Positions 1 to 64,000 of a stretch of 64,000 bases of DNA are shown here, piece after piece. The position numbers and the translations under genes are program-made. Each line of letters opens with the position of its first letter. Within the stretch, counting starts at the first letter, position 1. The notes under the pieces were generated by a model that saw nothing but the letters and a program-made list of their open reading frames with translations, ran no database searches and was not told the origin of the DNA. The stretch comes from Crambe crambe. Taxonomy: Eukaryota; Porifera; Demospongiae; Poecilosclerida; Crambeidae. The stretch is taken from positions 5,365,501-5,429,500 of the forward strand of contig OZ004583.1 of the NCBI GenBank assembly GCA_963924555.1, written 5' to 3'.

Positions 1-373
1 TTCACGAACTCTGTATTGATCCATGAGGCTGGCACCACTGGATAACATTACTCTTGTGAGCAACTCCAACCCTTTCCATTTCAAACGAAATGATAAGCCC
101 TTTTGACTATTGATGGCATGGTACAAAAACAGAATGTTGGTTGGCTTGAATGGTCCCATCCCACTGCTCACAGTGGAGTATGTATATGCTAACATGATAG
201 CATAATCACCAAGTAAACTTCTCCATTTCCCCCCCACTAAATCATTATGTTGTTGTTGTTCTCTGTTATACTTCACCTTTAGTTGATACTCCTGCATCAC
301 TTCCTTGCATATCACCACCACCAACTTCGCCATCCTGGTCTTGAAGTGCGTCTTGACATCGAAGTCTAAGTAA
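1..373 (-). CDS. Partial exon of an unrecognised protein, cut by the window edge
   Basis: The minus strand is open from about position 390 to position 1 without a stop, about 124 codons, and runs off the window. A CAG acceptor read on the minus strand at 374-376 would start the exon at 373 in phase 2. A run of seven C on the plus strand (229-235) stays in frame. The product is mixed in composition, with a basic first third (around DFDVKTHFKTRMAKLVV), a Gln-rich patch (REQQQHND) and a hydrophobic stretch near LLGDYAIMLAYTYS. I recognise no domain. The even composition and absence of stops make a real exon likelier than chance. The rest of the gene lies before position 1 and upstream of 390. 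Confidence 0.45.
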
Positions 374-504
374 CTGTTGTGCCAGTTATTGCTTCAGCAC
401 AAAATCAAGGCAGACTAACACCATGTTATCATTCTCTACTTTTCGAGCAAATATATTAAAGGACCTGAAGTGTGAGAATATAATTTTCCTTAACTATCCT
501 CTTC

Positions 505-930
505 TATATTTGATTAGACTGTATTTTTTTCCCTGTAGTCCTAATTCGTAAGTAATGCCATGAACATAAGTGTTGTCATACTTGCTTGTGGTGGAAGCTA
601 GGAGAGACTTGAGAGCTTCTGTATGTAGGCCAAGACATTTCCTGGCTTTTTGATAAATACCGAAAATCTGGGTGTGGTTGGATAAACAAACTCAAGATGC
701 GTATCCGTGATTCAGACAAGTCAATTGACTTGCATATACTAGTTTTGATAAACTGTGACCTCTTTGATCATTCTGTGCAGTCCAGCCATTTCGCTTGCTT
801 TCTTGCATTGTGAAACTATACCTTATCCAAAAATGTATTTCAGTATAATCATGCAGTCCTGGCTTCGTTGGTTTATGAAGCTGTAGAATCATATTGTTTC
901 CATATTGGCTAACAAAACATGTTTCAATAT
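505..930. repeat. Dispersed repeat R1, copy a
   Basis: This sequence recurs at 4265-4545 (right part) and 11195-11580 (nearly full length). The shared block includes the words GTCCTAATTCGTAAGTAATG, CTTGTGGTGGAAGCTAGG and ACAAGTCAATTGACTTGCAT. The third copy stops at about 11580 where its sequence diverges. I saw no terminal repeats, so the element class is unknown. Confidence 0.75.
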
Positions 931-1285
931 AATGAGGTAATTAGCTAATCACATCCAGATGGCTGCATATAGTCTTGGGCTATAAGGTGGGGTAATCCTA
1001 GTATTAGTGGTTTGCCCTGCAGAATAGTATGCTGGGTTCAGACATACGTGGCCCTAGATGCACTCTTTCTTCCTCTAAAGTAGTAACCTGATGAAGTAAT
1101 CATCACCCGGACTTTTCACTACAAATTTTAGTGTGGTTGCCGCCTATCACGTGCCCAAGACCCTATATTAATACTACGTCTGCCAAAATTGCTAGCCTCC
1201 CCATTTTTATTAATTTGCGAACTTTTTTATTCCTGCCCTCCAGCCCTCCCTTTAGCTACTGGCTTAGCTAGATACCTTTGCTTAA
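931..1285. other. Interruption between R1 and R2, no gene seen
   Basis: In the second copy, R1 and R2 are almost contiguous (4545/4549). Here about 350 bp separate them. The block contains no convincing ORF or splice pair and has no second copy in the window, so it is either an insertion in this copy or sequence lost from the other. Confidence 0.5.
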
Positions 1286-2105
1286 TATGATTCCGAAGAC
1301 TTTGTGATTGAAAGGAGTTCATGATTAGAAGAGTGACTGGGCATCTGCTTTCATGGGGGTCTACAGCATAAACTCTGCAATCTTTTTGCACATCCTTAAT
1401 CTCTTGGATGTCACATATTTGAATTGTATTGTATTTTGGAGTTGTTACTACTAGAGTTTTGCTTCAGAATTGTTAGTCTGTCGGCTGTATTCAAGTCAGT
1501 TTGCTGACTGCCTGAGAATACTGCGTACTCAGAGGAGGCAGCTGTGTGTGGCTGCCCCTGCTGGCCTGGGCCACCAGGGACGTAACAAAGCCAGACAACA
1601 GCCCCCAACCAATCAACCACACCCACCACCACTGATGACCCCACCCATCGATCCAAATCAGATCTCGATGGGACTTGTCACCACACTGATGAATCAGGGA
1701 TACCGTCCACTGACCACGCCCTACTGGGCTCCGTTTCCCCTGGTTGTATTTTTGGTGGGGGGAGGCGTGTCCTTATTCTTCCTGGGTCTCGAGTGGTTGT
1801 GGTTTGGGTCGTCCAAACGACAGCTTCCTCTTCTTTCTATCATCAAGTTTGGCCTTCTCCCTCTGGGTGTTTCGGAGGGTCTTTGGTGTGGCCTGTCGGA
1901 GTCTGGCTTCAATGGCTGATTCTTCGGTTGACAGCTTCAGGTAGGTTTGCTCATAATGGTATGAAAATTGTGAGTGGAGTCTGGCTTCAATGGCTGATTC
2001 TTCGGTTGACAGCTTCAGGTAGGTTTGCTCATAATGGTCTATGAGAATTGTGAGTTCTTTTGGGGTCCTGTCGGTTGCCCTTTTGAACCTCTGTTCCATG
2101 TCTGA
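1280..2105. repeat. Dispersed repeat R2, copy a
   Basis: It matches 4549-5290 at high identity, from GATTCCGAAGACTTTGTGAT to GAACCTCTGTTCCATGTCTG. Copy a carries an extra direct duplication with a 78-bp offset (1899-1959 repeated at 1977-2037). It encodes the minus-strand ORF described separately. It abuts the broken Roc-COR gene at about 2110-2170. Confidence 0.8.
1773..2099 (-). CDS. R2-encoded charged coiled-coil-like ORF, copy a
   Basis: The minus-strand ORF starts at MEQRFKRATDRTPKEL and is highly charged, with a helical heptad-like stretch (DHYEQTYLKLSTEESAIEA) followed by a basic tail (DRKRK-type, FGRPKP). The 78-bp tandem duplication inserts exactly 26 codons, so this frame survives a duplication that would probably have broken it by chance two times in three. 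The open frame extends upstream to 2444, but that part is antisense to the Roc-COR fragment and is probably not coding. The homologous ORF is at 4932-5276. I do not recognise the family. Confidence 0.35.
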   Translation of the reverse strand: MEQRFKRATDRTPKELTILIDHYEQTYLKLSTEESAIEARLHSQFSYHYEQTYLKLSTEESAIEARLRQATPKTLRNTQREKAKLDDRKKRKLSFGRPKPQPLETQEE

Positions 2106-2180
2106 GTAGTTTCTCACTATCAAGGTCATGCCACACAGCAAGTTCTGGAGCAAAGTACGATAGAGCTCCTTCTGCAATGA

Positions 2181-3566
2181 ATGTCTTGCATTGATGCCAC
2201 TCTCACTGACAAAAGTGCCAATGAAAGCATCACTAAAATGCCTGAATATCCTCGTATCTTGCCAGTTGGTACCCATGGTGATGATCCTACTGTACGAGCT
2301 AACAAAGATAGCATTCTCGAGCAGCTGTACACTGAGTACAAGGATAAAGAATATGCTCACCTGGTCTGTGATAAAGGAGTGATCATCGACAACACAACAG
2401 CTGGGCGGAAGAATGCAGATCCTGGGTACAGAAGAGTTCTCCAAATTGTCAATGATTTTGCCTGCAACAATGAAATGAAGGTCGATACACCTCTTACATG
2501 GGTTCTCTTCAGGAAGGTGTTGCGTAGAATGGCTAAAAACAAGCCTTATTTCACGTTGAAAGAAGTGGTAGCTGTTGCAGAAGCCTGCACCATCCCAAAA
2601 GATTCAGTTTCCAGTGTCTTGAAGTTTTACCACGACCTTGCTGTGTTTCTTCACTATGACAAGATCCCCAGCTTAAGCTCTATAGTCATATCTGACCCTC
2701 AGTGGCTCATAAAGCAGATAGCCAAGCTTCTAGCTCTTGAAGGCTTTGAAAAAGTGAGAGCACCAAGATTGTGGGACATTCTCCGAAATTGTCATCGTAC
2801 GAGAACCTCAAGTGCTTTTCAATAAAGTTATGGACCTCATCGTTGAGACATTTTCTTCAAATCAGCTTAATCCACAAGAGCTCTCAGATTTTAAGCATAG
2901 GGGCATCATTTCTGCAGAAGATGGCATCGATCCAAATTCATTCTTGCAATTACTGGTACATCTCCACATCATAACCCAAATCACAACAGCAAGAGATAAA
3001 GAAGACCGGTATTTCATCCCATGTGTCCTTAACCATGTCCAGGCGTCACAAACTCCTGACAAAGTATCCAGTATCCCTACACTCTACATTGAGTTTGAAT
3101 GCAATCATTGCCCTAAGGGGATATTCGGTGTTTTAATCAACACCTTGCTCACTACTTCTCTCAAAAGCTGGCTCAAATGGGAACTTCTTTCAAATTTCAT
3201 ATTCAGGGAACAAGTATCATTCCGTGTCGGTTGCTATGAAGATCAAGTTACTCTTAAATTCTTTGCATCCCATTTACAAGTAATTCTACATCCATCTGGA
3301 CACAAATCAAAACACACTCACATCAGTTATCTATGTAACAATATTTGTAAAGTTATCGAGAAGAGCATCAATTCTTCAGTAAAGGATCTTCACTATGACA
3401 GTACCAAGACCCAACATTACTTTTGTTGCAAGTGTGAACTGTGTTCATCGAATCATCTTGTCGAATATCAAGGCTGGGTGCAAGCAGACTACTTCATGTA
3501 CTGCAGTAAAAAGCACGAGATCTGTATTTTATCAGAAGACAACCTTGTCTGGTTCCAAATTAAAGG
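2181..3566 (+). pseudogene. Roc-COR (ROCO family) GTPase fragment, frameshifted
   Basis: ROCO proteins are large regulatory GTPases with a Ras-like Roc domain followed by a COR dimerisation domain. The first frame (2181-2825) begins near the end of Roc: PVGTHGDD carries the T-H-x-D form of the G4 guanine-specificity motif. It continues into COR (VSSVLKFYHDLAVFLHYDKI, then VISDPQWLIKQIAKLL). A second frame (from about 2773, GTG at 2812) carries IVIVREPQVLFNKVMDLIVETF-like sequence and the rest of COR plus a Cys-rich segment (CCKCELC). A clean donor AAAG/GTGAGT ends the exon at 3566. P-loop, switch and N-terminal repeats are absent; repeat R2 lies immediately upstream. The two frames overlap oddly, since both contain an I-V-I-x-x-P-Q-x-L block, which suggests a chimeric junction between paralogues. 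A one-base error or hidden intron is the alternative. Confidence 0.75.
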
Positions 3567-4264
3567 TGAGTACAAATTACTGACAGCTAGCTAGCTAGCT
3601 ATAGGAATACAAAACTGGAACCCATCATTTGTATGGAAAAAGTGATTCCTTAAAGAAGAAAAAATTTGTACTGAAGAACTGACGACTTCTCACTGACCAG
3701 CTGAAACACACTCTCCTCTTGTTCTTTCTTCAACTGGTAGTCTAGTGAAGCTGCTGCCCTAGCTACTATACATTTTACATCTGCAGATGCACTGTCTTGC
3801 AAAGAAGCCATCGCTACGTGTCTATACGGTTATCGGTGCGTGTGAATATTATTAATGTGATTAAAAAACCACAAAATAATACACACAAAGTATTGAAGTT
3901 CACATTCCTGGGGAATGCAACGAGAGCCAGTACAAGCTGACACCAGACCCTTCCTTCTGCGTGCGGATGATGTAATACATCCGTGCTGCAGTTGGTAAAG
4001 GGTCTGGCCACGCGAGACTAGCATGCAGACTGGTAATTGTATACAATCAACTACCAAACACAATGTAGATTTCCCTTTTTAGACCTCCATTAGTAGCAAC
4101 TCTGTAGGGAAAATTCGTCCTTCAGCAAACACTTATAAATTAATAGCAAAATATCAATGACAAAGTATAGCTAAGTCTTGCATTATTTGCACCTGTTAAA
4201 TATGCTCTTTGGCTTAGATATGTGCTGGGAATGCAATTCCTTATTCCATCTCTGCAGATGTACA
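3567..4264. other. No gene seen; intron-like sequence after the Roc-COR exon
   Basis: The stretch begins with the GTGAGT donor and a TAGCTAGCTAGCTA run (3587-3601). It holds only short overlapping ORFs on the minus strand at 3814-4063, which have no recognisable domain. It ends where repeat R1 copy b begins. Confidence 0.5.
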
Positions 4265-4545
4265 CAGAAACTCAAGATGCACATGCGCGATTCATTAGTG
4301 AATCCTGAGACCTGTCAGCAGACAAGTCAATTGACTTGCATATACTAGTTTTGATAAACTGTGACCTCTTTGATCATTCTGTGCAGTCCAGCCATTTCAC
4401 TTGCTTTCTTGCATTGTGAAACTATACCTTATCCAAAAATGTATTTCAGTATAATCATGCAGTCCTGGCTTCGTTGGTTTGTGAAGCTGTAGAATCATAT
4501 TGTTTCCATATTGGCTAACAAAACATGTTTCAATATAATTAGATT
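4265..4545. repeat. Dispersed repeat R1, copy b (right part)
   Basis: It matches 690-930 and 11398-11575. It contains ACAAGTCAATTGACTTGCAT and the TGATCATTCTGTGCAGTCC block. Copies b and c share CACATGCGCGATTCATTAGT, which copy a lacks, so b and c are the closer pair here. Confidence 0.75.
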
Positions 4546-4548
4546 TAT

Positions 4549-5290
4549 TACATGATTCCGAAGACTTTGTGATTGAAAGGAGTTCATGATTAGAAGAGTG
4601 ACTGGGCATCTGCTTTCATGGGGGTCTACAGCATAAACTCTGCAATCTTTTTGCACATTCTTAATCTCTTGGATGTCACATATTTGAATTGTATTGTACT
4701 TGGAGTAGAGTTTTGGTTCAGAATTGTTAGTCTGTCGGCTGTATTCAAGTCAGTTTGCTGACTGCCTGAGAATACTGCGTACTCAGAGGAGGCAGCTGTG
4801 TGTGGCTGCCCCTGCTGGCCTGGGCCACCAGGGATGTAACAGAGCCAGACAACAGGCCCCAACCAATCAACCACACCCACCACCACTGATGGCCCCACCC
4901 ATCGATCCAAATCAGATCTCGATGGGACTTGTCACCACACTGATGAATCAGGGATACCGTCCACTGACCACACCCTACCGGGCTCCGTTTCCCCTGGTTG
5001 TGTTTTTGGTGGGGGGAGGCATGTCCTTATTCTTCCTGGGTCTCGAGTGGTTGTGGGTTTTGGTCGTCCAAACGACAGCTTCCTCTTCTTTCTATCATCG
5101 AGTTTGGCCTTCTCCCTCTGGGTGTTTCGGAGGGTCTTTGGTGTGGCCTGTCGGAGTCTGGCTTCAATGGCTGATTCTTCGGTTGACAGCTTTAGGTAGG
5201 TTTGCTCATAATGGTCTATGAGAATTGTGAGTTCTTTTGGGGTCCTGTCGGTTGCCCTTTTGAACCTCTGTTCCATGTCTGAGTAGTTTG
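4549..5290. repeat. Dispersed repeat R2, copy b
   Basis: Nearly identical to 1280-2105 but without the 78-bp tandem duplication. It encodes the 114-codon minus-strand ORF at 4932-5276. A T-tract (5321-5335) follows the end. Confidence 0.8.
4932..5276 (-). CDS. R2-encoded charged coiled-coil-like ORF, copy b
   Basis: A 114-residue ORF starting MEQRFKRATD. Residues 1-50 are a charged amphipathic stretch, residues 50-75 are Lys/Arg-rich (KAKLDDRKKRKLSFGRPKP) and the remainder is Pro/Thr-rich. ORFs of similar build, a charged helix then a basic KKRK-type patch then a Pro/Ser/Thr tail, lie on the minus strand at 9544-9747, 15753-16049 and 45324-45584. They may be diverged members of one sponge-specific or transposon-borne family. 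That grouping is inference from composition, not alignment. Confidence 0.35.
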   Translation of the reverse strand: MEQRFKRATDRTPKELTILIDHYEQTYLKLSTEESAIEARLRQATPKTLRNTQREKAKLDDRKKRKLSFGRPKPTTTRDPGRIRTCLPPPKTQPGETEPGRVWSVDGIPDSSVW

Positions 5291-5460
5291 TGAGGAGGGC
5301 GTTACATCTTTTTAGGGATCTTTTTTTTTTTTTTTAAACAATTTGGTGTTCAACACCAGGACCATCAAGTACTATCACAAATGATAAATTTGGTTTTCTG
5401 CCATGTATTTCAAAGGTCCACACATTTTAGTGGTAGTTAATGTCTTTGTCTTGTTTCAAT

Positions 5461-5790
5461 TTACATTGTTATGAGGTAATTTCTTGAATTCACCATTTCA
5501 TTCAGCTTTGCATAAATCTTGAGTCTTTCTTGAAAAGAGTCCTGCAGTGTATTGTGGCCCAGATCAGGGTTAGCCCTTTTGGGTTCAACTTCATGTTTCT
5601 CATGCTGGGGACTAAAAGCATGTCTCAGAAAGATGTGTTCCAGGCATTCACCAATGAATTCTCTGTGCGAGTTCACCTTAGTGAGGTTTGTGCCAGTCTT
5701 CTTGTATCTCTGCCCGAGTGCGAGAAGGATCACTCGCAGCATACTCCTGGCCATTTCGGATTCAATCAACTTACTTGCTAAAGAACTCAA
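5461..5790 (-). CDS. Unrecognised 109-codon ORF
   Basis: The ORF has balanced composition with predicted helices (ESEMARSMLRVILLALGQRY, QDSFQERLKIYAKLNEMVNS). No splice sites are obvious. I do not recognise it. The next codable blocks on the same strand are at 6521 and 7224, so it may be one exon of a larger decayed gene. Confidence 0.35.
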   Translation of the reverse strand: MSSLASKLIESEMARSMLRVILLALGQRYKKTGTNLTKVNSHREFIGECLEHIFLRHAFSPQHEKHEVEPKRANPDLGHNTLQDSFQERLKIYAKLNEMVNSRNYLITM

Positions 5791-6029
5791 TTATTAAAGT
5801 GCTGCCACCCTTCTTATCCATGTGAGCATGCGCGAAAATCTACTGCAGTACTACTAACTCTGCGGTTATATTCTTATGGGGACATAGAGTTCCTTCAAGT
5901 AGTAATCATAAAATCATTATAATTAATAATCATAAAAATCATTATAAATCTGACTTTCAGTCAAAATATTTAGCTAGCTAGTTCTTGCTCTATCCACTCT
6001 GAAATAAGCAGTATTTGTAACAAATTTAA

Positions 6030-6194
6030 ATGCTAAACACTGCCACAATGGACGTGAAGAAATTATTGGACGAAATGCGACCACAGTTCGAGGTGAAAGA
6101 TGATGGAGCTAGACCCCAGACCCGGTCTGCCACTCATACTCACACTCGCGCAGACTCATCAAAAGAGGCAGAACAGGACTGCATGATCTCCTGA
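6030..6194 (+). CDS. Small acidic ORF, 54 codons
   Basis: ATG at 6030, stop at 6192-6194. The start reads MLNTATMDVKKLLDEMRPQ, then a Thr/His run. It resembles an N-terminal helix but has no recognisable domain and could be chance. Confidence 0.2.
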   Translation: MLNTATMDVKKLLDEMRPQFEVKDDGARPQTRSATHTHTRADSSKEAEQDCMIS

Positions 6195-6520
6195 TGGAGG
6201 CAGAACAAACTGAAGGAAGCAGCTGTTGAGTTTCATATAAAAAGGGCTAGTTTTGCTAGTCTGGGTGGTGTTGGGACTGAGGATGTCATCTTTCTTCAAG
6301 AGCAAACTTACACCTTTCTTTCTTTCTTTGGATGGGTCTTCTTCTTGGTCAGTTGCTTAGCCATGAGTGAATTGTCCAGTGTTGGAAGTAGCTGGTGGTG
6401 AAAAGAAGTATCTGGTTATTCAGAGCACATACATGATATATCCGATACCTGGTTATATAGGTAAGGTTAGGTAAATAGTCTGATATAATTCAAAGAACCA
6501 ACATTTCAGCAAGGGTGACT

Positions 6521-6751
6521 TTACTTTGTGCCTAGGTGAAGTTCATAGAGTGACAAGTTTATGAAATCCATCACAAAAGTCAGACAACTCAACAGAGAGT
6601 TGCGTTTGTCCACCTTGTTCAAGAAATACCTCCCCATCTGTATAAGGCGATTGGGCAGGTTTCTTATGTACCTGAGTGTCGCAACCTCCGGGAAGTGGGA
6701 ATACAGAAGGTCATCCACGTGAATCCCATGCTCGATGGCTAGATAATCCAT
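6521..6751 (-). CDS. Member of a five-copy ORF family (LAIEH-DDLLYSH peptide)
   Basis: The first 30 codons (MDYLAIEHGIHVDDLLYSHF and the following RYIRNLP) match ORFs at 49582-49779, 50533-50730, 55079-55276 and 56017-56214. Those have HLAIEHRIHADDLLYSHL and RNLP at the same spacing. This copy is the most diverged and has a different C-terminus after RNLP. Protein-level conservation with about 25% change argues that the peptide was once coding. The function is unknown. Confidence 0.45.
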   Translation of the reverse strand: MDYLAIEHGIHVDDLLYSHFPEVATLRYIRNLPNRLIQMGRYFLNKVDKRNSLLSCLTFVMDFINLSLYELHLGTK

Positions 6752-7223
6752 GTAACCAGGAGTTGAGCACCATCAACCTCTTTGACCCTTCTGACCTCAT
6801 CTTGAAGAAAGTAGGAAAAGGCGTTGACTGACACTGAAGGTATGAGCCAGAGAGAAGACCAGGTGTGTCCAATCTGGTGGCCATCTATGCTGCTGTGTCC
6901 GATTTATCATATGACGAAATGTGTAAGGAGTTTGAAGGGAAACTGACAGTTGACTTCATCTTCTGTAATGAAGATGTATAACTAATACATAAATGTAATG
7001 GCTAAATCATGGCTTGTATCTAACTTACATCATGGACCTCCAGCATTACTGGCTGTTCATCCACATAGACCTTGAGGGAATGCATCTTATTGATATATCT
7101 TGTGAGGTCAACTGAAATCTGTTTTAGCTACGAGGGCCCTATTTATAGTTACTCCATCACATCTGTGTTTGGCTGCTTGTGACTGTTGTTAAAAAAAAAA
7201 AAATTTGTACACCTTGGAGTCCT

Positions 7224-7572
7224 TCAGAAACACATTGCGGGCATCAAATTTATCACATAATTCAAGGTCCTTCCTGTGCATAACCCCCATGGGCAGTGAC
7301 GAAAGGCGTTTCTCATTGTAGTCACCTTCTCACCACCGACCGTGGTGAAAACCAGATCGGCCCCAGTTTTGGGCTCCATGTACCTGAGCAGTAGCTGGTA
7401 TACTCTCATACGTATGGCTATTATAGACAATGTACCTCAACAACAACTGATACACACGTATGTGCACTGCAATCCTGGCAGAGCCATGTGTGGACACAGT
7501 CTTGTGGTCCCACACCATGATGATATAGTAGTTCCGGCACTTCTCAGCATATAGGACTTTACCAGCAGTCAT
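7224..7572 (-). pseudogene. Tyrosine-recombinase-like catalytic domain fragment
   Basis: Two overlapping minus-strand frames give MVWDHKTVSTHGSARIAV and VYQLLLRYMEPKTGADLVFT followed by GGEKVT. A D/E-HKT element, then Y-x-x-L-x-x-Y, then VF-T-x-x-G is the layout of the C-terminal part of phage-integrase-like domains carried by Crypton-type elements and related metazoan ORFs. The catalytic Tyr is not visible. An internal duplication of about 55 bp (GTACCTGAGCAGTAGCTGG... near 7379 and GTACCTCAACAACAACTGAT near 7431) breaks the frame. Confidence 0.35.
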
Positions 7573-7959
7573 GTTTGCAATGGCACCTTGTCTCTAACGG
7601 CACCTTATCTCTGGAAGTTTGTGTAAACAAGGTAGCACATGAGGTATCTGTAAGTGAAATCATTCAATAAACACTGGCTGCTGAAGACATGCATACAGCT
7701 CTATATCGCAAGAAGTGGTAGTTAATACTTTTTCAATAGCAGGTAGTACGTCAAGATCTCCTGTGTTTATTACCATGAGGCACTTGCACATAGTGCTACC
7801 ACCATATTCGTGAGCAGGGTTTAATATTATGTAAATATAACTGATAGCTAATCTAGTTTTTCATAGTAGCTATAATCATCACATAGTTATGTTGTGTGCT
7901 AGAAACAAATTTGGGAGATGTTGATAGTGAACTACTTTCATATCCGAATTAAACAAACT

Positions 7960-8495
7960 TCTTGTAGCTATGCCTTGCACAAATGGTCTTGTACGGCATC
8001 CAGTGGTTTTTTCTTCTCCGCAGGAGCAGCTGAAGTGGTGGTGGTGATGGCATCTTCCTCCCGTGTGGAATGTGCTGTGGAGTCTGCAGAGCTTATCAGA
8101 CCGACAATCTTAGTTAGGTCTGTGTATTGCCTCTTCATGGCGGTTGACAGAGACCGATGCTTGGCTCCCTGGTGTATATGATTCCACGGGCACTCAACAC
8201 CTCTGCGACAATTTTTGAATCAACCTGCTTTTCAGCCCCTGTAATCATACCTCCTCACGAGTATGTTCTTTTCATTGGCGTGAGCGATCTTCAGGATTTC
8301 CGTGTCTGATTGCAGGAACACCGTGAACTCCTCGGGTGTCTGGATCTGTCTTTAGAGCAAGTCTTTCTTTTTTGCAGATAGCAGGTTCTTCTGCTTCGCC
8401 AATCCCTTCTTCAGCAATGTTGTCTTCACTTTGCAAATCTGGGTCTTGGATGCAAGGGACCTATCTTCTTCTGTTGGCTCGTCTGACATCCTAGC
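7960..8495 (-). pseudogene. Degenerate ORF, unknown basic/helical protein
   Basis: The minus strand starts MSDEPTEEDRSLASK at about 8490. It continues KTTLLKKGLAKQKNLLSAKK, meets a TAA, and then remains codable with frame changes (TPEEFTVFLQSDTEILKIAH, then VDSKIVAEVLSARGIIYTRE). At least two frame breaks are needed. The result is a helix-rich, lysine-rich protein of unknown family. Confidence 0.35.
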
Positions 8496-9543
8496 CTCTG
8501 ACCCACAAACTCCTCTAAAACCACCAACCTCTGACCAAAGACCAGAGAGTTGTTTTTTTTGCTTGTTTTTCCCCCTTCTAAATGTGAATGAGCATGTGGT
8601 GGATGTGTCTTAAATTCCTAACTAAATGAGCATTCTGATCGGTCAACGTTTGGTGTGTTTGATTGGTCAGCTATCGCGTGATTTCTTCGGGCTCCTCCTG
8701 GTGAGCGTAGTCTTCTTTATCTTTTCTGAGTAGTTGTGTAGGATCTGTCTCGTGCTGAGGGGACTTTTTTCTTTTCTATCGTTGTGGGGTCGTTTCCCTT
8801 AGAATTTGACATTGTTGAGACTTGCCGGTGGGAGACCAGATCCCTTACATCGATTTCTGTGAGGGCTATATATGTGTATGTGAGTTACTAGTGCAAGGAT
8901 GTGAGTTACTGGTGTGGATTTCTTGACTCCAAGGTTAGGATTGTACGGCCAAAGGGCTTAGCTAGGGCCAGGGGAGGGACTAAAGGTGGTGTGGTTATGT
9001 GACCACATCTAGGTGTACAGCACAGTGTGGATCTGTGTGGATAAGGGGCTTTGTAAAAGGGTATGATGGTATGTAACGTGTGGATGTTGAATTAGCAATA
9101 TAGTTACATCAAAGCTGGGGATTGAGGCTACAAGACATTGACAAAGTGTAGTGACAGGCAATCTTTTGGTTATACATAAGCCTGTTAAATGCATCAGAAA
9201 CTGGCAAAGTAGTATCTCCCTTGTACATAGTGGTTACTTTTCCAAACTTGACATTAGCTTTATAAACTTCTACACGATCTTCTCGACTGAAGGTTGTTAG
9301 TTGGTGAATTAAGCTAGCTGGCTGAACAGGCAAGACTTCACTGTTAAGAAGCCAGCTAGTATGATGTAGATAGCTAGCTAAATCTGATATTCCTTTGGAG
9401 GTGTGTACCTTGCAAACAAAAATTATAATTGACATCAAATACCTTAAAGGGGGCTCAGTATTGTGGCGGCATATTAGCAATGTGTCCAACAAGAACTGGG
9501 TACAGCTACACTATTCATAGATTGCACACTATATCCAACCAAA

Positions 9544-9747
9544 CTATATATGACATACAATATACTTTTGTTTCTTGGGCTTCTTTCTCTTCCTATCTGG
9601 GAATTCCTGCTGTTCCTGTAGCTGCTGAAGCAGCTCATCATGATATTTTTGTAGGTGAGAAAGCTGCTGAAACCGTTTCTTGTCATCTTCCCGCTCGCTC
9701 AGCTGCTGGGTGGTTTGGCTGTTGCTATCGGAGGGGTCCGTCTGCAT
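9544..9747 (-). CDS. Gln-rich coiled-coil ORF with basic tail
   Basis: The ORF starts MQTDPSDSNSQTTQQL, with a Gln/Leu-rich helix (FQQLSHLQKYHDELLQQLQE) and a basic patch (DRKRKKPKKQK) that could act as a nuclear signal. It sits 3' of the NYN-domain exons on the same strand, so it may be their C-terminal exon. A direct splice link is not established. Confidence 0.35.
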   Translation of the reverse strand: MQTDPSDSNSQTTQQLSEREDDKKRFQQLSHLQKYHDELLQQLQEQQEFPDRKRKKPKKQKYIVCHI

Positions 9748-9877
9748 CAGGAGTTCTGTGAGGGCTCATCTGTGATCTGGTCAATTTGTCTGGTGGTGGA
9801 TCTCGACTTGGGTCCGGCTCCGTGGAGGGCTAGTGAATGTAATCGGTTATTGAGCGAACCCACGCCTTCTGTTGTAG

Positions 9878-10900
9878 TTACCTGCCAGTCAAACGAAAAT
9901 CCTGTGAGGCAGCTGGGGTTGCTGTTCCTGCTGAGTCCCCTGGGACGCCAGCGGGTGGTGGCTGGCGGTAACCAGGGATGCAGTAGGGTGTGGGTGGAGG
10001 TACCTGGTATGGATTAGGGGTCTGAATACAGGTTGTGCTGGAGGAGGCGGCAGAGGTTGGGGGGTCCTGTCCCCTCCTCTTCTTCAGTCTCTGGGGATTT
10101 GGGTCCTCCAGATTAGAGAGTTTGTGTTTCTTCATCTCGGTGAGTTTTTCCCTCTGGTCACAGGAGCAGGCATCACTGTACCACTTACCAACTAGGTGTA
10201 CACCTGTTTCAGTCCATATCTTTAGCATTTCAGCTAATAATTGCCAGGTCCCAGAATGAGATGAATCCTTCTCGACTTCAATTACTGCCAAAACGTACGT
10301 CCCACTTACAATAAGTCCATCAACCACACCTGAGTGATATTCAGTGTACAGTAACTTATGCTACCCATTCCACACAATTACACGTATATAAATGTTATAG
10401 ACGTACCATTTAGATTCTTTTCTGGAACTCTATTAGAAGTTACTGCTGCAAAGCCACACCAATCTGTTTTGGGATTTGTAGTAGTTGATATCCTGGTGTT
10501 CCACAGAAAATAAGGCTTAATGTTTTGAGCTAGCAGGCGGACTGCAACTCTGCCTAGTGGGTGTGGTCTTCTCGATCTTTTCTGGATGCTTGTGTAGGGT
10601 CCCGTCTTGTGTTAGGTGGACTTGTTTCTTTTCGGAGTTGGCTTTCTGAGGGGACTAACTTCTGCATCAAGTTCAAAGCTTGGGGGTTCCGACCCATATA
10701 TTTTGCATTGCATAACCATAGTTCTACTTCCAAAATTAACTTTACAGGAGGCCAAAAATCAAGATCTCCTGAACAAACTGCAATAACATTTGCAAATGTA
10801 CAGTCAACATTAGCATATGCACTTTCTACCATATCAGTGCATATTTGTGTGTCAACTTCCTTAGTAACTCTGCTTCTTGGGAAAGTGTTGGCATGGATTC
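9878..10900 (-). CDS. NYN-domain (PIN-like RNase) gene, several exons
   Basis: Exon A starts at 10900 after a CTGCAG acceptor, in phase 1. It encodes KEVDTQICTDMVESAY followed by AVCSGDLDFWPPV. The V-D-x-x-x-x-x-D and SGDxDF-x-P motifs carry the conserved acidic residues of NYN/LabA-like ribonucleases. An N-terminal acidic strand should lie in an upstream exon that I did not find. Exon A reaches a stop at 10554 unless spliced out earlier. Exon B ends with donor AATG/GTACGT at 10407, and exon C starts at 10329 after a CTCAG acceptor; both agree in phase 1. They encode KTDWCGFAAVTSN and then VVDGLIVSGTYVLAVIEVEK, which recalls a D...E-x-K nuclease core (speculative). The C-terminus is Pro/Ser/Thr-rich. 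The A-to-B join is unresolved, and part of exon A (10555-10640) resembles 8690-8790. Confidence 0.55.
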
Positions 10901-11194
10901 CTGCAGATATTTAAGAGGGTAGGAGGGGTTAGCATAAGAGGCGCTCTATTGACGGGAAACTTTTCTCCTTGAGTGTGGTGCTTGGTTCAGGTCTGGTGTT
11001 TGGGGGCAGATCTGAACGTAGCCGTGGTGTCCAGTGTTTGGTGGACATCTATCTCTGCTTTAATTGTAGCGAGGAGATGTGGAAGGGGCTTTTTTATCTA
11101 TTCTTGTGTGATGTTTGTGGTATTGTATATGCATGTGTGGTGGAATATAATTTTCCTTAACCACCTCAATGCATCCTCTTCAAAATCCGATTCG

Positions 11195-11580
11195 ACTGTT
11201 ATGAAACATTTTTTTTCTTCTGTAGTCCTAATTTGTAAGTAATGCCATGAACATATTTGTGTTGATGTGATCATACTTGCTTGTGGTGGAAGCTAGGAGA
11301 GACTTGATTCGAGCTTCTGTATGTAGGCTTAAGCTTACCCCAAGACATTGCCTGGCTTTTTTGATAAATACCAAAAATCTGGGTGTGGTTGGATAAACAA
11401 ACTCGAGATGCACATGCGCGATTCATTAGTGAATCCTGAGACCTGTCAGCAGACAAGTCAACTGACTTGCATATACTAGTTTAGATAAACTGTGACCTCT
11501 TTGATCATTCTGTGCAGTCCAGCCATTTCACTTGCTTTCTTGCATTGTGAAACTATACCTTATCTATTCAGTCTTCAGTA
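11195..11580. repeat. Dispersed repeat R1, copy c
   Basis: It matches 505-930, including CTTGTGGTGGAAGCTAGGAG, and shares CACATGCGCGATTCATTAGT with 4265-4545. It ends a little before the 3' end of micro-exon array 1. Confidence 0.75.
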
Positions 11581-11705
11581 TAATTATATAGGTAGACACA
11601 GCACAAAGAAATCAGTGAAAATCAAAATAATAATAATCAAGTCTACTACATGCCGAGGCATCAAGTCTTTTTAAAGATAAACTTGTAAACATTTTTAAAA
11701 ATAAT

Positions 11706-11764
11706 TCATTTCTTAAAATATATAGACAAACTTAAAAAAGTCATTCCGATTGTTAATCCCAATC
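11706..11764 (-). CDS. Array 1 hydrophobic last exon (predicted transmembrane tail)
   Basis: After a TATGTAG acceptor in phase 1, this exon reads GLGLTIGMTFLSLSIYFKK and stops (TGA at 11706-11708). Fifteen or more consecutive uncharged residues followed by Lys-Lys-stop look like a C-terminal membrane anchor. It is in frame with the 24-nt exon GKSVGTGI at 11845-11868. A possible alternative exon inside the intron (23 nt, VIFCYFIM) would change the phase and lead to a stop. Confidence 0.5.
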
Positions 11765-13432
11765 CTACATACCATAATGAAATAACAAAAGATAACTGCA
11801 AAATCGATTCCACAAAGTTGTTCCTCGTAAAGTCACACACTTACCAATTCCAGTCCCGACACTCTTCCCTAAAAAAAGGGTATGCAATCAGTTTCAAAAA
11901 GGCTGCCTCATCAAATCACTAGATGTATATACACTTACCTGCATCACTTATCCCATTTCCTACTTCCTTCCCTAAAAAAGGTATACAATAAGGTTGCATT
12001 ATCAAATCGCTGAATTTATACTTACCAGCCCCCACCATCCCTTTCTCCATCCGTTGGTCTATATAAAAAATTTAGAAATTTGTTAACTTGGATATGAGGC
12101 TAAAATACAACTAATCTTCTGGAATGGACACCTTGGCCAAAACTTCTTTATTTCTAGGAGCTGAAGTATATCCTGCATCACTTATCCCACTTCCCACTTC
12201 CTTCCCTAAAAAAGGTATACAATAAGGTTGCCTTATCAAATCGCTGAATTTATACTTACCAGCCCCCACCATCCCTTTCTCCATCCGTTGGTCTATATAA
12301 AAAATTTAGAAATTTGTTAACTTGGATATGAGGCTAAAATACAACTAATCTTCTGGAATGGACACCTTGGCCAAAACTTCTTTATTTCTAGGAGCTGAAG
12401 TATATCCTGCATCACTTATCCCACTTCCCACTTCCTTCCCTAAAAAAGGTATACAATAAGGTTGCCTTGTCAAATCGCTGAATTTATACTTACCAGCCCC
12501 CACCATCCCTTTCTCCATCCGTTGGTCTATATAAAAAATTTAGAAATTTGTTAACTTGGATATGAGGCTAAAATACAGCTAATCTTCTGGAATGGACACC
12601 TTGGCCAAAACTTCTTTATTTCTAGGAGCTGAAGTATATCCTGCATCACTTATCCCACTTCCCACTTCCTTCCCTAAAAAAGGTATACAATAAGGTTGCC
12701 TTGTCAAATCGCTGAATTTATACTTACCAGCCCCCACCATCCCTTTCTCCATCCGTTGGTCTATATAAAAAATTTAGAAATTTGTTAACTTGGATATGAG
12801 GCTAAAATACAGCTAATCTTCTGGAATGGACACCTTGGCCAAAACTTCTTTATTTCTAGGAGCTGAAGTATATCCTGCATCACTTATCCCACTTCCCACT
12901 TCCTTCCCTAAAAAAGGTATACAATAAGGTTGCCTTGTCAAATCGCTGAATTTATACTTACCAGCCCCCACCATCCCTTTCTCCATCCGTTGGTCTATAT
13001 AAAAAATTTAGAAATTTGTTAACTTGGATATGAGGCTAAAATACAGCTAATCTTCTGGAATGGACACCTTGGCCAAAACTTCTTTATTTCTAGGAGCTGA
13101 AGTATATCCTGCATCGCTTATACCACTTCCCACTTCCTTCCCTAAAAAAGGTATACAATAAGGTTGCCTTGTCAAATCGCTGAATTTATACTTACCAGCC
13201 CCCACCATCCCCTTCTCCATCCGTTGGTCTATATAAAAAATTTAGAAATTTGTTAACTTGGATATGAGGCTAAAATACAACTAATCTTCTGGAATGGACA
13301 CCTTGGCCAAAACTTCTTTATTTCTAGGAGCTGAAGTATATTACAGTCTGACCAAATCCTGCTTTAAATGTCTTATTTCTAGCTCTGGGCTTGAGTTTGT
13401 CTCTTGAGTTTGTCATTCTACCAGCCACCCAT
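11706..13432 (-). CDS. Micro-exon gene, array 1 (GKxVGxGI 11-mer repeat protein)
   Basis: Every exon I can place is 24-95 nt long, and the internal ones begin and end in phase 1. Reading 5' to 3' on the minus strand, there are six 33-nt exons encoding DQRMEKGMVGA (13196-13228 down to 12026-12058 at 234-bp spacing). They alternate with five potential last exons (13047-13141 down to 12111-12205). Then come GKEVGNGISDA (11939-11971), GKSVGTGI (11845-11868) and a hydrophobic last exon (11706-11764). Splice sites are GTAAGT donors and TTTTTTAG or TATATAG acceptors. The exon-sized repeat has Gly at 1, 5 and 7 and aliphatic residues at 4 and 8, which fits an amphipathic 11-residue helix or Gly-zipper repeat. 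The first exon is uncertain: ATG-GGT-GGC at 13422-13432 before a GTAGAA donor is a candidate, but its phase (2) does not fit. The function is unknown. Confidence 0.6.
11845..11868 (-). CDS. Array 1 micro-exon, 24 nt (GKSVGTGI)
   Basis: Bounded by a TTTTTTTAG acceptor and a GTAAGTGTG donor on the minus strand, phase 1 to 1. It is the short form of the 11-residue repeat, lacking the last three residues. Confidence 0.6.
11939..11971 (-). CDS. Array 1 micro-exon, 33 nt (GKEVGNGISDA)
   Basis: The TTTTTTAG acceptor and GTAAGT donor are both intact, phase 1 to 1. This is the only one of the six homologous exons in the array that keeps its donor, so it can act as an internal exon. Confidence 0.65.
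12026..13228 (-). CDS. Six copies of a 33-nt micro-exon (DQRMEKGMVGA)
   Basis: The copies lie at 12026-12058, 12260-12292, 12494-12526, 12728-12760, 12962-12994 and 13196-13228. Each has a TTTATATAG acceptor and a GTAAGTATAAA donor, phase 1 to 1, so any number could be included in frame. The peptide shares the Gly and Ala spacing of the GKxVGxGI repeat only loosely. The near-perfect conservation of both splice sites in all six copies may reflect recent duplication rather than selection. Confidence 0.6.
12111..13141 (-). CDS. Five tandem alternative last exons with a 20-residue tail
   Basis: The copies lie at 12111-12205, 12345-12439, 12579-12673, 12813-12907 and 13047-13141. Each starts after TTTTTTAG in phase 1 with GKEVGSGISDA. 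The donor found in the 11939 copy is replaced by GATATA, so the frame reads on through GYTSAPRNKEVLAKVSIPED to TAG. A sixth tail (from 13279) has lost its GKEVG part. Only about 52 bp separate each stop from the next unit's exon, and no AATAAA follows the stop; one AATAAA lies inside the coding tail. Transcripts ending here would need a polyadenylation site within that short space. Confidence 0.5.
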
Positions 13433-14239
13433 GTAGTGACCTCCCACAGAGTCTTTACGGAAGAAGACATCACGATTCTTTCCATAAAGCGTCTTTTAAG
13501 ACAGAGTTGTTATTTAATAGTCAGTAAATTTACTCATATCTTGCAGAGGTGATCAAATTTCCGTTTCAATTCTGTTTCGTCCTTGTTTGGATTTGTGCAA
13601 CCTTTGTTTACCATCAGGTCCACTAAGAAAATTTTTAGTTCCTTATCTCCAAATAATTTCTTTTTTTTATTTTTTATGTAACCTTCCTTATGAAGAATAA
13701 GATGTAGTGTCCAGTCCATTATTATAGTAAAGATAGTGATATGCCAAGATGGTATACTAACTGTGTCACTGCTAGCTGTGATATAATTACAACCCTCCAG
13801 TTAGCGAATCCACTTTAGTGGACTAATGAAAACCACCTCTATGGCACTTTACAATTCATCCTTGATTATTGTGGAATCCAGCAAGAAGCTATAATTTCCA
13901 ATCTCACATGTTGCATAAGTACCAATGTCCCACTCCCTCGCATAAAAGGTGATTTTTACTGCATGTAAACTGTTGACTCTAGGGAAGCAGTCAGATATCT
14001 TGACTTAGTTTCATAATGAAATTAACATATAATACATCTGTCTAACCTTGTCAAATCTTCCTTTTCCATGACATTATTTAGATAGGTCATGAAGTCTTAA
14101 TTTTTTCTTTCACTCTGACTTGGATCATTTCGTTAATTTTTATTTAAGTTTTATATTTATACTTTACTCTGACTTGTATAGTCTATATATTTTTAATTGC
14201 CCCGTTACATGGGGCACTAAATAACCTGTCAATGTTGGC
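13341..14239. other. Intron-like remnant of array 2 type, then small ORF
   Basis: Positions 13350-13405 match the intron words of array 2 at 41-43 kb (AAATGTCTTATTTCTAGCTC, GGGCTTGAGTTTGTCTCTT), tying the two loci together. A 61-codon lysine-rich minus-strand ORF at 13534-13719 has no recognisable domain. The rest is AT-rich without features. Confidence 0.5.
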
Positions 14240-14539
14240 CTAAAGAACACGAACGGTAGTATGGGAGGCTGGGAAGCCGTTTCCACGCCCAGGTTTTTCT
14301 ATCAAGAGGTCAGTGCTGTATGAAGCTTTGGCAGTTTTCATAGCATGAGCCCATCCATATGGCTTTAAGCCTTCAAGATTTAATTCTCCACGTGGATCCA
14401 TGTATGTATAGAACTCCTTTGGTTCTAAGTTCAAGATTGAGTACAGTACCAGAAGTCCTTTAACTGTGTCTCTCAGCTTTCCAAAAGTTGTTGATTTGTA
14501 GGGAAATTTCAATAGCAAGTCCCCAGCCCTGATGTACAT
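14240..14539 (-). CDS. Unrecognised 99-codon ORF
   Basis: The ORF starts at 14539 (MYIRAGDLLLKFPYKSTTFG). Its composition is protein-like: aromatic residues, mixed charge and a helical block (KLRDTVKGLLVLYSILNL). It lies downstream of an RG-rich ORF on the same strand. No domain is recognised. Confidence 0.4.
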   Translation of the reverse strand: MYIRAGDLLLKFPYKSTTFGKLRDTVKGLLVLYSILNLEPKEFYTYMDPRGELNLEGLKPYGWAHAMKTAKASYSTDLLIEKPGRGNGFPASHTTVRVL

Positions 14540-14588
14540 ATATGGGTGTATTGTATTGGACTCCTGATAAGAGTTAGAATTGTTCTAG

Positions 14589-14774
14589 TCAACTTTCCTT
14601 CAGAAGCCGAGGACTGGCTCTTCGCTCTCGACCACGGCCCCTGTGAGTTGGGGGAATCAGGACAGTTGAGGTGCGAGTAGCTCGATTCGATCGTCTTGTT
14701 GCTCCACTGGTGCCACGTCCGCGTCCTCGACCTCTTCCCAGCATGGGTAGGTGCTGAAATAAAACAGGAACCAA
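14589..14774 (-). CDS. Arg/Gly-rich exon
   Basis: After a TTATTTCAG acceptor at about 14757 the minus strand reads HLPMLGRGRGRGRGTSGATR, then further RGRG near the end and a stop at 14589. RG repeats are typical of RNA-binding tails. It resembles the RG-rich micro-exon gene at 59.4 kb in composition only. Confidence 0.4.
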   Translation of the reverse strand: MVPVLFQHLPMLGRGRGRGRGTSGATRRSNRATRTSTVLIPPTHRGRGRERRASPRLLKES

Positions 14775-15400
14775 GGGAGAAGACAGCGTTGATGTGCTGT
14801 ACAGGCTAGGCTAAATCAAGTAAAGACATTGGTCAAGGACAGCGTTGATGTGATGTGTGTCTGGACACTGACCTATCTGTGGACAGGAGAGTCATGGAGG
14901 TCAATTTCTTCGGAACAGTTGTAGTGACTAAAGGTGAGAGTGAGCGAGAGAGACAGCCCAACCTGGGGGAGTGGCCACACTCCACTTGTTAACTATATTA
15001 TAGCAGATATATAACTTTGGTTTATATTTTGTATGTTCTATATCTTGAGTTTTGACATGATCATCACTTGGTTGAAGGAAAGTGATAACATGCTTAAGAG
15101 TAATGGTTCTTGAAAATTCTCAACAATGTTTTTTTTTTTCTTTTTTTTTTGTCCTTCTGCAATATCCACCATTTACAAAAGTTACAGAGGACAATCACCA
15201 GGACAAGTGACAAAAACTGGTTATCCTATAGAAATCAAGTATGTTATTTGTGTTGCATCCCGATTAGCAAGTTCAATGGGATTATGTTCTTTTTCAAATC
15301 TTTCATGTGAATTTTTCTTCCAGTCTTACTTTTAGGGCCTCTATTTCTTCTTCTTGAGCCTTGAAATTTCTTCAAAATCCTCATTGAGTTTGCTGTGCTT

Positions 15401-16049
15401 TTATTTGAGAGTTTTCATCATATCATATATCATCATATCATTATAGTTGGATAAGATGTGAAATAACACCACATCAGCCCCCTGCAAGCCCCTCCCATGG
15501 ACCAGACAGCCTGAATCAGACAACCTCATGAAGCAGTTTGTGGGTGTGGTAGAGGCTGGTAGCACTATTGGGGGTGTAGCTTTGGGTGTACCTTTGGGGC
15601 AGTTTCCCTTTCTGCCACCACCTCTGGTTGTGGTGTGCATTCTGCCCTTGCCTCTTTCCCGTCTCGGGGGTTACCTCCTCTCTTTGGCCTATTTTTGGCT
15701 GGTTGTGGATTTACTAAGGAGGACAACTTCTTCCTCTTCTCCTGTTTCTCTTCTACTTTTTAATGTTCTCAGTTGTTGTTTGTTGTTGTTTTTTTTTTTG
15801 CATCATTAGGAGGTGGCGGAGTTTTGGGGCATCTTGGGTGATGGTCTCCTGTCCATGGCCTCCTGGTTGGCCTTGAGTTACGTATTGATTTTTTCGGATA
15901 CTTCCATAGTGGTCCTGGAGAGCTTGCGAGAGATCTCTGAGCCTAGTGTGTTTTAATTTGGCTTTAACGGTGGTCAGCAGAGTCTCATTCCCCAGCGATA
16001 ATATTGAAGGCTTCTTATGAAATCCTCCACTTGGTATTTCCATGGGCAT
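15401..16049 (-). pseudogene. Charged-helix plus basic-tail ORFs, R2-like build
   Basis: Two frames, 15753-16049 (LTTVKAKLKHTRLRDLSQAL then MMQKKKQQQTTTENIKK) and 15401-15640 (TTTRGGGRKGNCPKGTPKAT then Ser/Thr/Pro), are separated by about 110 bp that is codable in shifted frames. The overall build is like the R2 ORF. A further ORF upstream (16015-16245) has no recognisable features. Confidence 0.3.
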
Positions 16050-16494
16050 AGCAGCTATTTATCATGCCCCATTGGATGTTGCAGTATTGGTACCTTGCTA
16101 GAGGAAAAGCAGGCTGGGAAGTGGAGTATTGAGATTGACTCATCTTGACAAGACTCATGAAGATATTCATTCTTGCTTCTATACACTGGAAAAACTTTGA
16201 TGCTTCGATATCAAATACACCACAGCAAGAAGTTTTAGATGACAATTAGTGAAGTATTCAGAGTCACCTAAAGTTTGGGGGTGCTCAGATAGTCCATTGC
16301 ACAACCTTGTGTGTTTCACTTCACCAGCTATTTTCTAAAATTTGGAAAGGATGGCTTGAGAATCTAGGAGGATCAGTTTCAGTAGAGCAGATGCAATCTT
16401 TGCTGCTAAAGAACCCGACAGCTTCTATCAATGTTTTCAATTTTAAGATTCTTCTGCTCCAACTTGTGACAATGTACTGTAAATATAATGATAA

Positions 16495-16815
16495 GTAAAT
16501 AGGTGAAAAGACAATCATGCTGTATGGTCTAGGGTCTAGTCAGAGATAGCTGCAGGTGTGATTGAGCCTTGGACAGCCTCAGGGTCCAATATACACGAGG
16601 CCAGGCTTTGTGTGAGATGTTTTTCATCGTATTCGTTGTCCACCACCTCAATCAGTTCCCACATCCGTGAAAGGCACTTAATGAATGATTCAAGCTTTTT
16701 CAACAAAAAGTTTCTCTAAGGTTTAGCTAGCTGCATATAATGATAATGAAATAGGTGAAAAGATAATCCTACTGTATGGTCTAGGGTCTAGTCAGAGATA
16801 GCTGCAGGTGTGACA
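16495..16815. repeat. Local direct duplication
   Basis: Words TGTATGGTCTAGGGTCTAGT and AGAGATAGCTGCAGGTGTGA occur near 16520-16560 and again at 16774-16813, about 252 bp apart. The second copy opens a short minus-strand ORF (16781-16984). Confidence 0.8.
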
Positions 16816-17657
16816 AAATCTTGGGTACATTGTTACTTAACTTTTTATGCTTGGCTAAGTCTGCATTATCTTGTAAGCAGCCCAAATATTCGTCGACTTC
16901 AGTTGATGTGAATGGTTTAGTCCTGAATTTCTTTGATGTGGTAAATATTTTCGTCCATATGGAGCTTTTGCCACTTACCCGCATAGCATTTTAAATCAAA
17001 AATTTCTTGGTTGTCAGCTATGGTTACTAGTACTGAAACAGCTGGTGGATTTTATGCTACTTCCTTATTGGTTTGGGGGAGCGGACTGAATAGTATAGTG
17101 TTGTTTGTAGAGATCCATAGCATGATTTCATTTTAGCTGTCACTTGATGTTGAATTCTACCAAAGTGATCCTTGGAAGCTGAAAATCACTGATTGAAAAA
17201 AAATTTCCATGGCTAGCTGTCTCTGATATTTTTTTCTCAATATTGAGAGAAAGGAGCTAGGGTGACTGCATGCACTGACTGCCCTTTCCAAGACACATTC
17301 AGTCTGTCAGGAGCTCCAACACTGCCTATATCCAGTACTACAATAAGGTGTATTAAACTATTTTATCTGTAGTAACAGTTAACCACTACTAAGGGGCTAA
17401 CTAAGTTTGGATTGTCCGTACTTGCTACCTCTCGTTTGAAAAATGCTCCATTGTGAAGTTCTTGCCAGGCCACTGTTTGACCATCGAGGACTGAGGTTTT
17501 GAAGGCCCAGTAACAGGCGACAAAGTCTTCCCAATGCTGCCATGTAGTGTATGTTGGCATCCATTAGTTTGTGAAGGGTACAAGCTTGCAGAGCAGCGGT
17601 CTTGCCCATGCCCTTTGGGCCAAGTACGTTAATTAGTTTTTTGTTAAGAGAGAGCAT
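16781..17657 (-). pseudogene. P-loop NTPase fragments
   Basis: At 17397-17657 the minus strand reads LNKKLINVLGPKGMGKTAAL, in which GPKGMGKT is a Walker A motif placed after a hydrophobic strand, as in STAND or AAA-type ATPases. About 400-600 bp downstream, 16781-16984 has KKFRTKPFTSTEVDEYLGCL, which resembles the F-x-x-x-E-x-x-x-Y-L element near the end of such modules. No Walker B is visible and frames change between the parts. The Walker A block is itself duplicated at 17715-17795. The family is not identified. Confidence 0.4.
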
Positions 17658-17714
17658 TTTCTATGTAACTGGTCGAGTTCTTTGTACACTTTAGTTTCAA
17701 TGAAGAATGATGTA

Positions 17715-17795
17715 AAAATCGAACAAGCTTGCAGAGCAGCAGTCTTGCCCATGCCCTTTGGGCCAAGTACGTTAATTAGTTTTTTGTTAAGAGGA
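17715..17795 (-). repeat. Second copy of the Walker A coding block
   Basis: GCTTGCAGAGCAGCAGTCTT and the following CCCATGCCCTTTGGGCCAAG repeat 17583-17650 with one or two changes. It encodes the same GPKGMGKT motif on the minus strand but has no open continuation. Confidence 0.7.
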
Positions 17796-17929
17796 CTCCA
17801 GTTCAGTAGATTTTATGTGAAGGAGTTCACCATGTTACCAGTTGTTCATTCTTGTTACTACAAAGTGTCTATCCCTTGATCTTACTTCCTTTATGATATT
17901 ATTGTGCCAGGACAAGAGTCTTGACAAGA

Positions 17930-19917
17930 TCTCCTACGAAGCATTTAAACTTGAGTGATTTGTAAACAAAGCTATGGCTTTATTGGTGGTGTAGACATTC
18001 ACATGACTTCATGTATACCTTTTGACACATCACTATTATGCATTGTCTTATCATGATGTGTATGGTGTGTTGGATTCAGTGATCTTTTTTCTTCTTCTTC
18101 TTTCTCGTTCCATATTTTTTGGCGTGTTTGATTCAGTAATAAATGTTTTTTTTCCTTCTTCCTCCTCATTCCCTGTGTCTGTGATTAAGATTCGTTTTTT
18201 GAATATTTTTCTTTGTATTTTTCTGTAGTTATATGCTGTGTATATCTAAGTTATTATTTTCCCTCTCATTTGACTTTGAGTAATAATCTTCATGTATATC
18301 TTAAATCTATTTTTGTTACCAGTAGTTTTGCTATTGTGGTTGCTTCTTTCTCGTTCCATATTTTTGGTGTGTTTGATTCAGTAATGAATGTTTTTTTTCT
18401 TTCTTCCTCCTCGTTCCCTGTGTCTGTAAATAAGATTTGTTTTCTGAATATTTTGTATTTTTCTGTAGTATATATGTATATCTAAGTTATTATTTTCCCT
18501 CTCATTTGACTTTGAGTAATATTCTTCATGTATATCTTAAATCTATTTTTGTTACCAGTAGTTTTGCTATTGTGGTTGCTTTCTTGATTTGTCATTTTAA
18601 TTTGTTGATTGCTAAGAAAGATTAATTCGAAGTGTCTTCGCTTAATATACTTCATCCATACAAGACAATGATCCTCAGCAGGCAACTTATGACACACTGA
18701 ACATTTTTCATGGAATAGTTAAAAGAATTGAATTGAAAATTATTGAACATTGGACTATTAGTTGATAGTATTTTTGTAATCTTACACAGTCCTCCAAAAG
18801 ATAGAGTATGATAGAGAATTTACCGATGGTCTTTGGAACAACACCCATTTTTATCCACAAGAAAATTTTTTTTCGACCGAGACAATGCAGAAAAAAGTCT
18901 GTTTGAATCATGATTCATAAAATTGTCCCTCAACTCAGCAACAATCAAGACTATAGCGTGTATCTATGGAATTTTATGATGGAAGTTAGTAGAAAGTGAA
19001 ATTCACAATGCTTGTTTTTGCATAGCAAGTTTCAATAATTTCTCTGGTCTGCTACATTCGCCATAAATTGTTTCCTTCCAAAAGGTATGGACAAAAGTAA
19101 TCCTTCTCTCAAGTGTCGCCGAAGGCATACATGCAAACGGGTTTGGTTGAGGAGGTGTGTGATCTTCTATATGCCTGTGTACAGCATCTTATAATATTCT
19201 TAGGAACTGTCTCAAGGCATCCTAGTCCTCAATCGCGACACGAGCTAATTCAATGGTGTAGACTTTGGAGTTTCCCGACAGATACATCATGAACACCATA
19301 CAATACATTCACTCACAGCTACACCTCCCACATCAACCTGCTCATACTCTGCCCCTCCCCGCATTTTTTTTTTCTTTTCATTTTTAGCCATTATTGATTC
19401 TTTCCTTCTAAGCATGTAATGATGTGGCTTTATGATTATACAAGCAAATCTAGAAGTCACCGTTTGGTACTAAGAAGATACGTCCAAGTTTCCATCAAAA
19501 TGCCTAGCTATCATTGTTTTGTTGAGTTCTGTCTCAGATTATCTATAATTTAAACCTATACCTCTTTATTCGAAAGAATTGCAAAATCGACAGTCGTGCA
19601 GACAAAGCTACCTTTTCTCTTTTTTGTAATTGATCTAAATCAAAAAGATGATCTTTACCAAACATCGTCCATTAATTTTTTTTTCTTACTTATGAGCTAA
19701 TTATATGATATTATTATTATTATTATTATTTCTCTTATATACGTATTTTAATTAAACATAATCTCAACGTTTCGGCAGCCTTCATCAGGAGAAAAAAAAA
19801 TTGAAATGAAAAATGATACAGAAAATAGCCAGAAGTCGTGCATGGGCATGCTGATGAAACTGCTACTTATTATCAATTTTTTTTGTATGTAGTGCTCTCA
19901 TCAATTTGTCTGTATTT

Positions 19918-19968
<51 letters not shown>

Positions 19969-20398
19969 GGGCATATGAAGTACATGTGAATGTTTTCATG
20001 CTATATTGCTTTATAACTTTGTGTCACAGTAACTCTGGTTCCTCAGCCAAATTCAGTTTTTAATATCTTGAGGATTGCTCTTGGCTTAGTGGTGATTTTG
20101 GAATGCTAGTCTCCCAAGGTTATAATCACTGATAAACCTTGACCTTGATCTTATTTTTTTAATTCCCCTTGGACTGGCCAATCACTTTGGGTCGTTTCCT
20201 AGAAGGGACCATCAAATTTTCACTATCAGGTTAATACTAGGATGGCATGATCCATAAGTTCAGTCATGGCCGGCCTGATGCCTCCTCAGTCCTTCAAAGA
20301 AAGCAGTTACTTCCAGCTGTGATGATTTTCTCTATGATGATATAAGAATTCAGCGAATAAAAATTCTGACAGTATGATAATAAGGTGCATAAAATAGC
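17930..20398. other. Low-complexity and diverged repeat DNA, no intact gene
   Basis: T-rich tracts dominate. A tandem duplication of about 245 bp spans 18090-18585 (CGTTCCATATTTTT, TGTTTGATTCAGTAATRAAT). The flanks share words with 47440-48830 (GACATTCACATGACTTC; GAAGTACATGTGAATGT), so both regions are diverged copies of one element. A minus-strand stretch at 19070-19300 is codable apart from two stops (HIEDHTPPQPNPFACMPSAT) and may be a relic. An ATT run lies at about 19709-19731. ACGTTTCGGCAGCCTTCATC at 19769 resembles a motif seen at several eukaryotic element ends. Confidence 0.5.
19919..19969. repeat. (CT)n microsatellite
   Basis: About 25 uninterrupted CT units. Confidence 0.95.
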
Positions 20399-20463
20399 TC
20401 AATTCAAGCATGACTGCATCAGGAAAATAAGTTTCCAATAAAGCTGGATCATATATACCTTCT

Positions 20464-21633
20464 CAAATAAGTTTAGAAATAAATTCATTACTCCTGATTT
20501 CATCACTTTGGTCGTCCCATTTCCGGTTATGCTCATCTGCTTGTCCACACACATCTCCACGACTGCAACAGAAGCAAAGTCCGTCTTTGGACAGCGGTTC
20601 CAGATGATGCTGTTGAATGATTCGTTCTGGTTCTGGGTAGCACCAAGGACGCAGCGTTCCATCAATGAGTCCTCTGAGAGGTCAAGAAAGACTCTCTTCA
20701 CATACGGGCCAATATCTGGGTGTATTGTCGGCTTCGCTGGGGGAGGAGGTTCGCCCTTCACTATTGCCCGCTGGTACTTGCACCAGGACTTGTCACCGGC
20801 AGGGCACATGAAGTGCAGAGGACGGTCGTCAGTAGAGTAGGAGTGGTAAAAAATGGCCATGACAGCTCTCTTCATGGCCTCAGCATTGTTCACATTGGAG
20901 CGGATGGCTTTCCCATAAAACCGCTGAAACTTCTTCATTAACACATCAGTGAGGCGACCTTTCCCTCCCATCCTCACTCGTTTGCCATCCACCCCAAAGT
21001 GTGGCTTTGCCTTGGCCGTCTTGAGGTGGGCATACATTCTTTTCTGAACATACCCAACACATTCATGTTTGATGATGGGGTGGCTATCTCCATATGGCTT
21101 GGCATCACAGATGTGGGATAGGTGGATGAGTCACCATCAGCGATCATTGCGGTGTACCGCAACTTGTGTTTCTCCACCGATTGCTTCCAGATATTCAACG
21201 CACCCTCGGCTTCCATGGAACCTGCCGAGCCGTAAAAGTTCTGGCCACAGAGATGCTGATGACCCTCCCACCAGTCAAGAAACTGTTCTGATGTTGGGTC
21301 CAAGTGCCTCTTCGCATTGCATTCATGGCACCACTTGCTCAACACCTCCGTGTCCAGAACCTGACTGGTATCCCATGATGCCACAACCACCACACCATAC
21401 AGAGATTGATGGCCTCGCTTCTGCCACGTTGCGTCACAGGTCACCTTCACGTCCACAATCTCGTCCTCATCAGCGTCCTTGCGGAGAAGGGCAGCAGCAG
21501 CCGACATGTTTGACTGCTTCTCCGCTTCAGTGGCCCTTTTGATATGATCATAATGATAGGAGTGGTGAGTTTGAGTGAGTGGAGGGAGCATTCCCATCAC
21601 ACCAGCAAAAGTGGCTAGGCCAGACCAACCAAG
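20464..21633 (-). pseudogene. Mutator-like (MULE-type) transposase, one frameshift
   Basis: The exon starts at 21633 after an AAATTCAG acceptor and ends at about 20464 before a GAAG/GTATAT donor. The N-terminal half reads VDVKVTCDATWQKRGHQSLY, then GSAGSMEAEGALNIW and MIADGDSSTYPT. The order D-x-T-W-x-x-R-G, GSxxxME and a later DGDSST matches the transposase core of metazoan Mutator-like proteins, with the acidic residues as candidate catalytic positions. The second half, in another frame from about 21105, reads CDAKPYGDSHPIIKHECVGY and continues to NESFNSIIWNRCPK. A one-base loss near 21105-21110 separates them. Length and order are otherwise normal, so the copy is young or the break is a sequence error. 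Confidence 0.75.
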
Positions 21634-22960
21634 CTGAATTTATTTTAGGACCCCATATAAGTAGAAATACACCAAAAAAATTCATAGGAAAAGACATTTC
21701 TAGGTTCAGAAAATTTCTACTGGACTAACATTTACAACTGTCAATAGCTAGCTGTAGGCAGTGGAGTAAATGTAGGGATTGTTTCAATACGAGGCTGTGC
21801 CATCCCTACATAACTTTTTTATTTAGAAGAAATTTTTTGTGCTTACTTGTTTCCATCCTTTTTTCTTAAATTTTTCATGGAAAATGGAAAATGGATCTCC
21901 TCTACATAGACTCACACATCCTCGTACGTACGCGCACATCACGTTCACATAGTGTAAATTTTTTGGCACATGCGCAACAGTCGGTACCTAGTACCTAGCT
22001 CTATTTACCCTCCGAACATAATTATTTTAAGTTAGGCGTGTCCGTTGTTGCTAGCTAGCTAGGTGCTACAGCATTTCGAAAGATGATGATAATAATGGAG
22101 ACATATAGCCTTAAACTTACGTTTGTAGAGGCATTCCTCCCCAAACTTACACCTTCCTCCCCAAACTTACACCTTCCTCTTAACCAATACCTGCAAACTA
22201 CTGAATTTTTTTGAAGCAGCTAGCTATTATGGAAGAAGGTGAATATCACATATCACTTACTTTTTTTTCTTTTTAGTTTGTCCTCCTTGCCAGCTGTTGT
22301 AAGAAAAATTTCAAGTATGCAATTAATGGTTTTGTTCATACTTTTTTCTTCGTCTTTTTTTTTCATCGTCTTTTCTTTCATTTTTTTTTATCCTCTTTTT
22401 TATGCTCTTCTTCTCTTTTAAATAAGTTTTGACTACCTACAACAACAAAATTGCTTACCTAAAAGGCTTTCATCCTCACTCGATGACATGTTTTCTGATA
22501 AAGAAAGCGAGAACAATTTTAAAATGTGTAATTAGATCAATACATGTGGTGCAGTTCTGGATTGTTTTCCTTGTCAGGAATGTGGCAAGTGATTCTTTCC
22601 TGAATCCAGGACAGCACCACATCTGGATCATCTTTACCTATAATTGGTGCACCCTTTATCCATAGAGTAGTGAGTTGATGCTGCTCTTAGGATTCTCAGC
22701 TTACTTTTGCAATCACTGCCAATGTGACAGATCAAACTATGTCCCTTTAATTCCACAGAGTTATAGGTACTATGTTACTATCAGGCTCATTTGCTGGGAC
22801 AATGATTACCTTAGCATACTTGCTATTTTACATATTGTCTACAGTAGATTTGAAATCAATAATGCATGATGACTGTGGAACCACATGCTCCACCGTATTT
22901 TTGTCATCATCAAGCAATCTATATTTTCCATGCTCATCAATACAAATAATGTTTGGTCTA
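21634..22960. other. No gene seen; element fragments and T-rich DNA
   Basis: Positions 21765-21860 hold a small fold-back (GTAGGGAT and ATCCCTAC about 35 bp apart) followed by ATTTAGAAGAAATTTTTTGT, a word also found at the end of the 24.1-24.5 kb fold-back. A 19-bp direct repeat (CCCCAAACTTACACCTTCCT) lies at 22139-22177. The rest is AT-rich. Confidence 0.5.
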
Positions 22961-22968
22961 TTATCAGA

Positions 22969-22990
22969 GAGTGCGGTAGCACTCTCTAAG
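22969..22990. repeat. Short hairpin motif shared with 30013-30034
   Basis: Nine-base arms AGAGAGTGC and GCACTCTCT flank a GGTA loop. Both copies are preceded by TTATC and followed by A-W-GTAGGGATG, about 35 bp of identity, then diverge. It probably marks one end of a short mobile element. Confidence 0.8.
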
Positions 22991-23198
22991 TAGGGATGGC
23001 AGGTCAAAGTCCATAGGACAGTATAAACTAAAAACTCTTCTTTCTCTTCTACCCTTACTCTACAGGTTCTCAGAAGGCTACAGTGAATTATTATATCTAC
23101 AAAGAAGAGAGGAGAATGTTCAAAAGCCAAAAATTCATTCGCCAACATAAGAAAAAAACGAGTTCTAAAATTGACTTTTCGTTCTTTTTCTTTATAAT

Positions 23199-23231
23199 AA
23201 TAATAATAAGGATAATAATAATAATAATAAG
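23199..23231. repeat. (AAT)n microsatellite
   Basis: An AAT run with one interruption (AAGGAT). Confidence 0.9.
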
Positions 23232-24109
23232 ATCGACGTACCGACTTACTGGCTATAGTCATCAAAATTCTGCTTTGGCCATCTGTTAGAGCGGCACCTA
23301 GAGGCTGATCTTTTGCTATTAGTTTTGATTAAGGCTCTACTTCACTATTCGATAGCACTCAGAACACAGCTGCTAAGCTTAAGTTTAGCTATAGCCAAGG
23401 TCTTCATTCATTATCTGATGATGTTCCAGTCACTCCTTGCTGAATTACAGTACAGATGCTCATCCTATAGTAGCAGTACTTGGCTGTACTGTAGTCAGCT
23501 CACTTCACCATGCCGTGTACATGTCATTTACATTGCTGTTGCTGTAAAGTTTTATATGTACCTACAAAAGAGGTTTATGTAGAGCTGGCTTTGTATAGTA
23601 CTGTACTGTAGCCTCCCTCATTCAACTTCAAGCACTAAGAAAAAGGATAGAAACAAGTGAGCATAAAAAATAAAAAGGTTAAGTAGGGATAGCCTAAAAT
23701 CTAGCTGGGCTATCTATAATGTGCTGCAGCCTCGTATGAAAAAAATCTTCGCGATATTACCTCATAAAAGGGGTGGGGCAATTAATAGCAGTTCTCCTCA
23801 TATAACACCTGCACAGGATGTGGCCATTTGATGGCATCCACTATTATGATCACTACACCAAATGCATAAACTCCCCATACTCCTCCCTCAAGCAAGACAT
23901 ACGTACCATCTCAATAATTATTTCAGTGATCACATATGGCAATTAGCTAATGCTGTTCACTTTTTAAAATGTTCACTCCTTTCAGTACTCCATTACACTG
24001 CAGATGATCATCCTTCAAACTCTGATCATTAAATAAATTTAGTTCAATCAAGGAAGCCTTTAGTGTCTATCAATTTTCATAATCACAAAGAAAAAGAATG
24101 CAAACAAGT

Positions 24110-24525
24110 GAATGCAAAAATTTCTTCGAAATAAAAATGTGAAGTAGGGATGCTATTATAACTGCAGCTTCATTATGAAAACCAAGTACTGCAGCATTGA
24201 AGCAGTATGGCCCAAAAATCTAGCTGGAATATGTATTATAACTGCATGCAAGAGAGTGAACTTAGTGAAGTGACCCTTACCCATCATCAAGTACAAGATA
24301 CTATTCCTACTTCACTCCCATGATCAAGGGCCAAGGGAGTGAAGTAGGAATAGTATCTTGTACTTGATGATGGGTAAGGGTCACTTCACTAAGTTCACTC
24401 TCTTGCATGCAGTTATAATACATATTCCAGCTAGATTTTTGGGCCATACTGCTTCGATAATGAAGCTGCAGTTATAATAGATCCCTACTTCACATTTTTA
24501 TTTTGAAGAAATTTTTTGCATTCAT
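24110..24525. mobile_element. Fold-back element (long inverted repeat)
   Basis: The arms (about 24111-24319 and 24335-24525) are reverse complements around a spacer of about 15 bp near 24328. The inner 90 bp per arm are almost perfect (TACAAGATACTATTCCTACT and its complement). The left arm has about 20 extra bases near 24185. Outer ends read AATGCAAAAATTTCTTC and its complement. A related single arm occurs at 23640-23740 (AAAAAGGATAGAAACAAGTG, AAGTAGGGATAG). No ORF lies inside. The structure would form a strong hairpin in DNA or RNA. Confidence 0.9.
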
Positions 24526-25042
24526 GAACATAGGAACTTTCATAATAATATGGTTCACCATGAACACAATGTGAACCCTCACCCAAATCAGTCTCGGTAG
24601 ATATACTTAATTTATTAATTGCTCTTACCATTTTTAACAAGGAGCCAGCTAGATGCCTTCGTATCTGCAGCACCTTGTTCACCAACCTTGTAGATGCAGC
24701 TCGTCTAGAGGTTGCTGCAGTCATTTTAAGAACTATTTTTTCATGCTGATCTTTAAAGGACTGCAGCATTTGTTTAGAGGCACGACTGTCACTGTATTCT
24801 TGTGATCGTAATTTCAATTCTTGTCTATGAGCTCTATTGTATTCTTGTGATCGTACTTTTTATTCTTGTCTATGAGCTCTATTGTATCGTTGCGATTTAG
24901 CTTTCAGTTCTTGTCTGTGAGTTCTATTGTATTCTGTTCTATATATTTGTGATTTTGTGTTTAGAGATAGTTTATTTTTTTGGTAATATCTTCTATTAGC
25001 TTCTCTCCTATTACCCTTCCTCTTTTGCTGTTTTGAGGGCAT
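24485..25042 (-). pseudogene. Basic KxRSQEYNRAHRQEL-repeat protein, broken by a stop
   Basis: The minus strand starts MPSKQQKRKGNRREANRRYY at 25042. It runs through about four copies of a 14-residue unit (SQRYNRAHRQELK type), meets an in-frame TAA at about 24857, then continues in the same frame (LRSQEYSDSRASKQMLQSF) to 24485. Arg/Lys/Tyr-rich repeats of this kind form the N-terminal part of several transposon-associated proteins in sponges and cnidarians, often before helicase or DUF6570-like regions, but nothing of that kind follows here. The 3' end overlaps the right arm of the fold-back. A second, different, basic-repeat pseudogene lies at 53200-53436. Confidence 0.5.
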
Positions 25043-25068
25043 GCTTAACTCACTGAAGATACCAAATT

Positions 25069-25093
25069 TGAGAGAGAGAGAGAGAGAGAGAGG
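25069..25093. repeat. (GA)n microsatellite
   Basis: About 12 GA units just upstream of the basic-repeat ORF start. A separate tandem AGTCCAGT repeat lies at 25645-25690. Confidence 0.9.
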
Positions 25094-25829
25094 ACTTCAG
25101 AGAAGGAAATCAGTGAAGGTGTGGTTTCAAACTTATAGTAGTCAGAAGAGACTGAAGTCAGAGAAAGAACCACTGATGAATCAGTGAACATGGTTATGAC
25201 ACTAAAATATCTTATTGTATCTCTGACCTGAGAGGACTTTTAACAAGGAATTCTTTTCCAAAATAATTTACAGCAGAAAGCAGCTGCGTGTGTAGTTCCA
25301 AAATGATAGTGGACACCTGAAGTCAGAGCAAGAACTGAGTACTGATGAATCAGCGAACATGGTTATGATAATATTATTAACATGTATCTGGGTGTCTGAC
25401 TGGACCACTGGACTGGAGGGGAGGGTAGAGCTTGACTATAAATTTCCAACTAGTAGCAAATTTATTTGCTAGTTCTTACATGTATACAAGCAGCAAACAT
25501 ATACTTTCATCTAGTAGATTCTATGGCCTTACCATTTTTTGTGTAAGACAATAAGTGTCATTCAGAGGTATGCAGGATATGCACTTTAGTGGTAAACAAA
25601 CGCAGCTACACTTCTATAATTTTGCATGTGCCAGGTGAAAGGGCAGTCCAGTAGTCCAGTCCAGTAGTGCAGTCCAGTAGTCCAGTCCACCGATTGTATA
25701 CACCCGAATGGGTATATAGAATGATAATGACAATGTTCAGTATGAATCAGTAATGACAATATTCAGTTACACCACACCCATAAATCACTGTAGTCAGATG
25801 CACTTTCCCCCCCACTATTTTATGTATAG

Positions 25830-27168
25830 GTGTTCTTGTTGCAAAGAAAGTTTTATTTGAGTCTTCTGGGACCCCCTATTCTTGTGGAGGTGGGACTGTG
25901 TTTTTCGTAACCCCCTCAACTCACCAATACTTCAAGGAAGTGGAGCTGAGAGAGGAAGGAGGGACTCCGTCCATTGTGGGTGCAGTGAGGGCAGGTCTGG
26001 CGGTCCAACTGAAGGAAGCCGTGGGGAGTGAGACCATCATGACCTTGGAGGAGGACTTGTGTCAGTACGTGTTTTCCCAATGGGAGAATGTGGAGGAGCT
26101 GGTGATAGTGGGACCGCACCATGTCCCACGGCTTCCTATCTTCTCCTTCCTGATCTGCCACAGGCCCTCTAGGAAATACCTGCACCACAATTTTGTCTGC
26201 ACTCTTCTGAATGATCTGTTTGGAATCCAGGCCAGAGGGGGCTGCATGTGTGCAGGACCATATGCTCAGGTAATTAATTAACACTTTCTTTTTTATACAC
26301 ACATGCATTTACCCATGCTCTAGGAATTACTGGGAATAGATGAAACAATGGCAAAGAGATTTTTATCTTTAATCATGGAAGACAGGTAAGTTCCTACTCA
26401 GCCCAAATGGGCCTGGGTAGAGAGTTCAATCTGTCATGATTTTCTTTTATGCATAGTTGCTTGGATCCTGTACACTTGCATCAAGAATATTCTGAACAAG
26501 ATGTGCTACGGTATGTTTGAATCATAACAGTCGCTACTCTTTAAGTTTGTGACGTGTTTTTTTTTTAAAGGCCTGGAATCGCTCGACTCAGCTTCCCCTA
26601 CTTCATGAATAGAGAAGCAGTGGACTATGTCACTCAAGCTGTTGCCATGATAGCAAGACACGGATGGAAACTTCTACCCGATGTGAGCAGTAGTTAATCA
26701 TGTGATGACAGGGATGATAACATTTCTCATCTGTGATGCTGTGTTGTTGTTTTGTTTTGTTTTATTTTTGGTTGTTTTTTTTTGTTTTATTTTTTGTTAT
26801 TGTTTTTTCTGAAACAGTACACTATGAACCAAGAAACCGGTCTTTATGAACATCTCAAGAACCATGGCTCAAAAGAGAGGAAATGGCTAAGTTCCATCTC
26901 GTACCAGAAGGGAAAGATGGTGTACCCTCATGATACTCCTTCACCACTTCCTTCCTACAAGGAAATGTTATCAATTGCTGAAGGAATGTTTGAAGCTATT
27001 GGGTCCACATTTACTTCATCATCAACAACTATTGGAGACCAATCTCTGTTTCTTGAAGACTCCATGAGATGGTTCCTGATGCCTAGTGATATCGTTACAG
27101 AAAAGAAAGCTCCAGTTCCTTTCACACCTCATCAATACCCCAATCCACCAACTAAAAAAAAAATCTGA
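25830..27168 (+). CDS. Class V aminotransferase (cysteine-desulfurase-like fold), 3' five exons
   Basis: Exons at 25830-26269, 26324-26385, 26457-26510, 26571-26682 and 26818-27168 join without a phase conflict (1, 0, 2, 2, 0). All have GT donors and AG acceptors. The first reads GVLVAKKVLFESSGTPYSCG then GGTVFFVT, REEGGTPSIVGAVRAGL and NDLFGIQARGGCMCAGPYAQ. Later exons give RPGIARLSFPYFM and AVAMIARHGWKLLP. These are C-terminal-half landmarks of PLP-dependent class V enzymes; RGGCxCAGPYxQ is especially distinctive. The exon carrying the PLP-binding Lys and the whole N-terminal half are missing. No upstream exon was found in the 700 bp before 25830, which are repeat-like. It is either a 5'-truncated duplicate or a gene with distant 5' exons. 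It ends in a Lys-rich tail and TGA at 27166. Confidence 0.85.
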
Positions 27169-27310
27169 CTCGGGGCTAGTGATGATGACCTTTCACCCTC
27201 ATATAATATTAACTTGTTATCGTACATCTGTCCTACCATTGTAGTTTATTTCTGTAATGACCTTGGGTAAACTGAGCATGTGCGCTTGGCCCACAATGTT
27301 ATGGATTTCC

Positions 27311-27479
27311 CTAATTATAAACCAACCATTTTAAACCCAAGTCCTTTATCAGTGGTAAATATTATAAATGATTGTGTCTGCAAGCCTTGCTATGTAGACT
27401 TTCAAAGGAAGCACAACAGCATCTACTGTAGTGAAGATGGGTGTTCATGTGAGAGCATTCACCTGTTCTGGTGTAGCGG
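27311..27479 (+). CDS. Possible Cys-rich exon
   Basis: An open frame ends at a CGG/GTAAGG donor (27480). It encodes INDCVCKPCYVDF followed by YCSEDGCSCESIHLFWC, seven Cys in about 35 residues. The Cys spacing loosely recalls the CCKCELC segment in the Roc-COR fragment. Without a clear acceptor the call is tentative. Confidence 0.25.
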
Positions 27480-27970
27480 GTAAGGGTTGACGCTACCTTC
27501 TCAATAGCATGGATTATATATTGCTACTTCTTACTAGTACAGTGCTACAAATCTAAAGACTGGATTTTTGTTTTTGAGGGAGCAAATGCTTATTTGAGTT
27601 AAGAGTTCAAAATATGCAGAGATGTGTGACAGTATTCCCATATTCTCTACCATCATACCAATCTTGAATATCTTTTTCCAGATATTTTTTTGGTAGCAAA
27701 AAATAGTTCAGAAATGGACTTTTATAAAGGCCCAAAAGTTAAGTTTGTATTTCCACAAGAACTCAAACTTGTTATTAGGGGGAAAAAATAATGTCTCAGA
27801 CTTTCATGGTCCCTATATTGTTTAATACCACGAGTGTAAAAAGGGGTGTGGGCATGGGAGGGGCATAAACCATACCTCTGCTGAATATAGATTTGTAGCA
27901 CTGTAAAGTAGATCACATCACACATTACAGAAGTATTATGTAATTCCTGCAACTTGGAGCTTGGCTTGTA

Positions 27971-28508
27971 AGGTAAAGCGGGGTGACTTGGGACGGTGGA
28001 GTTATATTTCAATCTTGCTTCGAGATTACTAAGAGTTTCAAGATCTTAATTTGCACACATAAACATTTATGCTTTGCCTCTCTCTGAAGCCAGTCTAGAG
28101 TGCTTTGGTTACTCTGTTGGTAATAAGCAGCTCTAAACACTCTGCTGATTTTACAAGACCGTAAGAAAAACTTAATAAATTTACTTAACTGATTTATCAA
28201 TATTCTACTCACTGAGATAATACTGCATAATGATCTCTGCGTTTTAAAAAGGTGATCAGTCAGCAAAACATGCATAGCGTGCTGTTTAAGCTTTGTCAAA
28301 ATTGCAGTGTCCCAAGTTATCCTGAAAGGGATTTCTGCATACTACAAATCGGCGAGTTGTAGCCAATTAATTAATAAGCAATACCAGTCATCTTTAGCTC
28401 AGCCTGGGACTAGAAAAGTTACTCTATCTCTTGCAACTTAAAGCTCATTTATAGCTAAAGCGGTTGCAGAGATGTAGTAAGAGTGTCCCAAGTTACCCCA
28501 ATCTACCT
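27971..28508. mobile_element. MITE with TA target duplication (Tc1/mariner or pogo-like)
   Basis: The left end AGGTAAAGCGGGGTGACTTG (27971) and the complement of the right end, AGGTAGATTGGGGTAACTTG, form 24-bp terminal inverted repeats ending GGGAC. Both are flanked by TA (27969-27970 and 28509-28510). A partial internal copy of the terminal word (TCCCAAGTTATCCT) lies at about 28306. The 538-bp interior has only a doubtful minus-strand ORF. Confidence 0.75.
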
Positions 28509-28510
28509 TA

Positions 28511-31214
28511 TGTAGCCCAACAGGATGTTCCATTTAGAGCTCGGGTCAGTTCAGTTCTTCACCTGAATACCACAAACAAGATTGCCTTAGGCTGAAAAGT
28601 TGGGGTGATATTCACAACATTTCGGAATCACGTGATACTTATGCCGATATTTAGCGCATGCGTAGTAGATTTGAAGGCATGCGGTTCTTTAAAGTTGGTG
28701 TGAGCACAGTACCTCCGATACAGTATTATCTATGGTGTAAGCTATGTTGGCGTAAAGGAAAAGCTGAGAAAGCCGTTATCTACTTGGTAGGTTTACCTTG
28801 CGAAACTGTGACGTATATATCTAACTTTATTTTTCTCTTGGCAGCTGGCTTTGACCTGGCCGGGGATGATGCCTCGGGATGGCCAGGGTGGCTAGTACTG
28901 TGATTCTGAGAAAGGTTTGTATGCTTTCTTAATAACATTGCCAGATATATTATATTATCTGTAAAAGTCTTGGCTGGCTATACAGCACAAAATTAGCCTG
29001 TAACGGATCTGGACTCTCCCATGTAGAGATCACTATAGTTCAATGTATATCTTTCTTAATGGTGTGCTAAGAAGTGTTGCCTGACACAGCTAGCTTCTTG
29101 TGTCAGTAGTACATTCTGTGGCTGTGTAGTGGCATGTAGCCAATTAGTACTGGGAGGTCCAAAGTGACTGCTCATAGAGCAGCTGCACAGTGATGTCTGT
29201 ATTAACCATGTTTGCATGCTTGTTTCATGTTACTGGCATGTGTACTTGAAGCTAGCCTAGCTTGGAGTTTAGAATTATTGCTACTGTGGCATGTGTTTCT
29301 TTTTGAACCAGAATTTTTGTGATTTTGTTGTTAAACCCAAGATTGATTCATCATTTTTTATTTCCTAGTTAATGTATGAATTATCTGCTGTCGTGGACAT
29401 CACTCGAATCCTACTACTACTACTCCTGTTGCGTATGAATGTAGTAGCCATAACACCACATCACTGATATCTTGGAGCCAATTAGTTGTTTTTGTTTATT
29501 ATTATTGATAGGTAAAATTGGCACCTTCAGAGATCAGTCATGTTGTTAATTAAGGAATAGGTACTGTACAGTAGGCAGAGTTATATGGCTAAATAAATTA
29601 CTTTTCCTAGTTGTACAGACCAGCTACATAATTTGTGTAGTAGTGTATTTTATCTTTTATCTTCAATGTTCAAAGTTGTTGCGCATGCTAATATGTGATT
29701 TAGTTCAAGGTAAGAGTTCAGAAGTGGTATACACCCTTTTCTCTGTTTCATCAAGCACTTCTGACCTTACACTACATGGACCAAGTTCCTTATAAAGATC
29801 GGCATTGTATAAAACATTATAGCCTGTTGCCATGGTAACGGGCTGATTTACATGGATTTATAAATGTGATACAGTGCATGTAATCATAGCCTGGGGTGGT
29901 GTTTACAGGGAAAAGTTAGATATAGATTCTGCAAAGTTGATATTGCACTTTTAAGGAGTTGTGACTAGACTGAAAGGTGAGTATGTGACAGTATAGAGTT
30001 CTGTCCTTATCAGAGAGTGCGGTAGCACTCTCTATGTAGGGATGACTCGGATGGCCGCGTGCACCGCCTATAGACTAATACTAAAGTGAAATTCTAGTTC
30101 TCCCACTTAGACCTAACAAAAGCTACTGTGAATGATTATCCAGCCTACTAGAGCCTACTACAATGTGCAGACCAAGTTTCAGGACCAGGGAGCTTACCGT
30201 TTCAGAAATACGGCAAGCAGGTAAATCGCTATATTCTTCTTCTTCTCTATTATTATTATTATTATTATTCTTATTATTCTTCTTAGACAACCATATCTCT
30301 CGAACCACTCAAGCTACAGCTATGATTTCTGGACAAATCCACTCCAAATTCTACCAACTACGATCTTTTCTACTCGTTGATCCTCGAAAGAGTCGATGAA
30401 AAAGGAGACACTATGGAGCACAGCACTCGACTAATTCAATTAGGAAGCCATCTTTTCTATAATACGCATGCGCATGTATTTGAATATCCAATTATTCGAA
30501 ATCATAATATTACTCAGCTGTCTCTAGCTGCTAGCTCTAGAAATACTTGCTCACAGCTCGCTCGTTGTCAAATGTGGCATACCATACTCGTGCATTGTTA
30601 GGGGCACCTCACTTGTAAGTGCATATTCACTGTTAGCTAGGCACTGGTTTTCTTGCTGCTCTGACTACCCTTTGTTAAGCACTTCTTCATGTCCCTTAGT
30701 AAAACTCTAGAGACATTATATTACTAGCATGCCTGGCAGGTAAATCGTACACACTGAAAATTTTCTGACGAAATGAAGAGTTGATGTTTTCTGAAGAGTT
30801 GTTGAAGCTCTATTTCTAATTTTTTTACTAGTTTAAAAACCATTTTGCTAAGCTTACTTCACTTAAGTGTCTTTTTCTGCACAAAAACTGCCACTTACTG
30901 CTCTTCTAATTAATGCTCACCCAAATTAAAGTGATTTGCTTCCTGTGTGGAGATATAAGTGGTATGGTAACTGTCCAAGCAATCTGAGATAATCTCAGTA
31001 AAAGGCTTCAGACAATGCACAAGTGGTCACATCATTTTTTAAAAAGTCAAAATCAATTATAGAAAAAAAAACAAACATACACACAATACTGTGGATCATA
31101 TGGATCAATGGTTGACCACAGCCCAACTTCTTCATCAGTACAATAAGCACAAATCACACTGCAGTATTAGTAACAATCAAAGCAGCCCCACAAGAGAATG
31201 ACAAATCAATTGAT
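28511..31214. other. No confident gene; scattered element remnants
   Basis: An 81-codon plus-strand ORF at 28658-28903 has no recognisable domain. The hairpin motif at 30013-30034 repeats 22969-22990, and a TTC/ATT tract lies at 30234-30283. The remainder is AT-rich single-copy sequence without splice-consistent exons. Confidence 0.5.
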
Positions 31215-31724
31215 TCAGTCTACACTTTCAGCTTCTTTGTAGCATACACTCCACGCGTCACACTCATCACACTGCATCATTGTATTGCAGTTCTTAACGT
31301 GTTGAGCACTGAGATGGAATGGAAGTTGCTTCTTGTGAAGTTTTTTGAAAATATGTAGTGTAACATTCACAACTAACTGTATAATATTGAACTGGCACTG
31401 GGTGACAGTTTGGGCCGTGTTTAGCAGTGTGCATATATATCCCACTAACATAGGCAGTCGAAGACCACTTTTTTGCCCTACATACATACAAAACCACAGT
31501 ATCAGCAAATTCGTGCAAGAGAAGGTAACTTACAAAAGCAGCTGGAAGGTTGATGTAGTCTTTGTTCCAAATACTTCATTCTTGTAGTGCCCATCTTCTG
31601 CTGGCGTAGGGTCTAGAAGGTGATATAGCTTATTGAAGATCTCTGTTGACAGCCAAAGTGGTGTGCAGATAGCAGATAGTACAGTTTGATGATGCCTATA
31701 TAGTAGAGTACCTAAGAGCCACAC
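31215..31724 (-). pseudogene. CDECDAW Cys-motif transposon-style protein, two exons
   Basis: Upstream exon 31530-31724 encodes LLDPTPAEDGHYKNEVFGTK and ends at a GTAAGT donor (about 31532). Downstream, 31215-31508 encodes LPFHLSAQHVKNCNTMMQCD followed by ECDAW and a stop. Proteins with the QHV(K/R)N...M-x-QC-E/D-EC-x-x-W order are a repetitive family in sponge and coral genomes, from memory and of unnamed function; the Cys pairs look like part of a zinc site. The first half of the downstream exon is less convincing and may be in another frame. Confidence 0.4.
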
Positions 31725-32507
31725 ACAAGCGAGTCAGCTGCTGGAGTTTGAATTATATATATATCTAGTACATTCTAACAATAGTGGTTTCCTTCTGCAA
31801 CGATCATCTGGTAACATTACCTCGCAGTACTTTGTGCATGTGCATATAGAAGAGACTGCTGGAAGAGAACTGCTCATGGCTCTTCTCAAATACTTAACCG
31901 CTGTACCATCCTTCAGAATGGTGACAGCATATGAACCAAAGGTGCTAGTTAGTTCTCACCTACACTCCCGCTCCTCTCCTGCTGCAGCAGCCCAAATAGT
32001 TTTGTATTTATGATAGCCACATATGCAAGTCTCTCTCTAGCTTCAACAGAAACTGGGCCTGGAAAAAAATCATCTTCAATGCGCATGTGCGAAGATTTAT
32101 CTTATATAGCTAGTCACAATCAAGGAATCTCATTGGTCCATTTGGTGAATCCTATTCACTTAGAATCACGCCTTATGGCACTTAGAATTCACTTGCAGTA
32201 GGATGAATCCACCCTGGCAACACAACTATAATTATATTTAAGCTTGTATATGAAATTGTACTTAGTGGCAAGAACTGGAGCAGCACTGGATGGGCTGATG
32301 AAGTAATAATGAATATTGATATATAAATATTGACATGAATAATGTTAGAGCATGGGTGTACCAGACTCTGGAAGCTTGAGTCTATTTGTTGACTCAGTTC
32401 AAAGAAGAGGTTGTCATACTCCTCCTCTTCCTGACCACTCCCACTTAAGCTTACTTCCTGCTGCATTTGGCTTCTTGTGGTTGAGTTGCAGTACCTTCAC
32501 ATATCCA

Positions 32508-33319
32508 TTGTTATTGTTGTTGTTGTTATTGTGCATAAAACTAATGGGCACACTGTGCATGAGCGCTCACACTGCGCATGCGCCCCCAAGACTAAGATAT
32601 CAGATATCAGACAGTGATGGAAGAGGAAGATGATGTTGATTTTGTAGCCCCTCCACGGCGTCATACGACAGGGGAGGTCCTTTAGAAAAATGAAGCTAGC
32701 TGCATAAGCAAGCAATATAATAGTAGCTTTTTGTTACGCTTGATACTTGGCTTGCTATTATCTGTGCTCGGCTGCAAAATCCCTTCATAATACCTTTTAT
32801 AACCTCCATCACTCTCCTTTCATTCCACACAGAATTAAAATCCACCATATCAAGTATCCTTCCAGCCTTGTACAATTCTATCCTCCTCCTCTCTCTTGGA
32901 ACTACCTCCTCGTCCTCATCAACGAGGATGATATCCCTGGTAAAAATCCTGCTGCAGTGCTGGTGGCTGAGTTACTGGTCTGGTATGATGTTTCCTGGGG
33001 ACATACGGGGTCCTCCTTCCTCGGGCTGTAGGAAATCTCCCAGAGAGCTCATTTCTTTATTAAAAGAAATTTTTTCGCAGAAAATAGGGTAGAAGATAGT
33101 CTCGCGAAAGAGTAAACACAGCTAACTTACTCGCAAGTTTCAAGTGAGAGACGGACTCAAAGCTGCAGCTCTCACTGTCCTAGACTGCAGCAACTATCGC
33201 ACGATCTCCCCTGTCGTACGACGCCGTAGAGGGGCTACAAAATCATCATCATCATGGGCCTGGGACACATGCGCAGTGTGTCCATTAGTTTTATGCACAA
33301 TAACAACAACAATAACAAG
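32508..33319. repeat. Inverted duplication with 524-bp spacer
   Basis: The left arm 32508-32678 and right arm 33203-33319 are reverse complements. They share ATTGTGCATAAAACTAATGG, CACTGCGCATG and TTTTGTAGCCCCTC...CGACAGGGGAG. Each arm encodes, facing inward, a short acidic peptide: DDVDFVAPPRRHTTGE on plus from ATG 32618, and DDDDFVAPLRRRTTGE on minus. They therefore look like two head-to-head copies of a gene's first exon and its 5' region. Arm identity is lower between 32570 and 32640. Confidence 0.8.
32696..32936 (-). CDS. Possible terminal exon within the inverted duplication
   Basis: After a TTTTTACCAG acceptor the minus strand reads DIILVDEDEEVVPRERRRIE, then LYKAGRILDMVDFNSVWNER, and stops at 32696. 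Composition and the spacing of hydrophobic residues are protein-like. It follows the right-arm acidic exon on the same strand, so the two may belong to one gene. No family is recognised with confidence. Confidence 0.4.
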
Positions 33320-33349
33320 ATACCGAGTTTGCTTTCGTGCTTGACTTTG

Positions 33350-33600
33350 ACCCTTTATGGACGCCCCTTGGACTCCTATGATTGGACTGAGATTTTATGA
33401 TACTGCGTGTTGAACTTTGACCTTTTTGAATTTGGACTTGAGACGTGAATTTAGACTTGAGACTGGTGAATTTAGACTTGACACTGGTGAATTTGAACTT
33501 GAACTTTCATTTGGACTTGATACTTTAAATTTGAAGTCAAGACTTGCACAGTTTGCACTTGATACTTAATTTGTACTTAATATTGCAATATTTGATATTT
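33350..33600. repeat. Degenerate minisatellite
   Basis: Variants of GAATTTRGACTTGA...ACT repeat about eight times at 18-25-bp spacing. Confidence 0.7.
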
Positions 33601-34470
33601 TTGTCATGAATGGATTGCCATACCCTTGGTCTTGTTGTCTAGTACAACGATTCCGGATATGACAATATTTTCCTAATGAAATTAACCGGCCCTATGGTAT
33701 AATACCTATTACCTTTAGTTCATAGAGTACAATGAAAAGCACTAAAGTGCTAACCCTCAGCGCACACTGAAAATGCTTAGTTATAGCAAGTATCGATAAT
33801 TATTACAGATATTGAGCAGATAATTGATGAGCAGGAGGTATTTATCATTATTGAGAGTGAGGGTTAATAACCTACCATTTTCTTTATCTGTGTGAATTAA
33901 AGTTATCATTTTAAAAAGAGTATACCATTATCAAAAGAACTTACTTTTTTTAAATTTCTTCTACAATATAGAAGGAAATTTGGTTATGATTATCATTATG
34001 ATGAAAAAGTGCACTTGCTCTTTAACTGTTTAACTTCTTTAGCTTTCTCCTCTGTAGCTATAATGAGCATATTTGTAATTACTGGGCTGCACAGTAGCTA
34101 ATTGTCTGATATTATGAAGCTAGCTACTCTGGACCTATCCTATTAGCTTGCCACTTACCTGAGAAAGAAACTCCCATTTTTATTTTTGTTTTTTATTGTT
34201 TTTGTTTATATGAAAAAATGCTCGGCAATGATTATTGAGCATGCCCGTTCAAGGTGCATGAATAATCCTACATATTTAGCATAAGAATGTGACAACAATC
34301 TGCATTGTAATTTAGATGTGAAATGTCTATCCTCAACCTCAGACTGCAAACTCTAGCAAACAATTGATCGATGTTGCTAAGGAGTTGTTTAGCAGGGATA
34401 AACCTTGATAAGTTAATGCACAGCCTCTGCTAGTATTCTTGATAAGTGATTGTATGTACTCACCATGGCC
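33601..34470. other. No gene seen
   Basis: AT-rich sequence without a sizeable ORF, splice-consistent exon or internal repeat. Confidence 0.5.
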
Positions 34471-34845
34471 TTACCTAAGACTGAATAGGCAACAAAAGCA
34501 AATCAAATAGATCACCATGATTGCTTCACTCGAAATAATCATGATGTTGTCCATGTGGACATGTAATGTAGGGAATGTAAGGAAGTGCTGTATGAACCCA
34601 CCCTCTCTGCATCCATCTGGACTGCAGATGGTACCATCCTTCCTACACCCATACCTACTAGTTCTGCATTCTGACTTGCACCCACACCCCTTCATCAATA
34701 GCCTCACTCTCTGTTGCACCTTCAACATGTTCTCCTCTGAATCCCACTTAATGCTCAGTTTCCCATCTTCCTCTTGTGTCATATAAACTTGAAGCCTCCA
34801 TTCCAGCATCTTCCACATATAGGGGCTCTGGTGAAAAGGGTGCAC
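34471..34845 (-). CDS. CXC-like Cys-rich exon of a transposon-style protein
   Basis: The minus strand reads SIKWDSEENMLKVQQRVRLL and then GCGCKSECRTSRYGCRKDGT with further Cys. WDS-x-EN...RVxLL-x-KGCGCK-x-x-C...RCxCxK is a recurrent zinc-binding block in repetitive sponge and cnidarian proteins (from memory). One expected Cys is Tyr here (TSRYGC), so the zinc site may be impaired. The last 40 codons are hydrophobic and probably read into non-coding sequence. The Pro-rich ORF upstream (34872-35144) may be part of the same gene. Confidence 0.45.
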   Translation of the reverse strand: MHPFHQSPYMWKMLEWRLQVYMTQEEDGKLSIKWDSEENMLKVQQRVRLLMKGCGCKSECRTSRYGCRKDGTICSPDGCREGGFIQHFLTFPTLHVHMDNIMIISSEAIMVIYLICFCCLFSLR

Positions 34846-34871
34846 CTTGCCCTAGTTCCTGCACATCTTGT

Positions 34872-35144
34872 TCACCACGTGGTGCTGCAGGGCGGGTTAA
34901 CACCTGCAGGGTTAGGTGGGTTTGGGTCATCACCTATAGGGTCAGGTGGGTTTCGGTTACTACCTGTAGGGTATTGTCGCCAGGTATCGGGCGGGTCAAC
35001 ACCTGCAGGGTTAGGTGGGTTTGGGTCACCACCTATAGGGTCAGGTGGGTTTCGATTACTACCTGTAGGGTATCGTCGCCAGGTATCACGTGCATCAGTG
35101 GTGGTTTTTTCCATCATATATGCTTTAAGTACAGCTTCCATCAT
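34872..35144 (-). CDS. Pro-rich ORF with 99-bp tandem repeat
   Basis: The ORF starts MMEAVLKAYMMEKTTTDA. It then has two copies of a 33-residue unit (RYPTGSNRNPPDPIG, DPNPPNPAGV), matching a 99-bp DNA duplication at about 34890-35085. The repeat length is a multiple of three and the frame stays open through both copies. It is probably a disordered linker. Confidence 0.4.
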   Translation of the reverse strand: MMEAVLKAYMMEKTTTDARDTWRRYPTGSNRNPPDPIGGDPNPPNPAGVDPPDTWRQYPTGSNRNPPDPIGDDPNPPNPAGVNPPCSTTW

Positions 35145-35304
35145 TGATTGTTGTGATAATTACATAATTTCTTTAATAATTCACTGTGTAATAATAGATT
35201 CACTGTAGAATTAATTGGTTGGGGTTCAGGGTTCAGTTCCACATCCCCAGAGAGTAACAGGATACTAAACATTCTGTCCCGAAAATAAACAAACAACAAA
35301 ACAC

Positions 35305-35344
<40 letters not shown>
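35141..35344 (-). CDS. ORF with a mutated 2A-like motif (retroelement-type leader)
   Basis: The minus strand reads FSILLLSGDVELNPEP at about 35230-35283. Functional 2A-like peptides end D-x-E-x-N-P-G-P and make the ribosome skip a bond. LLLSGDVELNPGP leaders are known at the start of some non-LTR retrotransposon and other ORFs in invertebrates. Here the Gly is Glu (NPEP), which should abolish skipping. About 25 residues follow before a stop. A CA tract directly upstream supplies the odd Val/Cys-rich N-terminus, which is not real coding sequence. Confidence 0.5.

Positions 35345-35346
<2 letters not shown>
35299..35346. repeat. (CA)n microsatellite
   Basis: CA repeats with a few TACA interruptions. 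Confidence 0.95.
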
Positions 35347-35348
<2 letters not shown>

Positions 35349-35408
35349 CTCCTGGTCTATTATCTTCTCTGTGACCTTCGATTCTCTTCAGATCTGTTGT
35401 ATTACCTT

Positions 35409-35606
35409 CTACCAACATGGTTCACAGCTGAAGCACTTGTATTGAGCCATGCTGGCCTGCTGAAGTGGTGAGTCCCTGTTCTTTCCACTACCCTCCTCCA
35501 TGCATAGTCTCAAGTAGCTGTGCAAGAGGTGTTTGACAGCTAGATCATAACTCTTGTTGTTGACCTGCCACTCCCCCTTCCATTCATCAAATCTCTGTGA
35601 GAGCAT
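35409..35606 (-). CDS. Unrecognised 65-codon ORF
   Basis: MLSQRFDEWKGEWQVNNKSY then DLAVKHLLHSYLRLCMEEGS looks protein-like, with two helices and Trp residues. It lies upstream of the 2A-like ORF on the same strand. The family is unknown. Confidence 0.3.
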   Translation of the reverse strand: MLSQRFDEWKGEWQVNNKSYDLAVKHLLHSYLRLCMEEGSGKNRDSPLQQASMAQYKCFSCEPCW

Positions 35607-36222
35607 CTATTTAAGACGATAATCCAATTCTGCTTGCACCTCCGCAATAATGTAGTTAGGTTGTTTTATTTATTTATTTTGATTTTGGTGAATTCTCTAG
35701 TTTCTTCACTCCTGATTTCACCCAATTCACTCGTAAAGTAGCATAGAGATAATGTTAAGAATTTTGAACCATTCTTAAATAAGTTTGTCTCTTTAATTTT
35801 ACTCAAATGCCATCTTAGCAGCCATATTCAAGAAATAGCTGAAGTCTATATTATCCCCATAGAGATGACTTTTTCTAAGGAAGTGTCACAAAGTTTTAAT
35901 TCTTATTTTTTCCATGCCTGGACAGTGGGTTGGACAATGGCTTGGACACTCTGACGGACAACCTCTTTGGCCAGCACAACCATCTTCCACTAAAAAGGTA
36001 AAGTGGGCAGCAATATTTTCATGTTGAAATTCGTTTAGCTTGATAAATCAAAAAAAAAAAAATTGTATCTGCTGAGATAACAAATTCGAATCTCACCTCA
36101 CCAGGGCTCAAGAGATTTTCCACTGCCTCTTTTAGTGAATTATATAGGAATAACTTGTCGGAAAACAATGAAATAGATGAAAACTTTGGATAATTATTAA
36201 TGAAATTTTGTCCTAAAAGATA

Positions 36223-36247
36223 GGGTAGAGTAACTATATCCTGGACA
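36223..36247. repeat. Left terminal inverted repeat of the pogo-like element
   Basis: It begins GGGTAGAGTAAC and ends ATCCTGGACA, preceded by TA (36221-36222). It matches the right end at 23 of 25 positions. Confidence 0.9.
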
Positions 36248-36508
36248 CTTAAGAAACAAACCTGTATAGATATGAAGTAGCTTATGCCTACTCCACTATT
36301 TATGAATGATGAAATCAACTAACTATATAAGTAACAATTTTTCGGGGAAAAACTAGTTTTGAACCAATTGGTGGACAGTGACACCAATTTTTATATAGCC
36401 ACCCCCATTTCCAATTAATGGACAAATTTTCCAATAATTGTACATTAACTTTAATGGTCAAAAAAAACAAGATAATGTCACAATTGCAATAATGCCAGAA
36501 TTTCAGTC

Positions 36509-37080
36509 TCAAGACACAAGAAAAGAGTTAACCTCAAAACCACAACCCCCCCCACAAAACCACAACTGTATCTCACAGTCAGCACAAAACCAGATATCCA
36601 GATCTTTTGGAGCTGTGACAGCAACATGATACCATTTATTGCAGGAATCACATGCAATCCAGTTGCCTTCTGTTGTCGTTTCACATACTGTACACTGGTA
36701 GTCATCACTATTATTGGATATGGAAAGAGCCGCCACCATTTCTTTCCTGGCTTGTCATTAGTAAAAGGATTAGGGCGATTACCAGCCTTCATAAGCTTTT
36801 GTACCATTTCAAGCAATTGGTCTTTTGTCCGGCCATATCCTATCTCGCTCATGTGAAGGGCATAATCAAGTAGCTTTTTCTCCTCTCCTGGTGTCAAAAT
36901 TGTTGCAGGACCAGGCTTTTTACCAATAACAGATTTCCCTGTAAGATAAGTAGAGATGGTACTCTTCGGAATACCATATCTGCCGGCAGCTTCCCTCAGT
37001 GACAAATTCTCCTCATGTACTGCATTAAGAGCAGCTTCCAGGTCCTCTTGTGACCATTTATGCCTAGGCTTGGCGGCCAT
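36509..37080 (-). pseudogene. Pogo-like DNA-binding region fused to PHD-like finger, DDE core deleted
   Basis: ATG at 37078-37080. Residues 6-45 (HKWSQEDLEAALNAVHEENL...) form a psq/CENP-B-type HTH with KSTISTYLTGK as the recognition segment. Residues 55-120 (TPGEEKKLLDYALHMSEIGY... to GKKWW) match the second HTH. After WWRLF the reading frame changes near 36735, and the other frame gives YQCTVC, IACDSCNKWYHV and WFCADC, a C4HC3-type PHD finger near the C-terminus of some pogo transposases. The Cys after WYH is replaced (WYHVAV), so one zinc ligand is lost. About 250-300 residues of catalytic DDE domain are absent. This is an internal-deletion derivative. Confidence 0.8.
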
Positions 37081-37517
37081 CACAAGAAACAGCAAGTTAC
37101 CTATGTACATAACATGAAAATATTTGTCCAGTATTTGGGAACAATACTATGCCAGAAAAAGTTGCTATAACACTAATTAAAATCATAGTTACCTAGAAAT
37201 TTATGACTGCTCTGATAGAGGATAAAATTGGCTCCAAGTTGGTACTAAATATGTCCAAGTTCAACTTTGTGTTCTTCGTTTAATAGGTGGTTAAAATATA
37301 CCGAGACCCTAATCACAGGCCTAGGTACTTAAAAGTTTACCAGACCTACCTTCAAGAAAGTAGCGCTGTCCGGGCAACTAACGGGTGCTAACAGTCAACA
37401 GTACCGTGATCTTTAGAGCAGCTATACCTGGGCAAATTGGCGCGAAAATGAACAGGTGCACTGGCGCCTCAAGATTGCCACGTGATAATAAAGTGCTGAC
37501 TGGCCACTAATTAGATC

Positions 37518-37542
37518 TGTCCAGGATGTGGTTACTCTACCC
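37518..37542. repeat. Right terminal inverted repeat of the pogo-like element
   Basis: Begins TGTCCAGGAT and ends GTTACTCTACCC, followed by TA (37543-37544). Confidence 0.9.
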
Positions 37543-37876
37543 TATGTGATTAAAAAAGGGTGTCCTTTAATTAGATTGATATGGATGAGGGGCTTTGTAA
37601 AAGGTGTGTATGCTTGAATATGCTCATAGAAGCTCTCAAGAGCAGTCACAATGGAAACACAACGACATACAGAGCTCGACAATTCACCATTCTGACATGG
37701 GACTGAAGCGGGGTGCTGCCACAGGGTTTGGGTTCTTCACTGTCTACTGAGCTGCCTTTCTTTGCCATGACTGACTACTGTTGAAATATGATAACCAATC
37801 AATGGGATAATAAATTGCTTGAGATCTTACAATTAAATCCACAAGAGCAGCAAAATTTGTGGTATGGGGAATATGA

Positions 37877-38287
37877 TTACGTGCAAGGAAGTGAGTACAT
37901 CGCAGAAGTGCCATTAATTCCCTTCCTATTTTTTATCCTCTGCTCTTCTACGACACTCTGCAGTTGCTGTAAAATAGATCCCTCTTTGGCTGCTAGCAGT
38001 TCAGCTTCAGAATATCGCACATGAGCATCACTCTTGGCATTGGCACGCATCTTCTCTACTGCTTTTTCCCAATTTTTGAAGGGCTTCGTAATCCATGCTC
38101 ACCTGTCTTCTAAGAAGAATGCTAATCCCTCTTACAAGTTTTGCAAAATGCTCCTTGGTAATTCTCATCATATACCGGCCAAAGAAAATTCCCACTTCTT
38201 ATTGTACTTTCGCTGGCCTGACTTAGCTCTGTACTTTGATTTCGCTCTGTAGTTAGCCGTTCAGTTTGAGTTGGTGCTACTTTTTCC
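37877..38287 (-). pseudogene. hAT-like transposase N-terminal zinc-finger fragment, frameshifted
   Basis: From an acceptor at 38288 the minus strand reads NFLWPVYDENYQGAFCKTCK. In another frame, after about 38120, it gives AWITKPFKNWEKAVEKMRAN, AKSDAHVRYSEAELLAAKEG and IKNRKGINGTSAMYSLP. W-P...F-C-x-x-C, then W-x-x-x-P-F-x-N-W-x-x-A and a later SDAH is the TTF-type zinc finger at the start of hAT-family transposases. The final His/Cys spacing is preserved. The sequence stops at TAA (37877). RNase-H-like and dimerisation regions are absent. A frame break and truncation make it a relic. Confidence 0.65.
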
Positions 38288-38806
38288 CTGAGGACTAGAC
38301 CTACGTAAAGAAACACAAAATATTCCATCTTTAGTGGTAAAATTTCATCTGTTAAAAATCTGTACTGGAGAGAAAACAACCTATACAGTCACAGGTAGTA
38401 GTTAACCAGTGTTTAACTCACCAACAGATATTTGCTTGATACAGTTGGCCTGATATAGTACCCCCGTCCTGTTATCTGTCATCAATACCTGTGGCCATTA
38501 TAAATAACTTGAAGGGAAGGTTAGTGGCACTTCACAGCCCTTCTACATATGAACTAGATCTCAAATGTTTGGCTGGGGACTTGTCAAACCACTCTCAAGC
38601 CCAATTATATGAGTGACCATTGGGTCGGGACAGAGATATGGATGGCTCAAGTTGTAAATAAGGTCTATTATTGTAAACATAGGACTGCCAGTGTTTGCTA
38701 CTAAATAGTATGGCCACCTATGGGCCTTCTAACTCTTGTTAGAGAGAGGAATAAGGTAGAATCCTAGAAATTAATCCTTCTACAAGTTAAGTACATAGGA
38801 TTTTAA

Positions 38807-39268
38807 TTGATGTTTGCTGACCTCGTAATGCATCCAGAAAAAGGAGCACCAACTAGCTTCCTAGAAATCTTGTTACAGCTCCCAAAGGGCTCCAACTCAG
38901 TACCCTTCGATAAGCCTGATAAACTTCTGATTTTATTTAGCGGTGTAGTAGTATGCATAGAGCGGCATATTTCATGCTTTACTGGGCCGATTTCCTTGCT
39001 TCTTCTTGGAAAAATCAAGAACAGGCCTATGTCAAATTTTTGCAACAGTCTAATAATGTTACTGTCATTTCCCATAGCGAACATTGGCCAGCATCTGATT
39101 CCGTGGACCGATGGAGATAGGAAGGGGGAGAATATTGCAGATGAAATAGTTCATCATGGAGGTAGGCTCTATTTCGAAATTGCCCCGGAAGCAATAATTG
39201 GATTACGTGTGGACTTTAACCTCCAGCTCCACCTCATAAGTATGCGTGCATGCGGAAAGTTGCAATAG
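38807..39268 (+). CDS. Long unassigned ORF, opposite frames also open
   Basis: A 153-codon plus-strand frame with hydrophobic blocks (DKLLILFSGVVVCIERHISC) overlaps a 93-codon minus-strand frame (38803-39084, FDIGLFLIFPRRSKEIGPVK). Only one can be real. The region is less AT-rich than its neighbours, which suggests former coding sequence. Neither product is recognised. Confidence 0.25.
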   Translation: MMFADLVMHPEKGAPTSFLEILLQLPKGSNSVPFDKPDKLLILFSGVVVCIERHISCFTGPISLLLLGKIKNRPMSNFCNSLIMLLSFPIANIGQHLIPWTDGDRKGENIADEIVHHGGRLYFEIAPEAIIGLRVDFNLQLHLISMRACGKLQ

Positions 39269-39372
39269 GGAACTGTTCCATAGAATAGTGAGGCCCTTTT
39301 TTTTTTTTGCTCTAAGCTAACACTATCAGAAGACAATGGCTCATCATTGCCACACTACTTAGTCATTTAAAA

Positions 39373-39609
39373 CTAAAATCCCTCCTGGTCTTTGTTTCGT
39401 TGGAGTTTCAAGGCTGCCTGGACTTTCCCCTCTTTCATGAGCCCCATCAAGTTCACCCCAAATAAAGCACACCTGATCAGCTGGTGGATTGCAGAAGCCT
39501 GAAGTTGAGATGAAGTAGAGGCAGTGATTTTCTGAGATGAATCGAGAATGATATCGTTTGAGTTAGCTGGAGTAGGGGACGGGTTGCCACATTGTGACTG
39601 TATCATCAA
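39373..39609 (-). CDS. Short Ser/Gln-rich ORF
   Basis: A disordered N-terminus (Pro/Asn/Ser) is followed by a helix (AIHQLIRCALFGVNLMGLMK) and KVQAALKLQRNKDQ. It is protein-like but unrecognised. Confidence 0.25.
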   Translation of the reverse strand: MMIQSQCGNPSPTPANSNDIILDSSQKITASTSSQLQASAIHQLIRCALFGVNLMGLMKEGKVQAALKLQRNKDQEGF

Positions 39610-39899
39610 TGGTGAGGAAACATTAGACCCTGAAGCCCAACTGTCCTGAAACGTCCGGGACAGTCCCCGCCACTATTGGAAGCTACTTGCAGCACTGCAG
39701 TAGTTTGTTTACTGTCCAGTTAGTTAATGAAAACTATATTATACAGTAATACAAATATTATATATCCCACCTAATACATTTACTCCCATAGAGAAAAGTG
39801 CTCTTACTGTCATAAATTCCCTCCCTTAGGGTAAAGTGCGTTATGACTCATAAACACACTGTTCCCCAGGCTATGAATAACAACAGTTTTAGGTTTTCT

Positions 39900-40137
39900 G
39901 AAGCTGACTGTTGGAAGAAGATGATAGTGAAGATAATCTATGAGATAATGATCAGATAACATTGTCATTACCTAGCTATTACTAAAGAGTTTATTTCTGT
40001 CTCTGGGTAGTTTATAGCTGACTGTTGGAAGAAGATGATTATGAAGTTAACGATCAGTCTATAACATTGTCATTAACTATTACTAAAGAATCTATTTCTG
40101 TCTCTGGGTAGTTTATAGCTGATTGTTGGAAAATGAA
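39900..40137. repeat. Tandem duplication, about 116-bp unit
   Basis: GCTGACTGTTGGAAGAAGAT, ATAACATTGTCATTA and CTGTCTCTGGGTAGTTTATA recur in order, with a third partial unit at 40119. Confidence 0.85.
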
Positions 40138-40506
40138 GAAGTCCTCTGGTGCTGGGTCACAAGGAAACTTCTTTTCTTTTTTTTTTGCAATTTTCCACAA
40201 GAAGAAATCATTTCTAAGGCCCATTGGTATTTGGCATCATACCTTCCACTAGCTTCGCTGTCGCTAGCAAACACAAAACGTGGGTGGAGGAACTCGTTAA
40301 TAGCTGGGTGTGGTGGGCATGGGAGGAGCCTCGTAGTTCGTAGTCTTGCTTGAGAGCACGAGGCTAGAGTTGGCGTCTGAACAACGGCACATCACAGGAC
40401 AGGGACAAGCCATGGCAGGAGTTTTCGTTTTATTTCGTAACTAAGGGGTAGCTACGCTCTAGCTACAGACCGACCAATGAAATCGTGCGCCCTGGGGATA
40501 TATAAC

Positions 40507-40621
40507 AGTTAGAACACGGTAGTCCTGGTGATTATGGCCAAATAAACAACCTTATCCTCGGGCTGCGCCCTCGGATTCGGTTGTTTATTGGCCATAATCA
40601 CCAGACTACCGTGTTCTAACT
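40507..40621. repeat. Hairpin-forming inverted repeat with nested loop hairpin
   Basis: Arms 40507-40551 and 40579-40621 are nearly perfect complements (AGTTAGAACACGGTAGT; GATTATGGCCAAATAAACAA) apart from two single-base differences. The 27-base loop holds CCTCGGGCTGCGCCCTCGG, itself able to pair. It lies next to the 3' end of the Cys-rich ORF. Confidence 0.9.
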
Positions 40622-40655
40622 ATTACATACATTATATACAGTAATATATAAGGAA

Positions 40656-40908
40656 TTATACAGTAAGCTCTTGAGTCCTTTCTTGTTTCCAAGGCGGATG
40701 AAAGGTGGAGGATGAAGGCTGCTGAGACAGGATTGTCGTTGAAGGTGCAGTGGTAACAGATACAGTGGTTTGAAGTGTTGCTGGTGCTCCCGACAGTGTT
40801 CTGGCAATTGCCCAACCTGCTAGGTAAACAGCCTACACACTGGTTACCGGCCTTTACGCAGGCACAGCCTCTACATCGTCCTGTTTTATTGCACTTACAA
40901 CACGCCAT
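40656..40908 (-). pseudogene. Cys-rich N-terminal domain, transposon-associated type
   Basis: ATG at 40906-40908. MACCKCNKTGRCRGCACVKA followed by CVGCLPSRLGNCQN gives nine Cys in 35 residues, a zinc-cluster pattern (K-C-x-x-x-G-x-C-x-x-C-x-C-x-K-A...C-x-x-C-x-P-x-R-x-G-x-C) found at the start of repetitive sponge and cnidarian proteins. Around 40797 a one-base shift gives a more plausible Thr/Ser/Pro-rich continuation (APATLQTTVSVTTAPSTT) to a stop at 40656. No larger domain follows, so it is truncated. Confidence 0.5.
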
Positions 40909-41115
40909 GGTTCACGTCACTCTTTTTTCTCTTTCCATTCATTTTTAATATTATAATCAGCTTCTTTGATTCTCCAATGTGTTTGCCAAAAAATGGGTAT
41001 ACAATTACAGGATACTTTGTGTCTGACAAAATCTTTATAATGACCAATCAGATTGAACGTCTTATTTTTAGCTCTGGGCTTAAGTTTGTCTCTTCACCTT
41101 GTCAAGTCACTACAT

Positions 41116-43374
41116 TTACATTTCTTTGATGCTTTCTCCGACGTGTTTGCCTAAATGGGTGTATAATCACAGGAAACTTAATGTCCGATAAAATTTTTCT
41201 AATGACCAGTCAGATTGAATGTCTTATTTCTAGCTCTGGGCTTGAGTTTGTGTCTTCACCTCGTCAAGTCACTAGATTTACACTCACCAGCTTCTTTGAT
41301 TCCGTCTCTGATGATCCTATACTCTGTCCGACAAAATCTTTATATGACCAATCAGATTTAAATGTCTTATTTCTATCTCTGGGCTTGAGTTTGTCTCTTC
41401 ACCTCGTCAAGTCACTAGATTTACACTCACCAGCTTCTTTGATTCCGTCTCCGATGCGTTTGCCGGTATACATCCTATACTCTGTCCGACAAAATCTTTT
41501 ATATGACCAATCAGACTTAAATGTCTTATTCCTAGCTCTGGGCTTGAGTTTATCTCTTCACCTCGTCAAGTCACTAGATTTACACTCACCAGCTTCTTTG
41601 ATTCCGTCTCCGATGATCCTATACTCTGTCCGACAAAATCTTTATATGACCAATCAGATTTAAATGTCTTATTTCTATCTCTGGGCTTGAGTTTGTCTCT
41701 TCACCTCGTCAAGTCACTAGATTTACACTCACCAGCTTCTTTGATTCCGTCTCTGATGCGTTTGCCGGTATACATCCTATACTCTGTCCGACAAAATCTT
41801 TTATATGACCAATCAGACTTAAATGTCTTATTCCTAGCTCTGGGCTTGAGTTTATCTCTTCACCTCGTCAAGTCACTAGATTTACACTCACCAGCTTCTT
41901 TGATTCCGTCTCCGATGATCCTATACTCTGTCCGACAAAATCTTTATATGACCAATCAGATTTAAATGTCTTATTTCTATCTCTGGGCTTGAGTTTGTCT
42001 CTTCACCTCGTCAAGTCACTAGATTTATACTCACCAGCTTCTTTGATTCCGTCTCCGATGTGTTTGCCGGTATACATCCTATACTCTGTCCGACAAAATC
42101 TTTTATATGACCAATCAGACTTAAATGTCTTATTCCTAGCTCTGGGCTTGAGTTTATCTCTTCACCTCGTCAAGTCACTAGATTTACACTCACTAGCTTC
42201 TTTGATTCCATCTCCAATGTGTTCGCCGGTATACATCCTGTACTCTGTCCGACAAAATTTTTATATGACATGGCCAATCAGATTTAAATGTCGCTCTGGG
42301 CGTGAGTTCGTCTCTTCACCTCGTCAAGTCACTAGATTTACACTCACCAGCTTCTTTTATTCCATTTCCGATGTGTTTGCCGGTATACATCCACTATACT
42401 CTGTCCGACAAAATCTTTCATATGACCAATCAGATTTAAATGTCTTATTCCTAGCTCTGGGCTTGAGTTTGTCTCTTCGCCTCATCAAGTCACTAGATTT
42501 ACACTCGCCTACACTCCTTCCTACCATATACAATCAGTTTCAAAAAGGTTGCCTCATCAAGTCACTAGATTTACACTCACCAGCTTCTTTTATTCCATTT
42601 CCGATGTGTTTGCCGGTATACATCCACTATACTCTGTCCGACAAAATCTTTCATATGACCAATCAGATTTAAATGTCTTATTCCTAGCTCTGGGCTTGAG
42701 TTTATCTCTTCGCCTATCAAGTCACTAGATTTACACTCGCCTACACTCCTTCCTAAAAAAGCATATACAATCAGTTTCAAAAAAGTTGCCTCATCAAGTT
42801 ACTAGATTTACACTTACCAGCGTCTTTAATTTCGTCGCCTACATGTTTCCCTAAAAATGGGTATACAATCACAAGATACTTTGTCTAACCAAATCTTTAT
42901 AATGACCATTCAGATTGAATGTCTTATTTCTAGCTCTCGTCAAGTCACACTTACTTGCATCATTGATACCATCGCTGACGTGTTTGCCTAAAAATGGGTA
43001 TACAATCACAAGATACTTTATGTCTGACAAAATCTTTATAATGACCAATCAGATTGAATGTCTTTCTAGTTACACTTACCTGCGTTTTCTATCCCATTCC
43101 CAATCCCATTGCCGATGTGTTTGCCTAAAAATGGGTATACAATCACAAGATACTTTATGTCTAACAAAATCTTTATAATGACCAATCAGATTGAATGTCT
43201 TTCTAGTTACACTTACCTGCGTTTTCGATCCCATTGCCGATGTGTTTGCCTAAAAATGGGTATACAATCACAAGATACTTTATGTCTGACAAAATCTTTA
43301 TAATGACCAATCAGATTGAATGTCTTTCTAGTTACACTTACCTGCGTTATCGATACCGGCACCGATATGTTTCC
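41116..43374 (-). CDS. Micro-exon gene, array 2 (GKHIGxGIxxA 11-mer repeat protein)
   Basis: The 5' group (minus strand, phase 1 to 1, TTTTTAG or TTCCCTAAA-type acceptors, GTAAGT donors) is 43342-43374 GKHIGAGIDNA, 43217-43249 GKHIGNGIENA, 43080-43124 GKHIGNGIGNGIENA, 42955-42987 GKHVSDGINDA and 42818-42850 GKHVGDEIKDA. In the 3' group the near acceptor is lost and a CGGACAG acceptor further upstream gives longer exons that still keep frame. These are 51 nt (42194-42244, 42035-42085, 41733-41783, 41431-41481; EYRMYTGKHIGDGIKEA type) or 36 nt (41892-41927, 41590-41625, 41288-41323; EYRIIGDGIKEA type), with GTGAG donors. The last exon is 41116-41150, GKHVGESIKEM and TAA. Two units (42348 and 42581) carry a 2-bp insertion that breaks the frame. 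No 5' exon was identified. The function is unknown. Confidence 0.6.
41180..42700. repeat. Higher-order tandem repeat, 302-bp (159+143)
   Basis: Exon starts at 41431, 41590, 41733, 41892, 42035 and 42194 alternate 159 and 143 bp apart, so a two-exon block of 302 bp is repeated about three times. The plus-strand ORFs through this region arise only because the unit lacks stops in those frames. The 42.8-43.4 kb part has a simpler 125-137-bp unit. Confidence 0.9.
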
Positions 43375-43576
43375 CTAAAAATGGGTATACAATCACAAGA
43401 TACTTTATGTCCAACCAAATCTTCATAATGACCAATCAGATTGAATGTCTTATTTCTAGCTCTGGGAAAGGGAGAGATAGAGTGGGGGTTGGGAGCACCA
43501 CTCTTTCACTCCTTAGGTAGAACACTGTATTTGTGCAAAACCCTCTCATTCATTAAAATCTATTATACTGTATATG

Positions 43577-44069
43577 CAGGGTTCTCCCCAGGATTTTCTT
43601 AAGGCATAGGGGTGAGCTTGTATGGCATCCACAGGGGGTGGGTGCGGGAGGGGGATGTTCCCCCTCCCATGCATAGTGCAGAAGCTGAAATATAGCGAAT
43701 CCAATAAGGTCCCAGATTAGCTCTATTTGCACTATAACAGCTTATTAATCACCAAGTCATGTGGATCCATAAGAGGTTTAGAGGCTGAGCTGCACTTACT
43801 ACTTCCACTATCATCTAACCTTGGTCTGACTACAAAGATCTTTAGAGCAATTCTCTTTGCCATTATGCATTGCAACCTACACGTGTACTACAATAACAAC
43901 ACCTGCCTTATAAGGAATTATGTTATTATTGCAAACCACGCATGACTAATCTGGTGTGCTACATCAAGAATAATCAATCTACAAGGCATAGCGGTAAGGG
44001 GCAAAGCATAGCGGATAGAACTGAGGCATAGCGCCCCGCTATGTCTTAAGATGCCTAGGGAGAACCCTG
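43577..44069. mobile_element. hAT-like MITE, 493 bp
   Basis: The left end CAGGGTTCTCCCCAGG (43577) pairs with the right end CTAGGGAGAACCCTG (to 44069). The complementarity extends inward about 35 bp (TCTTAAGGCATAG and CTATGTCTTAAGA). A CAGGG terminus is typical of hAT elements. ATATG flanks both sides, fitting a 5-bp target duplication. Internal ORFs are insignificant. Confidence 0.8.
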
Positions 44070-45183
44070 ATATGCTTTGTGTTTCCAAATCCAGATAGCT
44101 AAAAATGAGGTTCTGAAGTGGGATAAAGTGAGCTTCCACTGTATAAGTCTAAGAAACTATTTCTCTAGCTGGGAAATAGAGCTACATTTAGTAGTATGTC
44201 AATAAGTTAAAGAGTATTATTAAATTAACCAGGTGAAGCCCTCCCATAAGGGAAATCCAACAGAAGTAGACTAGGGTCGCCACTGCATGGCAAGCGATAT
44301 GATCATTGTTTACAATGCATCCTTGTGTGAAATCCTCTTCATAAACTGCCCCAATCCTGACCTTGCCCATTTTCTGCCACTATAATTGTAATTTATAGCC
44401 AGATAATAATAATTGAAGAATCTGGGTTGCACATTTCAGTGAATTACAAAGGATTTTGAATGCTCCGTATTTTGGCTTGAAGGACCGTGAACTTCATTGT
44501 GCAGGGATTTTGAATTTGAAAAAAAAAACAACAAAAAAACCTCCATCATATAGCAAAGGAAGAGCACATGGTTTTCATTTTGTCAGTCATTTTGTTTTAT
44601 GCATACATAACATGACAGAGCACTGATGATGGACCCATAATTCCAACAGATTGTTATAATGTTCTGGTGTTAGGACAGCGATGTGACTGGATTCATATAA
44701 TCTCTTCATAACAATCTCTTTTCTCGACTGAGGGATTATGTGGGTGGGCACTGTTCCAAAGTTGTTCCAATCGAGAGTAATACCCCTTTTTCTTTCTGCT
44801 CACCTTTTCAGCAAGCATCAGAAGTGACTGTTCAAGTGGGCCAGTCCAGTGGGTATAGCTCCGTTTCGAACGAACATGCGTGTCTGATCACATGACCATA
44901 ATGATGTCATAAAAATTGAATATATAATATAATAATAACATTACAATTGTGTCACAGAATCCCATACCATCGGATGCACATTTTAGTTGTGTATCTCCTT
45001 CTGAACTGCCTCTTTCATGAGCCTAATTGGTCTCCAACCTGTGGATTACCAAAATATGTGATTTAGCTCAGCCTGGTCACAATGCAACCAATATTATACC
45101 TTGGACGTACTTGAGCTCAATTTCACTAAGAACAATTTGGCAGCTTGTGCCACTGATATATGATGTATAAATGCTAGTAGCTA
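44070..45183. other. No gene seen
   Basis: AT-rich sequence with an A-rich tract (44520-44541). A 60-codon minus-strand ORF at 44188 has no coding signature. Confidence 0.5.
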
Positions 45184-45958
45184 CTAAAATAGTATGAACC
45201 CTATACATGACCTCCACCTCTTTCCCTTACAACCTGTCCTCCTCTCCCCACCCCTCCCTCTGCTCCACCTCCTGAGTAGCCTACAATTGAGGTGAGGTTG
45301 TACCACATACGTATTTTGTAATCTCAAGATACCGAAAAATTTGGCCTCTGTATTGGCTGTAGTGGTGGAGGGCTCCTCCATAAGTGATTTCCTGTATGAT
45401 TGAAGGAAATAAATGGGTTAGGTTGTTTTGGCTTTGCGGATGAGGTTAAGTAATGTCTGTTGAGACTGTTTTCCAGCTCTCTCTTTCTCCAGTCCATTTG
45501 ACTGAGGAGATTTTGTAGTCCTGCTGTGGTAGGTCCTCTTGTGGTTGGTGTGTCTGAATCGCTGTGGTCTCGTGGAATAGCCATGTCTCTTAGGAAGTGT
45601 CTTCACTACTGTTACTCTGATGCCACAGTTTTGGGATTATTGAAGGTCGCTGGGATGTGCCAGGTAAGATCTGCTGGTATAGGGAGCCAGTCACTCCACC
45701 GCTTGGTCTCTGGAAGGTTCCAAGTAAGTCTCTGCTGCTGCAGGTGAGTAGCTGTGAAAAGAGCTGGGTGAAATCTCTTATTGAGAGTCTCCGGGAGGTC
45801 CGGGTTAGTAATCTCCATTTGATGGCGAACAGGTGAGAAGGTCTGCTGCCACCAATATTGTGCATGTGTCTGCCAGCCTTGCAGATGAGCCGAGGTCTAG
45901 GCTTATACAAGCAACAAACTGTACCGCACTTAGTGTAACAGAATCTTAATCTGAACAA
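45184..45958 (-). pseudogene. Charged/Pro-rich ORFs of R2-like build
   Basis: Three overlapping minus-strand frames. 45612-45818 reads DLPETLNKRFHPALFTATHL, and 45324-45584 starts MAIPRDHSDSDTPTT, then LLSQMDWRKRELENSLNRHY and Pro-rich sequence. A Gly-rich stretch (GYSGGGAEGGVGRGG) is readable at about 45221-45271 in another frame between an AG acceptor and a GTAAGG donor. Frame changes are needed to link them. The family is unknown. Confidence 0.3.
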
Positions 45959-48900
45959 AAAGCATATGAAATTTCAAGTTTTTAGTTGCGTGTGAGCATG
46001 CTCAATGAGAGTGTTACGTAATTACGAGTGTTAATTATTCTGTGTCACTGTTCCTCTGTGTCCTTTGGACTGATCTCTTGTTGGAGCTGTGTGTCCAGGA
46101 GGTCCCAGCCCAACAGTAGTGTGCTTCCTTCAGTTTTTGCTTCATCAGAAACTGTTGGTTTCCACTCCAGTTTGGTTATGGTTGGGGCTGATGGCTCTGG
46201 AGCATGTCTTGCTCCTAGTAGTTTGTTGGTGGAACAAGCCCACACCTGATTTCTGTTGCTGGTTTTCCCCTAGCTTGGTTTTGGCAACCCTGGACATCTT
46301 CTGGTTTGGTGAATGCCAAGCGAATGGTATAACAGATATATATCAGATAAAGACCTGACGTTTCAGAACTCTTGTTCCTTCTTCAGGGGTACTTACTGAG
46401 CATCTTACTGTCTGCAGTCCAACTTTCTATAGTTTTAATCTCGATAGGCTCACCATGTGAGAGTATGCAGCAGATCTACTTTATTCGTGTTTTATGTTAC
46501 TAACCAACAAGTGGTTATCTATAAGTCGAAGATATTCTTCATTCAAGCTTGCCAAGGTGAAATCCAGTAAATTGATCAAATGAAAGAGTGTTTAAGACAG
46601 AATGCTGCTTGTTACAAAGAAACTCACTAAAGCAGCCATGCCTTGATCAATTTTTCGAACTGCAGCCATGTGCTGACTGCTTGTTCTTACTACATGAACT
46701 AGTGGGCAAGGTATGTGTAGTGAGCAATGCTTCACATTGTTTCTAAAGTAGATGGGAGCATCCATGAACTTACTCAACTCTAAGAACCTGGACCTTTTTT
46801 AGTGAAAAAACCACAAGGAAGCACAAGTAGCATAGGTGCTAACATCAAAATGCCCCCTTGATGACGATGTCACCATGCCGATTTTACAGCGGGACGTGAG
46901 CGGCTTTGAGGCTTTCTTTTCCCCTACACATCCTGGCCTTTGCTGCATCACTAGGAAGAAGTCTCTTGACTGTAGAGAGGGAGAAGGAGGAGTTAGTAAT
47001 AGTCCTATTTAGCAGTTGTTTTGTGTTTTTTTTGTGGACTTTCTGATATTGCCTACTCTTCTGCAAATTTCACGGTTCTACATCTTGATATGTGAATGTA
47101 TAGTTCTTATGTACTGAGTGAGATTTGTTTTAGCCAAAATCTCTCCTGATTATGATACTAGAGACGTTCACATGGTGCAAATTGTTGTAGTTGGTCTAGT
47201 CTTTTATCTAAATGGACATTTTCTTGTATATAACTCGGCAAAATATTTCTTGATGGTGCTGAGTTGCTACTTGTGGTCCATGGGATAAAAGAAAACCAGA
47301 ATCATGCTGTTCACTCTAAGAACCTAAGCTTATTATATTAACTCATGAAAGGTCAAATTATACTACTGGCCTGATGGTCCAGTAATCATGTTTCTCCATA
47401 GTTGACCTTCAGATAAGGCTGAATTATAACAAAATTATGACCGTATTGGTAGTGCAGACATTCACATGACTTCTTCTTAGTATACCTGTTTTATAATTCA
47501 TACCATTATGTATTGTATTTGTACAATTGTCATAAATAAGGTTGAGTTTCCTTTATATTTTATGTATGTAGCTAGCTTATTCCCTTCCCTTTGTAAGCCT
47601 TCACAGTTTTATTTATTTATTTATTTCTGTATAAGCTGCTTTCTCCTTTTTATATTCTTTTTTAGTTATCTCCAAACAATACTGTATCCTTTGTCTTCTT
47701 TTCTATTATAATTCTTGGGGAAAAAAGAGCAACACAATACTATGTAAAGTGAACACTCGTCAACTCTGTTATAACAGCAGGCATTCTGATAAATAACAAA
47801 GCATTTATTAAGGCTATTATCTCCAAATTGAATTTCCTGTTCTATCTTTGTGGCAAAGAAGAAGTGCTTGGCTCGGCTAAGCCAAAAAAAAAAAAAAAAA
47901 ACACCTTAGAAAAAAAAAATCTCCATCCACTAGTTTAACTGATGGATAACAACAGCTGTCAATAAAATTTAACTTTATTTTTTGTCTTTTTTTGGTTGTA
48001 GTTTTGTTTGTTTGTTTTAAACTTTTGTTCTTGAAATTGTGGTGCATCTAAACATTCGGTGTCCGATCTTTTTTCATCTGCCTTAGGAGGCAGTTTAGTG
48101 GAATTTTAGTGGAGCATGCTACTATCGACAAGTGTCAAGATAAAAGCTGCCCTCAAATCGCTCATTTCAAACATATAACATTTCCAACTCTCAGGCTTGC
48201 TGCTTGAATGAACTACCCTCCATCTTCAGCTTTGTCAACACATGGTATTAGACACATACACTAATTTACATTGAAACCATGGTGATTCCTGCTTTAGAAG
48301 TACTAGTTCTTTCTCTAATATAAAGACTCTGTCTTGCAAAGGGATATAGCATATACGCACCTGCCACAGCTACATATTACTGATAAGTCTTCCATGGAGG
48401 AAGGTATACATTATAATCCCACTGGAGAATTAAACCTGAGCAAATATAGACTTTAATATGAACTTCATTGTTTATTTTAACTAGCTAGTTTTTTTTTAAT
48501 TTTTGTTTATTCAGCTTGCTTTTATTTATTATTGTCATCCTCTAGACTTTAATATTAACTTCATCATGAATTTATTTATTTATTTTGTTATTTGTTTGTT
48601 GGTTTGTTTATTCAGCTTGTTATCATCTCTAAACATCTCTGAATGTAGTAAACTCATTTATCAAGTCTCACTTGACTTAGCCTAATATGTCATCATCATC
48701 TTTATAATTATTGTGTCTTGATATTTCTGATACTGAGCTTTCCTCTTCAATTCTTTTATCAGGTACATACTATTGAAGTACATGTGAATGTGTGCATACT
48801 ATATGGGTTTATAATTTTTATTTCGTACAGCCCCAGCTTGAAAAATGAAAGTTACGGAATTAACTCCATATTCGTGTAGTGTGTATTGGAATTGGCTTTA

Positions 48901-48980
48901 CAAGTGGTACAGGGGGTGTTAAAAGGGCAGAAGCATTTTCTTTGGTGGAGGTAACATTGACCTGCTCATTTGAACGTCCT
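45959..48980. other. No confident gene; decayed repeats
   Basis: Short ORFs only (46045-46245, 46592-46777, 46884-47066 on minus). GACGTTTCAGAACTCTTGTT followed by CTTCAGGGG at 46358-46398 resembles the 19769 motif. 47440-48830 is a diverged copy of 17930-20030. An A-tract is at 47884-47901. Confidence 0.5.
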
Positions 48981-48981
48981 T

Positions 48982-49291
48982 CTAACCTGCCCATCTATTG
49001 TACGGTAACTCCCAAGTACTTGCATGTATCAGTGTAATGTCTGTCTTTGACATCTCCCTCCAACTCCACACCACCTTCTCTGCTGCAAACCTTTTTGTGA
49101 CTCTGTATGCTACAGTAGTGTTGAAGCTTTGTATTCTAACTTGTGTAATGGATTGGTCAAGTAGCTTTCTGAAGTTGAATGCAGTTTCTACCGATCTTGC
49201 TGATCTTCTTCTGGTCCGATGGCAACACTGTTCCATACAGAATGGACTGTCTCCTTGGACTACACCCTTTCAAGTGTCTTCATACTCTTAG
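48982..49291 (-). pseudogene. Reverse-transcriptase remnant (non-LTR type)
   Basis: Near 49265-49225 the minus strand reads KGVVQGDSPFCMEQC, resembling the RT palm motif G-x-x-QGD-S/P. Near 49030-48990 another frame reads GVELEGDVKDRHYTDTCKYL followed by GV, resembling the RT thumb entry T-x-K-YLG. The distance is shorter than in an intact RT and no YxDD was found, so the region is a deleted relic. Confidence 0.4.
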
Positions 49292-49581
49292 TCTTATCCT
49301 GGTCCATTCCATCGATGATGGCAACACTGTTTCTACAAAAGTGACTGTCTCCTTGCACTACTACCAAGGTTTATATCTATCAGCATCTCAGCCACCCATG
49401 CAGCTCATTTTTTAGCTCGGCCTTCAGCTGCAGGATTCCTGCATTGAATTCAGCTTTTAGCTCTGCCTTTGCCTGCACATGGCTATAAGTGTCGGTTTGG
49501 AAATTGGTAATGTAATTGAGCCTGTGAAGAAGGTAATTCATAGTCTGCTTAGTGGCCATCCTCAAGTAGCTCTAATTTTGA

Positions 49582-49779
49582 TTATGCATTTGATGAACCA
49601 AACCTCCAAGAACTCTGTTGAAATGTAAGGTGAAGGGGCAGGTTTCTCACATAGCCGAACGTCATGACCTCCGAGAGGTGGGAATATAGAAGGTCGTCTG
49701 CATGAATCCTATGCTCAATGGCTAGATGGTCCATGTAACGATTTGACACCTTGATATGGTGGTCTTTGCCATCGTGCAT
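49582..49779 (-). CDS. LAIEH-DDLLYSH family ORF, copy 2
   Basis: The frame is open upstream of the Met as well (RNDWRKYGGVEMHDGKDHH is readable in copies with TGTCGAAATG). It continues through NRYMDHLAIEHRIHADDLLY to a stop after RFGSSNA. This copy differs from 50533 by MTFGYV versus VTFSYI. Function unknown. Confidence 0.4.
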   Translation of the reverse strand: MHDGKDHHIKVSNRYMDHLAIEHRIHADDLLYSHLSEVMTFGYVRNLPLHLTFQQSSWRFGSSNA

Positions 49780-50532
49780 CTCAACCCCGCCATATTTTCT
49801 CCAATCATTTCAACAGGTTTATCCATTAATTTTTTAGATCTCTAAAATAGTTGTTTTAATAAAACTAAAACTGAGTGTGCCACTGCAGCTCTGGCCATTT
49901 CAAAATCTAAGTCTGCCCTTCCCAATGATTTCTTGATATAAATCTTCCTGTTCATCCCTCAAATAGCTCCTTTTGGCCTTTTCCAGTTGGGATCAAAGGT
50001 TTCTGTGGAAATGAATTTTGAGAACAATACGTGTTTACCCTCATTTTCTGTCCCATTAAATCAGAAGCATCCCATAATTAGTTATAAATTGGAATTAAAA
50101 AGGACAATAACACAAAAATGCATAAGTGAGTCTCAATCTGTTCATCTGACATCTTAGACTGCAAAAAAAAAAAAAAAAAAAAAAATGAAACAGAATGAAA
50201 GTCAGTGGAGATTGAGTGTGAGGTTTGCAGTATCTATTATAATTCCCTATCCTTCATGCTTTCACTTACCAGCTCTTTCCCCCACCCATGATCCGAATCC
50301 TGAGGGTAGGGGTTGGTGTATTGGTGGTGTAATTGGTGGCTTTGGCTTTTCTTGTAAATATTGTTTTAGAAACCTATACGAAAAGAATAAGATAGGGTTA
50401 GTTTGGGCTTTCCTCACTGTGTGGGAGGTGGAGGAGGGAAGTCTAGGATCACTCTATTATTGAGGCGAGCCAGTCACACACTAGCATGTTGGCTACTGGA
50501 GTTTGGCCATCCTCAAGTAGCTCTAATTTTGA

Positions 50533-50730
50533 TTATGCATTTGATGAACCAAACCTCCAAGAACTCTGTTGAAATGTAAGGCAATGGGGCAGGTTTCTTA
50601 TGTAGCTGAATGTCACAACCTCCAGGAGGTGGGAATATAGAAGGTCGGCTGCGTGAATCCTATGCTCAATGGCTAGATGGTCCATGTAACGATTTGACAC
50701 CTTGATATGGTGGTCTTTGCCATTGTGCAT
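50533..50730 (-). CDS. LAIEH-DDLLYSH family ORF, copy 3
   Basis: Same 65-codon frame as 49582, with HAADLLYSHLLEVVTF. It is nearly identical to 56017-56214. Confidence 0.4.
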   Translation of the reverse strand: MHNGKDHHIKVSNRYMDHLAIEHRIHAADLLYSHLLEVVTFSYIRNLPHCLTFQQSSWRFGSSNA

Positions 50731-50983
50731 CTCAACCCCGCCATATTTTCTCCAATCATTTCGACAGGTTTATCCATTATCTCTAAAAATATACCGCCCC
50801 TATGAGTCCATCCTCTACACTTTAATTTCACTAGCTAATAATTAGAAAAATATACTTACTGGTTGTGTCCAATTCTCTGTGTCCTAAATTAAATGTGATA
50901 GTGCAGTGTAAGGCTAGCAGGGGGGCTAGGGTCAGGAGTATTGATGGGTACACCTACCTTAAAATATGTTGCAATGTCTTCTA

Positions 50984-52066
50984 TTATAGAATCTCGATTA
51001 ATTCTTCCCCTGTAGTGTAAAAAATGTATGTCACCATCACTACACATTTCACATTTGTAAAACTCACCAGCCATTTTTTTGTGGAATTTCAATATGTGTG
51101 AAAGTTTCCTTTCCTGGCACCAAGTATAGCTAATAACTTACTGTTTTCATTTTTAAATTTTCAATTTCTTTGTCTATATGAATAGAATTAAAAGGTATAG
51201 CTACCATTAACATAAGAACTTACCTTTGACATTTCTTTCCTTCTCAATGACTTCTACAATAACAATGGAAATACTAGGCTATCATTATCAGAAAATGGTA
51301 CACTTACTGATTTCTTTTTTGAGCTTGTTAATCACTGTGATATATAAGTCGGTAAGAATTAGCTATACATATTTTTAATACGCTTATTGCTTACTTTTAT
51401 CTTCCATATCTTCTATGTCTATAATGATTTACATTAATTTTGTTATTACCACCGTGGCACGCTACAATTTTATCTAGCTGTAATAGCTATCGCTATTTTG
51501 GATATTAGCTCACCTATCCTGTTACTGTCAACACTGTCAAGAGTTGTCTTGATCATTGTCCTCCTCATGAACTTCCTGACCGTGGTGAAGTAGACCCTTC
51601 CATCTCTCCTGGTTGTGGCCACGGTCTCCATCCCCTCCCCCTCGCAGTAGTCCCCCTGCTTGATCTGCTCGGTCCTCTTGCTGAGCTCGTTCCACACCTG
51701 GATGGCAGGGTTGTACTTCAGGGGCTGCCTGACCCCCTTGAGAGCCATCTTGAACTTGAACTTCTCTCCGTCGAAGATGATCAGCATGTAGGTCTTCCTG
51801 ACTGCAAAGGTCCCGCACACCACAAAGGCGTGCTCTCCGCCAGTGTCGTTCCTGAACTGACCCAGCTTGTTTCCTATCAGGTCCAGTTCCTTCATCCTCT
51901 CCAGGGTGGCCACGGTGGTGAAGTTAGAGTCCGTGTCCTGGTAGTACACTTGGTACAGACAGTCCCTGGCGCTGACGTCGAAACAGCCCACCGCGTGGTT
52001 GACAAAGTGCATGTAGTACCTGCCGAGGGAGAGGGTCTCAGAGCTAGGGCTAAGTAAAGAAAGCAT
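50984..52066 (-). CDS. Chimeric gene: family-B DNA polymerase fragment spliced to coiled-coil micro-exons
   Basis: Exon 1 (51512-52066, ATG at 52064) has YYQDTDS, the metal-binding motif C of family-B polymerases. It continues IGNKLGQFRNDTGG, KTYMLIIFDGEKFKFKMAL and KGVRQ, as in the protein-primed polymerases of Polinton/adintovirus-type elements. Exonuclease and fingers regions are missing. The exon is GC-rich in AT-rich surroundings. It ends AGGATAG/GTGAGC in phase 1. Micro-exons follow in matching phase: 51395-51418 DIEDMEDK, 51308-51334 MINKLKKEI, 51224-51253 KVIEKERNVK, 51142-51173 DKEIENLKMKT (32 nt, ends in phase 0), 51068-51113 ERKLSHILKFHKKMAG and 50984-51009 EELIEIL stop. The lost catalytic parts mean no polymerase activity. 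Expression is unproven. Confidence 0.6.
51123..51520. repeat. Micro-exon module M, copy 1
   Basis: Shared at high identity with 54437-54840 and 58546-58945. Copy 1 differs by a one-base loss in the 51142 exon. Confidence 0.95.
51512..52066 (-). CDS. Family-B DNA polymerase C-terminal palm fragment
   Basis: 185 codons, intact, GC-rich. Motif C YYQDTDS lies about 40 residues from the start. Motifs A and B and the exonuclease should precede it and are absent. The downstream part is Lys-rich (ELSKRTEQIKQGDY; VYFTTVRKFMRRTM), as in palm/thumb regions. The most likely source is a Polinton-like virus or transposon. Adjacent Polinton genes (integrase, ATPase, capsid) were not seen. Confidence 0.65.
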
Positions 52067-53199
52067 TTTCCCTTTCTCTGCCTATAACAAGATTATAAGA
52101 TAGGATAATTGTTGTTTCCCATCTCTTTCTTATCTTGGAGGGAAAGTAAGCAGTTTATTCCTGGATTCCAAAAACATGGCATGATAATTATTGTAATAAT
52201 AATAAGGATATCCTTTTCAATCAATTCCCTGATGCATTCTGTCGAATGTCATCTGAACATGGTAGCTCCTCTATGTCACCTGTCACCAAGGCCATTATCT
52301 TTGATAGCCATACAAGCTGGATGAAGCACCCTAAATCCTGGACCACCTAACCTGAATGTCCCACTGCAACTCTGGCAATTTCAAAATCTAAGTCTGCCCC
52401 TCCCAATGGTTTCTTGGTATTAATCTTCCTGTTCATCCCTCAAATAGCTCCTTTTGGATAAATTGTATCACTATCAACTTATATTTTATCTGCCTGAAAA
52501 TGTATTCCAATTATTTTTAAGGGTGCAGCATACAAAATGTATACCAGATGTCTACGCTTCCACTCATCACCTAGTAATTAATCATAATAATTGTAATTGT
52601 TATCAACTAACTTGGACTACCTCATTCTTGTATAAGGTCTTAACCACACATTATCTCTGATAAGTTTGTGACATATCCGACCACCTGGTGTGTTAGTGGT
52701 ATTTTCACAGAGGTAGGGTGCTCAATGAAATATCCTGTCCATTTTTCTATAAGTATCCATGTTGTGTATGCAATTATAATGATAATCATATGGTTAATAT
52801 TTACTAATACATTTTCCCTCATTAGCTTGTGTGCAATTAATCCCTAATTGTACTCCTACATCTGCGCATGTGCAGCCATAGTAACTATCTACTCTGATTA
52901 TAGGGAATATTATAGCTATGTACCTCAGCTCCCTCTGGCTCCATATCCTCCTCCTCCTCCTCCCCCACCTCCACTCCCACTTCCGGTGGGCCTCTATTAG
53001 CTGTAGTTATATACTCACCATTAAAATGTTCCAGTTCATCAAACTGTAAGTAGCTAAAAATATAGGTATCTACTTGGACCATTATTTAGCTAGCTAACTA
53101 GCTATTCCAGCTAGTTTGTGTAGTTAAAAATATCAGATTTCACAACTCAAGAAAGACAGCTGACTATTATTATGTCTGCATGATACAGGTATACCTTTA
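52067..53199. other. Mostly featureless; one repeat fragment and one possible exon
   Basis: 52355-52457 is a third copy of the segment at 49877-49980 and 55373-55475 (AATTTCAAAATCTAAGTCTG). At 52920-53060 a minus-strand pair of short exons (FDELEHFNG, then a purine-rich exon readable as Gly-rich or Glu-rich depending on phase) is bounded by consensus splice sites but cannot be assigned. Confidence 0.4.
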
Positions 53200-53436
53200 T
53201 AGTTCCATTTCGTTACGAACTCTATATTTTTCTTCTTCCTCTATTCTAGCTCTTTTATGTATAGTTCCATCATTATATCTTCTCTTCCTTTTAGCTCTAT
53301 CTCTGTCTCTTCTTTTAGCTAATCTTTTGGTTTTTTCCTCAGACATCTCTGCTCTCCTTCGAGCTCTATCCTTTTCATTTCTTTGGTCAAGTCAAATTCT
53401 TCTTTCTTCTGCAGTCTCTAGTCTTTTTGTTGCCAT
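53200..53436 (-). pseudogene. Basic Arg/Lys-repeat N-terminal region with in-frame stop
   Basis: ATG at 53434. MATKRLETAEERRI is followed by TGA, then LDQRNEKDRARRRAEMSEEK and RLAKRRDRDRAKRKRR. Arg-rich helical repeats with this R-x-R-D-R-x-R pattern form the N-terminus of Helitron-helicase-like and related transposon proteins. No downstream helicase region was found. Confidence 0.5.
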
Positions 53437-53589
53437 AATAACATTGGATACAGTTCTTCTATAGTACAGATTAATGTTGCCAATAATTTTAGGGTGATGT
53501 ATACAAATGTACTTACTCTCTTAAGAGGTTTATCTTGTCTTTCATTGAAGGCTCCACTGTATTTTACTTACCTTAACGATTGCCACAGT

Positions 53590-53950
53590 TCCTTGATCTC
53601 CCGCTCTTTCATCTCTTTCCTTTATAAGCTGTTCTCCTTGGTGAACGGCTCGGCATGCTTTTGAACAGCACCAACACCTTCAGACCTCAGTTTCCTGAAC
53701 ACACCATCTAGGGTGTTGTGTAGACCATCAAAAGTGTGATTTTGTTTTGATAGTATATTAGGACACTAAGGGTTGATAACACGCATGTACCTCAATATAT
53801 CAAGTAGAGGGTTTTGGGTGGATATGATTCTCCACTACTTTCCTCGCTTCAATTGCAGTAATTGAGAGCAAAAGCATTTTGAGTCTCTAGTAGACATTTC
53901 TCCGAACCTGGAATTTTGTTTCTGTTCAGGCATAGCATACCTTATCATTT
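53590..53950 (-). pseudogene. DUF3504-like (Crypton-related) fragment, copy 1
   Basis: Nearly identical to 60960-61320. The minus strand reads HTFDGLHNTLDGVFRKLRSE, then GVGAVQKHAEPFTKENSL and a stop (TAA at about 53620) where the other copy continues to LWKSGVLGTHT. The upstream frame carries GESYPPKTLY. YPPKTLY...LD-x-x-x-R-x-L-x-x-x-G-x-G...EEE-x-LW is the layout of KIAA1958/DUF3504 proteins thought to derive from Crypton tyrosine recombinases. Confidence 0.55.
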
Positions 53951-54327
53951 TCTGCAATATGACTGTCATTTTCTTCAAGGTACTTTTGAATCACTGTAGG
54001 GTTTGGACAGACTTTTGGGTTTGATTTCTTCAGTGAAATGCCACATGTAATGCAGTGGGTTTGAGTGGGCTGTATGGTAGTGATGCTTGCATAAGGGAGT
54101 TGGGACTGGAATTTTTATTGTGGTACATTGAAGTTTAATGCGTGCAAAGCAGATTGCAGTTGCTGGATGTGAAATGTACTTCTTCTTGGACAGCTATGTG
54201 TTTTTATATCCTATTTCAGCTGGGACAATCCCACCTTATACAATTGATACAATTACCACACTTTTTCTACCATTTGAATTATTTTGTCTTCTTTTTTTTC
54301 TTCTTTTTTTCATCAATAATAGTTTTT

Positions 54328-54840
54328 TTAATTAAATTTAAATCTTTTGAAATTTTTTTCTTTTTTCTTTTTTAAATTTTTAATTTCCTTCCTTAATTCA
54401 GCTATCAATAAACAATAAAGACATAACACATTTAAAAAGTATAGCTAATAACTTACTGTTTTCATTTATTAAATTTTCAATTTCTTTGTCTATATGAATA
54501 GAAGTTAAAAAGTATAGCTACCATTAACATAAGAACTTACCTTTGACATTTCTTTCCTTCTCAATGACTTCTACAATAACAATGAAAATACTAGGCTATC
54601 ATTATCAGAAAATGGTACACTTACTGATTTCTTTTTTGAGCTTGTTAATCACTGTGATATATAAGTCGGTAAGAATTAGCTATACATATTTTTAATACGC
54701 TTATTGCTTACTTTTATCTTCTTCCATATCTTCTATGTCTATGATTTACATTAATTTTGTTATTACCACCGTGGCACGCTACAATTTTATCCAGCTGTAA
54801 TAGCTATCGCTATTTTGGATATTAGCTCACCTATCCATTC
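54328..54840 (-). pseudogene. Coiled-coil micro-exon gene, copy 2
   Basis: Exons with intact splice sites are 54712-54738 DIEDMEEDK, 54625-54651 MINKLKKEI, 54541-54570 KVIEKERNVK, 54457-54489 DKEIENLINEN and last exon 54328-54401, TELRKEIKNLKKKK and on to a stop. The first exon is damaged: a deletion joins ATGGA directly to TAG/GTGAGC (about 54835-54845), putting the start in phase 2. The terminal exon here is the longest of the copies (24 residues). Confidence 0.5.
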
Positions 54841-55078
54841 TCGCTCGATAGTTTTTTTGTTTGTGTAAAAAATCCTTGGCAATGATTATATCGAGCATGC
54901 CCAGTTTACGATGACTTATCACGCATGTGCATACATGTTACGTACGTGTAGCGCCCTGCGCGTGCATAATGTCAGTGCTTTGTGGTAAGCTTTCTATGCA
55001 ACACAGTTGCCTTCCACAAAACTGCATACCTCCTTCATAATGTTGCACATTGCCCTAGTTAAGTAGCTCTAATTTTGA

Positions 55079-55276
55079 TTATGCATTTGATGAACCAAAC
55101 CTCCAAGAACTCTGTTGAAATGTAAGGTGAAGGGGCAGGTTTCTCACGTAGCCGAACGTCATGACCTCCGAGAGGTGGGAATATAGAAAGTCGTCTGCGT
55201 GAATCCTATGCTCAATGGCTAGATGGTCCATGTAACGATTTGACACCTTGATATGGTGGTCTTTGCCATCGTGCAT
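55079..55276 (-). CDS. LAIEH-DDLLYSH family ORF, copy 4
   Basis: Identical to 49582-49779 apart from one residue (HADDFLYSH). Confidence 0.4.
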   Translation of the reverse strand: MHDGKDHHIKVSNRYMDHLAIEHRIHADDFLYSHLSEVMTFGYVRNLPLHLTFQQSSWRFGSSNA

Positions 55277-55657
55277 CTCAACCCCGCCATATTTTCTCCA
55301 ATCATTTCGACAGGTTTATCCATTAATTTTTTAGACCTCTAAAATAGTTGTTTTAATAAAACTAAAACTGAGTGTGCCACTGCAGCTCTAGCCATTTCAA
55401 AATCTAAGTCTGCCCTTCCCAATGATTTCTTGATATAAATCTTCCTGTTCATCCCTCAAATAACTCCTTTTGGCCTTTTCCAGTTGGGATCAAAGGTTTC
55501 TGTGGAAATGAATTTTGAGAACAATAAGTGTTTACCCTCATTTTCTGTCCCATTAAATCAGAAGTGTCCCATAATTAGTTATAAATTGGAATTAAAAAGG
55601 ACAATAACACAAAAATGCATAAGTGAGTCTCAATCTGTTCATCTGACATCTTAGACT

Positions 55658-55691
<34 letters not shown>

Positions 55692-56016
55692 AAACAGAAT
55701 GAAAGTCAGTGGAGATTGAGTGTGAGGTTTGCAGTATCTATTATAATTCCCTATCCTTCATGCTTTCACTTACCAGCTCTTTCCCCCACCCATGATTCGA
55801 ATCCTGAGGGTAGGGGTTGGTGTATTGGTGGTGTAATAGGTGGCTTTTTTTAGAAACCTATATGAAAAGAATAAGATAGGGTTAGTTTGGGCTTTCCTCA
55901 CTGTGTGGGAGGTGGAGGAGGGAAGTCTAGGATCACTCTATTATTGAGGCGAGCCAGCCACACACTAGCATGTTGGCTACTGGAGTTTGGCCATCCTCAA
56001 GTAGCTCTAATTTTGA

Positions 56017-56214
56017 TTATGCATTTGATAAACCAAACCTCCAAGAACTCTGTTGAAGTGTAAGGCAATGGGGCAGGTTTCTTATGTAGCTGAATGTCAC
56101 AACCTCCAGGAGGTGGGAATATAGAAGGTCGGCTGCGTGAATCCTATGCTCAATGGCTAGATGGTCCATGTAACGATTTGACACCTTGATATGGTGGTCT
56201 TTGCCATTGTGCAT
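56017..56214 (-). CDS. LAIEH-DDLLYSH family ORF, copy 5
   Basis: Matches 50533-50730 with two or three substitutions near the end. Confidence 0.4.
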   Translation of the reverse strand: MHNGKDHHIKVSNRYMDHLAIEHRIHAADLLYSHLLEVVTFSYIRNLPHCLTLQQSSWRFGLSNA

Positions 56215-56280
56215 CTCAACCCCGCCATATTTTCTCCAATCATTTCGACATGTTTATCCATTACTTTTTTAGATCTCTAA

Positions 56281-57170
56281 AAATATATCTATAGGACAAT
56301 AATTGTGCCTGCGTTAGTAATCTGAAGATGCACAAGCACCATTCCACAGGAAGCTGTTACATATCTTCTAATCTCCAGTTTAGGGTTGATGATTCTAGAT
56401 CTGTTTTTGTTTGTTTGTTTGTTTGTTATTGTTTTTTAAGGTTGTTTCTTCCCTCTCGTTGAAATCATCAATTTCTCTTCCATAAAGATATATACTTCCT
56501 TCTATATCATTATCTCCCACAATGAGAAATTTACAAGCCAGCTCTGGCTATAACTGATTCTAGGAATATTCATTTCATCAGCTGGTAATGGTACCCACCA
56601 CATATGGAACATATTGGAATCTTGGATGTATTTTGGTTCTCTTCCATGGAGGATAGTGTAGCTAGCCTGTTTCAGTTCCTTTATTGATACAATCTATTTA
56701 GTAAGCTGGCCAATTTCTATGTAGTCAATGCTAGTAGGTATAATGAATCTTATGATAAGGGTAGCTAAGTTCCATGTCCAGTGTTGCTGAGAACAAGCCT
56801 AAAGAAAGAGAGTTTACTGTTGGAACAAAATCCTGTGTTAGAAAGTATACCTGGAATTCGGTTCACTGTTGAACGCACTATAATTGCAGCGAGCGAGCTG
56901 ACTCTCAGGTCATGACTCATTGAAATTGTAGATATATATATATCTAGGTCTACACTCCAAAATGCCCCAGGCGTACGTACGGTACATACGTGTCCCGAAT
57001 TAGTAGCACCCTGCACGCGTGCATAATACATTTCTGTGCATGCACTTATCTAAAGTGAAATGATTATATATAATAATAATAATGAACTGATTAATAATTA
57101 TAATGAACTGATTAATATAATAATTAATAGGTAGGTGATGATTAGCTATTCTATTTCTTTTTTAATACTT
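56281..57170. other. No gene seen
   Basis: Contains a (GTTT)n run (56408-56427) and TA repeats (56934-56944). An 88-codon minus-strand ORF (56765-57031) has no coding signature. Confidence 0.5.
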
Positions 57171-57174
57171 TTTC

Positions 57175-57620
57175 TACCATTTGAATTATTTTTTCTTCTT
57201 TTTTTTTCTTTTTTCATCAATAATAGTTTTTTTAAATTAAATTTAAATCTTTTGAAATTTTTTTTTCTTTTTTAAATTTTAAATTTTCTTCCTTAATTCA
57301 GCTATCAATAAACAATAAAGACATGTTGGGGGTCGTGGGTCCATCCGATCTAGCTGTAATAGCTATCGCTATTTTGGATATTAGCTCACCTATCCTATGA
57401 GCTGGCCACTTACCATATCGAGCATGCCCAGTTTACGATGACTTATCACGCATGTGCATACACGTTACGTACGTGTAGCGCCCTGCGCGTGCATAATGTC
57501 AATCAATATAATTATTATTGCAAGCACTAAAGTGCTTTGTGGTAAGCTTTCTATGCAACACAGTTGCCTTCCGCAAAACTGCATACCTCCTTCATAATGT
57601 TGCACATTGCCCTAGTTAGA
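57175..57620. repeat. Deleted copy of the 54.3-55.05 / 58.4-59.1 kb segment
   Basis: Retains the terminal-exon flank (57220-57310; TELRKKI then stop), jumps directly to TAGCTGTAATAGCTATCGCT, then the GAGCATGCCCAGTTTACGAT block. The middle, holding four micro-exons, is deleted. Confidence 0.85.
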
Positions 57621-58370
57621 CTTCATGCAATTGTACTGAACTCACCCCTTGCCAGGATTGCACACACTCCGCACAACCCCCCCACAACTCGTCCATGTGG
57701 GGCCTGGCACTAGCCCCCAAAATTTTCAACACATCTTTCTTTTGAGATGGTTCTCAAATCTCGGAGATGGTCAATAATTCTTCTTTTCATACATATTAAC
57801 TATATACTTAGAAAAACTAGGCTCAAATACTAAGAAATACTGCACCCCCAACAGAAGACGTCTATACTGGTCACTAACCGGCATAGAAAATTTACAGTTC
57901 TAGAGATGCTGAACAAGTTTTAGCTTAGCTGAGCTCATAGCAAAATATTGGGCTGTTGATCACTGCCAAGATTTATAATAACTACTACAAGCTTCTCTGA
58001 TTCGGGTAGGTCAAAGTCTTGATCTTTCTACAATGCTAGCTTCTAAACCCACACTTAATGGACATACAACACTAGCTCCTTTAACACTGCCACATCAGTA
58101 CTTTCATCGGTCATGAGGCTAATGAATGGACGGTAGAGAGTTGACAGAGCTGGTTTTACTAAGTAAACCTACTGTTGGGCACTTCCTGTTTTGTAATAAT
58201 TCATATTTGTGATGAGATCATATGATGATTATGAATTCAAACTCTTATTATTCTCGAGACTAACTTAGGCACAGACTAACACAGATCACATAGATTTACA
58301 AAAATCACTCTGTGCATGCATGAAACAGGAAGCATATCAAACTACAATTGATACAATTACCACACTTTTT
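57621..58370. other. No gene seen
   Basis: Single-copy sequence without ORFs or repeats that I could support. Confidence 0.5.
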
Positions 58371-58475
58371 CTACCATTTGAATTATTTTGTCTTCTTTTT
58401 TTTTTCTTTTTTTCATCAATAATAGTTTTTTTAATTAAATTTAAATCTTTTGAAATTTTTTTCTTTTTTCTTTTT

Positions 58476-58979
58476 TTAATTTTTAATTTTCTTCCTTAAT
58501 TCAGCTATCAATAAACAATAAAGACATAACACATTTAAAAAGTATAGCTAATAACTTACTGTTTTCATTTTTTAAATTTTCAATTTCTTTGTCTATATGA
58601 ATAGAAGTTAAAAGGTATAGCTACCATTAACATAAGAACTTGCCTTTGACATTTCTTTCCTTCTCAATGACTTCTACAATAACAATGGAAATACTAGGCT
58701 ATCATTATCAGAAAATGGTACACTTACTGATTTCTTTTTTGAGCTTGTTAATCACTGTGATATATAAGTCGGTAAGAATTAGCTATACATATTTTTAATA
58801 CGCTTATTGCTTACTTTTATCTTCTTCCATATCTTCTATGTCTATAAAGATTTACATTAATTTTGTTATTACCACCGTGGCACACTACAATTTTATCTAG
58901 CTGTAATAGCTATCGCTATTCTGGATATTAGCTCACCTATCCTATGAGCTGGCCACTTACCAGAATAGGAGGCTCCCAT
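58476..58979 (-). CDS. Coiled-coil micro-exon gene, copy 3 (complete, 54 residues)
   Basis: Exons (minus strand) are 58961-58979 MGASYS, 58815-58841 DIEDMEEDK, 58728-58754 MINKLKKEI, 58644-58673 KVIEKERNVK, 58560-58592 DKEIENLKNEN and 58476-58504 TELRKKIKN then TAA. All junctions are phase 1. Donors are GTAAGT except a GC donor after 58644. Acceptors are TATAG, CACAG, TGTAG, TATAG and GATAG. Gly2 followed by Ala-Ser-Tyr-Ser satisfies the N-myristoylation pattern. From residue 8 on, the chain is charged with Ile/Leu/Val at heptad-like spacing, so a short coiled coil tethered to a membrane is a reasonable model. Purifying selection or expression has not been shown. Copies 1 and 2 share the middle exons. 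Confidence 0.6.
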
Positions 58980-59372
58980 TCTCCCTTGATAGTTTTTTTG
59001 TTTGTGTAAAAAATCCTTGGCAACGATTATATCGAGCATGCCCAGTTTACGATGACTTATCACGCATGTGCATATCCAACTACGAGGTCTGTTCTATCTA
59101 TTCTCCCATTCCCCAATTTCAATCTTAGGAACCAGCTAAGGAACCTCTCCAGTTTTAAGCAGATTGTGATGGTAATACTCAAGTTAGCTTTTTAAACTAA
59201 CCTTATTTATACAATTGGTAATATTTGGAGCTCCCCAAGCTGCAAATTCAAATTTTTTTATAGCTATAATAATTATTATGCAGTGTAGTCACCTCGTTTG
59301 TAATTTCCTATTCCTGTAGAAAGCAAAAAACAACTAATGATATTGTACAATCTTCATAATTATTATATATAC

Positions 59373-59633
59373 CTCTTCCTTTCCCCTCCCCCTTCCCCTT
59401 CCTCGTGTTCCTGCAATAGACATCAATTGCAAAATACACAACTATGATCATACCTCCTCTAGCTCCCCTTCCCCTTCCACCTCTTCCCCTACCTCCTCTT
59501 CCTCCTCGCCTATGTCCTCTTCCCCTACCTTCTCCTCTTCCTCTTCCTCTACTTCCTCTTCCTGTACAATAATATGACTCTGATTATATGCATGGTGTGT
59601 ATACGTACCTATCCCACCTTCCTCTTCTGGCAT
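59373..59633 (-). CDS. RG-rich micro-exon gene
   Basis: Exon 1 (59609-59633) is MPEEEGGI in phase 1. Exon 2 (59454-59561, 108 nt, phase 1 to 1) reads, in the phase set by exon 1, as RGSRGRGRGEGRGRGHRRGG and more RGG units. Exon 3 (59373-59410) reads TRGRGRGRGKEE. Unspliced, the same DNA looks like a Glu-rich ORF (59448-59633), but the splice phase predicts an RG/RGG box, typical of RNA-binding proteins. The next candidate exon (59295-59315 region) gives Glu then stop in phase 0. Confidence 0.45.
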
Positions 59634-59639
59634 TATTTA

Positions 59640-60870
59640 ATATATATCTGACAGCTTTGAGCAAGGCACCAACATATTGCTAGCGTACCTGTATAGCTTT
59701 GCATACTACTCTCTGTGCTGCCAGATTAGAAATTGCAGTCTTGTGATTATCTTTTGATATCTTATTGGATGCACTGGTATGCTCCTTTTTGAAGTGTCTA
59801 TTAGGTTAGACAACAATCAAGAATTGCACATCAGATTTTTCTTTATCTTGTGCACATAAAAGAGTTTAGTCAGTGGCTTTGGTTCTGAAGGAGTAAAGAA
59901 CACCATCAAAAGATTTCATATGAGTCTGGTGGGTGAATTGCAACTCTGAGCCACACATTCATCCAGTTGTCTTTGAGTCACGTACACCCCATACCCCTCC
60001 ACCAACTCCAGTGTCCTTGGCTATTAACAAACATATAAGTAGTAACATTTCAATTGTACATCATCAAACCCATCACTTAATAAAAAGAATGAAAAACCTT
60101 CAAATTATGTTAATTAATCATCAATTACTTTTTCAGGGCGCCATCTTGATGAATTCATATTGCTTTTATTGTGCATTATTTCATGATGAATATCTCACAA
60201 CTATCCACCCGGCCCCCATTAAGCCACATAATTATATATATTCCACCTAGCATAAATTCACCCATAGAGAGCAGACATTATCCTACGTATAAATGTGAGA
60301 AAGGACATTATTTTCCCCCCTTAAGCAAGAATGGTTTACAAGGTGGATGCTCTGCTCATTATGGAGTTGTAATTTAGGCCAGTACATTGTTCAGTTTGGC
60401 CACTAAGTTGATATGCTGCCTGTGCACTGTACTATTATAGACTAAAGTAGAAAGGCTTCAATTAAGTGAATCGTTAAAATTAGCTAGTAAGCCATGAAAG
60501 CTTCATGCGCATTGCTCTGACAATTACCGTAAATTGGGAAAATTTCGGGGTGAAATATTTTATATAAAATTAATTTCGTAAGAGTAGCATGCAGCAGAAT
60601 GGATGAGTTGGAGAGGGAGTGCTGTATTCGAGGCTACCATATTTATAAAGCGATATGGATGGCAGCTATCGGAAAGTATTAAGGAGGATTGGAAATCCTT
60701 TGCTCTCTGATATCGATCAATCAATTGCGATCAACACATGTACATGTGGTTTTGACCATTTATCCAAATTTTCATTGCTTTATTTATTCGTATATTATTA
60801 TTTTTCATTCGATAAAAATTTTATTTTCGTAATTTTATTTATATAAACATATGTTTGATCAAACATTCTA
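59640..60870. other. No gene seen; one MITE-like block
   Basis: 60525-60600 and 60775-60845 contain AAATTTCG/CGAAATTTT-type complementary words (TTACCGTAAATTGGGAAAAT; ATAAAAATTTTATTTTCG) that look like ends of a small element. 60855-60985 has several AAGGTTGT and ACAACCTAGTC words in both orientations. Confidence 0.4.
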
Positions 60871-60959
60871 ACAAGGTTGTCACAACCTAGTCAGCTTGAA
60901 TGACAAGCTAATAACATCTTTGTAGATTGTTAACATATTTGTCACAACCTTGTTGCAAG

Positions 60960-61320
60960 GTTGGTACAACCTAGTCATTTCTATATGGGTGTGTGTACCC
61001 AATACACCACTCTTCCATAAACTGTTCTCCTTGGTGAACGGCTCGGCATGCTTTTGAACAGCACCAACACCTTCAGACCTCAGTTTCCTGAACACACCAT
61101 CTAGGGTGTTGTGTAGACCATCAAAAGTGTGATTTTGTTTTGATAGTACGTATATTAGGACACTGAGGGTTGATAACACGCATGTACCTCAATATACCAA
61201 GTAGAGGGTTTTGGGTGGATATGATTCTCCACTACTTTCCTCGCTTCAATTGCAGTAATTGAGAGCAAAAGCATTTTGAGTCTCTAGTAGACATTTCTCC
61301 GAACCTGGAATTTTGTTTTG
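60960..61320 (-). pseudogene. DUF3504-like (Crypton-related) fragment, copy 2
   Basis: Reads GESYPPKTLY in one frame (about 61215-61245), then HTFDGLHNTLDGVFRKLRSE and PFTKENSLWKSGVLGTHT in another (61010-61140), losing the family sequence at 60990. It extends further 3' than copy 1 at 53.6 kb. Frame breaks indicate a relic. See copy 1 for the family reasoning. Confidence 0.55.
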
Positions 61321-62880
61321 GTTCAGGTGATATTGCCCATTTAGTGCTTGCCTGGGTCTTTAGGGCACTCTCTGATGGAAAGCTGTTCCACTTCCTCCCT
61401 ACTGCTTAGTATGCAGATAGGATATGGCACTAAGGCAGAAATAAGAAGTGTGGTCAACTGCATTGGTGAGAGGAATTCTTCATTCCTGAAGATTGGCCAC
61501 CTTGCAGCAGAAGTTGCACAGTTCCTGCACACTCTTCTTCCTTTTCATAATATTATGAAATGGATGTGCATGTCTTTATTAATGGGCACTTGGTCGACCT
61601 CAAACATCTAAAACAGTGCCTAAACAAGAAGTTATCATTTGAAGGGCTGCTGGGAACTGTTTAATAATGAATAATGATGAATTTCATAATGTATGTTTTT
61701 ATTTATTTACCATATAATCTGGTTTGCTAGTCAGCTATCTAAACACTTTATCCTAAGAGCCAGATCTTCTTGGTTCTTCAGTAGAGCTGCACTTTAATAA
61801 AGTTCATTCATATTCATTGAGAATATCACTTTGAATGTTACTTGGAAGTTCCCAAGTGTTTTCTCTAACGATAACCTTGTAAACTGCAACTGTTATAAGA
61901 ATTTATGCACACGCGTCAATTTAATCCGCCCTTTGAACCCCAATTTGATCGAATCGCTTGACTGTCATTGATTTTGGGCTTGACTGCTTGACCTTAATCT
62001 TGACCCCGGTCGCGGGTGTCAGTATAGTGTGTATTGGAGTGACCACCCCTTGAGCTGACTATTCATTCAGTTTTTTTCTCCACCATCCCCCTATGTCACT
62101 TTGCGTAGGAGTAAAAGAGCCCTTGGCTGGTAGCTAAAACCAGAACGCTCATTGTGTTTGATAATGATGTATGTCCACTCAGCTAAATTTGAAATATAAA
62201 GTTGCCCTGCAGTAAGTAATAATCTATTGGATACGTAGGCATGGAGGGTTGGTTGCATAGTATATAAGTTCTTCTTTCATTGCTTTGTTTCGGCATGCAA
62301 GTACTATAATTATTATTTTTTGTTCCTCAGGATTTGGAACTGGACAAATATAGTGACCGACTTGGATCATTGTGTCATGCACAATCTTCTGCACTTGGAA
62401 GTTGGTAGGGAATTTGTGGGTGGATTGGTTTCCTTGTCAGTTTGTGACCGAAGACTGTCACAATTTTTCCTTTGGTCTATCTTCAACCAAGCCCCTTTTC
62501 TTTGCTTTTTGTGATATTGTGAAATTGTCTTCCATATTAAAGATAAGTATCTCATTGTGTTGCTAGTGTGTACCTTGAGAAAAAGGGGGTAGTGACATCT
62601 TCCCTGTGGCTAAATTAGACTGGCAGGTATGTGCTCCTTCATAAAAAGTCAGCACTACTTGAAATTAGGAGGTTATATAAAAGACTTTGAAATGTAGTAT
62701 CTTTAATGTGCTTTTAGTGGTCAGAAAATGTTTTGTCACTGCCGAAAGTAAGTAGCGTAGACCTGCCAATTATCGCCACCACAAACACTATGCCTATTAT
62801 CGCCATCCAGCCCCTCCTGCCTAGGCACATGCTTCAATTGAGCTCTGAGCATGTGCAGTAGATCCCTAGAGCCACGTGCT
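61321..62880. other. No confident gene
   Basis: Opposed short ORFs at 61341-61611 (GYGTKAEIRSVVNCIGERNS on plus) and 62320-62566 have no recognisable domain. Confidence 0.4.
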
Positions 62881-62991
62881 CATTTAGACTAGTTTACACG
62901 GCAGTCAGATCGAGGTGTGAAGTTTTATCTCCTGTTTTTCACCACCAAGCGCTAGGTTTAACACAAGTGTTTCTGAGCGACAGGACTTCAG

Positions 62992-63115
62992 GTAAGCTGT
63001 GTAGCTCATAAAGGGCTTGGGTAATTTTTTTCTGATGGTTAGAAGATGGAAGTAAGTTGGGGAAAAATATCAGCTACTTTGATGGTACCTACAATTTAAG
63101 GCAAATTTTTTTCAG
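62992..63115 (+). other. Likely 5' UTR intron of the pogo transposase gene
   Basis: Donor TTCAG/GTAAGC at 62991/62992 and acceptor TTTTTTCAG at 63115, 12 bases before the ATG. The branch region is T-rich. Confidence 0.5.
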
Positions 63116-63127
63116 TCAGTTTATAGA

Positions 63128-64000
63128 ATGGCCTCAAGAAGGAAGAGGTTGTCTGCAAGAAAAAGATTGATTTGGAAGGATGAAGACATGATTAAGGCTT
63201 TGGATGCTGTGAAGAAAGATAAATTGACTGTTTCTAAAGCTGCTGCCCTAAATCATGTTCCAAGAAAGACTCTTGATGATAGAGTTCGTTGTCGTGTCGT
63301 CCATGGTCGAAAACCTGGGAGAACCACAGTCCTTACTTCTGAAGAGGAGGAAGCTCTTTGCAACTACCTAATCTATATGGCAGAGAGGGGATTTCCGCTC
63401 ACTCGACGGATGGTGATGGCATACGCGTGGGCTGTAGCAAGACGTTCAGGCAAAGAGAAGGCATTTAACAAGGAAGCAGGACCAGGAGATCGCTGGTGGT
63501 CAAACTTCCGCAGACGCCATCCTAAAATAACTCTACGCAAGTTGGACAAGCTCGATCGCAATAGGGCTCAAAACTTTAATCCTGAGGTAGTAGATAAGTA
63601 TTTTAAGCTTTTAAAAAAGACCCTCGAAGATAATTCTTTAATGACTTCACCACGTCGCATCTACAATTGTGACGAGTCGTTTCTGCCACTGGATGGTTCA
63701 CGAGAGAAAGCAGTGACCTATGTAAAGAGTAAGTGTGCTTATGGTCAAGTAACTGGGACTACAGAGCATATTACATTATTATGTGGTGCATCAGCAGCAG
63801 GAATAGCTTTGCCACCAATGATAATTTATCCAAAAGCTTTCCCTGGGGGTGCATACACCTTTAAAGGGCCTGATGATGCAGTTTATGCCAAAAGTGAGTC
63901 CGGGTGGGTTGACTCTGAGCTCTTCCTGTCTTGGATGAAGAAAATTTTTTTAGTTCATGCTGTTCCTCAACGCCCAGTTTTATTGCTGATCGACGGGCAT
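63128..64000 (+). CDS. Pogo/Tigger-like DDE transposase, open to the window end
   Basis: ATG at 63128, then 291 codons without a stop. Residues about 15-60 (LIWKDEDMIKALDAVKKDKL, SKAAALNHVPRKTLDDRV) form a psq-type HTH. Residues 75-140 (TSEEEEALCNYLIYMAERGF ... GDRWWSNFRRRHP) form the CENP-B-like second HTH. The catalytic domain starts near residue 180: IYNCDESFLPLDGSREK holds the first Asp and LLLIDGH at the very end holds the second. The third acidic residue would lie beyond the window. GTTEHITLLCGASAAGIALP between them is conserved in the family. The intact frame suggests a recently active or domesticated copy. Terminal repeats were not found on the left. Confidence 0.9.
   Translation, partial: MASRRKRLSARKRLIWKDEDMIKALDAVKKDKLTVSKAAALNHVPRKTLDDRVRCRVVHGRKPGRTTVLTSEEEEALCNYLIYMAERGFPLTRRMVMAYAWAVARRSGKEKAFNKEAGPGDRWWSNFRRRHPKITLRKLDKLDRNRAQNFNPEVVDKYFKLLKKTLEDNSLMTSPRRIYNCDESFLPLDGSREKAVTYVKSKCAYGQVTGTTEHITLLCGASAAGIALPPMIIYPKAFPGGAYTFKGPDDAVYAKSESGWVDSELFLSWMKKIFLVHAVPQRPVLLLIDGH

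Follow-up and report, generated by a model that had tools for sequence, protein, structure and literature searches.

The minus-strand locus at 11706-13405 of the window, the 64,000-nucleotide stretch of DNA analysed here, is probably a member, possibly 5'-truncated, of a multi-locus gene family, with a tandem array that has been broken and a so-called soluble tail that is former intron. The family would encode tail-anchored proteins in which one 33-nt phase-1 micro-exon corresponds to one added 11-residue amphipathic helical repeat, and the last exon to one membrane-spanning helix with a KK or RK end. From this architecture we infer splicing of the micro-exons, membrane insertion of the last helix and surface binding by the repeats.

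The array extends over 11938-13341 on the minus strand and comprises six 234-bp tandem units with 99% matches, the pairwise differences among them ranging from 0 to 7 and the variable columns totalling eight (Table 1). Each unit contains two 33-nt phase-1 micro-exons, A and B, separated by 54 nt. Exon A is preceded by AG and followed by GTAAGT in every copy, whereas the B donor is intact in one unit of six, reading GCAG/GTAAGT after B6 and GCAG/GATATA after B1-B5. The remaining splice-site contexts, namely (i) the A acceptor (20 bases), (ii) the A donor (13 bases), and (iii) the B acceptor (22 bases), are letter-identical across all six units. All named internal exons of the locus are phase 1-1 with lengths in multiples of 3, and the A-B, B-C and C-anchor introns measure 54, 70 and 80 nt by their coordinates; joining A to A would need longer introns, of about 200 nt. 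The descriptive part of the earlier note is thus borne out, comprising the micro-exons, the phase 1 to 1 internal exons, the donor kept at the 11939 copy only, and the hydrophobic last exon, GLGLTIGMTFLSLSIYFKK followed by a stop, whose length and type are conserved in relatives and whose codons look constrained.

Table 1. Predicted features of the locus and of the second array; copies of A and B lie at 12026-12058 + 234k and 11939-11971 + 234k, respectively, with k = 0-5.
Feature	Positions	Strand	Remarks
Intron block	13229..13405	-	family's intron sequence; first tail-DNA copy, no exon B ahead
Exon A1	13196..13228	-	DQRMEKGMVGA, 33 nt, phase 1-1
B1	13109..13141	-	GKEVGSGISDA; has acceptor, donor lost (GATATA)
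Read-through after B1 to TAG ('soluble tail')	13047..13108	-	
Exon A2	12962..12994	-	
B2	12875..12907	-	donor lost
Read-through after B2	12813-12874	-	identical copy
Exon A3	12728..12760	-	
B3	12641..12673	-	donor lost
Read-through after B3	12579-12640	-	identical copy
Exon A4	12494..12526	-	
B4	12407..12439	-	donor lost
Read-through after B4	12345-12406	-	identical copy
Exon A5	12260..12292	-	
B5	12173..12205	-	donor lost
Read-through after B5	12111-12172	-	identical copy
Exon A6	12026..12058	-	
Exon B6	11939..11971	-	GKEVGNGISDA; sole B copy with GTAAGT donor
Exon C	11845..11868	-	24 nt, GKSVGTGI, GTAAGT donor
Last exon	11706..11764	-	hydrophobic tail GLGLTIGMTFLSLSIYFKK, then stop
Second array	40900..43500	-	same exon family; 33-, 45-, 51- and 36-nt exons

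The source genome is eukaryotic and comprises 143 Mb in 119 contigs (C-numbers denote its contigs, and L-numbers the loci fetched from it). A DNA search of this genome returned at least 54 matches, the window itself included, with relatives on C5, C6, C10, C11, C13 and C16, and a search with one anchor sequence, which gave eight places at E≤10 (E 2.5e-5 to 0.14), added C20 as well as more places on C13 and C16. The exons of the relatives are in phase 1, often of 33 nt, and read GKxIGxGIxxA or similar, with length variants of 24, 45, 57 and 78 nt and a 12-nt micro-exon, GTGATGGGATTG, coding for DGI between an acceptor and GTAAGT at 2097-2108 of L009, with equivalents in L011, L012 and L014. Their last exons are hydrophobic, such as GLGITVGLTLLSLSYYFKK or GLGVAIGLIAIAAAIIIRK. 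A more 5' exon type, Pro-rich, enters in phase 2 and leaves in phase 1, as in AQLTFKPVQLSTIPYTVPKAVEPLWFGARLGENA, and is present at L011, L012, L013 and L019 and, in diverged form, at 50.3 kb of the window. The N-terminal exon type was found at four places on C10 by protein, and the DNA count is eight, with the query itself among them; on the minus strand of the window, one such exon occupies 50270-50373, ending SGFGSWVGERA, and a similar one of 84 nt, with a broken frame, occupies 55774-55857, ending SGFESWVGERA, both with a GTAAGT donor. Several relatives bear lesions: L028 and L029 look decayed by eye, with frame breaks in the repeat part, one exon of L014 carries a 2-base insertion, and in L010 a donor is lost along with all that preceded it. 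At L019, an element of ~440 bp (~4176-4612, minus strand), with inverted ends and apparently TA-flanked as judged by eye, lies at the acceptor of the N-terminal exon.

The coding nature of the family is supported by several lines of measurement. Candidate exons, defined by a pyrimidine-rich acceptor and GTAAGT, were counted over 15 fetched loci of the family, 107.5 kb in all, the window being left out; those of exactly 33 nt number 20, compared with 0-2 per shuffle over 20 mononucleotide shuffles, the 20 candidates not being independent since some of the loci are near-duplicates, and those of 10-99 nt number 107, against 26-63 per shuffle. The abundance of 33-nt exons in the family exceeds chance. 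Within the array, four of the five variable exon columns fall at third codon positions, and the helical hydrophobic moment of the repeats is greater than that of all 2000 residue shuffles in each of three repeat strings.

The last exon follows a tight format. Tails of exactly 19 residues with a KK or RK end account for 13 of the 16 read (the window, L011 twice, L012, L013, L014, L016, L017, L019, L020, L027, L028 and L029, the last two translated by eye), the departures being L009 and L010, four residues longer, and L018, which stops at 16; a shortened second tail-like piece at ~5370 of L009, its L010 match and a match at C13:3018187 stand outside this count. Between the window copy and its close relatives, the last-exon dN/dS is ~0.15-0.18 (0.18/1.10, 0.16/0.94 and 0.18/1.26 against L009, L011 and L012, respectively, the L014 exon being equal to that of L012), a comparison over 19 codons in which dS is near saturation and, for most distant pairs, undefined. 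On the window's own branch, obtained by subtraction from the same pairwise table, the ratio is ~0.17, and the codons of the last exon look to be under constraint. The first 17 residues of the anchor have a mean hydropathy of 1.54, and by sequence the 16 tails read, with Kyte-Doolittle means for nine of them, have the form of the putative single hydrophobic C-terminal helix of a tail-anchored protein. A short C-terminal helix with a basic end is typical of tail-anchored proteins of organelle membranes. Taken together, the excess of 33-nt exons, the last-exon constraint, the third-position changes and the hydrophobic moment argue for a genuine repeat-helix protein anchored by its C-terminus.

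Searches outside the genome returned little. An alignment of five assembled proteins gave DUF5665 as the best Pfam match (E 1.2, in one of the five members) and four weak PDB matches (E 0.18-1.9), a profile of the same five against 5.8 billion proteins yielded 2823 candidates and none at E≤1, and Rfam returned nothing at E≤1 for 11400-13700 of the window. Given the Pfam and profile results, the family is probably overlooked by gene finders. Literature queries joining (i) microexon, tandem duplication, 11-mer repeat and amphipathic helix or (ii) exon duplication, splice donor, tandem, intronic polyadenylation and alternative last exon found no match. Among the matches listed for sponge multigene families, short exons or phase 1 introns, and for microexons in sponges or Amphimedon, the family does not appear in the titles, and literature on micro-exon genes with tandem 33 bp exons is mostly flatworm work.

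The sequence beyond the donorless B copies had been read in the earlier note as five copies of a soluble tail interchangeable with the anchor, so that alternative terminal exons would yield anchored and free forms of one protein. The observation itself stands: every donorless B has a good acceptor and is followed by a 20-codon frame and a stop, the 62 nt of read-through, up to and including TAG, do not differ by a letter among the five copies, and phase-1 internal exons allow any of them to be skipped with the frame kept. The role of last exon does not follow. Tail-related DNA is present at eight other places in the genome (seven aligned, plus a partial match in L015), and at five of them (L009, L011 twice, L012, L014) it is intronic, with a micro-exon donor upstream and a micro-exon acceptor downstream; among the other three, L010 has the acceptor only, L013, on the plus strand, has decayed flanks, and L015 has no recognised flanks. 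At the level of sequence, the soluble tail is of intronic origin.

The window's tail frame, ending AKVSIPED, is kept at none of the eight places, owing to one extra base in L009, L010, both L011 copies and L013, two deletions in L012 and L014, and, in L015, the absence of the start of the tail together with sequence divergence. These places represent about five sequence types, so the independent frame changes are few, and alternatively the frame could have changed in the window rather than in the relatives. Conservation at both ends, as expected of a pair of alternative terminal exons, is thus confined here to the constrained anchor. The open frame is not beyond chance, because 20 stop-free codons have a probability of ~0.4 with random codons and the five copies count as one event. 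Their identity would be explained by youth, although this falls short of proof; the variable column of the array nearest the tail is the first base past its stop. In addition, the tail is neither hydrophobic (mean hydropathy -0.66) nor endowed with a helical moment, 67% of shuffles reaching its value.

The signals for 3'-end formation were surveyed on the minus strand of 11300-13420 with four poly(A) hexamers, AATAAA, ATTAAA, AGTAAA and TATAAA. AATAAA occurs once per unit, within the tail, at 13083-13088 and at the corresponding places of the other copies, its last base lying 36 nt ahead of the last base of the stop codon; the weaker TATAAA occurs once per unit, in the A-B intron; and ATTAAA and AGTAAA are absent from this interval. 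Cleavage usually takes place 10-30 nt past AATAAA, and at that distance the stop of the tail would be removed. This position weighs only modestly against the tail, because none of the four hexamers follows the stop of the anchor either, down to 11300. With both A splice sites and the B acceptor in identical contexts in the six units, no local feature is apparent for choosing the sixth B over the first, and the simple anchored/free switch is not supported; we regard regulated alternative use of the two ends as very unlikely. Membrane and secreted 3' ends of immunoglobulins depend on one exon with both choices and their own poly(A) signals. The window locus resembles them in that reading past the donor gives a soluble tail and splicing on gives an anchor, but each B copy has one choice only.

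The letters at the unit junction suggest how the array may have arisen. The junction reads GCAGG/ATATAC, its counterparts being GCAGGTAAGTGTATATAC after B6 and, in the first intronic copy, TGTAATATAC; the left side of the junction is B6 sequence through GCAGG, and the right side is the intron ATATACTTC, preceded by TGTA at the first copy. A tandem duplication whose breakpoint lies just past the first base of the intron that follows exon B would remove the T of the donor GT; by an alternative route, duplication at the shared ATATAC and a subsequent 7-base deletion would produce the same letters. The donorless unit would then have been amplified to six, leaving one intact donor at the 3' end, and the five B copies deprived of their donor would read into the former intron until a chance stop. 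Given equivalent A and B splice sites in every unit, any transcript that contains A1 would be expected to join it to B1 and to reach its stop within the tail, giving a short unanchored protein or nothing, and the anchored form would require the skipping of all five donorless B copies.

Ordinary short-intron splicing from A1 to B1 (54 nt) would make the tail the default end, and the duplication might on that account have given birth, by exonisation, to a soluble paralogue, which would now be what the gene mainly produces. This outcome is improbable, since the tail is without conservation, no AATAAA or ATTAAA lies between its stop and the tail of the next unit, and transcripts with a premature stop so far ahead of the original last exon would be prone to decay. 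Until recently the gene probably served to make the anchored product, since the anchor began to diverge from its relatives long before the array formed. Elsewhere, tandem units of the family hold a whole exon, including (i) a 108-bp unit in both gene copies of L011, (ii) a 109-bp unit in L013, where one of three donors is weaker (GTACAT), and (iii) the unit repeated in the 5' part of the second array of the window, with both splice sites. As these units keep whole exons, the window locus would represent a broken case of a recurrent process of the family.

A serious rival to the broken-array explanation, which we judge somewhat short of an even chance, is that the window copy is a dead or silent gene whose 5' part has been lost, in which case the array is irrelevant. 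Homology of the locus to its relatives ends at ~13405, the 38 nt at 13413-13450 recur without a mismatch on C1, at a place that shows no exon of the family, protein and DNA searches found no family-type N-terminal exon between 13.4 and 50 kb of the window, and the relative L010 is also cut off upstream of the same block. The copy may indeed be 5'-truncated. On the other hand, the last exon still looks constrained, and the A exons, B6 and C are still open in frame and flanked by consensus splice sites. The first exon might also be unrelated or distant, and a candidate runs from an ATG at 13470 to GTGGCTG at 13422, in phase 1, with the weak donor GTAGAA.

The second array (Table 1) was considered as a part of the same gene and rejected, as it lies 27 kb away with no anchor exon nearby in a pattern scan. 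Seven of its tandem exons (41287-42193, minus strand), with a GTGAGT donor, do not share the CATTTTTAG acceptor that their neighbours have; use of a weaker one, GTCGGACAG, would open phase-1 exons of 51 and 36 nt (EYRMYTGKHIGDGIKEA and EYRIIGDGIKEA), mostly alternating, and the donors at 42580 and 42347 have no such 51- or 36-nt exon. Its last exon-like piece, at ~41.1 kb on the minus strand, reads by eye GKHVGESIKEM followed by a stop, without an anchor, and could be either a naturally unanchored relative or a product of decay. An intron piece of this array (43392-43464) is a dispersed repeat found on many contigs. Other features of the window comprise (i) duplicated small exons of another gene on the minus strand (51224-51253, 54457-54570 and 58560-58592; DKEIENLKNEN/DKEIENLINEN, VIEKERNVK), with GTAAGT donors; (ii) a Mutator-like transposase, PF20700, in two overlapping frames (20399-21639, minus strand); (iii) an ORF with a COR-A domain of Roco type (2181-2825, plus strand); and (iv) an ORF with a Psq helix-turn-helix (36478-37146, minus strand). 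The COR-domain ORF has matches to nine proteins. Among 121 cathepsin-family matches, 12 were retrieved, and the active-site residue is cysteine in all 11 in which it could be read; none of these is therefore the sponge silicatein, an enzyme with serine at this site.

The definition of a micro-exon gene given in PMC7653826 comprises exons <70 nt and divisible by 3, at least seven exons, at least half of them micro, and a run of four; the predicted chain A1-A6, B6, C, which skips B1-B5, would count as such a gene with its eight internal exons of 24-33 nt. Flatworm micro-exon genes (MEGs) are described in PMC7653826 and PMC10526429 as series of short exons, each a multiple of three in length, so that the frame survives skipping, and the short frame-preserving exon runs of the window locus resemble them in this respect. 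According to PMC10526429, MEG proteins are secreted by way of an N-terminal signal peptide, and their genes have introns ranging from 100 bp to nearly 5000 bp and exons that mostly measure 15 bp. Compared to these accounts, the window exons are mostly of 33 nt, the three measured introns from A to the anchor (54-80 nt) fall below the schistosome-type range of 100-5000 bp, and the gene ends in a C-terminal hydrophobic helix. By eye, the most 5' exon type (L011, L012, L013, L019 and 50.3 kb of the window) shows no signal peptide; it starts in phase 2 and is therefore not a true first exon. Tandemly repeated exons with an 81-base repeat have reportedly been described in schistosomes by Davis and co-workers, and the window locus is similar in carrying tandem copies of one short exon.

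Perilipins and synucleins (PMC5889406, PMC10238389 and PMC10694602) are 11-mer amphipathic repeat proteins, and the likeness to them resides in periodicity only, that is, in 11-residue repeats with a strong helical hydrophobic moment. The family differs from both in its Gly-containing GKxIGxGIxxA repeat, with about one repeat per exon, and in the C-terminal anchor; no homology to either was detected, with nothing better than the E 1.2 in Pfam and E 0.18 in PDB given above.

A broader reading, which we offer tentatively and consider unlikely in its entirety, is that of a lineage-specific family in which interchangeable 33-nt phase-1 exons set the length of an amphipathic helix before a tail anchor, unequal crossing-over repeatedly alters the number of repeats, and, at this locus, one such event exonised an intron and made an anchored protein free. 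If the gene models are right, the number of membrane-binding repeats can evolve exon by exon, and a breakpoint beside a splice site can strip the donor from every copy but one, breaking the array.
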